This document shows, piece after piece, positions 1 through 64,000 of a stretch of DNA of 64,000 nucleotides. A program made the translations under genes and the position numbers. Below the pieces are notes generated by a model. It saw only the letters and a program-made list of their open reading frames with translations. It was not told the origin of the DNA and searched no databases. The first letter of the stretch is position 1. Each line of letters begins with the position of its first letter. Origin of the DNA: Thermotoga profunda AZM34c06 (lineage in GTDB: Bacteria > Thermotogota > Thermotogae > Thermotogales > DSM-5069); NCBI RefSeq assembly GCF_000828675.1, contig NZ_AP014510.1, positions 1,755,413 to 1,819,412 of the forward strand. Direction: 5' to 3'.

Positions 1-2
1 TC

Positions 3-641
3 AAAAGGATCGCAGCCGATGCAAGAGTGGGAGGAATACTCTCCGGCAAGGCAGGGATTGTGAATCTTCATCTTGGCGATGGAGATGATAAATTAAACAT
101 GATCTATGAAATTGTTAACAAAACAGAGATCCCCATCACTCAATTCTTGCCGACACATATAAACAGAAACAAAGAACTCTTGAATGAGGGATTGAACTAT
201 GCAAGAATGGGTGGTTTTATTGATTTTACAACCAGTACTGGAAGTCTTTTGGAGGAAGATCTCCAAGCCTGGAAATCGTTGAAATTGTATGTTGAAAATG
301 GCTTTGAAAACCACATTACGTTCAGTTCCGATGGTCAGGGAAGTCTGCCAAGATTCAATGAGAAAAAGGAATTCATAGGGCTTGATGTGGGTAAAGTGAC
401 TTCTGTTTATGAACAATTCAAAATCGCTGTAGAAAATGGAATAACACTTGAAAAAGCGCTGAAGGCAGTCACTCAAAATCCCGCAAGAATCCTCAAACTC
501 ACCAATAAAGGAATCATCGCCAAAGGAAAGGATGCAGATATAATTTTACTGGATAAAGACCTGAAAATCACCGACGTCATCGCACAAGGTAGAATATTAA
601 TGTCAAATTATGAGATAATTGTAAAGGGAACTTTTGAGTAA
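3..641 (+). CDS. iadA: isoaspartyl dipeptidase (beta-aspartyl peptidase), 5' truncated by window edge
   Basis: The frame is open from the first bases of the window, so only the C-terminal part of a protein of about 390 residues is present; the GTG at 27 is internal (Val), not the start. IadA is a binuclear-zinc amidohydrolase that cleaves isoaspartyl dipeptides arising from damaged proteins or other beta-linked peptides in the cytoplasm. Visible family marks are the RVGG.L.GK segment, HLGDGD, the metal-ligand motif PTHINRN, SSDGQGS with the catalytic Asp, and the closing amidohydrolase block KGIIAKGKDADIILLD. It fits a neighbourhood rich in unusual peptide-bond hydrolases. A small zinc-ribbon frame follows in the same reading frame right after its TAA stop. 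Confidence 0.9.
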   Translation, partial: KRIAADARVGGILSGKAGIVNLHLGDGDDKLNMIYEIVNKTEIPITQFLPTHINRNKELLNEGLNYARMGGFIDFTTSTGSLLEEDLQAWKSLKLYVENGFENHITFSSDGQGSLPRFNEKKEFIGLDVGKVTSVYEQFKIAVENGITLEKALKAVTQNPARILKLTNKGIIAKGKDADIILLDKDLKITDVIAQGRILMSNYEIIVKGTFE

Positions 642-656
642 TTCAAGGGGGTATGT

Positions 657-821
657 ATTTTCTATTATAAGTGCCCAAATTGTGGGCAGATTTATTATTC
701 TGCCGCTGAGTTATCTGAAGACAAATTACTCTGCGAAAAATGTGGCACAAAAGTTGTGGCTGTATCCATTGAAGAAATTGTGAAAAATCACCAAAATAAA
801 GAAAGACAAGGAGGCCAATAG
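657..821 (+). CDS. 54-aa zinc-ribbon protein with apparent ATT start
   Basis: Short frame ending at TAG 819-821, directly before the ATG of the next gene. It encodes two zinc knuckles, CPNCG at residues 6-10 and CEKCG at 26-30, followed by a charged tail; this is a rubredoxin/zinc-ribbon type fold, but the function is unknown. No ATG, GTG or TTG lies in frame between the iadA stop (639-641) and the first cysteine. The only position with well-placed ribosome-site context is ATT at 657, 5 nt after AAGGGGG (645-651). The alternative is a one-base insertion in the T-run at 658-661, because ATG at 653 would read MYFYYKCPNCG if one T were removed. The frame is tightly packed between neighbours and conserves both Cys pairs, so I think it is real. 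Confidence 0.6.
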   Translation: MFYYKCPNCGQIYYSAAELSEDKLLCEKCGTKVVAVSIEEIVKNHQNKERQGGQ

Positions 822-1040
822 ATGCTGTATTTCTTTGCAATCCTTGGTGTGATATTTTTGATCTATCTCTTTTTTAAAGTTTTTCCACTCTTTGCAGGTA
901 TTGGTGGGTTAATCCTTGCTGGAACAATACTTGCTTTGCTTTTCATTGGTCTTGTAATCGTTGCTATACCTATACTCATTGTCATCTTGATAATCCTGGG
1001 TATCGTCTGGATAGTCAAAAAGGCTACCAAAGGTAGTTGA
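822..1040 (+). CDS. small integral membrane protein, 72 aa
   Basis: Almost wholly hydrophobic: two or three membrane helices (about residues 2-20, 24-44 and 45-65) and a basic C-terminus (VKKATKGS), which would sit in the cytoplasm. No known domain is recognised. The ATG directly follows the TAG stop of the zinc-ribbon gene, and its AGGAGG site (about 810-814) lies inside that gene, so the two are probably translationally coupled. It converges on the DUF362 gene with only 5 nt between the stop codons and no room for a terminator. Confidence 0.65.
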   Translation: MLYFFAILGVIFLIYLFFKVFPLFAGIGGLILAGTILALLFIGLVIVAIPILIVILIILGIVWIVKKATKGS

Positions 1041-1045
1041 GCTAC

Positions 1046-2116
1046 TCAGACCAAGTCACATGCAACTTTTACCAACTCATATTTTCTCGAACCAAGCCCT
1101 ATCTCTTCAGCATAACTGAGCTGAGTTTCCCATGTAACCTTTGGATGAACTTCAAGGAATGGATCTTTACCTTGAGTTTCTCTCACAAGATCTATGCATG
1201 CCTGATCAAGTGCAACTGGATCTGTACTCGCCAGTATACCGATATTTGGAGCTACTGGTGGTCTATTAGTATGCCAACAATCGCAATCTGGTGAGATATC
1301 TGTCAAGAAAGATATGAAAACTGCCTTCTTATTCTTTAAAACTGCCAAGGTGTATTCCACCATCTTTTTGCTCAGCAACTCCGAAGAATCTCCCCATTTT
1401 GGTGACATCGCACCGTAGTTACACATTGCGATACACTGACCACAACCTATACACTTTGCATAGTCGATCACCGCAAATTTTGTTACAGTTATCGCATTGG
1501 CAGGACAATTTCTTTCGCACATTCTACAAGCAATGCAATTCTCCACCACAACATATGGTTTTGACTCTGAATGTTGCTCAAGCTTTCCTGCCCTTGAAGC
1601 ACTACCCATCCCAATATTTTTCAAAGTACCACCAAAACCAGTCTGTTCATGTCCTTTGAAGTGAGTCATAGCAACTAAAACATCTGCTAATGCTATTGCT
1701 GAACCGATCTTTGCCTCTTTGACATAGGTCTTGTTTATTTTTATTTTCACTTCATCTGAACCCCTCAGACCGTCTGCGATAACGACAGGAGCACCTGTGA
1801 CTTCATAGCCAAATCCATTTAGATATGCGTTTAAAAGATGATCCACGGCATTTGATCTATGACCCCTGTAAAGTGTATTTGAATCCGTTAGAAAAGGTTT
1901 ACCACCATATTTTTTTACCTGATCAACGACCACTTTGACATACTGTGGTCTTATGAAGGCAAGATTTCCATATTCACCAAAGTGAATTTTGATTGCAACA
2001 AAATTGTCCTTGCCAATGATTTTGCCAAGCTCAACTTTGTCTAAGAGAATCTCCAATTTTTTGAGAAGATTCATGGCTCCATTCGTAGATAGATCGGTAA
2101 AATAAACAACAGACAT
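1046..2116 (-). CDS. DUF362 protein with two [4Fe-4S] ferredoxin clusters
   Basis: 356 residues. The N-terminal 180 residues match the DUF362 family (YFTDLSTNG, KIHFGEYGN, TDSNTLYRGHR, HFKGHEQTGFGGTLKNIGMG). The middle carries two ferredoxin motifs, CIACRMCERNCP and CIGCGQCIAMC, each followed by the usual Cys-Pro or Cys turn; the C-terminus returns to DUF362. Such proteins are presumed redox or iron-sulphur carrier proteins of the cytoplasm, but no reaction is established. The ATG is preceded by GGGAGG, and an extended -10 promoter lies about 50 nt upstream, so this is probably a single-gene unit. Confidence 0.85.
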   Translation of the reverse strand: MSVVYFTDLSTNGAMNLLKKLEILLDKVELGKIIGKDNFVAIKIHFGEYGNLAFIRPQYVKVVVDQVKKYGGKPFLTDSNTLYRGHRSNAVDHLLNAYLNGFGYEVTGAPVVIADGLRGSDEVKIKINKTYVKEAKIGSAIALADVLVAMTHFKGHEQTGFGGTLKNIGMGSASRAGKLEQHSESKPYVVVENCIACRMCERNCPANAITVTKFAVIDYAKCIGCGQCIAMCNYGAMSPKWGDSSELLSKKMVEYTLAVLKNKKAVFISFLTDISPDCDCWHTNRPPVAPNIGILASTDPVALDQACIDLVRETQGKDPFLEVHPKVTWETQLSYAEEIGLGSRKYELVKVACDLV

Positions 2117-2164
2117 CAGTATACCCTCCCGCGCAATTTGTTCAGATAGGTATAGACAATTTTT

Positions 2165-2173
2165 ATTATAACA
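2165..2173 (-). promoter_or_regulatory. extended -10 promoter for the DUF362 gene
   Basis: On the minus strand TATAAT (2170-2165) is directly preceded by TGT, giving an extended -10 element TGnTATAAT; no good -35 hexamer is seen. Predicted transcription start is near 2158, leaving about a 40-nt leader with GGGAGG before the ATG at 2116. Confidence 0.5.
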
Positions 2174-2223
2174 CAGCTGTTCGTATGACGCACTATCTTA
2201 AAACGGCATACAGAGTTTATATC

Positions 2224-3378
2224 TCAATAAAGCCAGTATTTTTTGGATATTTTCAAAAATTCTTCCGACTCTTCTTGCCAGATTGATTCAAAGTCCTTTG
2301 ATGTGGCACCTTCTTCGATTGCCTTTCTGTAATAGTCACTACCAATCAACAGATCAAAATAGTACCTTGGACTTTGATCATGAAAATAATCATTCCACTG
2401 AAAACTTTCAGAATGAATCTTTCTCAATGTAGCAATTACATCTATCGCGAGATCTAAAGGTTTGATCTTTTTTTTGTCTGTCACAAAGAATTCAAGACCA
2501 TTACACACCTGATTTTGCAATTTGAAGGCAGCGGGTACGAAGATCCTTTCTCTGAAAGTGACACCTTGATGATTGAATTTCTTGAGTTCTTCATACAACT
2601 TTTTCGAATCAATCCATGGCGCACCGATATACCTAAATGGATGAACCGTTCCTCTTCCAACGGATACATTCACACCCTCAAATAAACACATACCAATGTA
2701 CAAGATTGTGTGCTCCAATGAAGGAAGATTCGGTGATGGTGTGTTCCACAACAATTCAGTTTCGTCATAGAAAAAGGATCTTTTGTAGTTTCTCATAGGT
2801 ATGACAGTCAAGTTAACTCCCATGTTGTATTCGTTGTTCAAATAAAGTGCGAGTTCACCTATGGTCAGTCCATATCTAAGCGCTAAACCGTATCCACCGA
2901 CAAAACTTTCAAAATCTTTCTTTATCGTTGGTCCCTCAACGATCTCAGCGCAGAGTGGATTTGGTCTATCGAGCACCACAAATTTGATGCCGTACTTTGC
3001 ACACTCTTCCATACAATAAGCCATTGTGTAAATATATGTGTAGAATCTCAGACCAACATCTTGAATATCATAGATCATCACATCGATTCCTTCGAGCATT
3101 TCTTTGGTTGGTCTTAGATTGTCACCATAAAGTGAATAAACAGGTATTTTGTACCTTGGGTCAATAAAATCTGTGACTTTCGCACCATCTGGCGCTGCTC
3201 CAAAGACGCCATGTTCTGGCCCAAAAAGCTTTGTGACCTTCAAACCTTTCTCGAGAAAAAGGTCTATATTCATCCTCAACTCGCGATTAATACCAGTTGA
3301 GTTCGTGACAAGACCTATGTTTGCATCCTTGAACTTTGAAATGCTTCTATCAAGAAATACATCCAATCCCGTCTCCAT
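2224..3378 (-). CDS. NamZ-like exo-beta-N-acetylmuramidase (DUF1343, GH171)
   Basis: 384 residues from ATG 3378; the GTG at 3387 lies inside the ribosome site GAGGTGAG, so ATG is the better start. Family marks: GLVTNSTG, FGPEHGVFG with the probable catalytic acid, YSLYG, DIQDVGLRFYTY, DRPNPL, TPSPNLPS and GRGTVHPFRYIGAPW. The founding member, NamZ (YbbC) of Bacillus subtilis, removes MurNAc from the non-reducing end of peptidoglycan fragments and is secreted. Here no signal peptide is present (METGLDVFLDRS...), so the enzyme should be cytoplasmic and act on imported sugars. It is the last gene of a sugar ABC importer operon and starts right after the permease stop at 3389, which points to MurNAc-containing oligosaccharide as the substrate. 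Confidence 0.85.
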   Translation of the reverse strand: METGLDVFLDRSISKFKDANIGLVTNSTGINRELRMNIDLFLEKGLKVTKLFGPEHGVFGAAPDGAKVTDFIDPRYKIPVYSLYGDNLRPTKEMLEGIDVMIYDIQDVGLRFYTYIYTMAYCMEECAKYGIKFVVLDRPNPLCAEIVEGPTIKKDFESFVGGYGLALRYGLTIGELALYLNNEYNMGVNLTVIPMRNYKRSFFYDETELLWNTPSPNLPSLEHTILYIGMCLFEGVNVSVGRGTVHPFRYIGAPWIDSKKLYEELKKFNHQGVTFRERIFVPAAFKLQNQVCNGLEFFVTDKKKIKPLDLAIDVIATLRKIHSESFQWNDYFHDQSPRYYFDLLIGSDYYRKAIEEGATSKDFESIWQEESEEFLKISKKYWLY

Positions 3379-3388
3379 ATTTCTCACC

Positions 3389-4216
3389 TCATTTTATTGC
3401 ACCCTGAGTCATTCCTGCTATGAAATACTGTGAGAAAATCAAGAACAAAATGACAGTCGGCGCAATCGAGAGCGTCAATCCGGAAAACAACAATTGCCAC
3501 TGTGTTGAATACTCGCCGAAAAAGATCGAAACAGCAAGTGTTATAGTGGCTTTTGATTTATCATTTATGAGTATAAGCGGAAAGAAAAAGTCATTCCATA
3601 CATTGACAAAGGTAACTATTGCAACTATTGATAAAGCCGGTTTTATCAAAGGAAGAATAACCCTGCGATAGATAGTTGCAACAGATGCACCATCAATTTT
3701 TGCTGCTTCACACAATTCATTTGGGACCGAATCTATGAAGTTTTTCAATATAAACGCAGAAAAAGGAATATTAACTGAACTGTACACGATGATAAGACCA
3801 ATCAAAGAATTTGTGAGATTTAAGGTTCTCAAAAGTAAAAATATCGGGATCACCGCTAACCTTGCAGGTAATGCCAATCCAAGCATTGAGTAGAGGAATA
3901 AGTACCTTCTACCCTTGAATTCATATTTGGAGATCATGTAGGCAAACATAGAAGCCAGAACGACAACTGTCACAACTGAAGCGGCTGCTATCATAGCGCT
4001 GTTGATATATCCTCTTGCAATAGATGCCTTTTGCCATGCTTGTACGTAGTTTTGATACATGAACTTCGATGGTAGCGAAAAAGGTTTCAAAAAAAGCTCA
4101 CGCATTGATTTAAAGGAATTCATTATCATCATGAAAAATGGTCCAGCTATTATGAACGCATAGATAGATAGTACGAAATATGCAAGTAGTTTGTAGTATT
4201 TTGAAAACCTCATCAT
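3389..4216 (-). CDS. sugar ABC transporter permease, MalG/COG0395 type
   Basis: 275 residues with six predicted membrane helices. The EAA loop that docks on the ATPase is EAAKIDGASVATIYRRVILP. It starts ATGATG, overlapping the TGA of the upstream permease at 4213-4216, the usual coupling for paired permeases. It forms the membrane channel with the 4213-5112 product. No ATP-binding subunit is encoded in this operon, so a shared ATPase (MsmK/MalK type) encoded elsewhere must energise it. Confidence 0.93.
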   Translation of the reverse strand: MMRFSKYYKLLAYFVLSIYAFIIAGPFFMMIMNSFKSMRELFLKPFSLPSKFMYQNYVQAWQKASIARGYINSAMIAAASVVTVVVLASMFAYMISKYEFKGRRYLFLYSMLGLALPARLAVIPIFLLLRTLNLTNSLIGLIIVYSSVNIPFSAFILKNFIDSVPNELCEAAKIDGASVATIYRRVILPLIKPALSIVAIVTFVNVWNDFFFPLILINDKSKATITLAVSIFFGEYSTQWQLLFSGLTLSIAPTVILFLIFSQYFIAGMTQGAIK

Positions 4217-5112
4217 CTTCGATCCCTTCTTTCAACTAAGTAAACGTATAGGATCGACATAGGCATTACGATCATGAATATAAAGACCGTCACTGCGGCA
4301 CCAAGTCCCATGTCGGTATATGCACTACCAAGACCACCGAAGGCTGTTCTGTAAAAAACCGTGCCGAGTACATCGGTTGACCTGAATGGTCCTGCCTGAA
4401 CGCCTTCGAGCGCATAGATCATGTCAAAGACATTGAAGCTTCCTATAAAAAGAAGGATCAAAAGGGTCCTGAAAGTCGGTATGGTAAGCGGAAAGATTAT
4501 TTTCCAGCTTATCTTCCAATTATTAGCACCATCTATATAAGCCGCTTCAATCAGATCAGGTGATATATTGAGAATAGAAGCGAGTATCACAAGAACATAG
4601 AAACCTAAATTTCTCCATACGTTGACCATGATTATAGTTGTCAATGCGAGATTTGGATCACCAAGCCACGGTCTTGCAAGGCTACCTAAACCGATTGCCT
4701 TTAAGAATTGGTTTACAAGTCCTATCTGTGGATGCAAAAACAAACTCCACATGAAGCCAACCATCACAAGGGGAATCATATTTGGCAGATAAACAACTGT
4801 TCTGAAGATCTTTGCCCCTTTGATCTTACTTGCTAAAAGTAAAGCTATCAGAAAACCAAGTCCAAGCTCAAAAGCAGAAACCAAAATAAAAAAATAGACA
4901 TTGTGTGACAAGGCGTTGAAAACCTCTTTTGAAAAACCACCACTGAACATGTCCTTGTAATTTCTCAATCCAACGAATATTTTTTCACCAACACCACGCC
5001 AACTGTAAAAACTCAATCTCAAGCTGTCAAAGAGTGGATAAATCACAAAAAGTGTGTACAAGAACATGGCAGGTAATACAAACATCAGTACATATCTTGG
5101 CTTGATCTTCAT
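4213..5112 (-). CDS. sugar ABC transporter permease, MalF/COG1175 type
   Basis: 299 residues from ATG 5112 (MKIKPRYVLMF...), chosen because AAGGGG lies just upstream; the longer reading frame from 5154 would run through an intergenic hairpin. Six membrane helices and the EAA motif EAAYIDGANNWKISWKIIFP are visible, as is the RPWLGDPN segment typical of MalF-like permeases. It pairs with the downstream permease and the upstream binding protein. Confidence 0.93.
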   Translation of the reverse strand: MKIKPRYVLMFVLPAMFLYTLFVIYPLFDSLRLSFYSWRGVGEKIFVGLRNYKDMFSGGFSKEVFNALSHNVYFFILVSAFELGLGFLIALLLASKIKGAKIFRTVVYLPNMIPLVMVGFMWSLFLHPQIGLVNQFLKAIGLGSLARPWLGDPNLALTTIIMVNVWRNLGFYVLVILASILNISPDLIEAAYIDGANNWKISWKIIFPLTIPTFRTLLILLFIGSFNVFDMIYALEGVQAGPFRSTDVLGTVFYRTAFGGLGSAYTDMGLGAAVTVFIFMIVMPMSILYVYLVERRDRR

Positions 5113-5130
5113 CCTTGACACCCCTTGAAA

Positions 5131-5154
5131 ATGCCCCAGCAAGAGCTGGGGCAT
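5131..5154 (-). other. intercistronic hairpin after binding-protein gene
   Basis: Perfect 10-bp inverted repeat ATGCCCCAGC-AAGA-GCTGGGGCAT four bases past the binding-protein stop (5159) and before the permease start (5112). No T-run follows, so it is more likely an mRNA 3'-end stabiliser or a partial attenuator that raises binding protein over permease than a full terminator. Confidence 0.6.
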
Positions 5155-5158
5155 AGAA

Positions 5159-6397
5159 TCACTTTTTCATCAGTGGTGGATACCATTGCGAGATTGCATC
5201 TTGGGCCCTCTTTGAAAGTTCTTCTGGTGTGATTTTACCGGCATAGAGTTCTTGCATTCCAGGACTGAGTACGTCATTGTACAAATCGGGTTTCTTTGTT
5301 ATGAAAACAGATCCAACCCAATATACATATGGCGAAGCATGATTGACATATACATCCATTATTTCTTCAAACAATGGGTCTTTTGGCAACGTAGCACCAG
5401 ATACACCAGGTATATTCTTCGTAACATTTGCAAAGATAGTACCAAACTTCGGTGTTGCACAGAATTTGAGAACTTCTATGGCATCCTTTTTGTTCTTAAC
5501 ATTCGAAGTGAGTGTTATAGCACCATCCATATAAACATAGGCGTATGGTTTCTGATCTTTGGAAAGTGGTGGCACCATGAAATATCCAACTTGAATATCG
5601 GGATTCAGTTGTTTCCAGTTTTGGTATCCCCAGATTCCATAGAACACCATCGCCGCTTGGCCAAAAGCAAATGCGGCATCTTGATCTGTCGTAGAGTTAG
5701 CAAGAAAACCATCCTGATAGTACACCTTCAACTCATTCAACCTTCTGTTTAAGTCTGTGAACTTTGGATCCAAGAAATTCGTTTCTCCATCTGTGAGTTT
5801 CTTTATCCATTCAGGTCCCAAAACACTCACACCACACATAGCGTGTTGCATTGCCAATGTCCATGCTTCTTTACCAGGAATGAAGAATGGAGTTATACCG
5901 TTCTTTTTCAAGACTTTAGCATTTTCAACAAGTTCATCCCAAGTTTCTGGTTCTTTGAGTTTGAATTTTTCGTAGTATTCCTTGTTGTAGAAAATTCCTA
6001 CGACCTGTACTGCAAATGGAACACCGTATTTTTTTCCATTGTAAGTCACAAATTTCAGCACCTCGGATGGAAAATTAGAAAAATCAACGTATTCATCCAA
6101 TGGAAGGTACAGTCCATTGTCAATCAATGGATATGTACCACCTGGGGTAATCCTTCGCGAATAAACTATATCAGGACCAGTGTTCGTTTGGAGTGAGAGA
6201 TTCACCTTAGCATCATATTCAGTTGGAGCAAATGCCACGTAGTTGATCTTGATATCGTATCCAGCCTTCTTGAGTTCTGCCTCGACTTGTTTCCAGACAT
6301 CGGCATCTTGAGCACGCCAACTCCAAATGGTGACTTCCCCTGCTAAAGCTAAGAATGCGAATAACACCAATACAACCAACAAGGCTTTGATTTTCAT
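5159..6397 (-). CDS. extracellular sugar-binding protein of ABC importer (COG1653)
   Basis: 412 residues with a signal peptide (MKIKALLVVLVLFAFLALAG) and no lipobox Cys, so a periplasmic or toga-space soluble protein. Family-1 solute-binding features: VTIWSWR start of the mature chain, GPDIVYSR, PFAVQVVGIFYNKEYY, ETWDELVENAK, AFAFGQAAMVFYG, APYKFG-like C-terminal lobe. It begins the four-gene operon binding protein-permease-permease-NamZ; the neighbouring muramidase suggests a cell-wall sugar, but the fold does not reveal the ligand. ATG 6397 follows GGGGAGGG. Confidence 0.92.
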   Translation of the reverse strand: MKIKALLVVLVLFAFLALAGEVTIWSWRAQDADVWKQVEAELKKAGYDIKINYVAFAPTEYDAKVNLSLQTNTGPDIVYSRRITPGGTYPLIDNGLYLPLDEYVDFSNFPSEVLKFVTYNGKKYGVPFAVQVVGIFYNKEYYEKFKLKEPETWDELVENAKVLKKNGITPFFIPGKEAWTLAMQHAMCGVSVLGPEWIKKLTDGETNFLDPKFTDLNRRLNELKVYYQDGFLANSTTDQDAAFAFGQAAMVFYGIWGYQNWKQLNPDIQVGYFMVPPLSKDQKPYAYVYMDGAITLTSNVKNKKDAIEVLKFCATPKFGTIFANVTKNIPGVSGATLPKDPLFEEIMDVYVNHASPYVYWVGSVFITKKPDLYNDVLSPGMQELYAGKITPEELSKRAQDAISQWYPPLMKK

Positions 6398-6430
6398 AAA
6401 GCTTCCCTCCCCTTAGAAAGAGTCTGATTG

Positions 6431-6460
6431 ATTATACAATATGAATTGATTCAAAATCAA
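6431..6460 (-). promoter_or_regulatory. promoter of sugar importer/NamZ operon with overlapping inverted repeat
   Basis: Minus strand -35 TTGATT (6460-6455), 18-bp spacer, -10 TATAAT (6436-6431). A dyad TTGATT-CAA-AATCAA occupies 6446-6460 and covers the -35 box, the right place for a repressor or activator operator. The regulator is not identifiable from this window. Confidence 0.65.
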
Positions 6461-6568
6461 CCAATTAAAAAACGCGATTGATGAAGCAATTCAAATGGCT
6501 ATACAACTAATCATAATATAGTCAAACCTTATTGTGCTCAACAAAACGGCTGTTGAAATATTTTCAGG

Positions 6569-6574
6569 TATAAT
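6569..6574 (+). promoter_or_regulatory. -10 element before Mut7-C gene
   Basis: TATAAT on the plus strand 25 nt before the ATG at 6600. No convincing -35 at 16-18 nt spacing (the TTGAAA at 6553 is too close). It would drive the Mut7-C, kinase and regulator genes and perhaps ileS onward. Confidence 0.4.
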
Positions 6575-6599
6575 TATTTGAAGACAAGGAGATGGAAAG

Positions 6600-7052
6600 A
6601 TGTTCCTTGTTGATAGAATGCTTGGAAAACTTGCAAAAAAACTGAGATTGCTTGGTTTTGACACAATCTATCTTCCACACGCCCAGGAGGAACAAATCAT
6701 ACAACTGTGCAAACAGAACAATAGAATTTTGATAACAAGAGATAGACTCTTGCACATGCGTGCTTTGAAAAATGGACTGAGGAGTCATTTAATTCATTCA
6801 GATAATTGGAGAGATCAACTTGTCGAACTCTCATCGCGTTTTGATCTAAAAAATACCAATAGAATGACGAGGTGTAGTTTATGTAATGCAGAACTTGAAA
6901 AGATACCTGTCGAAAAGATCAAGGACAGGGTACCGTTGTATGTTCAAAATACACAGAATGATTTTTTCATCTGTCCAGTTTGTAACAGAGTTTATTGGGC
7001 AGGATCACATGTTCAACATGCCATTGAAGAATTTAGGAGGCTGAGGATTTGA
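6600..7052 (+). CDS. Mut7-C RNase-domain protein (COG1656)
   Basis: 150 residues. The N-terminal half has the PIN-like Mut7-C pattern FLVDRMLGKLAKKLRLLGFD, ITRDRLL with conserved acidic residues; the C-terminal half is a zinc ribbon, CSLCNAEL at about 98-105 and CPVCNRVYW at about 125-133. The family was named from the C-terminus of Mut-7 exonucleases and is predicted to be an RNase, but the bacterial stand-alone form is uncharacterised. AAGGAG precedes the ATG. Its TGA overlaps the TTG start of the kinase gene. Confidence 0.85.
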   Translation: MFLVDRMLGKLAKKLRLLGFDTIYLPHAQEEQIIQLCKQNNRILITRDRLLHMRALKNGLRSHLIHSDNWRDQLVELSSRFDLKNTNRMTRCSLCNAELEKIPVEKIKDRVPLYVQNTQNDFFICPVCNRVYWAGSHVQHAIEEFRRLRI

Positions 7053-9688
7053 AACTCTTTGAAATGGTGTTTGAATTTTTTTCGAAAGGTTACAAATCAA
7101 ATGTTATGAACGACATTGCACAGCTGATCAGTTCGATCGCAAAGGCTAAATATTGCGATATCTTGCTCTATGAAAGGCACAAGGACCAATTTCGGGTCGT
7201 TGGAACAAGTGGTGAAAAGGAAAAAATAGGTTCGAAGATCGGCTCAAAATCCCTGCAAAATCACCTATATGTTGTGAAATTAATCTACAATGATCAACTC
7301 TGGGGTGCGTTGATTTTAGAAGAACCCCACAATCTGAATTTGCAACAAACAATAGATGAGCTCAGTTTTTCTTTATGGTGGGTAAACAAATTCATAGAAC
7401 TTCAGAATATCGCAGAAAAGTATCACAAAATGAATGAACTGACAAATGTTTTTTATAACTCCTTAGACAAAGAGCAATTCAAAACTGAAATGGTCAAAGC
7501 AATTGCAAGGGTCTTGAATGCAGACATTGTGATATTTTTCGAAAAAAACAATGAGGAATACGTTTTCTCTTCGGCATTTGGAATTACAAAAGATCAATTA
7601 CTCTTTGAAAGAATCAAACATACTCATCCTTTCTTCAACCGAGTTGAGAAGACAGAGAACGGAATACTCGATATAAAAAATCAAATAGATTTCATTGGCA
7701 TTTCGATCAAATCTTACATGGCAACTCCTCTAAAATTACAAGAACGCACAATCGGTGTAGTTCTCGTGGCAAATAAGATTTCGCCAGAAGGGTACAGAAC
7801 CCTACATAGTTTTGATGAATTTGATCTATCGATCTTATATGAAATTTCAAGACGCATTTCACTTGGATACACCAGGCTTGAATATCAAGAAGGATTGAAA
7901 AGAGAAATAGAAAAATTGAGAAATTATACAAAGAACTATCAAGAATTGATACAGCAACAACAACTGTATCTGAAAAAAATGGATCTTGTTCACAGCATAA
8001 GCAATGCTATGAGAGCAAGTTATGATCCAAATAATGTGTACAAAACACTCTTACTTGGACTGACATCGGGTAGAGGACTTGGCTTTAACAGAGCTCTATT
8101 GTTGATACGAGATAAGAAAACCGAGTCACTTGTGGGCAAAATGTGGTTAGGACCGCAGAGCAGTGATAACATCACCGAGATTTGGAGAGAAGCAGAGAGA
8201 AGGGCTATGAGTTACGGTGATTTTTCGCAGTTTTTGAGAGAAGAAGCCCTGATGCTCGACGTAAACAAAGGTCTGACAGGAAAGATCGAAGGTCGGATAT
8301 TCGCTTACAAAGATCATCCAGTTTTCGAAAGGGTTGTTCTCAGAAGGAGAGTAATTCACATCACTCCATCCTTGGCAAAGAGCATGGAGGATTCTATAAG
8401 AGACCTTTTGAATCTACTTGAAGTTGAAGAATTCGTCGTGATACCGCTGGTTGGAAGATGGGATACGATCGGTGTACTCATCTTGGATAACAAATTCACA
8501 AAGACATCGATCACAGAAGCAGACATCGAGGTCTTGAGAATTATAGCCGATAGTGCTGGACTTGCCATAGAAAATGCCATGAACTATGAAGAATTAAGGA
8601 AGAAAACCGAGAGTCTCGAGCAACAAAAGAATATGGTAGATTACCTACGCAAGTTCAGTGATAGTATTCTCCAAAATCTCACTACAGCCGTTATCGTGAT
8701 TGATAGATCGGGGAAGGTAATAGAATGTAACAGAAGAGTCGAACAATTACTTGGGTTACCAAAAGAAAGAGTTCTTGGAAGTTCATACTTTGATTTTGGA
8801 GAGACATTTGAAAACATCTTTGAAGTTGCAATGAAAGTTTTCGAAAAAGGAGAGACAATAACTTTATCCAGGTATAGAATAGAGACACCTCAGGGTGAGA
8901 GGTTCTTTGATACAAAGTACTCACCTTTATGGGATCTAACTGGTTCTACTATGAATGGAGTTATAGTGACGCTTGAGGATGTCACGCAACAGTATAAACT
9001 CGAACAAGAAAGAAAGGACAAAGAGAAATTGGCGGTACTTGGTGAAATGTCGGCCCGAGTAGCTCATGAATTGCGCAATCCAATCACAGTTATAGGTGGC
9101 TTTTTGAATAGACTGAAAAAAAATATTTCCGATCCAGAGGCTCGGGAGAAATATTTAACCATACTCTCAAACGAAGTCGAGAACCTACAGAATATAGTTT
9201 CGGAGATTCTCGAATTCAGCAAGAACATAAGAAAACTCGACTTGACCGATTTCCAGTTAAACGATTTGGTTGAAGAAGTTGTTTTTCTAATGCAGGACAA
9301 AGCCAACAAGGCAGGAATCAAAATAGAAATCATCCTGGCTCCCATTCCGCAAGTGGAAGCTGATAGAAACAGGATAAAGCGAGTTCTAATAAATCTTGTT
9401 CAAAATGCCATAGAAGCGACACCACAAAATGGTAAGATTGTTATCAAGACACAGTATGATAATGACAGGGTAATCGTATCAGTCTTTAATACCGGTGAAC
9501 CTATAAGTGAAGACGTGATGAGAGGCATTTTTATACCGTTTTATACAACAAAAACGTATGGCACTGGACTTGGACTCCCAATATGTAAGAAAATAATAGA
9601 AGATGAGCACGGAGGAAGAATATGGGCTGAACCAAAATCAGATGGAACTCAATTCAGTTTCGAATTATCAGTTAAAAGGAGGAATTGA
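7049..9688 (+). CDS. soluble multi-GAF/PAS sensor histidine kinase
   Basis: 879 residues from TTG 7049, with AGGAGG 9 nt before and overlapping the previous stop. Domain order by eye: a first GAF-like domain (about 15-115), second GAF (about 135-275), coiled coil (275-320), third GAF (about 325-520), coil, PAS (about 545-655), HisKA with phospho-acceptor His673 in ARVAHELRNP, and HATPase (about 750-879) with N-box NLVQNAIEATP and G-box GTGLGLPICKK. No membrane segment is present, so it senses a cytoplasmic signal (small ligand, redox or oxygen). The response regulator gene follows with overlapping ends, so the two form a two-component pair. Confidence 0.9.
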   Translation: MKLFEMVFEFFSKGYKSNVMNDIAQLISSIAKAKYCDILLYERHKDQFRVVGTSGEKEKIGSKIGSKSLQNHLYVVKLIYNDQLWGALILEEPHNLNLQQTIDELSFSLWWVNKFIELQNIAEKYHKMNELTNVFYNSLDKEQFKTEMVKAIARVLNADIVIFFEKNNEEYVFSSAFGITKDQLLFERIKHTHPFFNRVEKTENGILDIKNQIDFIGISIKSYMATPLKLQERTIGVVLVANKISPEGYRTLHSFDEFDLSILYEISRRISLGYTRLEYQEGLKREIEKLRNYTKNYQELIQQQQLYLKKMDLVHSISNAMRASYDPNNVYKTLLLGLTSGRGLGFNRALLLIRDKKTESLVGKMWLGPQSSDNITEIWREAERRAMSYGDFSQFLREEALMLDVNKGLTGKIEGRIFAYKDHPVFERVVLRRRVIHITPSLAKSMEDSIRDLLNLLEVEEFVVIPLVGRWDTIGVLILDNKFTKTSITEADIEVLRIIADSAGLAIENAMNYEELRKKTESLEQQKNMVDYLRKFSDSILQNLTTAVIVIDRSGKVIECNRRVEQLLGLPKERVLGSSYFDFGETFENIFEVAMKVFEKGETITLSRYRIETPQGERFFDTKYSPLWDLTGSTMNGVIVTLEDVTQQYKLEQERKDKEKLAVLGEMSARVAHELRNPITVIGGFLNRLKKNISDPEAREKYLTILSNEVENLQNIVSEILEFSKNIRKLDLTDFQLNDLVEEVVFLMQDKANKAGIKIEIILAPIPQVEADRNRIKRVLINLVQNAIEATPQNGKIVIKTQYDNDRVIVSVFNTGEPISEDVMRGIFIPFYTTKTYGTGLGLPICKKIIEDEHGGRIWAEPKSDGTQFSFELSVKRRN

Positions 9689-9690
9689 AG

Positions 9691-10050
9691 ATGAAGAAAA
9701 TCAAAATTCTTGTCGTAGATGATGAACACAACATAAGACTACTCATAAGCGAAGAACTGAAAGACTTGGGATACGAAGTCGAAACCGCATCAAATGCAGA
9801 TGAAGCCCTTGAAAAATTTGAGCGAATGAGCTTTGACTTGGTAACAATCGATATCGAAATGCCTGGTAAGAACGGAATTGAGCTCGCAGGTATTTTGAGA
9901 CAAAAATATCCCGGTCTGAGGATAGTTCTTCTAACTGCGTATTCTCACTATAAATATGATCTTGCTTCATGGGCTGCCGATGCCTATATAGTGAAATCTG
10001 CTGATTTGACAGAACTAAAAGATACAATAAAAAAACTGTTGCAGATGTGA
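9691..10050 (+). CDS. single-domain response regulator (CheY-like receiver)
   Basis: 119 residues from ATG 9691; the upstream in-frame TTG at 9685 is only 2 nt from AGGAGG, whereas ATG is 8 nt away. Receiver landmarks: acidic pair D10-D11, phospho-accepting D54 in TIDIEMPG, Thr in LLTAYS, Lys in IVKSADL. There is no DNA-binding or enzymatic output domain, so it probably signals by protein contact (phosphorelay or effector binding). It is the partner of the upstream kinase. Confidence 0.88.
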   Translation: MKKIKILVVDDEHNIRLLISEELKDLGYEVETASNADEALEKFERMSFDLVTIDIEMPGKNGIELAGILRQKYPGLRIVLLTAYSHYKYDLASWAADAYIVKSADLTELKDTIKKLLQM

Positions 10051-10062
10051 GGAGGTGCTATT

Positions 10063-12798
10063 TTGGAATACAGAAAGACTCTGAATCTTCCAAACACCGA
10101 TTTTGCGATGCGTGCAAATCTGGTTGAAAAAGAACCACGTATTCTTGAAAAGTGGAAAGAGATCGACATCTACAAATATGTACAGGAACAAAGAATCAAT
10201 CGTCCAACCTTTATCCTTCATGATGGTCCACCTTATGCCAATGGTGATATACACATAGGTACCGCGATGAATAAAATTTTGAAAGACACCGTTGTGAGGT
10301 ACAAAGTTTTGCGTGGTTATAGATCTCCGTATGTTCCCGGTTGGGATACACATGGTTTACCAATAGAACACAAAGTCACTACAATGCTTGGAACGAAGGT
10401 AAAATCGATGAGCCAGATGGAGATAAGAAAAGTCTGTGAAGATTTTGCAAAACAACAAATAGAAGTACAAAAAAAACAATTTCAAAGGCTTGGAGTAGTG
10501 GGAGACTGGGAAAACTTCTATGCCACCCTTAAACCGGAATACGAATACAAAATTTATGAGGTCTTTGAAAAACTCGTAGAAGATGGATATGTTTACAGAG
10601 CAAAGAAACCCGTTTTATGGTGTCACAACTGCCGCACGGCGCTCGCACAAGCAGAAATAGAATACCACGATCATGTATCTCCCTCTATATATGTCAAATT
10701 CAAGATGAAAGATGCCGATGAACACATAATAATATGGACGACCACCCCGTGGACTTTACCAGGTAATACCGGTATAGCCGTACATCCAGATCATCAATAT
10801 GTCAAAGTCAGAGTAAAAGGTGAAACATGGATTTTGGCGGAAAAATTGCTTGCCAGTACCATGAATGAACTTAAAATCGATCAATACGAAATTCTGGAAA
10901 CTTTCAACGGTAAGCTGCTTGAGGGAAAGATAGCACTTCACCCTCTGTTTGAAAGAGAATCTCGTATTATAGTTGCCGATTTTGTCGATATGGAAACGGG
11001 ATCGGGTTGTGTTCACATCGCACCAGGTCACGGTGAAGAGGATTACGAATATGGTCATCTTGTTCATGGTCTTGAGGTCATCTCCCCTGTGAACGAAGAA
11101 GGGGTTTTCACCGGACAGGCTGGAAAATATGCAGGAATGCATATAGATAAAGCTAATAGGTTGATCATGGATGATCTAAAGGCAATGGGAGCCCTCTTGA
11201 AGGAAGGTAAGATATCGCATTCTTATCCACACTGTTGGAGATGTAAAAAACCAGTCATCTTCAGAGCCACAGAGCAGTGGTTTGTCTCTGTTGAGAAAAA
11301 GGATTTAAGAAATAGAGTCCTTAAACACATAGACAACGTTACATGGATTCCTTCTTGGGGAAAGAACAGAATCAGTGCGATGATCCAAGAAAGACCCGAT
11401 TGGTGCATCTCAAGGCAGCGCGTCTGGGGTACACCAATACCGGCTTTCAAGTGCAATGACTGTCAGGAGGCAATACTCGATCCCATAGTTATTCACCATT
11501 TTGCCCAAATAGTCAAAGAAAAGGGTACCAATGCTTGGTTTGAGATGTCTGAAAAAGAATTACTACCAAATGACTATGCCTGTAAAAAATGTGGTTCTAA
11601 GAACCTCAGTAAAATGTATGACACACTTGATGTCTGGATCGATTCTGGTGCCTCCTTTGAAGCAGTTTTGACAACAAGACCTGATCTTACCTTCCCAGCA
11701 GATATGTATTTGGAAGGGAGTGACCAACATAGAGGGTGGTTCAATTCATCAATAGTACTTTCGGTCGTAAAGCACGACATGGCACCTTACAAAACGGTTC
11801 TGACTCACGGATTTATAAAAGATGAGGAAGGCAAGAAAATGAGCAAATCTCTTGGAAATGTCGTGGATCCACTTGAAGTTTGCTCAAAATACGGCGCAGA
11901 TGTGCTAAGACTTTGGCTTGCAAGTAGTGACTATTTCAACGACATAAGAATCTCGCAGAATATAATACTTCAACAAGTGGAGGTCTACAAAAAGATCAGA
12001 AATACATTTAGATATCTATTGGGAAATCTCAACGATTTTTCAGAAGATAACATAATACCGTTTGAAAAACTCCTACCCGTCGATAAATGGGCTTTAGGAA
12101 GACTGCAACAAATCATCAAATCGGTCACAGAAGCCTATGAAAGTTATGAGTTTTCCAAAGTGTACAATATTCTTGTAAAGTATTGTTCTGTTGAATTGAG
12201 TGCAGTTTACCTTGACATTGTGAAAGACAGATTGTATGTCGAAGGGAAGAATTCTATCCAACGTAGATCTGCTCAGACTGTCCTGTATCACATACTCAAA
12301 TCATTACTTGTGATGTTGTCTCCTATACTCGCCTTCACATGTGAAGAGGCCTATGAACATTTCAAATCTCAGAGAGTGAAATACCAATCTGTTCAGGTGG
12401 AACACTGGCCTGAATATCACGAAGAATGGATAGATAAACAAATAATGGCCGATTTTGACAGTCTAATGCAAATTAGAGATCTTGCTCTGAAATCTCTTGA
12501 AGAGATCAGACAAGGAGGTTTGATTGGTCACTCTCTTGATGCAAAACTGATAATAAGATCGAATTCACAACAGACCTTGAATTTACTGAATAAATACAGT
12601 GAACACCTTGAGGAGTTTTTCATCGTCTCACAAATCGAAATCCATGATTCTGATAAAGAATTAGAAATCGAGGTTCAAAAGGCTGATGGTGAGAAATGTG
12701 ATAGATGTTGGAAATATCATCCTCTGACTGGAAGTGATCAACAATTCCCAAATACTTGTCCAAGATGTGCGAGAGTTTTGAGAGAACAGGAAGGTTGA
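10063..12798 (+). CDS. ileS: isoleucyl-tRNA synthetase
   Basis: 911 residues from TTG 10063 with GGAGGT 8 nt upstream. Class I synthetase that charges tRNA-Ile and edits valine. Signatures: HIGH box as [14 protein letters not shown] near residues 50-63, editing domain ([16 protein letters not shown]), KMSKS loop in [14 protein letters not shown] near residue 590, and a C-terminal zinc-binding module CDRCWKY...CPRCARVL. Length is usual for the bacterial type. It sits in a plus-strand run kinase-regulator-ileS-pilT-prfA with short gaps. Confidence 0.97.
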
Positions 12799-12802
12799 TA
12801 AA

Positions 12803-13861
12803 ATGATAGAGTTATCGGGACTTGTGTCAGATGCTTTCAATAAAAAAGCATCTGACATTCATCTTTGTGTTGATACACCACCCATTTACAGAATAAATGG
12901 TTTGTTGGTCGTTCAAAAAGATCTCGGACTTGTTACCGAAAATGATCTAATGGGAGCCATAGAGATTTTGTTCAATCATATAGGCTTAACAGTAGACTCA
13001 AACAAAAAAGAGGTAGATTTTGCCTTCAGTGTTGGAGATCAGGTGAGAGTCCGTGGTAACTTGTATTATGAGAGAAGAAAACCAGCTCTTGCACTGAGGC
13101 TAATAACTCGAAAAATCAGAACTTTTGATGAACTTGGTCTTCCACAGATACTCAAAGATTTCACAGAAAGAGATTCAGGTCTGATACTCGTCGCGGGTCC
13201 AACTGGAAGCGGAAAATCAACAACCCTTGCTGCGATGATAGACTACATAAACGAGAATCACCCTTATCACATTATCACAATCGAAGATCCAATAGAATAC
13301 ATTTTCACGAACAAAAAATCTATAATACACCAAAGAGAACTTGGACAGGACACCAAGAGTTTTTACGATGGTCTCAAGTATGCTTTGAGACAAGACCCAG
13401 ATGTGATATTAGTGGGCGAAATGAGGGATCTTGAAACCATGGCATTGGCACTCACTGCCGCTGAAACAGGGCACCTGGTTTTCAGTACCATACATACAAA
13501 CAGCGCTGCAAGTGCACCAGAAAGGGTTATAGACGTTTTTCCAGCCCATCAGCAAAAACAAATCGCATTGCAACTTGCGAATACACTTGTCGCGATAATT
13601 TACCAGAGATTGTTACCGCGTTGTGATCAAAAAGGTATGGTACCGATTCTTGAAATATTAATTGGTACAGCTGCTATCAAGAACTTAATACGAGAAAACA
13701 AGTTGCATCAGGTGGAATCAATCATGCAAACAAGCGCAAAGCAAGGTATGGTGCTCTTCGACGATGCTTTGTTCAAAGCCTATGCCAACGGCTATATAGA
13801 CAAGTCACAGGTTTACGAATATGCAAGAAATCCTGAAGAAATGAGGCGAAAAGTAGGATGA
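12803..13861 (+). CDS. pilT: PilT-type pilus retraction ATPase
   Basis: 352 residues. N-terminal PAS-like part ([19 protein letters not shown]), Walker [10 protein letters not shown] at about 132-140, Asp box [10 protein letters not shown], Walker [11 protein letters not shown], His box [19 protein letters not shown]. It would power type IV pilus retraction at the inner membrane. No other pilus gene lies nearby; in Thermotogae the ATPase may also serve a pilus encoded elsewhere. It starts 4 nt after ileS and its end overlaps prfA by 4 nt (ATGA). Confidence 0.92.
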
Positions 13862-14922
13862 AGGACGTTATAGAATCTGTGGTTCAAAAAATCAGTGAGC
13901 GAGTCAGTGAGTTAGAAATCAATTTGACAGATTCTAATCTTGACCCCGAAAAGATTAAATCATTGTCCGTTGAGTATTCTAATTTGAAAGAAATTCTCGA
14001 GACATATGAACAGTTAAAAATTATAGAAGAAGAAATCGATTTTTGGCAACAAATTTTACAAGAAGATCCTTCTGCGGAAATCGAAATTGAAAAGTCAAAA
14101 AAAGAATACGAGCGAAAAATGACTCAATTGATATCGCAACTCCTTCCAGTTAAGGAGTACAATAATGTCATTATCGAAATCAGAGCAGGTACAGGTGGCG
14201 AAGAAGCAGCCCTATTTGCAGCAGATCTCTATCGTATGTACACAAGGTATGCAGAACGAAAAAACTGGCAGGTGGAACTCTATGACTTTCACGACACAGG
14301 TCTCGGCGGTTTCAAAGAAATCGTTTTTCTCATAAAAGGTAAATCGGCATACAAATTCTTACGACTCGAAAGCGGCGTTCACAGAGTTCAAAGAATCCCC
14401 GTGACTGAATCTTCAGGAAGAATACACACATCAACGGCTACAGTTGCAGTGTTACCAGAAGTTTCTGATGTAGAAATATACATAGATCCAAAAGACATAA
14501 AAATCGACACCTTCAAAGCATCTGGACACGGCGGACAATACGTGAATAAAACTGAATCTGCTGTGAGAATAACACATCTACCCACAGGAACGATTGTATC
14601 TTGTCAGAGTGAGAGATCACAACATCAAAACCGTGAGAGAGCTCTTTCAATACTACGCGCCAAATTATATGAAATGGAACAAGAGAGAATCTCAGCAGAA
14701 CTTTCACAACAGAGAAAAAGTCAGATAGGTACAGCGGAAAGAAGCGAGAAAATTAGAACGTACAACTTTCCTCAAAACCGCGTGACGGATCACAGAATTA
14801 ACTACACCACTTATAGACTCAAAGATGTTCTGGATGGCGATCTGGATGAATTAATAACCAAGCTCCTCGAAGATGAACTTGTCAAATTACTCAAAGAAAA
14901 GAATGCCATCTCCACTCATTGA
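13858..14922 (+). CDS. prfA: peptide chain release factor 1
   Basis: 354 residues. RF1 rather than RF2: the codon-recognition tripeptide is PVT ([11 protein letters not shown]), matching the PxT of RF1, not the SPF of RF2. The peptidyl hydrolysis motif GGQ is at residues 225-227 in SGHGGQYVN (His replaces the more common Ala before it). The N-terminal coiled part and the C-terminal [12 protein letters not shown] block are present. It ends translation at UAA/UAG. Its last 7 bases overlap the convergent flgJ-like gene. Confidence 0.95.
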
Positions 14923-15176
14923 TATGTCTTTGTAGCGAGCTTTTTGTATATCATATCAACAAGAGGTTTCAAGTCATCTTTTGCCGCTTGCTTTGAATAT
15001 TCATACAATAGCATGTTGGTAAACCATTTCTCACCAGAACTCTTTGGTATGAGATCAGATTGAGGAATGGATTCATACATCTTTTTGAAAATATCATAAA
15101 AGAGAGAACCCACAAATTCAGAGCAAGCATTCCATAATTTATCTTGTTGTCCGACACTTGAAATAGATGAGATCAA
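14916..15176 (-). CDS. flgJ: flagellar rod-binding protein, FlgJ N-terminal domain only
   Basis: 86 residues with the rod-binding domain pattern ([25 protein letters not shown] ... [14 protein letters not shown]). The muramidase domain present in gamma-proteobacterial FlgJ is absent, as in many other phyla. It would help assemble the rod beneath the P-ring. The start is TTG at 15176, right after the flgI TGA. It is the last gene of the operon and its stop overlaps the end of prfA on the other strand. Confidence 0.8.
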
Positions 15177-16175
15177 TCACATCACCACCAGATCTGCAAG
15201 CAAAACACCAGCACTGTGCATTGTCTGCAAAATCGCTATGATATCTTGAGGAGTTGCACCGAGACTTTTTAGGGCTGTCACCAATTCTGAAACCGTTGCA
15301 TCTACTTGTTTGTCAGACAAAACTCTTCCATTCTTAACACTTATATTGAATACTCCGTATGAAAGAGTGAAGTCCAAAACCCTCACATTCCCTCCAAATA
15401 CAACTGTTCCCGTCTTCTCATTGACCACGATTTTCGCAGGTTGGTCAACAGAAACCTCTATTTCTTCCACCAAAGAAAGGAATGTAACCACATCGTCTTC
15501 AAAAGCTGAGGGAATCTGCGTCTTTATCGAAGATGCATCAACTGCTTTTGCTATTTTTCTATCAAAGGTTGTATTTATCGCTTGTGCAACCCTTGCTGCT
15601 GTTGTAAAATCAGGCGTTCTCAAAAGAATCGTGACATTGTTCGATTCAACGAATTCAGATGGAATTTCTTTTTCGACGATCGCACCATTTGGAATGTACC
15701 CGACTATTTTGTATTTGCTCTGCAAATTCGCCGAAACCTTCACTTCGTTGCCACCAACACTGATATTCCCCTGTGCAACTGCATATACATTGCCATCTGC
15801 ACCATATAATGGAGTCTGTATCAGCAAACCACCTTGTAGAGATTTCGCATCTCCTATTGATGCAACTGTCACATCGAGTCTCATACCCTCTTTGTAAAAT
15901 GGAGGGATATCAGCCAGAACCATCACCAGAGCACTATTTCTTGTCTTGAGATCTGCGGCATCTATACTTATGTTAAACACTTTTGCCATATTTGACAACA
16001 GAGTCGAATTGATCTTTCCAGAATCACCTGTGCCGTTCAAACCAACAACGACACCAAGTCCAAAGAGTTGATTGTCTCTTGCTCCTCTGAAAATTGCGAT
16101 ATCTTTTATGCGTGTAATGGAGAATATCTGTGTGATCAGAATAACCAAAAACAGAACAAACAACACTTTTTTCAT
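15177..16175 (-). CDS. flgI: flagellar P-ring protein FlgI
   Basis: 332 residues with a signal peptide (MKKVLFVLFLVILITQIFS). FlgI marks: RIKDIAIFRGARDNQLFGLGVVVGLNGTGDS, MVLADIPPF.. followed by GMRLDVTVASIGDAKSLQGG, and VVNEKTGTVVFGGNVRV. It forms the periplasmic P-ring bushing around the rod, consistent with a diderm envelope. GAGGTGACAAT precedes ATG. The operon order is flgF-flgG-flgA-flgH-flgI-flgJ. Confidence 0.95.
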   Translation of the reverse strand: MKKVLFVLFLVILITQIFSITRIKDIAIFRGARDNQLFGLGVVVGLNGTGDSGKINSTLLSNMAKVFNISIDAADLKTRNSALVMVLADIPPFYKEGMRLDVTVASIGDAKSLQGGLLIQTPLYGADGNVYAVAQGNISVGGNEVKVSANLQSKYKIVGYIPNGAIVEKEIPSEFVESNNVTILLRTPDFTTAARVAQAINTTFDRKIAKAVDASSIKTQIPSAFEDDVVTFLSLVEEIEVSVDQPAKIVVNEKTGTVVFGGNVRVLDFTLSYGVFNISVKNGRVLSDKQVDATVSELVTALKSLGATPQDIIAILQTMHSAGVLLADLVVM

Positions 16176-16184
16176 ATTGTCACC

Positions 16185-16778
16185 TCACAAGAACCACTTT
16201 GCGATCGCCGAGAGAATATAATCAAGCCAAGACTCTTGATCGGGATTTTGTCTGAAGACGAGTTGACCATTCACCCATATTTGACAATTCGCGATCTTCG
16301 ACGAATCAACTGTATTATCTGAAGCTATATCATCGGGTCTCACAGTTCCACGTATTATTATTTCACTGAGTTGCTCGCCTACTTTGAGCTTTTTATTGCC
16401 TTCAACGATCAAATTCCCGTTCTGTACATCAACTACCACAGCTGAAACGGTAAGGGTAACAGTAGAACTCAATTGTGCTGATCTTTGCTGTGTCGAGTTG
16501 TTATTTATGGGTATGAATTGTGATAGATCAAACTGCGTGATGTTTTTCACAGCACCCGTGAAGAGATTCAACAACGCATTTTCAAAAGCAGTGTTTTCGC
16601 TTGTGGCATTGATCTTTGGTGTTTCTTTTACGACAATGGTCACAATATCTCCTACTTTATTTGCCTTACGATCACCTACTATATTTTTGAATTGATTATT
16701 TGTCGAGCTATTCCATAACGATGCGCTATAGATGATCAACGCCTGAACCAAAATCAACACGATGAACAATCTCTTCAT
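16185..16778 (-). CDS. flgH: flagellar L-ring protein FlgH, no lipobox
   Basis: 197 residues from ATG 16778 (MKRLFIVLILVQALI...), 4 nt after the flgA stop; the longer frame from 16799 overlaps flgA and has no better ribosome site. L-ring features: VGDIVTIVVKETP, SSTVTLTVSAVVVDVQNGNLIVEGNK-type strand pair, GTVRPDDIASDNTVDSSKIAN. FlgH is normally an outer-membrane lipoprotein, but here the segment after the signal helix (YSASLWNSSTN) has no Cys, so lipid anchoring is absent. Confidence 0.93.
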   Translation of the reverse strand: MKRLFIVLILVQALIIYSASLWNSSTNNQFKNIVGDRKANKVGDIVTIVVKETPKINATSENTAFENALLNLFTGAVKNITQFDLSQFIPINNNSTQQRSAQLSSTVTLTVSAVVVDVQNGNLIVEGNKKLKVGEQLSEIIIRGTVRPDDIASDNTVDSSKIANCQIWVNGQLVFRQNPDQESWLDYILSAIAKWFL

Positions 16779-16782
16779 TATT

Positions 16783-17448
16783 TCAACTCCCCATGACACA
16801 TATCGAATAATCTTCTTTGAGTACCCCGTGTATTAGAAAACCCGTCGAGAGATTCCTTGCCTTGATGATTTCTCCAAAATTCCCATCCTGCACAACCCTT
16901 ACAAAGGTTGTAACTACTACCGAACCGATTTGAATCGTCGCTGGTAAAACTTGTCCTGCCTTAACATCGGGTGGCTTACTCAAATACATAAGATCTATTG
17001 GCTCACCCTCTTTGAACATTTTTCTACTCATCTTGCCTACCACATCATCGATTTTGTCCGTGAATTGTCCGTTTTTCCCAAAAACATTCATTTGAACGAT
17101 TAAGAGATCTTCTTTTCTTATTATTTCCCCGCTCTTGATAGTTCTACATACTACTAAAACATTCCTTAAGATAGAAATATCTGCAGTAGCTTGTACATAT
17201 CCAGAGAAGGTATTATTCTGAAGAAATTTGGTCAAGACATTCACTTTTCCACTGGAAATATTGAAGGAGAGTATCTCAAAATCATCTGCTTGAGGAATTT
17301 GTTGTTTAAATTGAAGGTTAGTGATCGTTGCCTCATCACCAAATTTCAGCAACAAATACTCTATAACAGAGTCCTGAACTCGTTCTAATAAATTACTACC
17401 CCATAAAAAGACTTGGAGGAACAATAGTATCGATATTAATTTTTTCAC
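16783..17448 (-). CDS. flgA: FlgA, P-ring assembly chaperone
   Basis: 221 residues from GTG 17448 (signal peptide KKLISILLFLQVFLW). The ATG at 17457 abuts the AAGGG site with no spacing, so I prefer GTG; both are possible. The C-terminal half has the SAF-domain pattern of FlgA (ADISILRNVLVVCRTIKSGEIIRKEDL, VVGKMSRKMFKEGEPI, VKAGQVLPATIQIGSVVVT, NLSTGFLIHGVL). It chaperones FlgI in the periplasm. Confidence 0.88.
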   Translation of the reverse strand: MKKLISILLFLQVFLWGSNLLERVQDSVIEYLLLKFGDEATITNLQFKQQIPQADDFEILSFNISSGKVNVLTKFLQNNTFSGYVQATADISILRNVLVVCRTIKSGEIIRKEDLLIVQMNVFGKNGQFTDKIDDVVGKMSRKMFKEGEPIDLMYLSKPPDVKAGQVLPATIQIGSVVVTTFVRVVQDGNFGEIIKARNLSTGFLIHGVLKEDYSICVMGS

Positions 17449-17477
17449 CTTTTCCATCCCTTCTCAATCAGAGAAAG

Positions 17478-17493
17478 GCGGATGCGCATCCGC
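17478..17493. repeat. perfect 16-bp palindrome between flgG and flgA
   Basis: GCGGATGCGCATCCGC, a self-complementary GC-rich dyad in an AT-rich gap, flanked by TCTCA/TGAGA that could lengthen the stem. On the minus strand no T-run follows. It is most likely an intercistronic hairpin or a binding site that tunes flgA-H-I-J output relative to flgF-G. Confidence 0.5.
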
Positions 17494-17508
17494 AATGAGA
17501 AAAGAAAA

Positions 17509-18294
17509 TTATCTCTTGAGTGTGGAAACAGTTTGGAGCATACTATCAGCGGTTTGAATTGTTCGTGCATTTAATTCATATGCTCTTTGCGCAGTGATCA
17601 TGTCGACCATCTCTTTTACTACATCAACATTGGATTTTTCCAGATATCCCTGTTGCAACGCTCCAAAACCATCTTGATTGGGTGTGCCCTCTATCGGTGC
17701 TCCTGAGGCCGTCGTTTCAAGATATAGATTATCACCAATCGACTTCAAACCAGCGGGGTTTACGAATCTTACAAGCGTCACAGTGCCAAGATTCTGTATT
17801 GTACCATCCTGCATTTCAACAGAAAAGATACCATCGGGTGAGATATTTATCGCAACTGCATCGGCGGGAACAACTATATTTGGAATTAGAGCAAGCCCGT
17901 TTGCAGTCACAACTGTGCCATTACTGTCTATTTTGAAAGATCCATCTCTCGTATAAGCAGTTCTACCATCTTGGAGCTGTATTTGAAAGAAACCATCTCC
18001 TGTAATGGCTACATCAAGTGCATTTCCCGTGTGTTCCATATTACCCAATGAAAAGATCTTCGTTGTAGCAGCTAACCGTGCTCCATGACCAAAATATATA
18101 CCTGTGGGTATCGTTGAATTGACTGCGGTAGGTGTGCCGGCATTTTTGTAATATTGGTACACAAGATCTTGAAATTCTGCTCGAACTTTCTTGTAACTCG
18201 TTGTATCAACATTTGCGAGGTTGTTTGAAACCGTATCGAGCTTATATTGTTGAGCCCACATACCAGTTGCCGCAGAATACAAAGAGACCATCAT
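17509..18294 (-). CDS. flgG: flagellar distal rod protein FlgG
   Basis: 261 residues. N-terminal rod motif SLYSAATGMWAQQYKLDTVSNN and ANVDTTSYKK; the C-terminal LEKSNVDVVKEMVDMITAQRAYELN..TIQTADSML is diagnostic. The length matches FlgG (about 260). The ATG is preceded by AGGAGGTG. It forms the distal rod crossing the P- and L-rings encoded downstream in the same operon. Confidence 0.95.
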   Translation of the reverse strand: MMVSLYSAATGMWAQQYKLDTVSNNLANVDTTSYKKVRAEFQDLVYQYYKNAGTPTAVNSTIPTGIYFGHGARLAATTKIFSLGNMEHTGNALDVAITGDGFFQIQLQDGRTAYTRDGSFKIDSNGTVVTANGLALIPNIVVPADAVAINISPDGIFSVEMQDGTIQNLGTVTLVRFVNPAGLKSIGDNLYLETTASGAPIEGTPNQDGFGALQQGYLEKSNVDVVKEMVDMITAQRAYELNARTIQTADSMLQTVSTLKR

Positions 18295-18310
18295 CTTGGT
18301 ACACCTCCTA

Positions 18311-19060
18311 CTATCTCAACGAACCAACTTGGCTCGTTAATTTTGCCAATAATTCATCTTCGACAACAACGACTTTTTGTGATATCTCAAAATGTCTTTG
18401 AGCTTCTATCAATTTTGTCATTTCTAAGAGTGCATTTACATTAGATAATTCAACATAGCCTGGTAAAATCCTAAAATCTTCCTCGGCAACTGCCTCACCA
18501 CTTTGAGGAGTGGGCTGTAAGAGTGTGTAGCCTATTTTTCTCAGCTGTGATTGATTCTCAAAAGTGTACACACCAATTCTTGTGACGATATTGTTGAATC
18601 TGTCTTTGATATACCCATCCTGATCTACACTGTAACCATCTAAGAATTGTATAGCCTCACCATTTTCATCCAGCAATCTCAATCCATCGGCATTTACTAT
18701 ATAACCCTCTGCATCCAACTTAAAATTACCCGCCTTAGTGTAATAAACACTATTTTCTCCCTGCAAAGCAAAATAACCATCGGATTCTATCGCAAGATCG
18801 AGTGGATTATCTGTTTTTAAAAAAGTGCCATGTGAGGTATCCAGATAGACATCATCAAGAACTGCACTGTATGTCAGATTACCAATTGGATGTTTTCTGT
18901 TTGGCAAGGCATAAATTGCTCGATCTTGATAGGCTCTGAAGATCAATTTATCTTTTTTGTACCCCACCGTTTCGATATTTGCAAGGTTGTTTGCTGTAGT
19001 GTCAACTTTACTCGTATCCAGCAGCATCCCCATCGCTGCTGTGTAGATACCTCTTATCAC
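18311..19060 (-). CDS. flgF: flagellar basal-body rod protein, FlgF/FlgG paralogue
   Basis: 249 residues from GTG 19060 (MIRGIYTAAMG...), with GAGGTGA just upstream; the longer frame reaches back into mreB. It has the rod N-terminus TTANNLANIETVGYKK and the C-terminus YVELSNVNALLEMTKLIEAQRHFE. It is more divergent than the neighbouring FlgG, so proximal-rod FlgF is the best assignment. It overlaps the end of mreB by 4 nt or less on one transcript. Confidence 0.85.
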   Translation of the reverse strand: MIRGIYTAAMGMLLDTSKVDTTANNLANIETVGYKKDKLIFRAYQDRAIYALPNRKHPIGNLTYSAVLDDVYLDTSHGTFLKTDNPLDLAIESDGYFALQGENSVYYTKAGNFKLDAEGYIVNADGLRLLDENGEAIQFLDGYSVDQDGYIKDRFNNIVTRIGVYTFENQSQLRKIGYTLLQPTPQSGEAVAEEDFRILPGYVELSNVNALLEMTKLIEAQRHFEISQKVVVVEDELLAKLTSQVGSLR

Positions 19061-19064
19061 AATA

Positions 19065-20075
19065 TCACCTCGAATAAGAAGTCGCAACTACCTTCAAAAG
19101 CTCCTGGTCTTCCAACAAGATACCAGTACCTTTTGCCACACAGGTTATAGGATCTTCTGCTACGATGACTTTCACTCCAAGTTCCTCAGACATGAGTAGA
19201 TCGAGCCCTCTTGTTAACGCTCCTCCACCGGTTAGGACTATGCCTTGATTGATAATATCTGCTGCGAGTTCTGGTGGAGTCTTCTCAAGAACCATTTTGA
19301 TCCTGCCTATTATTGTTTCAATTAATGGTTTCAATGTTTCTAAAACGTCATCGGAATTTATTTGGTCTGTTCTGGGTAACCCTGTCACCGCATCTCTGCC
19401 TTTTATTTCCATTTGATATGTTTCCATAGAAGGGTGAACTTTTCCTATTTTTATCTTCACCTGCTCTGCTGTTGGTTCTCCTATCACAAGTCCGTATTTT
19501 CGCCTTACAAATCTCACGATAGCCTCATCCATTGCATCACCAGCGATCTTTATCGAATCACCTATCACAACTCCACCAAGACTTATCACAGCGATGTCCG
19601 TTGTTCCACCGCCTATATCCACAACCATATTTCCTTCGGATTTCGTCACTTCTATACCAGCACCTATTGCTGCTGCAAGCGGCTCAGAGATAACATGAAC
19701 TTTTCTCGCACCGGCATTTAATGCAGCTTCAAAGACTGCCCTTTTCTCTACACTTGTAGCCTTTGTGGGAATACCTATGACAAGTTCTGGTTTGAACAAG
19801 AAAGATTTTTTCACGGTGCGGTTTATGAATTCTTTGATCACGGCTTCAATGGTCTTGTAATCTGCAATCACCCCATCCTTCATAGGCTTAACCGCTTTGT
19901 AGTAATCAGGTGTCTTGCCGAGCATCTTCTTGGCTTCTTCGCCAATCGCAACTATTTCACCTGTTTTTTCAGAAATCGCGACAACGGAAGGCTCAAAGAT
20001 CACAATACCCTTTCCTCTTTGATAAACAATAAAACTGGCTGTACCAAGATCTATACCCAAGTCACCTTTTGGCAT
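19065..20075 (-). CDS. mreB: rod-shape actin-like protein MreB
   Basis: 336 residues from ATG 20075 with GGGAGGTT upstream; the longer frame to 20156 would run into the tRNA gene. Actin-fold motifs: DLGIDLGTASFIVY (phosphate 1), MVVDIGGGTTDIAVISLGG (phosphate 2), TGGGALTRGLD (adenosine). MreB filaments guide lateral cell-wall synthesis. It heads the flagellar rod/ring gene cluster and follows tRNA-Arg. Confidence 0.95.
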   Translation of the reverse strand: MPKGDLGIDLGTASFIVYQRGKGIVIFEPSVVAISEKTGEIVAIGEEAKKMLGKTPDYYKAVKPMKDGVIADYKTIEAVIKEFINRTVKKSFLFKPELVIGIPTKATSVEKRAVFEAALNAGARKVHVISEPLAAAIGAGIEVTKSEGNMVVDIGGGTTDIAVISLGGVVIGDSIKIAGDAMDEAIVRFVRRKYGLVIGEPTAEQVKIKIGKVHPSMETYQMEIKGRDAVTGLPRTDQINSDDVLETLKPLIETIIGRIKMVLEKTPPELAADIINQGIVLTGGGALTRGLDLLMSEELGVKVIVAEDPITCVAKGTGILLEDQELLKVVATSYSR

Positions 20076-20126
20076 TTGCTTAACCTCCCTGAACTCTCCT
20101 ATCCTGTATAACCTTAGGAGACAATC

Positions 20127-20203
20127 TGGTGTGCCTGGCGGGAGTTGAACCCGCAACCTCTGGATCCGGAGTCCAGCGCTCTATCCGTTTGAGCTACAGG
20201 CAC
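20127..20203 (-). tRNA. tRNA-Arg, anticodon CCG
   Basis: Minus strand cloverleaf: acceptor GTGCCTG/CAGGCAC, D stem GCTC/GAGC, anticodon stem CTGGA/TCCAG with loop CTCCGGA (anticodon CCG, reads CGG), T stem GCGGG/CCCGC with loop TTCAACT, discriminator A and encoded CCA (20129-20127). The 5' end overlaps the last 10 bases of ruvX. mreB follows downstream. Confidence 0.95.
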
Positions 20204-20838
20204 AAGATTCTACCATTTGGGTTTAACAAATACTTTAATTCTTCACACATACCCTCAGCAATGATAATATCAAAAGGCGCGAAGTTTTCCAATTTTTTTT
20301 GATCTCTCTCGACATGACATCCCATCTTGTGAAACAGATAAGCGTAATATGGATCTTTTTGAAAGACAATCCAGCTTTTATCCTTTAAAACCCTTGTGTC
20401 AGAAAGATTCACGATGAGGACCTTACCCTCTATATCTTTCAATTTTATCAATTGTTCGTCTTTCAATCTTAAGGGAGGACTTATTCTGTAACAGTTAGTA
20501 TTTGACGAGACAAATCTATCGAAAATCTCTGCTGCACTCAATTTATCTATATCTTTTCTTCCTTTGAACGGTGTACTTGAGAGCCTTTCATCGACCATGT
20601 AAACTTCTTTATCAAATTTGATATGAAGTTTTTCTGCGAATTTTATTGCCTTGAAGGTTTGCTGTGAATATCTACCACTCATTGAAAGAGGTAATCCAAT
20701 CACAAAACAGTCAACATTCTCGAGCTTGGAGATTTCAGAGAACACTTCTTGCCTGCCCACCGTCCACAATTTTGTTGCGAGTTTCTCACCTAAAGCCAAT
20801 CCACATCTTACTTCACCATAATCTATCGCGAGAATCAT
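20194..20838 (-). CDS. RuvX/YqgF-type resolvase with C-terminal extension
   Basis: 214 residues from ATG 20838, overlapping the recJ stop (TGATG). The N-terminal 130 residues show the RNase-H-like YqgF fold: LAIDYGEVRCGLAL with the first catalytic Asp, VIGLPLSMSGRYSQQ, VDERLSS and the final Asp in LSAAEIFDRF (compare DxxAA-type endings in the family). YqgF proteins act in 16S rRNA 5'-end maturation or as putative Holliday resolvases. The usual length is about 140 residues; here about 75 extra residues of unknown role follow. The TAG stop is part of the tRNA-Arg sequence. Confidence 0.75.
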   Translation of the reverse strand: MILAIDYGEVRCGLALGEKLATKLWTVGRQEVFSEISKLENVDCFVIGLPLSMSGRYSQQTFKAIKFAEKLHIKFDKEVYMVDERLSSTPFKGRKDIDKLSAAEIFDRFVSSNTNCYRISPPLRLKDEQLIKLKDIEGKVLIVNLSDTRVLKDKSWIVFQKDPYYAYLFHKMGCHVERDQKKLENFAPFDIIIAEGMCEELKYLLNPNGRILCL

Positions 20839-23765
20839 CAAATCACCATTTTCACATTTGCAAGTGCCTTGTATATACCTTTCACTTTTTGCATCAAAAG
20901 TGGTTTTGTTATGTTATTGAAATAAACAAGTTCCAATTCTCTCTCCATAATTCTCACTGGTGTACGTGAAAAATCTATTCGAACAAGAGAAATCTTCTCG
21001 GGACTGATAATTGCTCCAAGATCTTTGAGAATATTCAACATCACCTTGGCATATGCCTGATTCTTGAAATGTCCATACTGCACAAGCATCTTTAAAAACT
21101 CTTCTTGACTCACTTCATTCGTACCGATAGCTGATATTACCTCAGCCACTAATTCCTGAGAAGGAAACAATTCTTCAAGTTCACTTTGCCTTTCATAAAC
21201 ACTCTCATTGCCAAAACACAGATCAAAGAGTTGACTGTTTCCATCAGAGGAAACGGCATCCAACAATTCAAACAAGCTCAAAGGCGCATCAAGGATGGCG
21301 ATTTCTATATCTTGCCCCAAAAGTGTCGGTAACCCATCGGTGTTTGTGGAGCTTATCAATTTGGTAATTTTTTTCTTTTTCACACTGCTAACCACACTCA
21401 ATCTCTGACTCGGCTTGAGCGTGTGCGAATATATGAGAATCTCTCTGTTGCTCCACTTGTCTTTAAATCTCTTATAAAAATCAGACAATTTACGCTGATC
21501 AGAGAATAAAAAACATGTGGCATCACTCAAAACTGAATCTATATCGCCAGATATATCTGCTAAACCATAATTGAGTTTAAAAGATCTTTCATACGATATT
21601 TCAAAACCAAGTTTCGTAGCGAAACTGAACAAATCATCAGGATTTTTCACACTTATTGCCATGAATTTGTGAATGTTCCATCTCACAAACTCCAGAAAAT
21701 CAGCAACTTGCGGTTGATCTTCAAAGGTCTTGAAAAGTGAAAGTTCGTTGATCAGAAAAATATCGTACTGATTGAATATCTTCTCCTTCTCGTTTAGAAA
21801 ACAAGAGAGAGTTATAAAAGTAAATCTATCGGAAGTGTTTCTATTCAAGGAATTCACATATGATATTCTGTTATGGGTATGTCTCAGAAGGCTCTGGTGT
21901 AGATGGGAAGAAATGATATTATTCATGGAGATTACAGCACATCTCAGATTGGTTTTCTCTTTAAGCCAGTATAAAAATGCGTTTCTCGTCCTAAGATCAA
22001 GTACATACAAACGCTTTCCTTTCACTTGAGTTAACAGTTGATCGAGATGAAACATTTTCTGTGACATCTCACTGCTCTCATTGATTTCATAGACTTCTTC
22101 AGGCAAGGATAAATCTAAGATGTTAAACGAAATAGGTCCCTTGTGATTTCTCACACTGAAAACAATATCAACATTGGTGGACTCGTAATTTGGTTTTTCC
22201 AACAAGTAACCCAATCCAAAGCCAAGCGCTTCTATTCTTTTACCATTTACACGAATCAACATCTTGACATTCGCGTGATTTTGCCCAAAAGTTCTAACAA
22301 ACTCCACGGGTACATTTCTTGAAAGAAAAACAGGTTCGGGATTGCCATGACCAAATGGCTCAAGTAATTGTAGATCTCTTATCACTTGATCATCGATCTG
22401 TTCTAATTGAATTTCATCGTCGATTTCTATAACATCAAAAGAATCCTTCACGGGAATCTTACAACTTCTCAAAGAATCAATGAAAGCACTGATTCCATCT
22501 GGGTTCAAACTGAATCCAACGGCTAATGGATGACCACCAAATTCCTTGAAATACGATGACAGAGGTTGTAAAAGTTCTATGAGATTAACTTCAGGCACAC
22601 TTCGTGCAGAACCCCTCGCAATCTCTTCCGTTTCTGAAATAACCATCACAGGTCTTCCATATCTATGAACCAATCGAGTAGCAACAATACCTATCACACC
22701 AACATGCCAATCTCGTCCCTTAACAACAATAACAGGATCTTTGTGTAATCCGTACTCTTCAATCTGTTCAACTGCATGGGCAAAGATGTCAGATTCGATT
22801 TCTTGCCTTGTTGTGTTATATTCAAAGAGAAGTTCTACAAGCCTTTCGGCATAAGCTCTATCCTTAGCAACCAAAAGTTGAAACGCATCATCAGCGCAAT
22901 CAAGTCTTCCCGCTGCATTCAATTTTGGTGCAACCCTATAGCCAATCTCTCGAGAATCTGGCTCGGTTATGCAAAGTCGCGAGAATAACATCGATAATCC
23001 CGGTCTGTTGGTCTCTCTCAATCTCTGTAAACCTTCTTTCACCAGAAAACGATTTTCACCGGTCAATTTAACCATATCAGCAATTGTACCAAGGGCTACA
23101 AACTCAAGAAGATCGAAGAACTCCTTTGATTCAATTTTCATCTGCTTGGCAATGGCAGAGACAAGCTTGAAGGCGACTCCAACTCCTGCCAGATCTTTAA
23201 ATGGATAAGTATCATCTGGTCTTTTTGGATCAATAACAGCCGCGGCTTTGGGAAGTTTTTCTCCTACTTCGTGATGATCTGTAACTATCACAGAACAATT
23301 AAAAGAATTAGCAAATTCGATTGCTTCAAAGGCAGTGACGCCACAATCTACGGTTAGTATTATTCCTTTTGACTTCTTACAGAATTGCTCAATTACGGAA
23401 GGTTGAATGCCATATCCTTCATCCATTCTCTTGGGTATGTAGTATTCTGTGATCCATCCATATCTGTCTAAAAATTCTTTGAGCACAGCAACGCCAGTTA
23501 TCCCATCAACATCGTAGTCTCCGTAAATTAAAACAGGAAGACGGTGCATCTTAGCTTCGAACAGCAAAGCAACTGCTCGATCCATATCAGCCAAGTACAT
23601 CGGATCGTGAAGATCTTCCACGGTTGGATTTAGAAATTTACAAACAACCTGTGGTTCTTTCAAACCTCTGTTTATCAGTAATTTTGCAAGAAAAGAACTT
23701 ATCTGTAACTGATCACACAGCAACTGAATCTGTTGCTGATCAACCTGCTTTACTATCCACCTCAC
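20838..23765 (-). CDS. recJ: single-strand-specific exonuclease RecJ, long form
   Basis: 975 residues from GTG 23765 (RWIVKQVDQQQ...), where homology to the family begins; the upstream ATG at 23810 lacks a ribosome site and precedes a TATAAT. DHH phosphoesterase motifs: LIYGDYDVDGITG, TVDCGVTAFEA, VTDHHEVGE; DHHA1 part RGSARSVPEVNL and GGHPLAVGFSL; then an OB-like domain. RecJ degrades 5' ssDNA ends in recombination and repair. E. coli RecJ is about 577 residues; the extra C-terminal 350-400 residues here resemble the extension seen in Firmicute-type RecJ and have no assigned function. Confidence 0.9.
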   Translation of the reverse strand: MRWIVKQVDQQQIQLLCDQLQISSFLAKLLINRGLKEPQVVCKFLNPTVEDLHDPMYLADMDRAVALLFEAKMHRLPVLIYGDYDVDGITGVAVLKEFLDRYGWITEYYIPKRMDEGYGIQPSVIEQFCKKSKGIILTVDCGVTAFEAIEFANSFNCSVIVTDHHEVGEKLPKAAAVIDPKRPDDTYPFKDLAGVGVAFKLVSAIAKQMKIESKEFFDLLEFVALGTIADMVKLTGENRFLVKEGLQRLRETNRPGLSMLFSRLCITEPDSREIGYRVAPKLNAAGRLDCADDAFQLLVAKDRAYAERLVELLFEYNTTRQEIESDIFAHAVEQIEEYGLHKDPVIVVKGRDWHVGVIGIVATRLVHRYGRPVMVISETEEIARGSARSVPEVNLIELLQPLSSYFKEFGGHPLAVGFSLNPDGISAFIDSLRSCKIPVKDSFDVIEIDDEIQLEQIDDQVIRDLQLLEPFGHGNPEPVFLSRNVPVEFVRTFGQNHANVKMLIRVNGKRIEALGFGLGYLLEKPNYESTNVDIVFSVRNHKGPISFNILDLSLPEEVYEINESSEMSQKMFHLDQLLTQVKGKRLYVLDLRTRNAFLYWLKEKTNLRCAVISMNNIISSHLHQSLLRHTHNRISYVNSLNRNTSDRFTFITLSCFLNEKEKIFNQYDIFLINELSLFKTFEDQPQVADFLEFVRWNIHKFMAISVKNPDDLFSFATKLGFEISYERSFKLNYGLADISGDIDSVLSDATCFLFSDQRKLSDFYKRFKDKWSNREILIYSHTLKPSQRLSVVSSVKKKKITKLISSTNTDGLPTLLGQDIEIAILDAPLSLFELLDAVSSDGNSQLFDLCFGNESVYERQSELEELFPSQELVAEVISAIGTNEVSQEEFLKMLVQYGHFKNQAYAKVMLNILKDLGAIISPEKISLVRIDFSRTPVRIMERELELVYFNNITKPLLMQKVKGIYKALANVKMVI

Positions 23766-23793
23766 AATCGCCAACTGCCTTCTTGTAGTATTA

Positions 23794-23799
23794 ATTATA
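23794..23799 (-). promoter_or_regulatory. -10 element before recJ
   Basis: TATAAT on the minus strand, 28 nt before the GTG chosen for recJ; TTCACA lies 21 nt upstream, too far for a good -35. It supports the shorter recJ start and transcription separate from carB. Confidence 0.35.
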
Positions 23800-23853
23800 T
23801 TAAACCACATTTTTTTATTTTGTGAACGTTAGAAAATAGTGGCAGTTAGCCGC

Positions 23854-26800
23854 TCATTTCTCCAACTTTGGTGAGCAGAGCTTCTTCAAATTTCTCACAA
23901 TCAACATGTTATTTGTTTTCGATCTTCTGATAGCTGATGTTGTCGCTCTAAAGGCTTCTATTGTCGTGATGTAAGGTACTCTGTTTTTCACCGCTGCAGC
24001 TCTTATCCTGTAGCCTACAGTACGTTTATCTTCAAAATTCAATGGTGCTTTCATCCCAATTCTGTCACTTATAATACCTTTAATTGTATCTGGAGATTGA
24101 GTTATCACAACCAAATCTACCTTGCCTTGTTCTATCAAATCAATGACATCTGGCCTACCCTCTCCCACTTTTGGCACGTGTTTTGCCGGTATGCCAACGG
24201 AATTCAGTGTTCTTGCTGTGCCGTTAGTCGCGTAAATATCAAATCCTAAGTCAAACAAATGAGATACAAGCGGTATTACATCTCTTTTGTCTTTGTCTCT
24301 CACAGTAACAAGGATTGACTTCTTCGGTAGAGGATTCGAAGCGGCTATTTGCGCTTTTGCAAAGGCTTCAGCGAAATCTTCACCAATTCCCATAACTTCA
24401 CCTGTGGAACGCATCTCTGGGCCAAGTAATGAGTCAGTGCCGTGAAATCTATTGAATGGAATAACCACCTCTTTAACAGAATAAAATCGCGGCCATGGTG
24501 TTGGAAGAATTCCCTTGATGTTTAAGAAATCTGAAACATCGTATCTTGTTGGATATGGCCAATATTCAGCCAACAATTCGGTGAGTTTTCTACCAACAAG
24601 TATTTTTGCAGCCAATTTCGCAATCGGTATTCCTATTGCCTTACTGACGAAAGGAAAGGTTCTCGAAGCTCTTGGGTTCAATTCGAGTATGTAAATCTGT
24701 TCATCCTTGATAGCCAACTGAACATTAGCTGGACCAATCAATTTGAGTTCTTTTATCAATAAATAGATCGTGGATTCTATTCTCGTAATCATATCATCTG
24801 ACAGACTTATAGGCGGTAAGACACAGGCTGAATCCCCTGAGTGTATGCCAGCTTCTTCAATTTGCTCCATTAAACCAGCCACCCAAACATTTTCACCATC
24901 ACACAGCACATCCACATCTAATTCAATTGCATCTTCTAAAAATTTGTCTATTATTAGAGGATAACCCGGTGAAACCAATGCGGCTTGAAAAACATACTTT
25001 ACAAGTTCCTGCTCAGAATCGACAATTGCCATTGCTCTGCCGCCAAGTACATAACTCGGCCTGACAAGGACAGGAAAATCCAGATTTTTTGCTTCTCTCA
25101 GGACATTTTCAACAGATGTAGCAATAGCAAAAGGAGGAGTCTTCAAATGAAGTTTTTCAAGCAACTGAGCAAATTTTTCTCTGTTCTCTGCTATTTCGAT
25201 AACTTCCAGATTGGTTCCTATAAGCCTGACTCCCTCTTTTGCTAAATCGCCAGCTATTTTCAAAGGCGTCTGTCCCCCAAATGAAATAACGACACCCTCG
25301 GGTTTTTCATTTTCGATTATTTCCAAAACATCTTCAATGGTCAATGGTTCAAAATAGAGTCTGTTCGACACATCATAATCCGTCGATACAGTTTCTGGAT
25401 TGGAGTTGACCATTATTACTTCATAACCTTCTTGTTGAAATGCCCATACCGCATGAACATTGGCATAGTCAAATTCTATTCCTTGGCCGATCCTGTTTGG
25501 TCCCGAACCGAGAATGACTATCTTCTTTTTTTGTGATGGCAACGCTTCATTTTCAATACCGTTGTATGTTGAGTAGAAATAGGCAGTAGTCGCTTCAAAT
25601 TCACCAGCACAGGTATCAACCATTTTGTAAACTGGTCTGATGTTGTGCTTTCTCCTGAATTCTCTGACATCCTTCTCGGTAACCTCAAATATCTCAGCGA
25701 GTTCTCTATCTGAAAATCCCCATTGTTTTGCCTTTCTCAACAATGAGTCTTTCATTCCATTCTTTCTGAGTTCTTTTTCAAAGTCCATAATCTGTTTTAT
25801 TTCATTCAAAAACCATCTGTCAATGTACGTTACTCGATAGACTTCTTCAACGGAGATTCCATTTCGAAAGGCTGCAAAGATATATGAAATTCTCTCTGGA
25901 GTCGGATTAGCCAGGTATTCTTTCAAGTGATCCAAGTCGAGTTTTGGCGTTATATCTAATTCGAGCGATCTTATGGCTTTTCCAAGTGCCTCTTTAAAAG
26001 TTCTGCCGATCGCCATTATCTCTCCTACTGATTTCATTTGCGTATTCAATCTCGGATCTGCTCCAGGAAATTTTTCCATTTGAAATCTCGGTATTTTCAC
26101 AACGACATAATCGATGGACGGCTCAAAAGCAGCTGTAGTTTTTGCGGTGATGTAATTTGGGATCTCATCTAATCTCAACCCCACTGCAGTGAGAGCAGCT
26201 ATCTTTGCTATTGGATATCCCGTAGCCTTAGAAGCAAGTGCTGAAGATCTTGAAACCCTTGGATTCATTTCGATAACAACCATTCTCCCGGTTTTGGGGT
26301 CCACTGCAAACTGGATATTACATCCTCCAGTCTTTATTCCTATTGCATCCAAAGCCTTTTTCGCTGCATCTCTCATTTGTTGGTATTCAACATCACTCAA
26401 AGTTTGTGCGGGAGCAACAGTAATAGAATCACCCGTGTGAATACCCATGGGATCTAAGTTTTCTATAGAACAAACTACTATGAAATTGTCTGCACAATCT
26501 TTCATCACTTCAAGTTCAAATTCTTTCCAACCTATCACAGATTCTTCAACCAAAACGGTATGCACAGGACTTTCAATCAATCCACTTGCAACAATTGTCT
26601 TGAGCTCTTGCGCATTGTAGGCTATACCACCTCCTGTCCCACCGAGAGTGAAACTTGGTCTGATGACAACTGGATAACCAAGTTCTTCTGCAACTTCAAG
26701 TGCTTCGGTAACCTTTGAGACAACTTTACTTTTGAGCACTTCTAACCCTTCTTTTTTCATGGTTTCCTTGAACAATTCTCTGTCTTCTGCTTTGCGTATT

Positions 26801-27165
26801 GTCTCTATCTCAACGCCAATAAGTCGAATATTGTGTTTTTCCAAAACACCCTTTTGGTAAAGCTCAACAGCGAGATTCAAAGCAGTCTGACCACCGAGTG
26901 TTGCAAGCAAAGCATCTGGTTTCTCATTCTCAATTATTTTTTCTATGTATTCAACAGTCAATGGTTCTATATAAACTGCATCCGAAAATTCAGGATCTGT
27001 CATTATCGTCGCGGAGTTTGAATTGACAACCACGATCTCATAACCAAGTTTTTTGAGAGCCTTCAAAGCCTGAGTGCCTGAGTAATCAAATTCCGCAGCT
27101 TGTCCTATTGTGATTGGGCCTGAACCTATTACGAGTATCTTATGTATATCATCCCTTTTTGGCAT
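23854..27165 (-). CDS. carB: carbamoyl-phosphate synthase large subunit
   Basis: 1103 residues. Two homologous ATP-grasp halves: [22 protein letters not shown] at the N-terminus and the repeat [18 protein letters not shown] near residue 560; a C-terminal MGS-like allosteric domain ([28 protein letters not shown]). It makes carbamoyl phosphate from bicarbonate, ammonia (tunnelled from CarA) and 2 ATP, for arginine and pyrimidines. It is the last gene of the arginine operon, 4 nt after carA. Confidence 0.97.
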
Positions 27166-27169
27166 CTAA

Positions 27170-29522
<2,353 letters not shown>

Positions 29523-30362
29523 TTAATCGTTTTTGATCATCGTTCCGACGCCTTCCAACGTAAAAATCTCTGATAATAACGAAAATTGGCAATTTCCATT
29601 TATTATGTGGACACTTTTAATCCCAGCTTCTATGGCATTGATTGCGCATTGAATCTTTGGTATCATGCCACCCTCTACAACTTTGCTGTCTATCAAATTC
29701 TGCGCATCTTTTTTTGTGAGATAGCTGATTAATTTACCATCTTTGAAAACACCATCTACGTCTGTGAGAAGTATGAGTTTCTCCGCACAAAGACTTTTTG
29801 CGATCTCGGAAGCCGCGATATCGGCATTGATGTTGTACGATTTTCCGTCTTCACCAAAGCCTATTGGTGCTATCACCGGTGTGTAATTCTTTTCAAGAAA
29901 AGTTTGTATAAGTTCTGCGTTGACTCTTTCTATTTTTCCAACATAACCTATGTCACCATTGCTCAAATCTTTCCGAGTAAATAGCAAATTTGCATCTTTG
30001 CCAGATATACCAACTGCCATTGTCCCTTGCATGTTTATACTCATCACTATATCTTTGTTTATCTTTCCAAGCACCATTTCTACCACATGCATAGTTTTAT
30101 CGTCTGTGACCCTATAGCCGTTACTGAAAGCAACCTTCATTCCAAGTTGATTCATCATCTGAGTTATCTCCGGTCCTCCGCCATGCACCACAACAGGCTT
30201 TATTCCCATATATTTCAAAATGGCAATGCTCTGAGCAAAGGATTTTCTTGAATCTTCATTTTCAACCACATTACCACCGACTTTTACCACGAAGATCTTT
30301 CCATGGAATTCTTTCAAATAAGGCAGAATATCAAAAAGAACCTGCATTTTTTCTTTTTTCAT
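29523..30362 (-). CDS. argB: acetylglutamate kinase
   Basis: 279 residues. Amino-acid kinase fold: [78 protein letters not shown]. It phosphorylates N-acetylglutamate, the usual feedback step of the cyclic pathway. Start ATG after GGGAGG; overlaps the argJ stop by 4 nt. Confidence 0.96.
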
Positions 30363-31558
30363 GTTCGATACCTCCCATTGATCTGTACATATTTTTCAGT
30401 CAAATCACACCCCCAGGCAACTGCCTGGGCATTTCCGCAATTCATATCAAACACCAAGAAAACTTTGGTGGAACACAAGATTCGCTTTGCAACGTTTTCA
30501 TCGAATAGAACACCCTGACCTTTCTCAAAAACCATCAAATCTTCCTGTTCATTCGATAGACGTAAATCTACCATTGAAACATCGAAGACTGCTCCGGAAT
30601 ATCCCGCTGCTGCTATGATCCTTCCCCAATTTGCGTCTTCGCCATAGATAGCCGTCTTTACGAGATTCGATGAAATAATACTCCTTGCAATCTTTCTTGC
30701 TATCTCTTCACTCGGCGCGTTAATTACCTCGACTTGAATGAGTTTTGTCGCACCTTCACCATCCTCAACGATTTTTTTAGCGAGTTCGATGTTGACTTCA
30801 TCGAGTGTCTTACAAAAATCTTCATACTCTTTCGTGTTTTCAACGATCTCCTTGTTTTCCGCAAGCCCATTGGCAAGTATTATTACACTGTCGTTGGTAC
30901 TGGTATCTCTATCCACATCGATCATGTTGTAACTTTTGTCTACAGAATTTCTCAACGACATCTTCAAAGCATTGTATGAAATCTTTGCATCGGTGAAGAT
31001 AAACGAGAGCATCGTAGCAAGATTTGGATGGATCATTCCAGATCCTTTGGCAATCCCAAGAATTCTGACGTTTTTACCACCTATTTCTATCTCTCTGTAA
31101 CTCAACTTGATCGCCGTATCCGTCGTCATTATTGCCTCTGCAAACTGTATTGGATCATCTGTTAGTAAATTAACGGCTCTTTCTATACCACTCTCTATTT
31201 TTTCAATAGGAAGCTGTACACCGATCACACCTGTAGATGAAACAAGAACACTGTCTTGGGTAAATCCGAGTTTTTCTGCCACCTTTTTTGCCATCTTTAG
31301 TGTGTTTTTCATCCCACCTTCGCCTGTACAAGCATTGGCATTTCCACTGTTTACCACAATCGCTCTTATGCCTTTAGGATTTCTGGCGAGCAATTCTTTG
31401 TCGTATATCACTGGTGCGGCTTTGACTACATTAGTTGTGAACATGCCATAGGCTGTGCATTCTTTTTCTGAATAAGCTATGGCAAGATCTTTTTTACACT
31501 TTTTTATTCCACAGTTTATCCCCACAAACTTGAAGCCTCTTGGAACATTTAAAACCAT
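30359..31558 (-). CDS. argJ: ornithine/glutamate N-acetyltransferase (bifunctional type likely)
   Basis: 399 residues from ATG 31558 (second of two tandem ATGs, better spaced from GGAGGT). The self-cleaving proenzyme motif is in [13 protein letters not shown], where the Ala-Thr bond is cut to free the catalytic Thr; [12 protein letters not shown] and [17 protein letters not shown] are also diagnostic. It transfers acetyl from N-acetylornithine to glutamate, recycling the acetyl group, so no argE is required; no argA is seen in the operon, which favours the bifunctional form. Confidence 0.95.
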
Positions 31559-31571
31559 CATCTACCTCCTT

Positions 31572-32597
31572 TCATGGATAGATTGGATTAAATTCAAGCC
31601 CACTATCTTCTGGCAAAGAAAAAAGAAGATTCATATTTTGTACCGCTTGACCAGATGCACCTTTAACAAGATTGTCCAGAACACCTATCAGGATCAAAGT
31701 ATTTGTACGTTCATCTTTTGCAAAAGAAACAAAGAAATGGTTTGAACCATAACTCCACTTGGTTGATGGATATATACCTGGCTTGAGTACGTGAATGAAT
31801 TTCTCTTCTTTGTAAAATTCACAGTAGAGTGCATATGCTTCCTCTGTACTCAAATTTGATTTGACATAAACAGTACTCAAAATACCCCTGATCATCGGAA
31901 CTAAGTGAGGCACAAAGGTTACGGCGATATCTTTATTAGACAGTCTTTTCATCTGTTCTTCCATCTCAGGTACATGTCTGTGAGTAACTGGGTTATAGGC
32001 TTTTAAAGATTCATCGATTTCACAAAAAGAGTATTCAGCTTCTTCCCTTCTGCCAGCCCCTGAAACACCCGATTTGGCATCTACAAAGATTTCACTTTCA
32101 CACAGAAAGCCTTCTTTTAAAATAGGAGCCAAGGATAGTAAGACACATGTTGGATAGCACCCAGGATTTCCTACAAAACTAACTCGTTTGATTTCATTCC
32201 TGTACAGTTCAACTAATCCATATGCTCTATTATTTTTTTCGTAACCTATGAGCTTCTTCGAATACCACTTTTCGTAAATGGACGGATCGTCAAATCTCAA
32301 ATCTGCACCAAGATCGATAACTTTAACCGCACCAACTTCCTTGGTGAGTTCATAGCTCGCACCTGAAGGCAATACAGTGAAAAGAACATCACAGTTGCTC
32401 TTGATCTTATCAGTGTTGATTTCTTCAAGCAAAATTTTTTCCATCGTGAATGGATAAACTTGATCCATCGATTTTCCAGCAAAATTCTTCGAAGCAAGGT
32501 AGGTTATATCGACGTATGGGTGACCCTTCAGGATCCTGACAAGCTCTAATCCAGTATAGCCAGTCGCTCCAATTATCCCAACTCTTACTCTTCTCAT
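31572..32597 (-). CDS. argC: N-acetyl-gamma-glutamyl-phosphate reductase
   Basis: 341 residues. Rossmann start VGIIGATGYTGLELVRIL and the active-site Cys in FVGNPGCYPTCVLL; His in the PHLVPMIRGI region. NADPH-dependent reduction to the semialdehyde, third step of arginine synthesis. Its ATG overlaps the argH stop (ATGA). Confidence 0.96.
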   Translation of the reverse strand: MRRVRVGIIGATGYTGLELVRILKGHPYVDITYLASKNFAGKSMDQVYPFTMEKILLEEINTDKIKSNCDVLFTVLPSGASYELTKEVGAVKVIDLGADLRFDDPSIYEKWYSKKLIGYEKNNRAYGLVELYRNEIKRVSFVGNPGCYPTCVLLSLAPILKEGFLCESEIFVDAKSGVSGAGRREEAEYSFCEIDESLKAYNPVTHRHVPEMEEQMKRLSNKDIAVTFVPHLVPMIRGILSTVYVKSNLSTEEAYALYCEFYKEEKFIHVLKPGIYPSTKWSYGSNHFFVSFAKDERTNTLILIGVLDNLVKGASGQAVQNMNLLFSLPEDSGLEFNPIYP

Positions 32598-33790
32598 TTT
32601 TCATCACCACCGAATTTTTGTGCGATCTTCTTATAAGCATCTCTGAATGGCACACCTTGTTTCACAAGCTCGTAGACTTTGTGTGTTGCCATGACATCAT
32701 CAGTCAAACTTTTGGAACATCTGTTTTCGTCTACTTGTAGTTTTTCAAAGACTATTTGCATTACAACGATGATGTCTTTCACAATCTGGAAGCCTTCTAT
32801 CATTGTTTCTTTGAGTAACTGAAGATCTCTGTGATAGCCTGTTATCAAGTTAGATGGAATCGTCACACATTCGATCATCTTCGAGACAATTCTGTTGTGG
32901 TAAGCTCTGACAAGCTCCAAAGGATCGGGATTGAGTTTTTGAGGCATTATAGAACTTCCCGTGCACAGTTCTTTTGGTAAGACAATATATCCAATCTCTG
33001 GCAGGGAAAAGAAGACGATCTCACTCGCAAATCTGTTCAGATCATAACTGATTTGTGAAAGGCTATGCAGTATGAGATATTCAAATTTTCCCCTGCTGAG
33101 TTGTGTGTATATAGGGTTCTGTTGAATTTTTTTGAACCCAAGTTCTCTTGCAATGAATTCTCTGTCTACCAAAATTGGTATTCCATATCCTGCACCTGTA
33201 CCCAGAGGTGATTGATCGATCAACCTATAGGTCATTTTGAGAATACTCAGATCGTCCTTGAGTGCATCGTGTAGCGCCATCGACCAAGTGTGAAAATCAG
33301 TTGGCATCGCTTTTCTCGTGTGGGTAAATCCAGCAAAACTCACTTTTCCATATTTTTTTGAAAAATTCTCAGTGGCTTTGATGAGTTTTTCTGTTAACTC
33401 CTGAATCTCTTTCAGTTGATCTTTGTAAAAGAGTCTCAATGCTGTCAGAATCTGGTCGTTTCTTGATCTTGCAGTATGGATCTTCTTCCCAGTATCGCCA
33501 AGTTTTTGAATCAAGAAATTCTCGATCGCAGTGTGACAATCTTCATCTTCCTGTTTTATCTGAAAACTTCCTTTTTTAACAAGATCCGCCAGTTCTTTTA
33601 ATACACTTTCTATTTGCTTAAATTCTTCATGTGTGATATATCCCATCTTCGAAAGCATTTTTGCATGAACGATGGAAGCCACTATATCGTAATTGATCAG
33701 TTTCACATCCACTATATAGTCCTTACCAACGGTGAATTTTTCAACAAATCTGTCCAGCTCATATCCCTTTTGCCATAACTTCTCAGACAT
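32594..33790 (-). CDS. argH: argininosuccinate lyase
   Basis: 398 residues, somewhat short for ASL (about 460) because the C-terminal part is reduced. Fumarase-superfamily signature [12 protein letters not shown], plus [29 protein letters not shown] and [12 protein letters not shown]. It splits argininosuccinate to arginine and fumarate. AAGGAGAT precedes ATG; overlaps the argG end by 8 nt. Confidence 0.94.
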
Positions 33791-35042
33791 TTTTTATCTC
33801 CTTTCTCCATGCAAAGGGATCTTTTTCTTTGAGCACAAGATTGTGAGCCTTCAGTCTAATCGAATGAATATTTATGAAGCCTTTCGAATCTGTCGAATCA
33901 AATCCACCTTCGACATCCATGCTGGAGAGATTCTGATCGTAAAGCGATGTAGGTGAGTATCTACTTATCGGCATCACATTACCTTTGTAGATAGAAACGG
34001 TCACAACCCCATCGATTGCTTCTTGAGATTTTTTGAACGCAGCGAGTAAAAAGTCCATCTCTGGAGAAAACCAAAAACCGTTGTATATCAACTCAGAAAA
34101 TTTTGGGATCAACATATCTCTCAAATGCATAACTTCTTTATCCATTGCTATGCCTTCGAGATCTCTATGAGCAATCCAAAGAATTGTCGCACCCGGTGTC
34201 TCATAAACTCCACGTGATTTTATGCCAATGAATCTGTTTTCAACCATATCCACTCTTCCAACACCGTTTTGTGCGCCTATTTTGTTCAAATACTCAAAGA
34301 GTTCAAGTGGATCTTGTTTTTGTGTACCATCTTCAAGATTGACTACCTTTACCGGTAATCCATTTTTGAAATGAATCTCTAAAAGCGTCTCGCGATCTGG
34401 TGCATCTTTTGGTGAAACCGTTCTGTTGAAAACAGATTCATCAGTTCTTTTTGAAGGATCCTCAAGCATTCCCGCTTCATGAGATATGTGCATGAGATTT
34501 TCATCTTCACTATAAGGTTTTTCAATACTCGCTTTAATTGGTATACCCTTTTGTTTTGCGTAATTTATCAAATCTGTCCTTCCTTTGAACTGCGTAAGAA
34601 ATTCTGGGTCTTTCCAAGGAGAGATGATTTTCAGATGTGGAGCAAGTGCAGCATAAGTCAGTTCAAATCTCACTTGGTCGTTACCCTTTCCCGTGGCACC
34701 GTGGGCAACGTATTGAGCGTTTTCTATATTGGCTATCTCAACTTGCCTTTTGGCTATTAAAGGTCTTGCAAGCGATGTACCAAGTAAATACCTTCCTTCG
34801 TAAATTGCATTTCCCATGAGCGCCATGAAGATAAAATCGGTGACAAATTCTTTTCTGAGATCTTCAATGTAAACCTTTTTCGCACCTGTTAGTAAAGCCT
34901 TCTTTTTTATCTGGTCAAAGTCATCTTGTTGTCCGACATTCGCCACATAAGCAATTACTTCAAAACCTTTTTCACAAAGCCATTTGAGTATCACTGAAGT
35001 ATCCAAACCACCACTGTAAGCAAGTACCAATTTTTCTCCCAT
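33783..35042 (-). CDS. argG: argininosuccinate synthase
   Basis: 419 residues from ATG 35042 (8 nt after GGGGG; an ATG at 35048 is also in frame but only 2 nt from it). N-type ATP pyrophosphatase P-loop [54 protein letters not shown]. It condenses citrulline and aspartate. First gene of an eight-gene operon; an intrinsic terminator lies only about 20 nt before its start, so its expression requires read-through. Confidence 0.96.
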
Positions 35043-35063
35043 GATCATTTCCCCCTTTCTGCT

Positions 35064-35097
35064 AAAAAAACGGCCATATCATTTCTGATATGGCCGT
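35064..35097 (-). terminator. intrinsic terminator in the arginine operon leader
   Basis: Minus strand: 12-bp perfect stem ACGGCCATATCA / TGATATGGCCGT with GAAA tetraloop (35097-35070), running straight into seven T (35070-35064). It stands between the promoter and argG, so it must be conditional: an attenuator rather than an end-of-gene terminator. Confidence 0.85.
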
Positions 35098-35160
35098 GTG
35101 GGTGCTATAAAACCAAAAACGGACTAAGCGCCATTTAGCACCCACCGGCACTTGGTCCGT
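35098..35160 (-). promoter_or_regulatory. nested leader hairpins upstream of the attenuator
   Basis: Hairpin A: ACGGACCAAGTGCC (35160-35147) pairs with GGCGCTTAGTCCGT (35132-35119) with one mismatch and one G-U, followed by five T (35119-35115), itself terminator-like. Element B: GTGGGTGCTA (35145-35136), in the loop of A, is perfectly complementary to TAGCACCCAC (35107-35098), which abuts the terminator stem. A and B cannot both form as simple hairpins; together they would be a pseudoknot. The layout is that of a conformational switch. Confidence 0.7.
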
Positions 35161-35228
35161 CTGACTATACTCAAAACAACTTGCTCATTGAATTTTTTTG
35201 CCCACAGTTGAATCTCGATCGATCTCAC
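35124..35228 (-). CDS. putative 34-aa leader peptide ending in Arg-rich codons
   Basis: GTG 35228 with GGAGG seven nt upstream begins a 34-codon frame ending at TAG 35124. Arg codons are at positions 2, 23, 24 and 28; the last three (AGA CGG then CGG, in VRRTKCRW) fall exactly at the 5' arm of hairpin A, and the stop lies in its 3' arm. Placement between a good promoter and an attenuator before argG suggests a ribosome-stalling leader that measures charged tRNA-Arg. CGG would be read by the tRNA-Arg(CCG) encoded at 20127. Expression of the peptide is not proven. Confidence 0.55.
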   Translation of the reverse strand: MRSIEIQLWAKKFNEQVVLSIVRRTKCRWVLNGA

Positions 35229-35258
35229 AGACAAACCTCCACAAAATTCTTTGCAAGT

Positions 35259-35287
35259 ATGATACCAACAAAAGTCAACCTTGTCAA
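35259..35287 (-). promoter_or_regulatory. promoter of the arginine operon
   Basis: Minus strand -35 TTGACA (35287-35282), 17-bp spacer, -10 TATCAT (35264-35259). Predicted start near 35252, giving a leader of about 210 nt. The rest of the 475-nt gap, 35288-35470, is AT-rich and holds no further gene that I can support; I did not find a convincing ArgR box. Confidence 0.75.
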
Positions 35288-35473
35288 TAGATTTTGATAG
35301 AATTTCAAGAATAATATACCAATATACCGTTAATATACACATGAGATTGTCTTGAAGCCCTGTTACTGTTGGATTTTTGCCGCAAAATTCTATTTTTGTA
35401 CATGCTTCATTGTTCAGAGCCTGTGAACACATATAGCAAAACATATCCATTCACAATACCTATAGATATGAAC

Positions 35474-35500
35474 AAAAAGGGGCAACCTTTTGGTTGCCCC
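35474..35500 (-). terminator. terminator after flagellin gene
   Basis: 9-bp stem GGGGCAACC (35500-35492 side) with AAAA loop and GGTTGCCCC on the minus strand, followed by TTTTTG; 23 nt past the flagellin stop. Confidence 0.88.
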
Positions 35501-35523
35501 CCGTGTTGATTGCAACAAAATTT

Positions 35524-36330
35524 TCAGGCACCGAGTATTCTGAGCACTGCTAAACGGGATAAGTTAGAATGGCTCAGCATACTCGTTGTAGATTGTGTCA
35601 GTAACTGTGATTTTATGAACTCCATCATAGTTCTTGCCATATCTGTATCTGTCAAGGTGCTCACACTCGAGGTGACGTTAACCATGGTGTTTGAAAGTTC
35701 TCTTGCTGCAGAAGTAAGTCTGTTAGTTGTTGCACCTATGTAGTTTCTGGTGTTACTGACCTGTTCAAGTGCTTTATCGATTTGCTTTATGGTATTCTGC
35801 GCATCTTGTACAGTGTTCAGATTCAATCTTTCTACGCCAAGAGTTTGGGTATTGATTGTACCTATTGTGATGGACATATTCTGTCCTTCGTTCGGACCGG
35901 TCTGTACTTGAAAGTTTTTTACTTCTCCTGCTAATACGGAGATGTTGTTGTATTGTGTTTGTTGAGATGTTTTATTTATCTGTTGTTGGAGTTGTTCGAA
36001 TTCTCTTTGTAAGGCACTTCGATCGGATTCGTTCAGTGTAGAATTTGATGCCTGAACCGCTAACTCTCTCATTCTCTGAAGATTCGCAGTTATTGAATTC
36101 AGTCCACCTTCTGCGACATTCATCATGCCTATAGCGTTATATACATCGTACATCGATCTTTCATAACCCTTCAATTGTGCACGGAGTTTTTCAGAGATCA
36201 CAGATGCAGATATATTTGTGCTGAAAGGTATCTGAGCTTGTGATATTTGCTGAGAAAAGATTCTCTGTTGATTTTGGAGAAATTCTAAATACCTCGCTGC
36301 CCACATACCTGTCACGTCATTTATTCTCAT
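35524..36330 (-). CDS. short flagellin
   Basis: 268 residues. The N-terminal D0/D1 part is atypical at its very start (MRINDVTGMWAARYLEFLQ) but then follows flagellin (NISASVISEKLRAQLKGYE, YNAIGMMNVAEGGLNSITANLQRMRELAVQASN, SDRSALQREFEQLQQQI). The C-terminal D1/D0 is IKQIDKALEQVSNTRNYIGATTNRL and DTDMARTMMEFIKSQLLTQS. The central variable domains D2/D3 are essentially missing, as in minimal flagellins. It builds the filament, or could be a junction-type or minor filament protein given the odd N-terminus. Single gene with its own promoter and terminator. Confidence 0.88.
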   Translation of the reverse strand: MRINDVTGMWAARYLEFLQNQQRIFSQQISQAQIPFSTNISASVISEKLRAQLKGYERSMYDVYNAIGMMNVAEGGLNSITANLQRMRELAVQASNSTLNESDRSALQREFEQLQQQINKTSQQTQYNNISVLAGEVKNFQVQTGPNEGQNMSITIGTINTQTLGVERLNLNTVQDAQNTIKQIDKALEQVSNTRNYIGATTNRLTSAARELSNTMVNVTSSVSTLTDTDMARTMMEFIKSQLLTQSTTSMLSHSNLSRLAVLRILGA

Positions 36331-36351
36331 GAACCATCGCCCCTAATTCTA

Positions 36352-36379
36352 ATTATACCAAAATTTCAACAAAGTGCAA
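36352..36379 (-). promoter_or_regulatory. promoter of flagellin gene
   Basis: Minus strand -35 TTGCAC (36379-36374), 16-bp spacer, -10 TATAAT (36357-36352). This is a sigma-70-like promoter, not the sigma-28 form common for flagellin genes elsewhere. Confidence 0.6.
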
Positions 36380-36446
36380 GAAGTTATTGAAAAAATACCT
36401 AAAATCACGTGAATCAAAGGTGGTTTATATTTTACAATAGTATCTA

Positions 36447-36474
36447 TTGATAATTTGCACATATATGCTAAAAT
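36447..36474 (+). promoter_or_regulatory. promoter of NifX-PadR-DUF5320 operon
   Basis: Plus strand -35 TTGATA (36447-36452), 16-bp spacer ending in TGC (extended -10), -10 TAAAAT (36469-36474), followed by AGGGAAGG 13 nt before ATG 36509. An autoregulating PadR protein would plausibly bind here. Confidence 0.6.
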
Positions 36475-36508
36475 TTTTTATAGAAATTCCACAAGGGAAG
36501 GTGATTGA

Positions 36509-36883
36509 ATGAACAAAAAAATAGTTATACCTACCGTCGATGGCTCGATTATTTCATCACATTTTGGTAGAGCACCGTATTTTGCTGTTGTTGAGTTGGA
36601 CGAACATGGGAATGTTATAACCATTGAAAGAATGCAAAACACAAGCGATCACTTTGGTGGCAGTGGAAAACCCAAAGATTTCTTGCTTGCTTTGAACCCA
36701 ACTGTACTCATAGTTCAAGAGATTGGTCCGGGTGCTTTACAAGCTTTTGAGCAAGCGGGGGTATCGGTTTTCAGAACATACGCTGACAATGTAGAAGGAG
36801 CCATTCGAGATTACAAAAACAACGAACTTCAGAAACTCGACCGTGGTTGTACCCACTCATCACATGGAGGGCATCACGAATGA
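36509..36883 (+). CDS. NifX/NifB-family metal-cluster-binding protein
   Basis: 124 residues of the dinitrogenase iron-molybdenum cofactor superfamily: IVIPTVDGSIISSHFGRAPYFAV, FGGSGKPKDF, IVQEIGPGALQAFEQAGVSVFR. It ends with a His-rich tail (HSSHGGHHE) fit for metal binding. No nitrogenase gene is near; in Thermotoga such small proteins are stand-alone and of unknown role, probably metal-cluster or metal handling. Its TGA overlaps the ATG of the PadR gene. Confidence 0.87.
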   Translation: MNKKIVIPTVDGSIISSHFGRAPYFAVVELDEHGNVITIERMQNTSDHFGGSGKPKDFLLALNPTVLIVQEIGPGALQAFEQAGVSVFRTYADNVEGAIRDYKNNELQKLDRGCTHSSHGGHHE

Positions 36884-37239
36884 AGGGAAGATTCAGAAGG
36901 TGTATGCATGGTTTTATTGGTACGGATCTTTTGATACCTGCGATATTGGCTATTTTAAAGAAAGAACCAACTCATGGCTATTCATTGCTCGAAAAATTTT
37001 CCGAAATTGGTTTGAATCTCTCTTTTTTTCATCCCAGTATTCTATATAGAACGCTGAGGGCTATGGAAATACAAGGTTTGGTGAGTTCAAATTGGGATGT
37101 ACAAACAAATGGACCGGCAAGAAGAGTTTACTCGATCACAAAAATTGGTGAAGATTTCTTGAAAAACTGGTGTTCAACTGTGACAGAGAATATCCAATTA
37201 ATACAAAAGATTATCGATATAGCCAGAGGAGGTGAGTAA
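36880..37239 (+). CDS. PadR-family transcriptional regulator
   Basis: 119 residues from ATG 36880 (overlapping the previous stop); the longer frame from 36847 lies within the NifX-like gene. Winged-helix pattern: LLIPAILAILKKEPTHGYSLLEKFSEIG, HPSILYRTLRAMEIQGLVSSNW, GPARRVYSITKIGEDFL, then a C-terminal dimerisation helix. It would repress its own operon in response to an unknown ligand. Confidence 0.88.
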   Translation: MKGRFRRCMHGFIGTDLLIPAILAILKKEPTHGYSLLEKFSEIGLNLSFFHPSILYRTLRAMEIQGLVSSNWDVQTNGPARRVYSITKIGEDFLKNWCSTVTENIQLIQKIIDIARGGE

Positions 37240-37240
37240 T

Positions 37241-37459
37241 ATGTATGGTTATGGCTTTAGAAGATGTTTTGTAGGTGAAGTTCCACCATGGCCATATGTA
37301 GGTAAAGGAAGACCAAAGTGTCTTTATCTGGGTTCCTTTGGCTTTTGTGTCCCAACAAAACAAGACGAACTCAGTTATCTCAAGGAAAGATCTGAGATGC
37401 TCAAAGAAGAATTAAAATGGATCGAGGAAAGAATCAAGACATTGGAGACTCAGAATTGA
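37241..37459 (+). CDS. DUF5320-like small protein with C-terminal coiled coil
   Basis: 72 residues from ATG 37241 with AGGAGGTG 6 nt upstream (the GTG at 37232 belongs to that site). The N-terminal third is rich in Gly, aromatic residues and Cys (YGYGFRRCF, PRPKCLYLGSFGFC-like stretch); the rest is an amphipathic helix (SYLKERSEMLKEELKWIEERIKTLE). Proteins of this sort often accompany NifX-like and MRP-type iron-sulphur proteins; function unknown. Confidence 0.75.
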   Translation: MYGYGFRRCFVGEVPPWPYVGKGRPKCLYLGSFGFCVPTKQDELSYLKERSEMLKEELKWIEERIKTLETQN

Positions 37460-37460
37460 A

Positions 37461-37485
37461 AAGCCCCCACTTTGGGGGCTTTTTA
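37461..37485. terminator. bidirectional terminator
   Basis: 9-bp stem AAGCCCCCA-CTT-TGGGGGCTT followed by TTT on the plus strand and by a T-run after the stem on the minus strand; serves the DUF5320 operon and the convergent alkaline phosphatase gene, whose stop codon lies on the stem edge. Confidence 0.9.
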
Positions 37486-38781
37486 TTTACCAGTGATACC
37501 GATCTTAGGGAATGTAGCTGTTGTAATGCCAGAGATTTTCATTATCAGTTTTGCAACATCTGTGTTGTCCATCACTCCAGTGAAATAATTCGCGCCAGGT
37601 CCAAAGGCATACACTGGAACTGGAGCTGCTGTATGATCAAAAGTCGTCCAACCAAAACCCACTTTGCTACTTACAAATCTCGCGAGCTCACGCCTTAATT
37701 CACCTGTTGTGGTTTTTCTCAGAGATTCATATTCTTGATCTGAGATATCTATTCCATACCATTCCTTCAATCCAGCTATGAATTTTTCTTTTTCTTCAAT
37801 CTTGAATTTTTTCAAGAACATAGTTGTAGTTCCCTTTGCCTTTCTGGCTTGGTCAACAAGGATAGAGTAATCACCTTTTGAGAGCGAGAGCCCTCCTGTT
37901 TCATGATCTCCTGTAACAACTACGAGTGTGTTACCATTTTGTCCGGCAAAATCAATGGCAACCTTAACTGCTTTGTCGAATTCGATTACTTCTTTCCAAA
38001 CCCCATAAAAATCATTGGCATGAGCTTCCCAATCTATTTGCGATCCCTCAACCATCAATATGAAATCTTCACCAGATTTAGAGAGGATCTCAATTGCCTT
38101 TTTCGTCATGATATCCAAAGTAGGTTGTTCGGCAGGTCTGTCTGTCACTGGCTCAAGATGAGATGGTGCAAAAAGACCAAGTACCTTTTCGTCTTTGATA
38201 CTGTCGAGCTCGCTCTTTTTTGTTAAATATCGATAGCCTTGTTTGACCATCTTTTCGATCAAATCTTCACCATCTTTCCTTCTACCACCCTTAGATTCTG
38301 GTAAAAAATAGGAATAACCTCCACCAAAGATTACATCGATATCTGCTTCTGATAGTTGTTTTGCCAGAACGAGTTCATCATCCCTGTTCATCACATGACC
38401 ATAAAAAGCCGCGGGTGTTGCGTGAGTCACCCTACAGGTGACAACAATTCCTGTTTTGTAACCAAGTCCTTTTGCTAACTCCATCATAGAATAAACGATC
38501 TCTTTGTTTGGAAGAATTCCTATAGCTCCATTCAGGGTTTTGAATCCTGATGCCAGCGCAGTTCCAGCTGGTGCAGAATCTGTCACCCAAGAATCTGCCG
38601 AATAAGTTAATGTTATACCAGTGTGGGAAAACTTCATGATCTCTAAGACCTTGTTTTCGAGCATACTTGCAAGAGCCAATTGATTCATTGACATACCATC
38701 GCCGATGAGAAATATCACGTTAATGGCAAGAGTGTAGATACTGGAAATGAGAATCACCAGTACAACAAGAACCTTCTTCAT
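37483..38781 (-). CDS. alkaline phosphatase (PhoA-type), secreted
   Basis: 432 residues with a signal peptide (MKKVLVVLVILISSIYTLA). Metal site 1 in NVIFLIGDGMS, nucleophile Ser in WVTDSAPAGTALASG, VVTCRVTHATPAAFYGH, metal ligands in VEGSQIDWEAHAND, TGDHETGGLS, and the C-terminal HTAAPVPVYAFGPG. It releases phosphate from monoesters in the periplasm. AGGAGGTG precedes ATG; the 250-nt gap upstream (38782-39033) is AT-rich and holds the two divergent, unresolved promoters. Confidence 0.95.
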   Translation of the reverse strand: MKKVLVVLVILISSIYTLAINVIFLIGDGMSMNQLALASMLENKVLEIMKFSHTGITLTYSADSWVTDSAPAGTALASGFKTLNGAIGILPNKEIVYSMMELAKGLGYKTGIVVTCRVTHATPAAFYGHVMNRDDELVLAKQLSEADIDVIFGGGYSYFLPESKGGRRKDGEDLIEKMVKQGYRYLTKKSELDSIKDEKVLGLFAPSHLEPVTDRPAEQPTLDIMTKKAIEILSKSGEDFILMVEGSQIDWEAHANDFYGVWKEVIEFDKAVKVAIDFAGQNGNTLVVVTGDHETGGLSLSKGDYSILVDQARKAKGTTTMFLKKFKIEEKEKFIAGLKEWYGIDISDQEYESLRKTTTGELRRELARFVSSKVGFGWTTFDHTAAPVPVYAFGPGANYFTGVMDNTDVAKLIMKISGITTATFPKIGITGK

Positions 38782-39033
38782 ACATACACCTCCTTAATTA
38801 TGAATTGGTTTGACCATCTGCCTGTATCTCTTGGTCTGTTTTATTTATAACTTCGTGATTTCTAAGATCTGTGAAGAAATATAAAGAAATCTTCATTGAA
38901 TTTTGTATTCACTGTGGTGATTGAAGAAGTTTTGTTATTAATGATGACTAAATTTTGAGACATTTGTACTAATGGTTTTTCTCTTTCTTTGTGATAACAT
39001 TCATTATAGTTAAGAAAGGGAGGTGCTGGAATC

Positions 39034-40389
39034 GTGAAATTTTCACCGAAAAATCTGTGGTCTGTCAGAGATCGAAATCAAATCGAGTCCTTCAGTAAAG
39101 ACTATGCAAAATTCATGGATCTGGCAAGAACTGAGAGAATGGCTATCAAAGAATCTGTTTTGATGCTTCAAGAAGCTGGTTTTGTACCTATGGAACGTTT
39201 TGATGGAACAACGGACAAAGTTTATGCAGTCAACCGTGGCAAATCTTTGATAGCTGTTAGATTAGTCGGGAAACTCGAAAACGGGTTAAACCTGGTTGCG
39301 GCACACATTGATGCACCCAGGCTTGATTTCAAACCACAACCTATTTTTGAAGAAGAAAAGATTGCCCTTGCAAGGACACATTACTATGGCGGCGTAAAGA
39401 AATATCAATGGTTCAGTTTACCCTTGGAGTTGCATGGCTATGTTGTGAAAGATACCGGTGAGGTTGTAGAGATCCACCTTGGTCAGTGCAAAGACGATCC
39501 AGTTTTTGTTGCACCAGATTTATTACCACACCTTGACAAAGAAGATGCACTTGTTAGCAAAAAATTCGACGCAGAAAAACTATCAATTGTACTCGGTACA
39601 ATACCTCTTTCTGGTCAAGAAAAAGAAGCAGTTAAAACCCATATCCTCAAAATCTTAAAAGATAAATATGATCTGACAGAAGAAGACTTTGTCAGTGGCG
39701 AATTTGAACTCGTACCGGCTTTGAAAACAAGAAGTGTCGGTCTTGATGAAAGTCTTTTGGGTGCTTATGGTCATGACGACAGAATATGTGGTTATACAGC
39801 TCTAAGGGGGTTGATAGATGTTAAAAACCCCGTGCGTTCATGTGGCGTGATGCTTTTTGACAGAGAAGAGATCGGTAGCGAAGGTAATGCCGGAGCAAAA
39901 GCCAATTTCTATGTGGCATTTCTGAAAAAACTACTCAAATTACAAGGTTGTACAGATACATCTCTTGGTATAGATGAACTTTTTGCAAAAACTTCTATTA
40001 TCTCTGCAGATGTATGCCCTGCAGTAGATCCAATGTTTAAAGAAGTCCACGATCTTGAGAATGCAGCAAGGGTTGGGTATGGTATAGGACTTGTTAGATA
40101 TACAGGTAGTGGCGGAAAATCTGGTTCGAATGAAGCACACGCAGAGTTTGTTGCCAAAGTTAGAAAGGTTTTGAACCAAGAGGGCATTGTCTGGCAAGTT
40201 GCGACGATGGGTAAGGTCGATCGTGGTGGAGGAGGAACGGTGGCAAAATTCCTGGCGGAAAAAGGAGCTTGTGTTTTAGACATGGGGCCTGCCTTGCTTG
40301 GAATGCACTCACCTTTCGAATTGGTTTCAAAAGCAGATTTATTTGAAACCTATAAAGCCTACAAGACATTACTTGAAAAGCTCAGTTGA
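39034..40389 (+). CDS. M18 family aminopeptidase
   Basis: 451 residues from GTG 39034 with GGGAGGTG upstream. Tetrahedral dodecameric M18 metallo-aminopeptidase: zinc ligands in VAAHIDAPRLDF, YGHDDRICGYTAL, FDREEIGSEGNAGA, and SADVCPAVDP; C-terminal GGGGTVAKFLAEKG and MHSPFELVSKAD with the last His ligand. It removes N-terminal residues from peptides in the cytoplasm, the final step after peptide uptake. Single gene with its own terminator. Confidence 0.93.
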   Translation: MKFSPKNLWSVRDRNQIESFSKDYAKFMDLARTERMAIKESVLMLQEAGFVPMERFDGTTDKVYAVNRGKSLIAVRLVGKLENGLNLVAAHIDAPRLDFKPQPIFEEEKIALARTHYYGGVKKYQWFSLPLELHGYVVKDTGEVVEIHLGQCKDDPVFVAPDLLPHLDKEDALVSKKFDAEKLSIVLGTIPLSGQEKEAVKTHILKILKDKYDLTEEDFVSGEFELVPALKTRSVGLDESLLGAYGHDDRICGYTALRGLIDVKNPVRSCGVMLFDREEIGSEGNAGAKANFYVAFLKKLLKLQGCTDTSLGIDELFAKTSIISADVCPAVDPMFKEVHDLENAARVGYGIGLVRYTGSGGKSGSNEAHAEFVAKVRKVLNQEGIVWQVATMGKVDRGGGGTVAKFLAEKGACVLDMGPALLGMHSPFELVSKADLFETYKAYKTLLEKLS

Positions 40390-40390
40390 A

Positions 40391-40417
40391 AAAGGGGACC
40401 TTTCGGTCCCCTTTTTT
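40391..40417. terminator. bidirectional terminator
   Basis: 10-bp stem AAAGGGGACC-TTTC-GGTCCCCTTT plus T-run on the plus strand; AAA on the other side gives a T-run for the minus-strand gene ending at 40424. Confidence 0.92.
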
Positions 40418-40423
40418 GATCTT

Positions 40424-41485
40424 TCAGAACTTGGTATCGAAACTTAGAACAAACCTTGGTTCACCCATTAAACCTGCGTATGCTGAATATTCACAAACAT
40501 ATGCCGCAAAACCTATCTTTACAAAAGGTATATCGAGTTTTACACCACCTGTGAGCCATCCTGCGTGTAGACCACCATACAATTTGACAAAACCAAAATC
40601 AGTTCTCAAACCAAGGTTGATTTTTCTCAAAATTGTTTTTTCTTGATTCAAAAGATCTTCAAGCTCTGCAGCTACTGTCAAGAATTGCCAGGTGTAGGAT
40701 GCACCGGTTGAAAGGACATACCTTGGACCACCTGTGAGAACATCATTGAAGTTCGCAAAAAAGCTCAAACCGAGTCTGAAATTGTTTATATCATAAGCTA
40801 TACCAGCGCTTGTTATGAAGAATGGTTGATTTATATTGGTGAAAATCTTAGAAAGATCATCTGGCAATATACCTTCGAATGGATCTGAACCCATTAAATT
40901 AACAGTGGCAGGAAATTCCGTGCCGGTCGCAGGTATGATAAAACCGGCCATACCTCCTCCAACAGAAGCACCTACTCTGAGATTTTCAAACTTCATTGCC
41001 CCACCAACAACACCAAAATAATCCATCCATGCTCCAAGTTCTACTTTGTTAAGATTCATCAAAGAAAGATTCCAAAATGCTGTTGCTTGAAAAGCTCCCA
41101 TACCACCAACCACAAAATTACCTATCTTTGCGCCGTATCCAGCAGCTAAATTTAAATCGTAGTTGTGAACACCTTGAATCGCCGTCAAAAGTTCAGTATC
41201 TGTGGCAAGATCTGTTATAGAAGCTGGATTAGAAATATAGGGAAACAATTTTGAGATCTCGGCGATGTTGTTTGAAAGTCCAGGGGAGACAATCAACTCA
41301 AAACCAGGTGTATACAAAGCCGGATTGAGTATCAAAGCATTAATACCTTCTGCAGTTGTCGTGTAAATGCTGCCCATTGCTAAACTGTCAATGGGCTTGA
41401 AAAACCCCGGGAAAACCTCCCATTGGTATGAAAATCCTACAAAAGTGACTATCAAAAGTATAAAGATGGCAAATTTCTTCATCAT
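40424..41485 (-). CDS. predicted outer-membrane beta-barrel protein
   Basis: 353 residues with a signal peptide (KKFAIFILLIVTFVGFS). Many alternating aromatic strands (DLNLAAGYGAKIGNFVVGGMG, FRLGLSFFANFND, TGASYTWQFLTVAAELED, FVKLYGGLHAGWLTGGVKLDI) and a C-terminal Phe (VLSFDTKF), typical of an outer-membrane barrel. The start region resembles PorV/FadL-like opening (AEGINALILNPAL). I do not recognise a named family. It follows the lipoprotein gene with overlapping stop and start (ATGA), so the two are probably an envelope pair in the toga. Confidence 0.75.
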   Translation of the reverse strand: MMKKFAIFILLIVTFVGFSYQWEVFPGFFKPIDSLAMGSIYTTTAEGINALILNPALYTPGFELIVSPGLSNNIAEISKLFPYISNPASITDLATDTELLTAIQGVHNYDLNLAAGYGAKIGNFVVGGMGAFQATAFWNLSLMNLNKVELGAWMDYFGVVGGAMKFENLRVGASVGGGMAGFIIPATGTEFPATVNLMGSDPFEGILPDDLSKIFTNINQPFFITSAGIAYDINNFRLGLSFFANFNDVLTGGPRYVLSTGASYTWQFLTVAAELEDLLNQEKTILRKINLGLRTDFGFVKLYGGLHAGWLTGGVKLDIPFVKIGFAAYVCEYSAYAGLMGEPRFVLSFDTKF

Positions 41486-42435
41486 GCACCACCGCCCAGA
41501 ATATCAAACAGATCTTGTAATTTTTCAGCATTATACAAATCATTGGTTGCTGGTGTAGTTGGTAAGCTCATCTCTATATTCAATATTTCAAATACATCTT
41601 GCATGATTTCATAAGCCCAGATGAATTCATCACATGCTTTTTCATCTTGATACAAACCGCTTGTTGTGTCAGAAGCAAGTTCTGTGAAAGATGCTGGATT
41701 TGTTATTGCCGCTTTGACTAAATTCTCATCTGTGACCTTTCCGTCGTTATTTATGTCAAATACCAAGTTGAGCATGTAACATAGATCGTACCACATACAG
41801 AAACCAGCGTACATTGGACTTGAATCTTCAGTCTGTGTAGCTGTGGCGAGTATGTAATAACCACTGGTCAAGAGTTTGAGAAGTTCAGTATTGTCTATGA
41901 AAGATGCGAGAATTGAAACAACTGTTCCTGCATTGGTTTCAACTATCTGCCAGAAATCTTCTCCATTGCCATTTTTAGACTTCGGCATGATCTTTGATAG
42001 ATCCAACCCTAATTCTTGGGCGATATCCTCCAAATCAGAGATGACATCTGTCAGGCTCTTACCAGATTTTTCTGCGGCAGCTTGAATCAATATCTTAACA
42101 GCTTCTATCGCTTGATCGGTTAGTTCATCTTTTTTATCATACAAAGCTTTGGCAAAATCATAAAGTGTACTTGTTGAGTCGAGTAATTTCATCAATTGTT
42201 CATTGGTTAGTTCTAAATCAAGTTCATCATTCAAAACAGAACCTGCCAACGCTATTGCTTTGTCGTAGTTCTTACTACTCAAAGCACCTTCTGCCGCACT
42301 TAACTTTTGATCTGTTGTACCAGAAGACAGGAGATTTTGAAGTTCAAGATCTGCGAATAAATTGAAAGCACATGAAGACAAAAAGAGCCCAACAACCACA
42401 ACGATCCAAGTCAGTAATAAATTCTTTCCCCGCAC
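41482..42435 (-). CDS. lipoprotein with TPR-like helices, partner of barrel protein
   Basis: 317 residues from GTG 42435, 8 nt after AAGGGG (GTG 42444 is also in frame). Lipobox FLSSC at the end of the signal helix gives Cys as the first mature residue. The mature part is helical with a repeat-like segment (KLSAAEGALSSKNYDKAIALAGSVL) and one EF-hand-like loop DINNDGKVTDEN. It ends with GGGA. Function unknown; the overlap with the barrel gene suggests an assembly or accessory subunit at the outer membrane. Confidence 0.75.
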   Translation of the reverse strand: MRGKNLLLTWIVVVVGLFLSSCAFNLFADLELQNLLSSGTTDQKLSAAEGALSSKNYDKAIALAGSVLNDELDLELTNEQLMKLLDSTSTLYDFAKALYDKKDELTDQAIEAVKILIQAAAEKSGKSLTDVISDLEDIAQELGLDLSKIMPKSKNGNGEDFWQIVETNAGTVVSILASFIDNTELLKLLTSGYYILATATQTEDSSPMYAGFCMWYDLCYMLNLVFDINNDGKVTDENLVKAAITNPASFTELASDTTSGLYQDEKACDEFIWAYEIMQDVFEILNIEMSLPTTPATNDLYNAEKLQDLFDILGGGA

Positions 42436-42470
42436 GAAAACCACCCCTTTCTTTGCTATGATTATATAAC

Positions 42471-42504
42471 AAAAACTGCGGTGATTGAAATCACCGCAGT
42501 TTTT
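42471..42504. terminator. bidirectional terminator
   Basis: 14-bp stem AAAAACTGCGGTGA-TTGAAA-TCACCGCAGTTTTT, 13 nt after the stop at 42517 (minus strand). A TATAAT on the minus strand at 42466-42461 just beyond it could be the -10 for the lipoprotein/barrel pair. Confidence 0.88.
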
Positions 42505-42516
42505 GAGATTTTTGAT

Positions 42517-43479
42517 TTATACCTTCAAATTGATCTGGTGAATCGATTTTGGTTGGCCATCCTCTGTCAGATAAACACTGCTCGATGCAAGTTGACCAGA
42601 TATTTCTTGGCCATCGTACATGTTGAACTTAGTTGGAACAAATCCCAAATATATGGCACCGACATTCATGCCTCTGAGTGAGAATAATTTTTCATTTCCA
42701 TTTTCATCAATGAACCAAATTTTTAGCTTTGCAAAAATCGGGTCTGATTCATCGATCCACTTATTGCCATCTACATCGTATCTCGAAAGTTCTTTGAAAC
42801 CATTTCCAGTTTTTGGTCCGAACAATTCCCTTCCACTATCTACCTTTCCATTTTCATTCAAATCTAAAACCAAAAAGCCAAGATTTGATGATGGGGCATT
42901 GAATTCATCTAAAACGCCGTCCAAATCAAGGTCTAACTTTATCTTCTTTGTAGAAAGATTAATCGGTAAATTATCAAAGTTGAGTACAAGTGGATCTTTT
43001 AAGGCATCGCCCAATCTCAACTGGAAGTTCTTTTCAAAGTACAGAGATCTTTCCATCTTCAGCGAAAGACTGAATTCAATCGTTCTTCCATCCTTTGTTT
43101 TGACAGTGCCATTTGTTGAAAAAACCATCTTTTCAGACTCAGAATACCTTTCATTGCTTTCGTAGATCAAGCCAAAACCCTGTTGATTTGAAAGGTTTTG
43201 GGTTTCTTGAGTTTGAAGATTTTCGCTTTTCTCTGAAAGCTCCAAAGCTAACAATCTGATCTTTTTGCCAGTTAGTTTTTCAAGTAAGTACTTTATTAAT
43301 CTTAACTTTGCCTTTTCTTCGTCGGAAAGTTTTAGTACAGGCTCACTATTTTGCTGTTCGATAGATTGTACGTTACTCTGTTGTGGGTTGTACCAGACCT
43401 GCAACTTTTCGCTCTTTTCATAAATTTTTTCAAAACTATAGTAGCTCTTCGAGTCGATTGAATAACTTTCTATTTTCAT
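42517..43479 (-). CDS. hypothetical protein with calcium-loop-like repeats
   Basis: 320 residues from ATG 43479 with GAGGTGG upstream. No signal peptide. The N-terminal half is charged and helical; the C-terminal half has Asp/Asn loops like dockerin or EF-hand calcium sites (DLDLDGVLDEFN, DLNENGKVDSGRELFG, DVDGNKWIDESDPIF, DENGNEKLFSL). Similar C-terminal regions occur in proteins of unknown role annotated as calcium-binding. Single gene between two terminators. Confidence 0.7.
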   Translation of the reverse strand: MKIESYSIDSKSYYSFEKIYEKSEKLQVWYNPQQSNVQSIEQQNSEPVLKLSDEEKAKLRLIKYLLEKLTGKKIRLLALELSEKSENLQTQETQNLSNQQGFGLIYESNERYSESEKMVFSTNGTVKTKDGRTIEFSLSLKMERSLYFEKNFQLRLGDALKDPLVLNFDNLPINLSTKKIKLDLDLDGVLDEFNAPSSNLGFLVLDLNENGKVDSGRELFGPKTGNGFKELSRYDVDGNKWIDESDPIFAKLKIWFIDENGNEKLFSLRGMNVGAIYLGFVPTKFNMYDGQEISGQLASSSVYLTEDGQPKSIHQINLKV

Positions 43480-43514
43480 CTTTCCACCTCGACCTATATA
43501 TCGACAGAAAATCA

Positions 43515-43543
43515 AAAAATAAAAGGGTGACTCACGTCACCCT
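43515..43543 (-). terminator. terminator after TRAP transporter operon
   Basis: Minus strand 8-bp stem AGGGTGAC-GTGA-GTCACCCT (43543-43524) with GNRA-type loop, followed by TTTATTTTTTG. Confidence 0.82.
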
Positions 43544-43564
43544 GAGTAGTTATACATGAAAAAA

Positions 43565-45550
43565 CTATGTGTACAAATTTTTTCTTGACACCCAACCTTT
43601 TCTCAAGGTCTGTAGCAGAGCAGCCAGTCCTACCAGAACAAATCCGGTTAGGTCGGTTACAAGGCCAGGGAAGACTATCATGATGCCACCTATACTGTAA
43701 AGAACAGATTCAAAGTTTTTCAATCGTCCAAAGAAATAACCAGTTAAACCACCAGATAAGATTATCAATCCCAAGGCTGTAGTTGCTAAGGGCCAGACAA
43801 GTGATAATGGATTTTTCATACCGATGAGTAATATCTGTGGATAATATACAAAGACATAGGGGACCAAAAACGCAGCTATACCAAGTCTCGTTGCGGTCAG
43901 TCCTGTCTTGAATGGATCTGATCTTGCTATACCTGCTCCAGCCATTGCGGCAAGTGCAACAGGGGGTGTGATATCTGCAATGACACCAAAATAAAAGGCG
44001 AACATGTGTGCAGATAGTACCCAGACACCAAGCCTTAACAGAGCGGGTGCTGCAATTGTAGATGTGATGACGTAATTTGCCGTTGTTGGTACGCCCATAC
44101 CCAAGATTAAACTCGTGAACATCGTGAAAATCAGGGTTATCAGGAGATTTCCCTGAGCAAGGTCAACGAGCGCTGTCCCGAGTTTCAGACCCATACCAGT
44201 TACTGTGACAACACCTATGATTATGCCAGCACATGCCGTGGCTGCGACAACACTCAAAGCACCTCTTGCACCAGCTTCAAGTGCAGCTGGTATATCAGAA
44301 AGTTTCATCCTGGTTCCTTTTCGAATCATCGAGGTTATCACAGATACCACTATCGCATAAAAAGCAGCCCGAACTGGCGTAAAACCAGTCACAAGAAGAT
44401 ACAATACGATTATCAATGGCAACAACAAATGTCCTCTTTCCAGAAGAACTTTACCGATCTTTGGCAATTGTTCCTTTGACATACCCTTTAATCCTATTTT
44501 TCTTGCTTCCCAATGAACGGCCATCCAAACAGCGAAGAAATAAAAGATGGCAGGGATCATCGCGGCAATAATGATTTTTCCATATGGTATACCTGTGAAC
44601 TCTGCCATCAGAAAAGCAGCCGCTCCCATGACAGGCGGCATGATCTGACCACCAGTCGAGGCAGTCGCTTCGACTGCAGCGGCAAATTCCGGCTTGTATC
44701 CTAATTTTTTCATCATTGGTATCGTAAAACTTCCAGACCCCACCGTGTTAGCAACCGAGCTACCGCCAATGGTTCCCTCCAGAGCACTTGTAAAGACAGC
44801 AACCTTCGCAGGTCCACCGGAAGCCCATCCAACCAATGCATTGGAAAGATCGATGAACAATTGCCCAAGGCCAGTTTTCTCGAGAAAAGCTGCCAAAAGT
44901 ATGAACAAAAATACAAAAGTTGCTGAAACACCAAGTGGTATTCCAAAGATTCCTTCGGTTGTATAAAATAGATGGCCAACCAGTCTCTGTATAGATGTGC
45001 CTCTATGTGCTAAGATTCCTGGCATATATCGACCAAATAACGCATAAACAATGAAAACACTCGCTACGATTACCATAGGTAAACCGATGATTCGTCTCAC
45101 GGCTTCGAGAATCAAAAGTATACCAATGATACCCACGACAAGATCGAGTTTTGTAACAGTTCCGGCTCTTAAAACGAGTTCTTTGTAGTTGAAAACGATG
45201 TACAGTGTTGTCATCGGAGCCAATACGGCGAGTGCCAAATCCACTGAATGAATTTTGTCCTTAGGCCATTTTTTTCTTGTGGGGTAGAGTAGATAAATCA
45301 ATGTCAAACCAAAGGTAAGGTGTATAGATCTCTGTATCATTGCATCCAGAACGCCAAAGGCCGCTGTGTAAAGCTGAAAAATGGAAAATGTTATGGCTAT
45401 AGCTGTAACGACTTTTGCAAGAAAACCTCTGTATTTTCTGTAAGTAGATTCTCTATCGTATCTTTCCAAAACTTTTTGAACTTCTTCCTCCGAGACTTTT
45501 TCCTCCAGAATTTCCTGCTTTGGAGTTTTCTCTTCGTCCAAAGTCTTCAC
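43565..45550 (-). CDS. TRAP transporter permease, fused DctQM (TAXI type)
   Basis: 661 residues, about 16-18 membrane helices. The small DctQ-like unit (about 40-180) is fused to the large DctM unit, the form used with TAXI binding proteins. DctM marks: VASVFIVYALFGRYMPG, GGSSVANTVGSGSFTIPMMKKLGY, ASTGGQIMPPVMGAAAFLMAE, LILGMGVPTTANYVI. It imports an organic anion with sodium or protons. Operon order: TAXI binding protein, DUF1850, permease. Confidence 0.95.
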   Translation of the reverse strand: MKTLDEEKTPKQEILEEKVSEEEVQKVLERYDRESTYRKYRGFLAKVVTAIAITFSIFQLYTAAFGVLDAMIQRSIHLTFGLTLIYLLYPTRKKWPKDKIHSVDLALAVLAPMTTLYIVFNYKELVLRAGTVTKLDLVVGIIGILLILEAVRRIIGLPMVIVASVFIVYALFGRYMPGILAHRGTSIQRLVGHLFYTTEGIFGIPLGVSATFVFLFILLAAFLEKTGLGQLFIDLSNALVGWASGGPAKVAVFTSALEGTIGGSSVANTVGSGSFTIPMMKKLGYKPEFAAAVEATASTGGQIMPPVMGAAAFLMAEFTGIPYGKIIIAAMIPAIFYFFAVWMAVHWEARKIGLKGMSKEQLPKIGKVLLERGHLLLPLIIVLYLLVTGFTPVRAAFYAIVVSVITSMIRKGTRMKLSDIPAALEAGARGALSVVAATACAGIIIGVVTVTGMGLKLGTALVDLAQGNLLITLIFTMFTSLILGMGVPTTANYVITSTIAAPALLRLGVWVLSAHMFAFYFGVIADITPPVALAAMAGAGIARSDPFKTGLTATRLGIAAFLVPYVFVYYPQILLIGMKNPLSLVWPLATTALGLIILSGGLTGYFFGRLKNFESVLYSIGGIMIVFPGLVTDLTGFVLVGLAALLQTLRKGWVSRKNLYT

Positions 45551-45553
45551 CCC

Positions 45554-46024
45554 TTATTTGAATCTAAAATCTACATTTATCGAGTGTTTGCAAGAAAGCA
45601 CGAGTAAATCATTTGAATTTGCTATATCTTTGAACATAACTTTATCGTCTTTGAACAACAATCCATGACCATCTAAAGGAGAAACCCGAAGGGAGATCTC
45701 TTTAAATCTTCGGGAGATTTCTGCTTCGAAAAAACCGTTTTTTGTTTCAAATCTCCCCTCGGCTTGAAAAGGCAAGCCAGCCCCCATTGAGCTGTAACGA
45801 GTTTTATAAAGATATAGAGTATCATCACCTAATATTTCGTAAAATTCATAAACAGGTGTTTTTTCTACTGAGTGTACAAAAGTCAATATGAATTTTCCGT
45901 CTTCAAGTTTCTTAGTGTAAACCACCTTTCCTTCTTTACTCAAGATCAATACTGGTATTTTCTCAAAACGGAATGTCACCAAAAATGCTGCAAATAATAC
46001 CAAAATAATAAACCAAAAGCGCAT
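45554..46024 (-). CDS. DUF1850 protein of TAXI-TRAP operon
   Basis: 156 residues with an N-terminal membrane anchor or signal (MRFWFIILVLFAAFLV). The core TFVHSVEKTPVYEFYEI, YSSMGAGLPF and VSPLDGHGLLF matches DUF1850, a family found beside TAXI-TRAP permeases. Role unknown; probably an accessory to the transporter. Three nt before the permease gene and six nt after the binding protein. Confidence 0.85.
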   Translation of the reverse strand: MRFWFIILVLFAAFLVTFRFEKIPVLILSKEGKVVYTKKLEDGKFILTFVHSVEKTPVYEFYEILGDDTLYLYKTRYSSMGAGLPFQAEGRFETKNGFFEAEISRRFKEISLRVSPLDGHGLLFKDDKVMFKDIANSNDLLVLSCKHSINVDFRFK

Positions 46025-46030
46025 CGAAAA

Positions 46031-46963
46031 TTAGATTCCCATTTCCGCAAAGAACTTTTCGGCCCCTGGGTGAAGTGGTATGGACATTCCTTCCTTGCCT
46101 GTTTCTGGGAGTATCATTTCACCTTTTGCATGAGCTTCGATCAGTCTTTTTTGATTTGCATACAATGTCTTGAGCATTTCATAAACAAGATCTGCTGGGA
46201 GATCTTCTCTCACAGCTAACATAGCCTTAACTGCTACTGTTTCGACGTCTTTATCAACACCTTTATAGGTATTTGCAGGGATTATTATCTTTGTATAGAA
46301 TGGGTAGTTTTTTTGCAAAATCTGAACGATTTTCTCGTCAACTGGCACGATGGTTATTTTCTTGACTGCAGACACATCGATTATAGCAGCCGTTGGATGT
46401 CCTGCCGTCACAAAAGCTGCATCGATGTTTTCATTTTTCAGATTTTCTGCGGCTTCGGCAAAACTCAGATATTGCACCTTTATGTCGTTATAAGTGATAC
46501 CTGCAGCTAATAAAATATGTCTTGCATTCACTTCCGTTCCACTTCCAGCCGCACCAACTGCTACTCTCTTGCCTTTTAAATCATAAACACTGTTGATACC
46601 TTTGTCAGCAAGAGCGACGATCTGAATTGTTTCTGGATAGAGAGTAGCCAATCCACGTAATCCCTTAAATGGTTGATCTTTGAAGAGTTCTATTCCAGCG
46701 TACGCGTAGTAAACCACATCGTTTTGCACAAAGATCACGTCGACTTCTTTGTTTTTCAGAAGATTTACGTTAGCAACGGAAGCACCCGTTGACTGAGCCG
46801 AAGCGTTGACGTTTTTCAAATTTCTCGTCCAGATATCTGCCATTGCCGCCCCAAGTGGGTAGTAAACACCTGCAGTACCACCGGTCGCGATCGTCAAAAA
46901 GGTCACAGCGAAGGTTGAGATTGCCAGGACAGCCAAAAGAAAACCTACAACAAATCTTTTCAC
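46031..46963 (-). CDS. TAXI family TRAP solute-binding protein
   Basis: 310 residues from GTG 46963 with GGAGGG upstream. Signal peptide KRFVVGFLLAVLAISTFA, then FLTIATGGTAGVYYPLGAAMADIW, ASAQSTGASVANVNLL, GAAGSGTEVNARHILLAAG: the TAXI (TRAP-associated extracytoplasmic immunogenic) pattern. Known TAXI ligands include glutamate and glutamine-like anions, but the ligand here cannot be read from sequence. Confidence 0.95.
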   Translation of the reverse strand: MKRFVVGFLLAVLAISTFAVTFLTIATGGTAGVYYPLGAAMADIWTRNLKNVNASAQSTGASVANVNLLKNKEVDVIFVQNDVVYYAYAGIELFKDQPFKGLRGLATLYPETIQIVALADKGINSVYDLKGKRVAVGAAGSGTEVNARHILLAAGITYNDIKVQYLSFAEAAENLKNENIDAAFVTAGHPTAAIIDVSAVKKITIVPVDEKIVQILQKNYPFYTKIIIPANTYKGVDKDVETVAVKAMLAVREDLPADLVYEMLKTLYANQKRLIEAHAKGEMILPETGKEGMSIPLHPGAEKFFAEMGI

Positions 46964-47003
46964 TTGTTATCCCTCCCCTTGAAAGATGTGAAGTTCACGA
47001 AAA

Positions 47004-47012
47004 ATTATATCA
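47004..47012 (-). promoter_or_regulatory. extended -10 promoter for TAXI-TRAP operon
   Basis: TGA TATAAT on the minus strand (47012-47004), about 40 nt before GTG 46963; -35 weak. Predicted start near 46997. Confidence 0.5.
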
Positions 47013-47075
47013 CGTTAATAACTGCTAAGTTACCTGATACAACCCATCTGAAAAGTGTTGCTGAAAAGCATCTAT

Positions 47076-47891
47076 TCAATTGATATTGCTCAAGGTAGCA
47101 CACAGTCTGAAGACTTTATAAGCCTCTACATACGTGGATGCTTTGTAAACAATTGTCCTTGCATCCTTTTTGATCACATTTGGTATGAGTGATATCATTT
47201 CCGTCATTGCAGATCTTATGAAGGATATTTCTAACTCAACGGGTTCTTTTTCAATTGTTGGCTTGAAGTTTTTTAAGTTTTTCATAGCTTGTTTAACACC
47301 TTCTGTTAAGCGATCCTTTACCACTTCAAACGGATAAAGTTTTGCAGAATACCTACCATACGCCTCCTTGACAATTACACCAACAAAATCATTCAACTCC
47401 TCTTTTGCACATCTTATTGTGTTTTGATCTCCCGTGATCAATGCAATTGGTACCCCAAAAGCTCCAGCCAATCTACCGTTCAAGCCTGCTTCACTCATCG
47501 GTCTTCCATTGATTTTTGCAGTGAAAATTCTGCCAGTATATGTATGATCCATCACGGCTTCTTCACTACCAGCCCTTGCATGGTATCCAACAAAAAAGAC
47601 TGCATCAAAGCTTTCATCTATACCTTGCATCATACTCCACGGTTTGGGACTACCACTTATCAGAACAGCCTTTGGATGCAATTCTTCGATGAGAATGTTG
47701 TCCATGTTGTTGTGCGAATCGTTGACAACAACCTCAGTTGCACCAAATTGATATGCGGCTTCTACCACTACATTTACTTCTTTTGTCATGATTTTTCTGA
47801 ATCTTTCGTATTCTTTTGTGTCAGGCTCAACGTGAGAAAAAGATACTACCCCAGAGATACCCTCCATATCTGCTGAGATGAAAATCTTCAT
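47076..47891 (-). CDS. M55 family D-aminopeptidase (DppA-like)
   Basis: 271 residues from ATG 47891 (7 nt after GGAGGTAA; the in-frame TTG at 47895 is too close). M55 zinc motifs: FISADMEGISGV with the first Asp/Glu, VNDSHNNMDNIL, VFFVGYHARAGS, VMDHTYTGRIFTAKING, ALITGDQNT. DppA of B. subtilis is a self-compartmentalising D-aminopeptidase active on D-Ala peptides. Next to a gamma-glutamyl hydrolase and close to a D-aminoacylase, it fits turnover of cell-wall peptides. Confidence 0.93.
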   Translation of the reverse strand: MKIFISADMEGISGVVSFSHVEPDTKEYERFRKIMTKEVNVVVEAAYQFGATEVVVNDSHNNMDNILIEELHPKAVLISGSPKPWSMMQGIDESFDAVFFVGYHARAGSEEAVMDHTYTGRIFTAKINGRPMSEAGLNGRLAGAFGVPIALITGDQNTIRCAKEELNDFVGVIVKEAYGRYSAKLYPFEVVKDRLTEGVKQAMKNLKNFKPTIEKEPVELEISFIRSAMTEMISLIPNVIKKDARTIVYKASTYVEAYKVFRLCATLSNIN

Positions 47892-47897
47892 ATTCAA

Positions 47898-48611
47898 TTA
47901 CCTCCTTCTGTGGTTTGTACACCATTCGACAAAGACTTCAAATAATCTCATTTGTTCTTGGTATTTCTCAAACATCCTCTCAGGATGCCATTGCACTGCC
48001 AAAATGAAATTGTTTTCATCGACATTCTCAACGGCTTCGATTATGCCATCTTCTGAATACGCTACAGATTTCAGTACGGGTGCAGTTTCTTTTATTGCTT
48101 GGTGGTGGAAACTATTCACTGCTATTTCAAATTTTCCGAATAATTTTTGTATGAAACTGCCTTGGATCAAACGTACTTTATGGGTGGGGTGATAACTTGG
48201 AGCATCTTGTGAATGCTTCAACACATGTTCATGCTGAGTGTAGATATCTTGGTAAAGACTTCCTCCCAGTGCAACATTGATGAGTTGTATTCCTCTGCAA
48301 ATACCGAAGATAGGCTTCTTCATCTTGAAAAGCACTTGACACAAATTGATCTCAAGTTCATCTCTCTCTGGTGCAATTTGTCCCAGACCCTTTTTTGGTT
48401 CCTCACCATAATGATGAGGATCAATGTCAACACCACCAGAAAAAAGTACTCCATCGAGTGATCCTGCCAATTCATTTACAATAGCTGAATCTTCGTAAAT
48501 GGGGATCAAAAGCGGAATGGCTCCAGCCTTCTCTAATGCTTTGTAATAAGCTTCGTTCAATTTTATAGAGTTTTCGTCGATTGAGCAGGTTATTCCTATC
48601 TTGGGCTTCAT
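47898..48611 (-). CDS. gamma-glutamyl hydrolase, class I glutamine amidotransferase-like (C26)
   Basis: 237 residues. PuuD/C26 pattern: KIGITCSIDEN, LLIPIYED, LDGVLFSGGVDIDPHHYGEEP, nucleophile Cys in PIFGICRGIQLINVALGG, and the catalytic His-Glu in AVQWHPERM. It cleaves gamma-glutamyl amide bonds, such as gamma-glutamyl-GABA or gamma-D-Glu peptides. No ribosome site precedes the ATG; the -10 box lies 7 nt upstream, so the message is probably leaderless. The M55 gene follows 6 nt later. Confidence 0.9.
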   Translation of the reverse strand: MKPKIGITCSIDENSIKLNEAYYKALEKAGAIPLLIPIYEDSAIVNELAGSLDGVLFSGGVDIDPHHYGEEPKKGLGQIAPERDELEINLCQVLFKMKKPIFGICRGIQLINVALGGSLYQDIYTQHEHVLKHSQDAPSYHPTHKVRLIQGSFIQKLFGKFEIAVNSFHHQAIKETAPVLKSVAYSEDGIIEAVENVDENNFILAVQWHPERMFEKYQEQMRLFEVFVEWCTNHRRR

Positions 48612-48618
48612 AATTTGA

Positions 48619-48624
48619 ATTATA
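48619..48624 (-). promoter_or_regulatory. -10 element giving a leaderless transcript
   Basis: TATAAT on the minus strand ends 7 nt before ATG 48611, so the predicted +1 falls at 48611-48612. TTGATT lies 19 nt upstream as a possible -35. Confidence 0.5.
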
Positions 48625-48660
48625 CTACCTTTCCTGGTTCAAAAATCAAGGTTTTTCTTG

Positions 48661-48688
48661 TTGATTCAAAAAGACGGTTTGGTAGAAT
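48661..48688 (+). promoter_or_regulatory. promoter of D-aminoacylase gene
   Basis: -35 TTGATT (48661-48666), 16-bp spacer, -10 TAGAAT (48683-48688). AAAGGAG lies between it and the TTG start at 48712. Confidence 0.6.
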
Positions 48689-48711
48689 AAGTAAAAAGGA
48701 GATGATACTTC

Positions 48712-50295
48712 TTGTACGATCTACTGATTTTGAACGCAATGATAATCGATGGTACTTCATCACCTTGGTTTTATGGAGATATTGGCATAGTCGGAGAAAA
48801 AATCTCAGCGATAGGCGACTTAAAGAGATGTAAAGCAAGAAAGATCATAGATGTCAAAGGTTTATTTGCCTGTCCTGGTTTTGTGGATATTCACAGTCAT
48901 TCAGACTTTCACACACTTGTGGATAACAAGTGTGAAAGCAAGATAAGGCAAGGTGTCACTACAGAAGTCATCGGAAATTGTGGATACTCTCTTGCTCCAT
49001 TACTCGGTGAAGCGCTTGAAGAAAGTAGGAAATCTCATTTTGAATTGTACGGTATAGAAGCTGGATGGCAGACTGTTGAAGAATATCTCCAAGCATTGGA
49101 AAGATCAAGACCATCTGTGAATTACGCCATGTTGGTTGGTCATGGAGCAATTAGAAAATCTGTGATGGGTTATGAAAAAAGAGATCCAACCGAAGAAGAA
49201 TTATCAAGAATGAAAAAACTACTCGACCAAGCGATGAAACAAGGTGCTTTTGGAATGAGTACGGGTCTAATTTATTCACCTGGTTCATTTGCAAAGACAG
49301 GTGAAATAATAGAATTGTGTAAAGTTGTCGCAAAAAGAAATGGTATTTACACAACTCACATGAGAAGCGAGAGTGAATATTTAGAAGAGTCGGTCCTTGA
49401 ATCTATTGAGATAGGTGAAAAATCCAAGGTTTCGGTACAGATATCGCACCATAAAGCCTGTGGTAGAAAATATTTTGGTAAGGTCAATAAAACGCTTGAG
49501 ATGATTAAAGAGGCAAGATCAAGAGGTATAGATGTGACCTGTGATGTTTATCCATACACTGCTACGGCGACAGATCTCGATGCGATATTGCCAGATTGGG
49601 TACACGAAGGTGGCATTCAGAAACTCATCGAAAGACTCAAAGATAAGAACATAAGAGAGAAGATCAAAAAACAAATTGATCCTGTTCAAAAAGCCATGAG
49701 TGGATATGAAAATCTCTATATAACTTATACGTTTACCGAGAAAAATAAGCAATTTCAAGGAAAAAGTATCGCTGAAATCTCCAAGATTTTGAACAAAGAT
49801 CCACTGGACACTGCCTTTGATTTGATTGTTGAAGAAAAGTCAAAGGTTGGCATGATGAGATTTGCAATGGACGAAGAAGATGTGAAAAAAGTAATCTCAA
49901 GTCCATTTTCAATGATTGGATCTGATGGTAGTGCCCTTTCAGTCGATGGTGTTCTTTCACATGGACATCCACATCCAAGAAATTTTGGTACCTTTCCAAG
50001 GGTGATTGCACGTTATGTAAAAGAATTCAAGGTGATAACCTTAGAACAAGCCATCTACAAAATGACATCGTTCCCAGCACGAAGGGTGGGTATATTCAAT
50101 AGGGGTATCATTCGACCAAAGATGGCTGCTGATATAGTAATCTTTGATTTTGATAAAATTCAAGACTTGGCTACCTATGAAAATCCAAAGCACTACCCTC
50201 AGGGCATAATTCATGTGATAGTAAATGGCGAACCCACTATTTTTGAGACTGAACATACAAAAGCTCGTGCTGGGAAGATTCTCAGAAAGAGTTGA
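48712..50295 (+). CDS. N-acyl-D-amino-acid deacylase (D-aminoacylase)
   Basis: 527 residues from TTG 48712, 10 nt after AAAGGAG. Amidohydrolase superfamily: IDGTSSPWFYGDIGIVG, metal motif DIHSHSDFH, TTEVIGNCGYSLAP, ISHHKACGRKYFGKVNKT, DVYPYTATATDL, SDGSALSVDG, HPRNFGTFPRV, closing KMAADIVIFD. It frees D-amino acids from N-acyl or N-formyl forms. Its TGA touches the convergent agmatinase stop with no bases between. Confidence 0.92.
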   Translation: MYDLLILNAMIIDGTSSPWFYGDIGIVGEKISAIGDLKRCKARKIIDVKGLFACPGFVDIHSHSDFHTLVDNKCESKIRQGVTTEVIGNCGYSLAPLLGEALEESRKSHFELYGIEAGWQTVEEYLQALERSRPSVNYAMLVGHGAIRKSVMGYEKRDPTEEELSRMKKLLDQAMKQGAFGMSTGLIYSPGSFAKTGEIIELCKVVAKRNGIYTTHMRSESEYLEESVLESIEIGEKSKVSVQISHHKACGRKYFGKVNKTLEMIKEARSRGIDVTCDVYPYTATATDLDAILPDWVHEGGIQKLIERLKDKNIREKIKKQIDPVQKAMSGYENLYITYTFTEKNKQFQGKSIAEISKILNKDPLDTAFDLIVEEKSKVGMMRFAMDEEDVKKVISSPFSMIGSDGSALSVDGVLSHGHPHPRNFGTFPRVIARYVKEFKVITLEQAIYKMTSFPARRVGIFNRGIIRPKMAADIVIFDFDKIQDLATYENPKHYPQGIIHVIVNGEPTIFETEHTKARAGKILRKS

Positions 50296-51159
50296 TCAAC
50301 AGACACACATCAAGATTTCTCTTAAAATCTTTGCTGCTAAAATGCTTGTTCTTTCTGAGAGATCTGCCAGTGGAGAAACTTCAACTAAGTCAAAGCCAAC
50401 TATTTTCAGTTCTTTAAATCTTTGGATTATTTCAAAGATTTCCTTTGGAGTACATCCACCTGGCTCAGGAGTTCCAGTACCAGGCGCGAAGGCGGGATCA
50501 AATACGTCTATATCAAAAGTTATGTACACTGGAAAATCTTTCAATTCATCAAGTATTTTCATAAAAGGTTCTTTCACGTCATACAGAAAAGTTCTTGTGT
50601 GATCTTTTGCAAAATCGAATTCTTCCTTTAAGCCAGATCTGATGCCAAATTGATATAAATGTCTGTCTTTGATATATTCGCACACCCTTCTCAGAACTGT
50701 ACCATGAGAGAGCTTTTCACCAAAAAGAGTATCTCTCAAGTCTGCGTGTGCATCAAAGTGAATGACTTTCAACTCCGGGTACTTCAGTACAACTTGTTTG
50801 ACTATGGGAAGTGTTATCAAATGTTCTCCACCGATGAAAATCGGTATTTTTTCATCCTGAATGATTTTACTCGAGATCTTCTCAATTAGCTCGAGGCTCT
50901 TTTGAAGATTTCCCAATGGCATCTCGATATCACCGGCGTCATAAAAAAATTTGTTATTCAAGGAATCATCTAAATATGGACTGTAGTCTTCTAAGCCATA
51001 GGAAAGCTCTCTGATTCTCTTAGGTGCCACACGTGTCCCGGGTCTGAAACTCGTCGTCTGATCCAGTGGCGCACCTACGATAACTGCCTTGCTCGATTCG
51101 TAGTCATCTTTTGATCTTAAAAAAGTATATTGGCTCACCAAACCTTCAAATCTCTTCAT
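50296..51159 (-). CDS. speB: agmatinase / ureohydrolase
   Basis: 287 residues. Ureohydrolase motifs binding two Mn: FIGGEHLITLP, VIHFDAHADLRD, SHGTVLRRV, ITFDIDVFDPAFAPGTGTPEPGG. Agmatinase is the likely activity (putrescine plus urea from agmatine), though other guanidino substrates are possible. AAGGAGGT for its start lies in the end of the helicase gene, with which it overlaps by 4 nt (ATGA). Confidence 0.92.
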   Translation of the reverse strand: MKRFEGLVSQYTFLRSKDDYESSKAVIVGAPLDQTTSFRPGTRVAPKRIRELSYGLEDYSPYLDDSLNNKFFYDAGDIEMPLGNLQKSLELIEKISSKIIQDEKIPIFIGGEHLITLPIVKQVVLKYPELKVIHFDAHADLRDTLFGEKLSHGTVLRRVCEYIKDRHLYQFGIRSGLKEEFDFAKDHTRTFLYDVKEPFMKILDELKDFPVYITFDIDVFDPAFAPGTGTPEPGGCTPKEIFEIIQRFKELKIVGFDLVEVSPLADLSERTSILAAKILREILMCVC

Positions 51160-52700
51160 TTTATTACCTCCTTATCTTCAATCATTTTGATATCAATGAT
51201 TCTATCTACTCTGAATGTTCTCAGATCTTTTCTTTCAAAACAGTAACCCTGAAGACCTAAAAACTTTTTTCCAGAGTAAGAAAATTCTCCCACTCTCCTT
51301 GGCTCAACAACTCTCCTTGATTTCTCATTATCAGACCTCACATAGACGATCAAAAGGCATTTTTTCAATTCAATAGCCTTGTTTATGAGTGCTATTTTTT
51401 CGCCCAGAGATAGCTTTTTTTCACTATTTTTACACTGAAGATCTCTCAAAAATCTGAAAATTCTTCTATCGAGCATTATGTCTTTTTTCGTTACAGCTCT
51501 TGTAAGTGAAATCCCATTCAGGCGAGTACATCTACTCAATGCCACATACAGTTGTCCTGGAGCAAAAAGATGTTTTGAAAGATCGATGATCACACTATCA
51601 AAAGTTTTGCCCTGGCTCTTGTGTATCGTGACAGCCCATGCCAATCTCATTGGAAATTGACTGAATGTACCTACTGTTTCCGTCTCGATTATCTTTTTTC
51701 GTTTGTTGTATCTATAATGAAATATATCCCAAGTGTAGCGCGTCACTTCTTCAATTCTATTATCAGAAAAAAGAACTTCGACGGTATCTTCATCTTGATG
51801 AATATTTACGACTTTTCCAATAGAACCATTCACCCATCTATCATCACTATCGTTATTCAACATCATTACTTGTGCACCTTTTTTTAGCGTGAGTATATAA
51901 TCTGCGGGAAAAGAGCTTTCGTCAAAGTCTCCTTGTATCTTGGCTTCGAGTTTGTACAGTTTACCTTTGATCTGTCTGAGTTTTTCCTGATTCACACTAT
52001 TCGCAGTTTGGTTGTAACCCGTCAGATAGATGGTATATTTAGTATTAATAGGGTGCACATTCACCCTGCTGTTGAGAATAGATAGACTTTTCTCACTTAC
52101 GGTTCCATTTCTAACTTCATTGAGGATTCTCACGAATAATTCATCATTTTGCCTGTAAACCTTTTCAAGTTCTATGAATTCCCAGTCAACGTTTTTGAAG
52201 GCGTCTGAGTCGAAAAAATATTCGCTTTTGTATCGTTCTTTGAAGAATTCCTTTTCTTTCCTTGCGACTACGGGTGGTAATTGATATAGATCTCCAATCA
52301 AGATCATCTGAACACCGCCGAAAGGTTTATTAGAATCTCGAGCATTTAAACGCAAGAATCTATCGACACAATCAAACAAATCAGCTCTAACCATAGAGAT
52401 CTCATCAATGATGATAGTATCTATTTCTTTGTAAAGTTCATCATCCATTACATCAATATTCTCGATGGTCACGCCGGGTTTGAATTTGAAAAATGAATGG
52501 ATCGTCTCACCATTAACATTCAATGCTGCAACACCTGTTGGGGCGAGAACTACAACCTTTTTCTTTGTTTTGCTACGAAAATACATGAGCAACGTAGATT
52601 TACCAGTCCCAGCCCTGCCAGTTATAAAAATGTTCTTATCTGATTTTTCCATTAACTCTAATGCATTCAAAAATTGTTCATTCAATTCTATTTTGCTCAT
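51156..52700 (-). CDS. Pif1-family DNA helicase with C-terminal WYL domain
   Basis: 514 residues. SF1B motifs: Walker A ITGRAGTGKSTLL (about 26-38), LAPTGVAALNVNG, TIHSFF, Walker B IIDEISMV, GDLYQLPPV, LEKVYRQND, and the C-terminal TIHKSQGKTFDSVIIDL and YVALSRCTRLNG. Residues about 430-514 (IALINKAIELKKCLLIVYV...RRVVEPRRVGEF...LGLQGYCFERKDLRTFRVDRI) form a WYL domain. In the Thermotoga elfii Pif1 this WYL module is reported to bind ssDNA. It unwinds 5'-3', probably at forks, G4s or R-loops. No ribosome site is visible. Confidence 0.95.
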   Translation of the reverse strand: MSKIELNEQFLNALELMEKSDKNIFITGRAGTGKSTLLMYFRSKTKKKVVVLAPTGVAALNVNGETIHSFFKFKPGVTIENIDVMDDELYKEIDTIIIDEISMVRADLFDCVDRFLRLNARDSNKPFGGVQMILIGDLYQLPPVVARKEKEFFKERYKSEYFFDSDAFKNVDWEFIELEKVYRQNDELFVRILNEVRNGTVSEKSLSILNSRVNVHPINTKYTIYLTGYNQTANSVNQEKLRQIKGKLYKLEAKIQGDFDESSFPADYILTLKKGAQVMMLNNDSDDRWVNGSIGKVVNIHQDEDTVEVLFSDNRIEEVTRYTWDIFHYRYNKRKKIIETETVGTFSQFPMRLAWAVTIHKSQGKTFDSVIIDLSKHLFAPGQLYVALSRCTRLNGISLTRAVTKKDIMLDRRIFRFLRDLQCKNSEKKLSLGEKIALINKAIELKKCLLIVYVRSDNEKSRRVVEPRRVGEFSYSGKKFLGLQGYCFERKDLRTFRVDRIIDIKMIEDKEVIK

Positions 52701-52709
52701 ATCTGATTT

Positions 52710-52715
52710 ATTATG
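52710..52715 (-). promoter_or_regulatory. -10 element close to Pif1 start
   Basis: TGT CATAAT (extended -10) on the minus strand; predicted +1 near 52703, only about 3 nt before ATG 52700, so this too may be a leaderless or near-leaderless message. Confidence 0.4.
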
Positions 52716-52741
52716 ACATGCTAACTATGAAATTTTGTAAA

Positions 52742-52770
52742 TTGACGATGCCGACTTTTATGCGTATAAT
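52742..52770 (+). promoter_or_regulatory. promoter of peptide importer operon
   Basis: -35 TTGACG (52742-52747), 17-bp spacer, -10 TATAAT (52765-52770), the strongest sigma-70 match in the window; AAGGGGG follows before ATG 52798. Confidence 0.8.
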
Positions 52771-52797
52771 CATTCTAAACAAAGGGGGTATAGTAAA

Positions 52798-54891
52798 ATG
52801 AGAAAGTTTCTTGTTTCATTTGGCATTTTTTCACTACTCGTTTTTTGTTTTGGTCAGATTAGTTTGCAAGAAGCCGCTCCAGTTATCCAAAAACTTGGTA
52901 TCTTAAAAACAGTCGATGATTCAGCTCTAACCTATGACGAATTCTATTCTGCAGTAGCAAAAGCCTTCCCCGGAAAAGAATCACTAATAAAGAAAGGAAC
53001 AGACCAAGTTCTGAGAAAAGACTTTATCATGACACTTGTAAAGGTACTTGGACTTGAAAAAGAAGCTGCAAAATTCGTGGAGATTTGTACTCTCGCAAAC
53101 GATGAAGATAAAGTCCCAAAGGAAGCCATAGGTGCATTCACACTTGCATTTAGAAGCGACAGACAACTTTTAGATTATCGTTATGGTCATTTGCTTGAGC
53201 CACTGTCACCAATAACAAAAGCAGAAGCGGCGAGATCTTTTTACATGGCACTTTATCCACCAAAACGTGGTGGAACAATCGTAACAGCAGTTGGAGCAGA
53301 TCCCAAGGGATTCAACACTCTGTTCACTTCTTCAGGTCTCACTTGGACGATTTGCAACATCATTGGTGATGGAAATACGGGAACCGATGACAATGGTTTT
53401 TACCATCCAAGGATGATAAAAAGAATACCTACAATTGAAAACGGCCTTGTGAAAATCAATCAAGATGGTTCGATGAGTGTAACCTTTGAACTCAGAAAAG
53501 GTATGAAATGGCACGATGGTCAACCAGTCACGGCACATGATGCAAAATTCCAATGGGAAGTCATGGTTTCTGAAGCCCCTGTGACATCAAACTACTTTGA
53601 GAAGATGGCAGATCGAGTCGATGTAATAGATGATTATACATTCACAGTTCACTTCCCCAATCCAGTACCGGGTGCTGAACTTGGCTCATCGGTTTATGCC
53701 TATTACTATGGTTGGTTTCAGCTTCCTGAACATCTCTATAGAAAGGATTTTGAGGAAGCCAAGAAAACAGGGAACTGGGATCAATTCGTTCAGAAGGTCA
53801 CCTTCAATCCGATCATGACAGGACCTTACAAATTCAAAGAGTACGTCGAAGGACAGTATATTGTCTTGGAAGCGTTTGATGATTATTACATGGGTCGACC
53901 GAATATCGATCAAATAGTTATGAGAATCATCCCGGATAGCGATGTCGTTTTTGCATCAGTTCTCAAAGGTGAAATAGATTTTGGACGTTACACACTCGAT
54001 CTTAAGCAAAGTTTGCAACTTGAGAAAGACAAAGGAGACATATTTAATGTTTACTTCACTCCCAACGTGGCTCTATGGACGATTGATTTGAATTTCAGAG
54101 ATCCAAATGATCTTTCAAAACCACATCCATTGTTCTCTGATGTAAGGGTCAGACAAGCCATTTTATATGCAATCGACCGCCAACAAATAAACAACGTTGT
54201 ATTTTTCGGAAAAGGTCAGATTGTAGATACATGGATCACAGAAGTTCATATGATGAGAGATGCCTTGAAAGGAGACCATATAAAGAGATATTCATATGAT
54301 CTGAAAAAAGCAGAAGAATTACTTGCTCAAGCTGGCTGGAAAAAGAATAAACAAGGATTGCTTGAGAAAGATGGTAAGGTTTTTGAGTTTACATTAATCG
54401 CAGGTGCGGGAAGCAGTCAGAATGAATTAATAACTCAGTTGATACAAGGTATGCTCAAAAAGGTTGGAATATCTGTAAAGATAGAAATGAAACCTGCCAT
54501 TGTGATATGGGATGAAGCCCCTATGGGTAAATTCGATGCATGGCTGACTGGCTGGGGTTATGGTGTTAGTGATGAGGCTTTGAATTACTGGGGTAGCGAC
54601 ATGATACCATCACAGGAAAACAACTGGGGTGGTACAAATTACACAGGTTGGTCTAATCCAAAGAACGATGAGATACTCGCAAAAATGGCAACAGAAGTTG
54701 ATTTTGCAAAGAGAGTCGAGTTATATAAACAACATTTCGCACTTTGGACCAATGACCTACCGGTTCTACCTTTGATCTCAGATCCAACACCTCATTTTGC
54801 AAAGAAATACATAAAAAGTTTCAACTCGACCTATGACAGTGGTCTTGGTTGGATTATCTACAACTGGTATATAGATACAGAGCAGCATTAA
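52798..54891 (+). CDS. peptide-binding protein (family 5) with SLH-like N-terminus
   Basis: 697 residues; usual family-5 binding proteins are about 530-600. Signal peptide (RKFLVSFGIFSLLVFCFG), then an extra segment of about 135 residues resembling S-layer homology repeats (AAPVIQKLGILK..LTYDEFYSAVAKAF; LLEPLSPITKAEAARSFYMAL), then SBP_bac_5 from about residue 160 (RGGTIVTAVGADPKGFNTLF, FELRKGMKWHDGQPVTAHD, GPYKFKEYVEGQYIVLEAFDDYYMG, DVRVRQAILYAIDRQ). It binds oligopeptides for the Dpp-type importer downstream; the SLH part may tether it to the wall or outer layer. Confidence 0.93.
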   Translation: MRKFLVSFGIFSLLVFCFGQISLQEAAPVIQKLGILKTVDDSALTYDEFYSAVAKAFPGKESLIKKGTDQVLRKDFIMTLVKVLGLEKEAAKFVEICTLANDEDKVPKEAIGAFTLAFRSDRQLLDYRYGHLLEPLSPITKAEAARSFYMALYPPKRGGTIVTAVGADPKGFNTLFTSSGLTWTICNIIGDGNTGTDDNGFYHPRMIKRIPTIENGLVKINQDGSMSVTFELRKGMKWHDGQPVTAHDAKFQWEVMVSEAPVTSNYFEKMADRVDVIDDYTFTVHFPNPVPGAELGSSVYAYYYGWFQLPEHLYRKDFEEAKKTGNWDQFVQKVTFNPIMTGPYKFKEYVEGQYIVLEAFDDYYMGRPNIDQIVMRIIPDSDVVFASVLKGEIDFGRYTLDLKQSLQLEKDKGDIFNVYFTPNVALWTIDLNFRDPNDLSKPHPLFSDVRVRQAILYAIDRQQINNVVFFGKGQIVDTWITEVHMMRDALKGDHIKRYSYDLKKAEELLAQAGWKKNKQGLLEKDGKVFEFTLIAGAGSSQNELITQLIQGMLKKVGISVKIEMKPAIVIWDEAPMGKFDAWLTGWGYGVSDEALNYWGSDMIPSQENNWGGTNYTGWSNPKNDEILAKMATEVDFAKRVELYKQHFALWTNDLPVLPLISDPTPHFAKKYIKSFNSTYDSGLGWIIYNWYIDTEQH

Positions 54892-54892
54892 T

Positions 54893-54913
54893 AGCTGGGG
54901 GTTGCCCCCAGCT
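54893..54913 (+). other. intercistronic hairpin after binding-protein gene
   Basis: 9-bp perfect stem AGCTGGGGG-TTG-CCCCCAGCT beginning 2 nt after the binding-protein stop, without a T-run. Same position and type as the hairpin after the sugar-binding protein at 5131-5154; probably protects the abundant binding-protein mRNA. Confidence 0.6.
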
Positions 54914-54935
54914 TCACCTTTAAGGGGGCTTTGAG

Positions 54936-56294
54936 ATGAATTTTGACTATTTGGTCGATCAGATACCAGATTACAAAAGATTTTTCTATGTCGATGAATT
55001 TGACAAAAGAACACGAGAACTCGCCAAAAAATTTCCTAAGGTGGTACAAGTTCATGAGATTGGCAAATCGAGAAATGGTCATTCGATAAAAGTGGTCAAG
55101 ATAGGTAACGGTTCTAAGAATGCATTGATGTTTGGCTGCCCTCACCCTAACGAACCAATAGGTGCGATGATGTTAGATTTTCTTTGTGAGAAACTTGCAC
55201 AAGATGAGCAACTGAGATCATATTTTGATTACACCTGGTATTTAATAAAAGTCATAGATCCAGATGGTACAAAGTTGAACGAGGGTTGGTTTTCAAATCC
55301 ACAGTCCATAAAGTCTTATGCGAGTAATTTTTACAGACCACCGGGACACAAGCAAGTTGAGTGGACCTTCCCTGTGGATTATAAAACCCTGCATTTTCAT
55401 GATCCATTACCAGAAACACAAGCCTTGATGAAGATCATGGAGGAGAAAAAACCAGTTTTCATGTACTCTTTACACAACGCCGGCTTTGGCGGTGTTTATT
55501 ATTACATATCTAACGATTCACCAAAACTCTATGAAGATTTCCACACCATCCCTCATAGATTTAAAGTGCCATTAGCACTTGGTGAACCAGAAGTTCCATA
55601 TCTGAAGATGCTCTCAAAGGCCATATACAAACTTTCTCCGATAACCGAGGAATACGATTATCTTGAAAAACACGCAAAGGTCGATCCTGCTCAAATCATA
55701 AGAGCTGGTGCAAGCTCAGATGAATATGCTCAACGTGTAGCGAATACCTATTCTCTTGTCTGTGAAGTCCCGTATTACTATGATCCAAGGATAGAAGATA
55801 TCTCACAAGCTCAGATGACAAGAAAGGAAGCAAGACTCATATCCTGGGAGAGTTCAACAAAACAATATGACTTTGTCAAAGAAGTCTTTGAAATATGCAA
55901 AGATTACTCAAATGAACATTCTCCATTTTACGAGGTACTCAAAAATTACGTTGAGATTATGCCAGAACATCTTAACGCAGAGAAAAACTGGATCGAAACC
56001 GATCCACAACTTCAAAGAAAGGCTACCGTTGCTGAAGTTTTTGATAATACCTGTGTCACACAGTTCTACCAATCTCTAATGCTCGGTATGCTAAAAAGGT
56101 TTGTCGGTGATATTCTTGAAAATTACAAAGACGAGAAAATATCTGAAGTCAAAAAGAAAGTCGACAATCAGTTTAAGAAAAAGATAGAATATCTTGAAAA
56201 GAATCTCAACTACAGAGCAATACCGATAAGAGATTTGGTCGCCATACAATTGTTGGCAGGATTAAAAACAGCCGAATATGTACAATCGTTGTAG
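54936..56294 (+). CDS. M14 family zinc carboxypeptidase/amidase
   Basis: 452 residues, no signal peptide. Zinc ligands His and Glu in FGCPHPNEPIGAMM (HxxE), third ligand His in YSLHNAGFGGVYYY, substrate-binding segment VIDPDGTKLNEGWF (Arg/Asn region), catalytic Glu in SLVCEVPYYYDPR. A cytoplasmic M14 enzyme between peptide-binding protein and permeases suggests it processes imported peptides; MpaA of E. coli, which cuts gamma-D-Glu-Dap in murein tripeptide, is a plausible functional analogue. AAGGGGG precedes ATG. Confidence 0.88.
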   Translation: MNFDYLVDQIPDYKRFFYVDEFDKRTRELAKKFPKVVQVHEIGKSRNGHSIKVVKIGNGSKNALMFGCPHPNEPIGAMMLDFLCEKLAQDEQLRSYFDYTWYLIKVIDPDGTKLNEGWFSNPQSIKSYASNFYRPPGHKQVEWTFPVDYKTLHFHDPLPETQALMKIMEEKKPVFMYSLHNAGFGGVYYYISNDSPKLYEDFHTIPHRFKVPLALGEPEVPYLKMLSKAIYKLSPITEEYDYLEKHAKVDPAQIIRAGASSDEYAQRVANTYSLVCEVPYYYDPRIEDISQAQMTRKEARLISWESSTKQYDFVKEVFEICKDYSNEHSPFYEVLKNYVEIMPEHLNAEKNWIETDPQLQRKATVAEVFDNTCVTQFYQSLMLGMLKRFVGDILENYKDEKISEVKKKVDNQFKKKIEYLEKNLNYRAIPIRDLVAIQLLAGLKTAEYVQSL

Positions 56295-56305
56295 GAGGTA
56301 GCATT

Positions 56306-57292
56306 TTGAAGAGATATTTGATCTTTCGTTTCATCGAATTGATTCCCATATTTTTTCTCATCTCCTTGATCATTTTTGTCATTCTAAATGCGATGCCGGG
56401 AGATCCATTACTAACGAGTCGTCTGGAAAATCCACGTGCACTTGTCAGAGATCCAGCCAAGATCGCTGAACTCAGAAGATATTATCATCTCGATGATCCT
56501 TTGATAGTCAGATATGGTTTTTGGCTTACGAGTTTTCTAAAGGGTGATCTTGGCTTTTCTTCGATGTATAAACAACCTGTGCTGGACATTATTGTCAAAA
56601 GACTTCCAAATACGCTCACCTTGACGATAACTGCTTGGATTATAGGGCTTGTAGTGGCTTTTCCAATAGGAATTTATTCTGCTGTTAAGAAATATTCATT
56701 TTTCGACTACTTTTTCACCGTTTTGGCTTTCATTGGTATCTCTCTGCCAACTTTTTGGTTTGCACTGATGGCAATAATCGTGTTTTCTGTAATACTTGGT
56801 TGGTTCCCTATATCTGGTGTTCAGACTTATGGTGTCACAGGTTCCTGGAATATCTTTGTAGATAAACTCAGACACCTGACTTTACCAGCCTTGGTTCTTG
56901 GTTTAGTTCAAGTTGCCTATTGGGTGAGATACATAAGGACATCACTACTGGAAGTTCTCGATCAAGAATATATAAGAACTGCCTACTCAAAAGGTGCAAA
57001 AGAAAGAAGGGTAATCCTAAAGCATGCTTTGAGAAATGCCATGATACCGATAATCACCATAATAGCGCTTGACATACCATATTTCTTTGGTGGTGCGTTG
57101 ATCGTTGAGACGGTCTTTTCATGGCCTGGCATGGGAAGATTGATGTACGAAGCAGTTTTAGCAAGTGATTACAATCTTGCTGTGAATTGTTTGATGTTCA
57201 TTGCTGTTATCACTTTACTGTCGAATTTACTTGCGGATATTCTCTATGCCGTAGTAGATCCAAGAATAAGACTTGGTGCGAAGGCGGTGTGA
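56306..57292 (+). CDS. peptide ABC transporter permease, DppB type
   Basis: 328 residues from TTG 56306 with AGGAGGT upstream. Six helices; N-terminal FIELIPIFFLISLIIFVILNAMPGDP, LPNTLTLTITAW, and the ATPase-docking loop YIRTAYSKGAKERRVILKHALRNAMIP. Heterodimer with the next permease. Confidence 0.95.
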   Translation: MKRYLIFRFIELIPIFFLISLIIFVILNAMPGDPLLTSRLENPRALVRDPAKIAELRRYYHLDDPLIVRYGFWLTSFLKGDLGFSSMYKQPVLDIIVKRLPNTLTLTITAWIIGLVVAFPIGIYSAVKKYSFFDYFFTVLAFIGISLPTFWFALMAIIVFSVILGWFPISGVQTYGVTGSWNIFVDKLRHLTLPALVLGLVQVAYWVRYIRTSLLEVLDQEYIRTAYSKGAKERRVILKHALRNAMIPIITIIALDIPYFFGGALIVETVFSWPGMGRLMYEAVLASDYNLAVNCLMFIAVITLLSNLLADILYAVVDPRIRLGAKAV

Positions 57293-57305
57293 TAAGGTGT
57301 TTTTA

Positions 57306-58223
57306 ATGAAAAAAAAGATCGAGCAATTGCAAGATAGTTCTTTTATACCAATTGGTACTTACTGGCAATTGGTGAGAAAAAGATTTCTAAAGCATCGCTT
57401 GGCACTCTTTGGACTGGTAATTCTTGTTTTTGTAACTATGTTCAGTCTCATTGGACCGTTATTTATAAAAACCACTTATGACGAATTCGATCTTTCTGCT
57501 ATCTTTGCACCACCTTTTTCACAGAATCATCTTTTTGGTACAGATGAACTCGGAAGAGATGTACTTGTAAGGGTTATGTACGGTGGGAGAATATCGCTTT
57601 TTGTTGGGTTTGTATCGTCTTTAATTACAACGGCGATTGGTTTATTGATTGGATTGATTTCCGGGTATTTCGGTGGGATTGTTGACAGATTACTCATGAG
57701 ATTTGTCGATGTAATGCTTTCAATACCTCTTTTTCCGATACTTCTCATTCTCACAATGGTCTTTGGTTCGGGTTTAACAAATACAATACTTGTATTATCT
57801 GTCTTTGGCTGGATGGGTATATCAAGACTTGTTAGAGGAGTCGTTCTGTCAATAAGGGAAAATGAATACATAATGGCGGCACGTGTTCTTGGCACAAATA
57901 GGTTAAAGGTTTTGTTCAAACACATCTTACCAAATGCCATGCCTATAACGATTGTTTCAATGACACTCAATCTCTCTTATGCGATACTTTCAGAGTCTTC
58001 TCTGAGCTATCTTGGTCTTGGTATACAGCCTCCCACTCCATCTTGGGGTAATATGCTTCAAAGGTCAATGAATTACATTCTATCTACAGGTCACTCAAAC
58101 ACTGTGCCATGGTGGCTGGTATTCTTTCCGGGTTTTATGATTTTCATAACAGTTTTGAGTGTTAACTTTCTGGGTGATGGACTTCGTGATGCCCTTGATC
58201 CGAGATTTGTCAGCGAAACTTGA
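57306..58223 (+). CDS. peptide ABC transporter permease, DppC type
   Basis: 305 residues from ATG 57306 (AAGGTG 7 nt upstream); the longer frame from 57273 overlaps dppB without a good site. Six helices, FGTDELGRDVLVRVMYGGRISL and the loop EYIMAARVLGTNRLKVLFKHILPNAMP, both typical of DppC. Confidence 0.95.
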   Translation: MKKKIEQLQDSSFIPIGTYWQLVRKRFLKHRLALFGLVILVFVTMFSLIGPLFIKTTYDEFDLSAIFAPPFSQNHLFGTDELGRDVLVRVMYGGRISLFVGFVSSLITTAIGLLIGLISGYFGGIVDRLLMRFVDVMLSIPLFPILLILTMVFGSGLTNTILVLSVFGWMGISRLVRGVVLSIRENEYIMAARVLGTNRLKVLFKHILPNAMPITIVSMTLNLSYAILSESSLSYLGLGIQPPTPSWGNMLQRSMNYILSTGHSNTVPWWLVFFPGFMIFITVLSVNFLGDGLRDALDPRFVSET

Positions 58224-58232
58224 GGTGATTGA

Positions 58233-59228
58233 ATGCTTTTAAAGGTAGAAAACCTAAAAGTTGGGTTTAAGACGAATATGGGAAAGATTGTTCCTGTAGA
58301 CGATGTTTCTTTTGAGATAGACAATGGTGAAATACTGGGTATTGTAGGTGAGTCTGGTTGTGGTAAAACTGTCACGGCATATGCGATCACAAGACTTTTG
58401 CCAAAGAATGCCTTCATCTCAGAAGATTCACATATATGGTTCAATGGTACTGATCTTTTAGCTTTACATAGAGATGAATTGTACAAGATCAGAGGTAAAG
58501 AAATCTCGATGATCTTTCAAGAACCAATGTCTTCCTTGAATCCCGTTTACACAGTGGGTTGGCAAATAGAGGAAGTTTACGAACTTCATGAGAAAATGAG
58601 TAAGGAAGAGAGGAAAACCAAAGCCATACAAATGCTGACAGGTGTGAAGATACCGGAACCAAATAGTAGATATAGTCACTATCCTAACCAATTGTCTGGT
58701 GGAATGAGACAACGTGTAATGATAGCAATGGCTTTGGCATGTAGCCCAAAACTCCTGATAGCCGATGAACCAACTACCGCACTTGATGTTACAATACAAG
58801 CCCAGGTATTGAAGCTGATGCTTGATCTTAAGGAAAAATTCAACACAGCAGTTTTATTGATAACACACAATCTTGCGGTCGTTGCTGAAATGTGTGACAG
58901 AGTTGTTGTCATGTATGCGGGCCAAGTGATAGAAAAAGCCGATGTTTACGAGATCTTTGAAAATCCACTACATCCATATACAAAAGCCCTTCTGAATTCC
59001 GTTCCAAAGATACATCAAGATGAATCACGCAGAGAAAAACTCGCATCGATCGAAGGAGTAGTTCCGCATCCAGCAAGATATCCAGCTGGTTGTAGATTTC
59101 ATCCAAGATGTGTTTTCAAAAAAGATATCTGTTCACGACAAAAACCACAGAACGTCTCTGTTAGTTTGAATCACATGGTCAAATGCTGGCTTTACAGTGA
59201 GGGAAAGACAGATGGAGAAAATCCTTGA
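58233..59228 (+). CDS. peptide ABC transporter ATPase, DppD/OppD type
   Basis: 331 residues: Walker A GESGCGKTVTA, Q-loop IFQEPMSSLNP, signature NQLSGGMRQRVMIAM, Walker B LLIADEPTTALDV, H-loop ITHNLAVVAEMCD, and the C-terminal oligopeptide domain with Cys residues (PAGCRFHPRCVFKKDIC) that in related ATPases binds an iron-sulphur cluster. Overlaps oppF. Confidence 0.96.
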   Translation: MLLKVENLKVGFKTNMGKIVPVDDVSFEIDNGEILGIVGESGCGKTVTAYAITRLLPKNAFISEDSHIWFNGTDLLALHRDELYKIRGKEISMIFQEPMSSLNPVYTVGWQIEEVYELHEKMSKEERKTKAIQMLTGVKIPEPNSRYSHYPNQLSGGMRQRVMIAMALACSPKLLIADEPTTALDVTIQAQVLKLMLDLKEKFNTAVLLITHNLAVVAEMCDRVVVMYAGQVIEKADVYEIFENPLHPYTKALLNSVPKIHQDESRREKLASIEGVVPHPARYPAGCRFHPRCVFKKDICSRQKPQNVSVSLNHMVKCWLYSEGKTDGENP

Positions 59229-60183
59229 ACTTGAAAACGTCAGTAAGTGGTTTCCTATAAAAAGGCATTTTGGTAAAAGATCATATTTGAAGGCTGTCGA
59301 TAGTGTTCATTTTTTTGTGAATCGTGGTGAAACCTTTGGATTGGTTGGAGAATCTGGTTGTGGCAAGACTACCCTTGGTAGGTTGATTGTCAGACTGTAT
59401 CAACCAACCTCTGGTAAGGCTGTTTATCACGATAATAATTCGGTTGATCTTTTTTCACTCAATGAAAAAAGTTTTCAAAAATATCGTGCGAAGATTCAAA
59501 TGATCTTCCAAGACCCATACAGTTCTCTCAATCCAAGATTGACCGTTCTACAAATAGTAACCGAAGGTTTGTCATCTCCAAGTCTATCGATTTCTGACAA
59601 AAGACATTTGGCATCACAAACTTTGGAGAGTGTTGGTCTCAGATCGGAATATCTTTACAGGTATCCTCATGAATTCTCTGGAGGTCAAAGGCAAAGAATT
59701 GGCATCGCTCGTGCACTCATAATGCAACCAGAGCTTTTGATCTGTGATGAACCTGTCTCTGCGCTTGATGTCTCTGTCCAGGCTCAGGTGATTAATTTAC
59801 TGATATCTCTTAAAGAAAAATACAATCTCACCTATATCTTTATTGCGCATGATTTGGCAGTTGTCAAATACATCAGTGACAGGATTGCTGTGATGTATCT
59901 TGGAAAATTAGTAGAGCTTTCGACTTCAAAAGATCTATTCAATCATCCACTACATCCTTACACTCAAGCTTTAATAGCATCTGTACCAGTTGCAGATCCA
60001 AAGGTACGAAAATTGGCAAAGATACAGCCAATCCAAGGTGAGATCACATCTCCAATAGATCCACCCAGAGCATGCTTATTTGCTTCAAGATGCCCTTACG
60101 CCATGAAGATATGTCATGAAAATGTACCTGAACTCAAAATCGTTGAAGACTCACACCAAGTAGCTTGTTTTTTGTATCATTGA
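59212..60183 (+). CDS. peptide ABC transporter ATPase, DppF/OppF type
   Basis: 323 residues from ATG 59212 (GAGGGAAAG upstream), overlapping oppD by 17 nt. Walker A GESGCGKTTLGRL, Q-loop MIFQDPYSSLNPR, signature HEFSGGQRQRIGIARAL, Walker B LLICDEPVSALDV, C-terminal RACLFASRCPYAMKIC. Last gene of the importer operon; its 3' end overlaps the convergent amidase gene by 33 nt. Confidence 0.96.
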   Translation: MEKILELENVSKWFPIKRHFGKRSYLKAVDSVHFFVNRGETFGLVGESGCGKTTLGRLIVRLYQPTSGKAVYHDNNSVDLFSLNEKSFQKYRAKIQMIFQDPYSSLNPRLTVLQIVTEGLSSPSLSISDKRHLASQTLESVGLRSEYLYRYPHEFSGGQRQRIGIARALIMQPELLICDEPVSALDVSVQAQVINLLISLKEKYNLTYIFIAHDLAVVKYISDRIAVMYLGKLVELSTSKDLFNHPLHPYTQALIASVPVADPKVRKLAKIQPIQGEITSPIDPPRACLFASRCPYAMKICHENVPELKIVEDSHQVACFLYH

Positions 60184-61512
60184 TTCCAATTTATGAGCTA
60201 CCTTGAGTAAAAGAGTTTCATTCCATACATCAGATACCAGTTGTACACCTATGGGTAGACCATCTATTTTTCCAACGGGTAATGAGATAGCTGGCAGACC
60301 AGCGATATTAAAAGATGCTGTAAATCTTGTGAGCCTTCTTGCCATTTCAACTGCACCTTCTCCAGAAATAGGTGGTGCAGTTATAGGGACTGTTGGGAGT
60401 AGTAGAATATCGTATTTCTGAAATAATTTTTTAAATCTGTGTTTGACAAGACTTTGTGTGTATCTTGCAAAGGCGTAATCACTACCGGTTGTCTGTAAAC
60501 CTTCAGTTAGTCTTTGCCTCACATCTTCTGAAAACCATTCTGGCTTTTCTTTCAATCTCTGTCTGTGAAAGGTTGCAGCTTCGGTTTGCGTCATCAAGCC
60601 ATTTGCTGCTGCAGCTTCCTTGAGCCAATCCATATTTTGTGAATCTACAATCATACCGAGTTTTTCGGATAATTGTGCCACGATGTTTAATCTTTCTAAG
60701 ATCCTTGGATCAGTTTTTTCAAAAAACTCTCCAACTGCTTTTATCATTTTAATACCACTTAAGAAGTTATCGAAATCTGGAGTGTTTGTTTTTCTATGCC
60801 TTAAAGAAAATGGATCTTCTGAGTCATAACCTTCTATCACACTCAGAACAATCCATGCATCTTTCACACAATTTGTTATTGGTCCAACATGGTCTAAATG
60901 CCATGCAAGTGGTATGACTCCTTTAGTACTCACCCTTGCATAGGTTGGTTTTAAGCCCACAACACCACAGAGTGCTGATGGGATTCTTATTGAACCACCT
61001 GTATCAGTCCCAATTGCCGCCAGTACCATACCTGTGGCTACTGCAACGGCAGAGCCTCCAGACGAACCACCGGAGATCTTTGCAGGATCATATGGATTTT
61101 TACAAGCACCAAAATGGATATTGTTGTTTGTCACACCAAGTGCTATTTCATGCAGATTGGTTTTTCCAACGATTATAGCCCCGGCTTTTTTCAATTTTTT
61201 CACTACAGTTGCGTCTTCATCGGGAATGAAATCCTTCCAAAAAAGACTTCCTGCCGTTGTTCTTACCCCTTTGGTATGAACAAGATCCTTCAAAGCTATA
61301 GGTATTCCGAAAAGTGGTGGCAAGTTATCCACATCTGCAGTTTTTAATATCTGATCTTGTTCCTTTGCTTGTTCTAAAGCTTGATCAATCGTTAAAGTTA
61401 TAAAGGCATTCAAATCTTTGTGCTGTTCTATTTTTTCTATGCACTGTTTTAAGATCGTTGTTGGAGTTATCTTTTTTTGCCTTAATAATTTCTGTGCTTC
61501 GTAAATGTACAT
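60151..61512 (-). CDS. amidase (GatA/AS family)
   Basis: 453 residues from ATG 61512 (GGAAGTGA upstream). Amidase-signature triad: Lys in IPIALKDLVHTKG, Ser in SGGSSGGSAVAVATGMV (cis-Ser) and the nucleophile in GTDTGGSIRIPSALCG. No gatC or gatB neighbour, so not a clear GatCAB subunit; more likely a catabolic peptide or aryl-amide hydrolase. In an operon transglutaminase-epimerase-amidase; 3' end overlaps oppF. Confidence 0.88.
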   Translation of the reverse strand: MYIYEAQKLLRQKKITPTTILKQCIEKIEQHKDLNAFITLTIDQALEQAKEQDQILKTADVDNLPPLFGIPIALKDLVHTKGVRTTAGSLFWKDFIPDEDATVVKKLKKAGAIIVGKTNLHEIALGVTNNNIHFGACKNPYDPAKISGGSSGGSAVAVATGMVLAAIGTDTGGSIRIPSALCGVVGLKPTYARVSTKGVIPLAWHLDHVGPITNCVKDAWIVLSVIEGYDSEDPFSLRHRKTNTPDFDNFLSGIKMIKAVGEFFEKTDPRILERLNIVAQLSEKLGMIVDSQNMDWLKEAAAANGLMTQTEAATFHRQRLKEKPEWFSEDVRQRLTEGLQTTGSDYAFARYTQSLVKHRFKKLFQKYDILLLPTVPITAPPISGEGAVEMARRLTRFTASFNIAGLPAISLPVGKIDGLPIGVQLVSDVWNETLLLKVAHKLESMIQKTSYLV

Positions 61513-61516
61513 CTTA

Positions 61517-62551
61517 TCACTTCCTTGCAATCATCCTTGGACCATCTTGAAGGAATTTGCCTCTGAATTTATCTTCTTTCAACATCAAATGACTGTCAAG
61601 ATCACAAAAATCGAATGCACCGGTTCCCATCGCAAAATGCACACTTTGATTTATACCCACGCTCGATTCACCCATACAACCGATCATCAGTTTTATGTTT
61701 GCACTCTTTGCGAGCTCAACTATTGAAAGTGCATCGCTTATGCCTGATTTCATCAATTTTATATTCACATAATCAACGGCTTCTTCTTTTATCAATCTCA
61801 AAACATCAAATTTTGTCTTCGCCGATTCATCTGCTGCAACTGGAAATGACACGTTGAATCTGACAAATCTGAGTCCATCGATATCACTCATATGCACAGG
61901 TTGTTCATAGACAGCGATATCTATTCCGGCTTGATATAACTGATTTGCAAATTCAACTGCTTGCTTTGGTGTGTAACCCATATTTGCGTCGACTATGTAC
62001 TTTGCACCTTTGCTGACTTTGTAGATTTCATACATCGCTTCGATATCTTCTTTTAAATTCTCTCCTACCTTTATCTTAATAGTTCTAAAACCTGCATCGA
62101 ATATCTTTTTTGCATCCTTTACTCTGTTTTCCAGTGTATCAATACCAACGGTCTTGTCCGTCTCTATTTGTTTTGTTGCTCCACCCAACAGCTGATAAAC
62201 CTCTAATCCCGTCTCTTCACTGAGCGCATCCAAAACGGCAAATTGAATTGCTGCTTTTAAACTTGGTGTTGCAAAAAGTTTATCTGTAGCTTGAAAGATC
62301 CTTTTGTATTCTTTGACATCCATTTCCAAGAGCATTTCCTTTACAAAATCCTCAAGTGCCATGATCATCTCTGGTTTTTCGCCATTCACTCTGAAAGAAG
62401 GCGATGCCTCTCCGTAACCTTGTATGCCATTTTCCAGTGTTATTTTCACCTCAATATTTGTTGCACAAGATGCAATACTTCCTGTTATATGAAAAGGTTT
62501 TTCATACTCATATGTTTTCAAAGAAAATTCTATATTCTTTATCTTACTCAC
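61517..62551 (-). CDS. L-Ala-D/L-Glu (dipeptide) epimerase
   Basis: 344 residues from GTG 62551 with GGAGGG upstream. Muconate-lactonising subgroup of the enolase superfamily: capping domain loop GYGEASPSFRVNGE, catalytic KxK in FRTIKIKVGE, metal ligands in YIVDANMGYT, VYEQPVH and AADESAKT, second Lys in VNIKLMKSG, and DFCDLDSHLM near the C-terminus. The Thermotoga maritima homologue (TM0006) is a characterised dipeptide epimerase. It turns L-Ala-D-Glu of murein into L-Ala-L-Glu. Confidence 0.93.
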   Translation of the reverse strand: MSKIKNIEFSLKTYEYEKPFHITGSIASCATNIEVKITLENGIQGYGEASPSFRVNGEKPEMIMALEDFVKEMLLEMDVKEYKRIFQATDKLFATPSLKAAIQFAVLDALSEETGLEVYQLLGGATKQIETDKTVGIDTLENRVKDAKKIFDAGFRTIKIKVGENLKEDIEAMYEIYKVSKGAKYIVDANMGYTPKQAVEFANQLYQAGIDIAVYEQPVHMSDIDGLRFVRFNVSFPVAADESAKTKFDVLRLIKEEAVDYVNIKLMKSGISDALSIVELAKSANIKLMIGCMGESSVGINQSVHFAMGTGAFDFCDLDSHLMLKEDKFRGKFLQDGPRMIARK

Positions 62552-62566
62552 TTGTATTTCCCTCCT

Positions 62567-63880
62567 TTATAATTGCTGAAATGAAATTACCTCGATCTTT
62601 GTTTGCAATTTGACTTTCTTGCCCTCTGACTCGGCTTCTCCTGTTTGATTGTCCGTTGGATCTTCTCTGTAAAACACGGTCTTTGGTTCAAAATCCTTCA
62701 TAAAATCTGAATTAGCGACCATTCTAAAACCATCGAGATTGCCAAAATAAAATCTTCGGTATGGCTCATTATCTCTTCTTGCACCACCAAAAGAAGGATC
62801 GACTGGAAGCCAACCGTATGGTTTTACATAAAACAGTGCCCAGTCATGTGAAGAAGCAAATACGGGATTTGCGTACCAACCAGATTGCCATCTTGCAGGT
62901 ATACCAGCTATTCTACACATGGTTATAAACAAGATTGCTTGAAATCCACAATCACCCTTCAGATTTTCTGATACGTATTTTGATATATTCTCAAAGGTTG
63001 CATAAGGTCTGACATAAGAATACCTGACATGATTTGTGATCCAGTCATAGATTTTCATTGCTTTGAGATAATCATTTGATTCACCTTGTAATATCTCATT
63101 TGTCAATCTTTTCAAATATGGACTGAAGACTATATGCGGTGGATCTTCATTCAAATGTTCATCGATATCTGGTCTTTCAACTTTGCTGGGGTCTACTTTA
63201 TTGATCCATTCGCTCACCGTGTATTCAAACTCGATGAAGTACTCTTTGTCTTTTGATTCGAAATATATCGTTCTTTGTGGCGTATCATTCGGTGCGATGA
63301 AGTAGTTCTCATGACTTGCGGATATCAACTTCACATCTCTGACTTGAAGTTCTTCTTTTGGAAATGGAAGCCAAACACGGAATGATTTACCATCTCCTTT
63401 TATCTTTGCATTCATCTTTATGCGAACCTTGTACTCTCTTGGTAAATTGCCACTTAAAAGCTCATCTAATCTTTTGTGTAAAAGCTCTTTTGCCCTTTCT
63501 GAATCTTTATCTTTCTGCATTCTTTCTTTGTATTTTGGTAAAGCAAAACCAATGTTGGGGATGAATCTTTCCTGAAATTTTCTCTTACCATCTACGAGTA
63601 TGTAATCGATATATCCATTTTCAAGAAGTTCATAAAACTCGTCGTAGGTAAAATCTGTGATCTTTTCCTTGGCTTTTTTTAATGCTTCTTCTTCATCAAA
63701 TGGATAATTCTCTAAAAGCATGTTGATTCTTTCTCTCTCGTATAAAAGTCTCTGTCTTTGAATCTGTGTGATTCTTTCATCTTTGAGCCATTTGTCAATC
63801 AATCTGAATGCCAAGGTGAAGTTACCGATCTTTTCCTCTCGTTGCACATCCTCAGGAAGATCACACATCAAAAATTCCAC
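62567..63880 (-). CDS. transglutaminase-like cysteine peptidase/amidase
   Basis: 437 residues from GTG 63880 with GGGGTGAT upstream; no signal peptide. The N-terminal 150 residues are helical and charged; a beta-rich middle (KVRIKMNAKIKGDGKSFRVWLPFP) precedes the papain-like core with Cys in LKGDCGFQAILFITMCR, His in ASSHDWALFYVKP and Asp in LPVDPSFGG. A transglutaminase-fold protein in a peptide-salvage operon most likely hydrolyses amide bonds. Upstream bases 63881-64000 are AT-rich; I see no complete promoter there. Confidence 0.88.
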   Translation of the reverse strand: MEFLMCDLPEDVQREEKIGNFTLAFRLIDKWLKDERITQIQRQRLLYERERINMLLENYPFDEEEALKKAKEKITDFTYDEFYELLENGYIDYILVDGKRKFQERFIPNIGFALPKYKERMQKDKDSERAKELLHKRLDELLSGNLPREYKVRIKMNAKIKGDGKSFRVWLPFPKEELQVRDVKLISASHENYFIAPNDTPQRTIYFESKDKEYFIEFEYTVSEWINKVDPSKVERPDIDEHLNEDPPHIVFSPYLKRLTNEILQGESNDYLKAMKIYDWITNHVRYSYVRPYATFENISKYVSENLKGDCGFQAILFITMCRIAGIPARWQSGWYANPVFASSHDWALFYVKPYGWLPVDPSFGGARRDNEPYRRFYFGNLDGFRMVANSDFMKDFEPKTVFYREDPTDNQTGEAESEGKKVKLQTKIEVISFQQL

Positions 63881-64000
63881 TTTATCACCCCTTTTCAGAT
63901 CTATTGTATCAACTGTTGGATTGGTTTTGTTTTTTCAATATAAGAAAAAATGAATTTTTAAAGAATGACATAACAATAGGACCATTTGCTTGAAAAATCT

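What the first reader, a model, noticed from the sequence alone, without database searches (positions are those of the whole stretch)
35064..35287. Predicted Arg-codon attenuator controlling the whole arginine operon
Seen: a consensus promoter (35287-35259), then a GGAGG-preceded 34-codon frame (35228-35124) whose last third carries three Arg codons, hairpin A built over those codons, element B that pairs the loop of A with bases abutting a perfect 12-bp GAAA-capped terminator with seven T, then argG about 20 nt on. Known: ribosome-stalling leaders of this layout control amino-acid operons (trp, his, leu) in proteobacteria; bacterial arginine operons are normally controlled by ArgR. Inference: low charged tRNA-Arg stalls the ribosome in A, lets B form, and read-through of C follows. 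A weak point is that B abuts but does not share bases with C, so the switch may act by stacking, pseudoknot or the T-run behind A rather than by classic anti-termination.
Basis: partly seen in the sequence, partly recalled or inferred. Interest (0 to 1): 0.8.

Follow-up and report, generated by a model that had tools for sequence, protein, structure and literature searches.

The report
Arginine-codon attenuator before arginine operon
A short leader peptide rich in arginine codons sits in front of an eight-gene arginine operon in a Thermotogota bacterium that lacks the usual arginine repressor, and related genomes show the same peptide and switching RNA hairpins, so a stalled ribosome very probably measures arginine supply here.

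Summary
Every element is at the stated place. ArgR (the usual repressor) was not found in the window's family. A model built from the nine leaders finds more-divergent Arg leaders heading the argJ operon of another family (f10), and similar leaders whose codons match the gene behind them: His before hisZ-like genes, Lys before dapF and aspartokinase, Trp before trpB2 (this genome) and trpE, Arg/Lys/His before basic-amino-acid transporters. So this is one member of a widespread Thermotogota set of leader-peptide attenuators. I found no description of Arg-codon attenuation of a bacterial arginine operon, but key non-open papers could not be read. Weakest step: equilibrium folding does not show loss of the window's own terminator when the ribosome stalls, so antitermination there must be kinetic or partial. 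No expression data exist.

The parts
35259..35287 (-). sigma-70-type promoter TTGACA-17-TATCAT
   Evidence: equivalent promoter at near-constant distance in 8/9 argG leaders and 5/5 f10 leaders
35236..35240 (-). Shine-Dalgarno GGAGG of the leader frame
   Evidence: SD-like sequence before the leader start in all leaders listed
35124..35228 (-). leader peptide frame MRSIEIQLWAKKFNEQVVLSIVRRTKCRWVLNGA*
35157..35162 (-). control codons AGA CGG (Arg-Arg), conserved as RR/RRR (RKR in one) in all 9 argG leaders
   Evidence: a modelled stall up to the first of them leaves B free, one codon later masks it
35147..35160 (-). stem A, 5' arm ACGGACCAAGTGCC (anti-antiterminator)
35119..35132 (-). stem A, 3' arm GGCGCTTAGTCCGT, contains the leader stop TAG
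35136..35149 (-). antiterminator B, 5' strand GCCGGTGGGTGCTA (third conserved Arg codon CGG at 35147-35145 lies in it)
   Evidence: partner-swap test
35093..35107 (-). antiterminator B, 3' strand TAGCACCCAC-A-CGGC; its CGGC is also the foot of terminator C
   Evidence: partner-swap test
35064..35097 (-). terminator C, 12-bp stem 35097-35070 and T run; arms GGCCATATC/GATATGGCC identical in 9 genomes, loop variable
33783..35048 (-). argG, first structural gene
   Evidence: TIGR00032
32594..33790 (-). argH
   Evidence: TIGR00838
31572..32597 (-). argC
   Evidence: TIGR01850
30359..31561 (-). argJ
   Evidence: TIGR00120
29523..30362 (-). argB
   Evidence: TIGR00761
28335..29510 (-). argD
   Evidence: TIGR00707
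27170..28387 (-). carA (longest frame; family match starts at residue 18-19)
   Evidence: TIGR01368
23854..27165 (-). carB
   Evidence: TIGR01369
35479..35500 (-). terminator-like hairpin after the upstream flagellin-like frame; suggests the operon is a separate transcription unit

Best explanation
It is a ribosome-mediated transcription attenuator with Arg control codons, placed before argGHCJBD-carAB. Shown by sequence: promoter, translatable leader with RR(R) near its end, stem A over the last control codons, antiterminator B whose 5' strand starts inside A's 5' arm and whose 3' strand ends in the foot of terminator C, then C and argG. Inferred: with enough Arg-tRNA the ribosome reaches the TAG, B's 5' strand is covered or held in A, C forms and RNA polymerase stops. 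When charged tRNA-Arg is scarce the ribosome waits at the Arg codons, A's 5' arm is covered, B pairs as soon as its 3' strand emerges and holds C's foot (CGGC), and transcription runs into the operon. In this family, where ArgR was not found, it probably replaces repressor control.
For: Nine leaders in families f1, f5 and f9 keep frame, SD, start, Arg run, stop 24-29 nt before the terminator arm, and A/B/C. Arg codons switch synonymously between CGN and AGR. Cognate strands pair better than swapped: A -17.8 against -13.5 kcal/mol (fraction of permutations 5e-5), B -22.2 against -18.4 (1.5e-4); among six diverse leaders the true pairing of B is at or near the best of 720 orders. The exact terminator pattern is found in 9 of 103 genomes, once each, always before argG. 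ArgR domains absent from f1, present in f3. Model R1 finds Arg leaders at the head of the argJ operon in f10, with another gene order. Similar leaders carry codons matching hisZ, dapF, aspartokinase, trpB2, trpE and Lys/Arg transporters. In a ribosome-walk model, B's hold on the terminator foot is lost at the last control codon in 8 of 9 argG leaders and 5 of 5 f10 leaders (13-nt footprint).
Against: For the window's own leader, equilibrium folding keeps C at about 0.9 or more with the ribosome stalled at the Arg codons, and B core and full C coexist in the stalled minimum-energy fold. B takes only the four-base foot, so antitermination needs kinetics. Some relatives do show the dip (L007, L081, L085). 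Without a ribosome, and before C's 3' arm is made, the model already prefers B in the window (0.96), so A must win by folding first. L005 does not place the loss at the Arg codons, and results shift with the assumed footprint of 11, 13 or 15 nt. No expression data. The operon may have moved between families, so the nine leaders are less independent than they look.
Confidence: 0.87

Rival explanations
1. Arginine-sensing arrest peptide: free arginine (or ornithine) binds the nascent leader peptide in the ribosome tunnel, as in TnaC or SpeFL, and the RNA switch follows from that arrest.
For: The peptide end is conserved as residues (IRR(R)..RW in most f1/f5/f9 leaders, RRR..SRW in f10). SpeFL is an ornithine-sensing arrest peptide (PMC8429421).
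Against: The RW part is encoded by B's 5' strand and changes to RR or RG together with B's 3' strand (L005, L007, L004), so pairing explains it. The Arg run lies at variable distance from the peptide end (about 10 to 20 residues). Sister leaders carry His, Lys or Trp in place of Arg on a similar scaffold.
Confidence: 0.05
2. Translation-independent RNA switch (pseudoknot riboswitch or protein-binding leader): the loop of A pairing with B's 3' strand forms an aptamer-like pseudoknot.
For: B's 5' strand lies in the loop of A, so a pseudoknot can be drawn. Terminator arms are invariant in sequence, more than pairing needs.
Against: No Rfam family reaches its gathering score; the only match at E<=1 is the Moco riboswitch, 21.5 bits against a cut-off of 36. 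The region looks translated by all signs and Arg codons vary synonymously. Loop and junction lengths vary with no conserved aptamer core. In sister leaders the codons track the gene.
Confidence: 0.05
3. An ordinary terminator with readthrough (or constitutive leader) without regulation; the leader frame is incidental.
For: Intrinsic terminators with partial readthrough are common, and equilibrium folding keeps C formed in the window.
Against: Conservation and partner specificity of A and B, conserved Arg run, matching codons in unrelated operons.
Confidence: 0.03

Closest known systems
Ribosome-mediated trp / his operon attenuators of enteric bacteria
   Same: Leader peptide with control codons for the pathway's amino acid; stem over the control codons, antiterminator, intrinsic terminator; stop codon inside the first stem.
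   Different: Arg codons and arginine operon; antiterminator overlaps only the foot (about 4 bp) of the window's terminator; Thermotogota; no Rfam family matched at its cut-off.
Predicted His leader peptides before hisZ and hisS* in bacilli (Naville and Gautheret 2010, PMC2965389)
   Same: Leader-peptide attenuation outside Proteobacteria and Actinobacteria, before hisZ.
   Different: Histidine and Firmicutes; that paper contains neither the word arginine nor Thermotoga.
Arginine T-boxes of other bacteria (mentioned in PMC1262725)
   Same: RNA-level control of arginine genes by tRNA-Arg charging.
   Different: A T-box binds uncharged tRNA directly and has no leader peptide; no T-box match here.
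ArgR repressor control (Thermotoga, E. coli, B. subtilis)
   Same: Controls arginine biosynthesis.
   Different: A DNA-binding protein; ArgR domains found in f3 and in control genomes, including Thermotoga maritima, but not in f1.
Fungal arginine attenuator peptide and SpeFL
   Same: Short peptide linked to arginine or ornithine metabolism.
   Different: They sense the free amino acid through nascent-chain arrest; here spacing and residues vary and RNA pairing explains the conserved part.

Membership tests
Ribosome-mediated transcription attenuator (trp/his type) | Translatable leader frame with SD, start and stop, conserved in relatives | tested here: met
Ribosome-mediated transcription attenuator (trp/his type) | Clustered control codons for the amino acid made by the operon | tested here: met
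   RR/RRR (RKR in L004) in 9/9 argG leaders and RRR in 5/5 f10 leaders read; about 4% Arg in window CDS
Ribosome-mediated transcription attenuator (trp/his type) | Mutually exclusive stem A / antiterminator / terminator | tested here: met
   B shares GCC with A and CGGC with C; partner-swap tests for A and B
Ribosome-mediated transcription attenuator (trp/his type) | Ribosome at the control codons frees the antiterminator, ribosome further on masks it | tested here: met
   model with terminator 3' arm not yet made, 13-nt footprint: loss at the last Arg codon in 13 of 14 Arg leaders
Ribosome-mediated transcription attenuator (trp/his type) | Stall state prevents the complete terminator | tested here: inconclusive
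   equilibrium dip at control codons in 13 relatives, not in the window leader
Ribosome-mediated transcription attenuator (trp/his type) | Transcription rises on starvation for the amino acid | not testable with these tools
   needs Term-seq or a reporter
T-box | Rfam T-box match | tested here: not met
ArgR-controlled operon | argR gene in the genome | tested here: not met
   PF01316 and PF02863 absent from the window's genome and its family
Arrest peptide (SpeFL, TnaC, AAP) | Conserved peptide residues at fixed distance from the arrest site | tested here: not met
   Arg run to stop distance varies and residues after the run covary with B
Known riboswitch class | Rfam match at gathering score | tested here: not met

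The most novel reading that the evidence does not exclude
Thermotogota possess a clan of attenuators built on one shared RNA scaffold (antiterminator CCGGTGG/CCACCGG ending in the foot of a GGCCAYATC/GATRTGGCC terminator) that has been copied to different operons and re-specified by swapping control codons (Arg, Lys, His, Trp, mixed Arg-Lys-His, possibly Gln/Glu/Pro before citrate synthase). The antiterminator acts by taking only the foot of the terminator.
Probability: 0.45. Interest if true: 0.75.

Novelty: new member of a known kind. Interest (0 to 1): 0.62.

Why it matters
Arginine operons are usually controlled by ArgR or, in some Gram-positives, T-boxes. An Arg-codon attenuator in a family without ArgR would show that leader-peptide control can take over this pathway, and that this control is broad in a deep-branching, largely thermophilic phylum. 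The set of sister leaders with matching codons makes the mechanism, its evolution by codon swapping and its work at high temperature directly testable.

Tried and rejected
Riboswitch or T-box: no Rfam family at cut-off, one sub-threshold Moco match. ArgR control: gene not found. Leader before argF in this genome: none apparent; argF follows another gene closely. R1/R2 hits that are plain terminators with no leader and were discarded: L091, L095, L096, L099, L100, L146, L151, L152. My first stem-A partner test mis-located the stop in L001 and L002 and was redone. The other argG-bearing genomes whose upstream DNA I read (f3, f4, f11 and others) show no such leader directly before argG. Literature: no paper on Arg leader peptides of bacterial arginine operons found in the open library. 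Not readable here: Vitreschak 2004, which I recall mentions attenuators in Thermotogales, and Lopatovskaya 2010 (cited).

Full report
OBSERVATION. The eight genes are argG, argH, argC, argJ, argB, argD, carA, carB. The leader RNA folds far better than shuffled sequence (z -4.2). One correction: B (GTGGGTGCTA/TAGCACCCAC) continues past bulged A35097 as GCCG/CGGC. Those bases belong to the 5' arm of A and to the foot of C, so the three elements compete as in a classical attenuator.

RELATIVES. argG was found in 33 of 103 Thermotogota genomes. In eight of the other genomes (three more in f1 genus g1; two in f1 g4; one each in f1 g3, f5 and f9) the same leader stands before argG. The terminator pattern GGCCATATC-loop-GATATGGCC occurs exactly once in each of these nine genomes and in no other of the 103. 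All nine leaders have an SD-like sequence, a 28-34-codon frame, the Arg run (VRR, RRR, IRR or QRKR) and a stop 24-29 nt before the terminator arm. Codons for the Arg run vary synonymously: AGA CGG, AGG CGG, CGG AGA CGG, CGT AGA CGT, AGG CGA. A TTGACA promoter lies 29-34 nt before the start in 8 of 9.

PAIRING TESTS. I paired each 5' strand with the 3' strand of every leader. The true partners are much better than swapped ones: A -17.8 against a permuted mean of -13.5 kcal/mol, B -22.2 against -18.4, with 5e-5 and 1.5e-4 of permutations as good; with six diverse leaders the fractions are about 0.001-0.002, that is one or two of 720 orders. Relatedness is not fully removed by this test. RNAalifold independently draws A and C, with 6 pairs changed on both sides in at least one sequence.

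NO ArgR. PF01316 was found above its cut-off in 8 of 103 genomes, all in family f3, and in the named control Thermotoga maritima; none in f1. PF02863 is also absent from the f1 genomes searched.

INDEPENDENT Arg LEADERS. A covariance model of the nine leaders (R1) found distant leaders in family f10. There they head an operon that begins argJ-argB and includes a carB-argG frame, a different order. Five f10 leaders read in full carry DRRR or NRRR followed shortly by SRW, and their B strand pairs with the terminator foot. The regulator has stayed with the pathway while the first gene differs.

SISTER LEADERS. R1 and a second model R2 also found leaders with other codons: WWW before trpB2 in this very genome (L084) and in relatives (L140, L141, and WWW codons without a called start in L148); WW before trpE (L101); HHH or HHHH before hisZ-like genes (L089, L098, L097, and L135 in f3, where the family scan gave no name); KKYVK before dapF (L075, L080, L082); KKQVK before an aspartokinase (L092); RKHVK or RKQHVK before Lys/Arg/ornithine-type binding proteins (L093, L143, L153); RKHDK or RKHIK before an amino acid permease (L094, L149); RHHSR before a polar amino acid transporter (L137, L147, L139). 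Names are from NCBIfam on partial proteins or, where not scanned, from resemblance to those. L142 and L090 (RRDH, RRHH) precede ABC binding proteins; L087 and relatives (VVLIL) precede an Xaa-Pro dipeptidase-like protein and are unclear. The product of single-group codon probabilities over eight groups (2.6e-25) overstates certainty, because windows and groups were chosen with the leaders in view.

RIBOSOME WALK. I folded what remains of each leader with the ribosome at each codon (60 C, 3' edge at A-site +13). With the terminator 3' arm not yet made, the foot of C is paired upstream (in B) until the ribosome reaches the last Arg codon of the run, and is then released (window: 0.98 to 0.07 at codon 24, the second Arg of AGA CGG, counting the start as 1). 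L005 is an exception. An 11-nt edge shifts most losses by about one codon and moves those of L007 and L009 away from the Arg run; a 15-nt edge shifts them the other way and moves that of L073. With the complete terminator at equilibrium, a dip at the control codons appears in 13 leaders (among them L007, L081, L085, L084, L098, L082) but not in the window; there B core and full C can coexist. Thus in the window the switch must be kinetic, partial or helped by factors not modelled.

MECHANISM AND RIVALS. Best reading: Arg-tRNA-sensing attenuator, 0.87. An arrest peptide is unlikely because the conserved residues after the Arg run covary with B's other strand and the distance to the stop varies. 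A riboswitch is unlikely because the region looks coding and no family matches. Plain termination does not explain the matching codons.

NOVELTY. Leader-peptide attenuation is a known kind. Arg codons for a bacterial arginine operon were not found in the open papers searched, but two key papers could not be read. In Salmonella, Arg-Arg codon pairs placed in the his leader derepress the operon (PMC4046918), which shows that Arg codons can serve as a stall site in such a device. In Pseudothermotoga elfii the argGHCJ cluster responds together to pressure (PMC10057702), consistent with one unit; whether the window is that species was not established.

Noticed in passing
L084 (G000:C1:1173454-1173554, - strand): Second leader attenuator in the window's own genome, peptide MRRFSISSVVNEVVNNQWWWYCPNSVG* before a TrpB-like gene (trpB2).
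   Followed up: yes
L102:4687-9177 and L103:4666-9156: carB and argG form one 1496-codon frame in f10 genomes, with an internal SD and ATG before the argG part.
   Followed up: partly
L138, L139 (about 77656), L147 (about 35242): Leaders with N-Q-P-E-P-K codons before citrate synthase; may sense Gln, Glu or Pro.
   Followed up: partly
L087, L088, L144, L150, L154: Leaders ending VVLIL(P)AGG or similar before an Xaa-Pro dipeptidase-like amidohydrolase; control amino acid unclear.
   Followed up: partly
window 35097-35070 and relatives: Terminator arms GGCCATATC/GATATGGCC are invariant in nine genomes although the loop varies; pairing with B explains only the foot.
   Followed up: partly
L006 (G022, family f9) and L004 (G001, same genus): argG of another family is 85% identical to the window's, that of a same-genus genome only 78%: the operon may have moved between families.
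   Followed up: no
window 35159-35157 and 35147-35145: The leader uses CGG twice, the rarest Arg codon in the window's coding frames (10 of 844).
   Followed up: no
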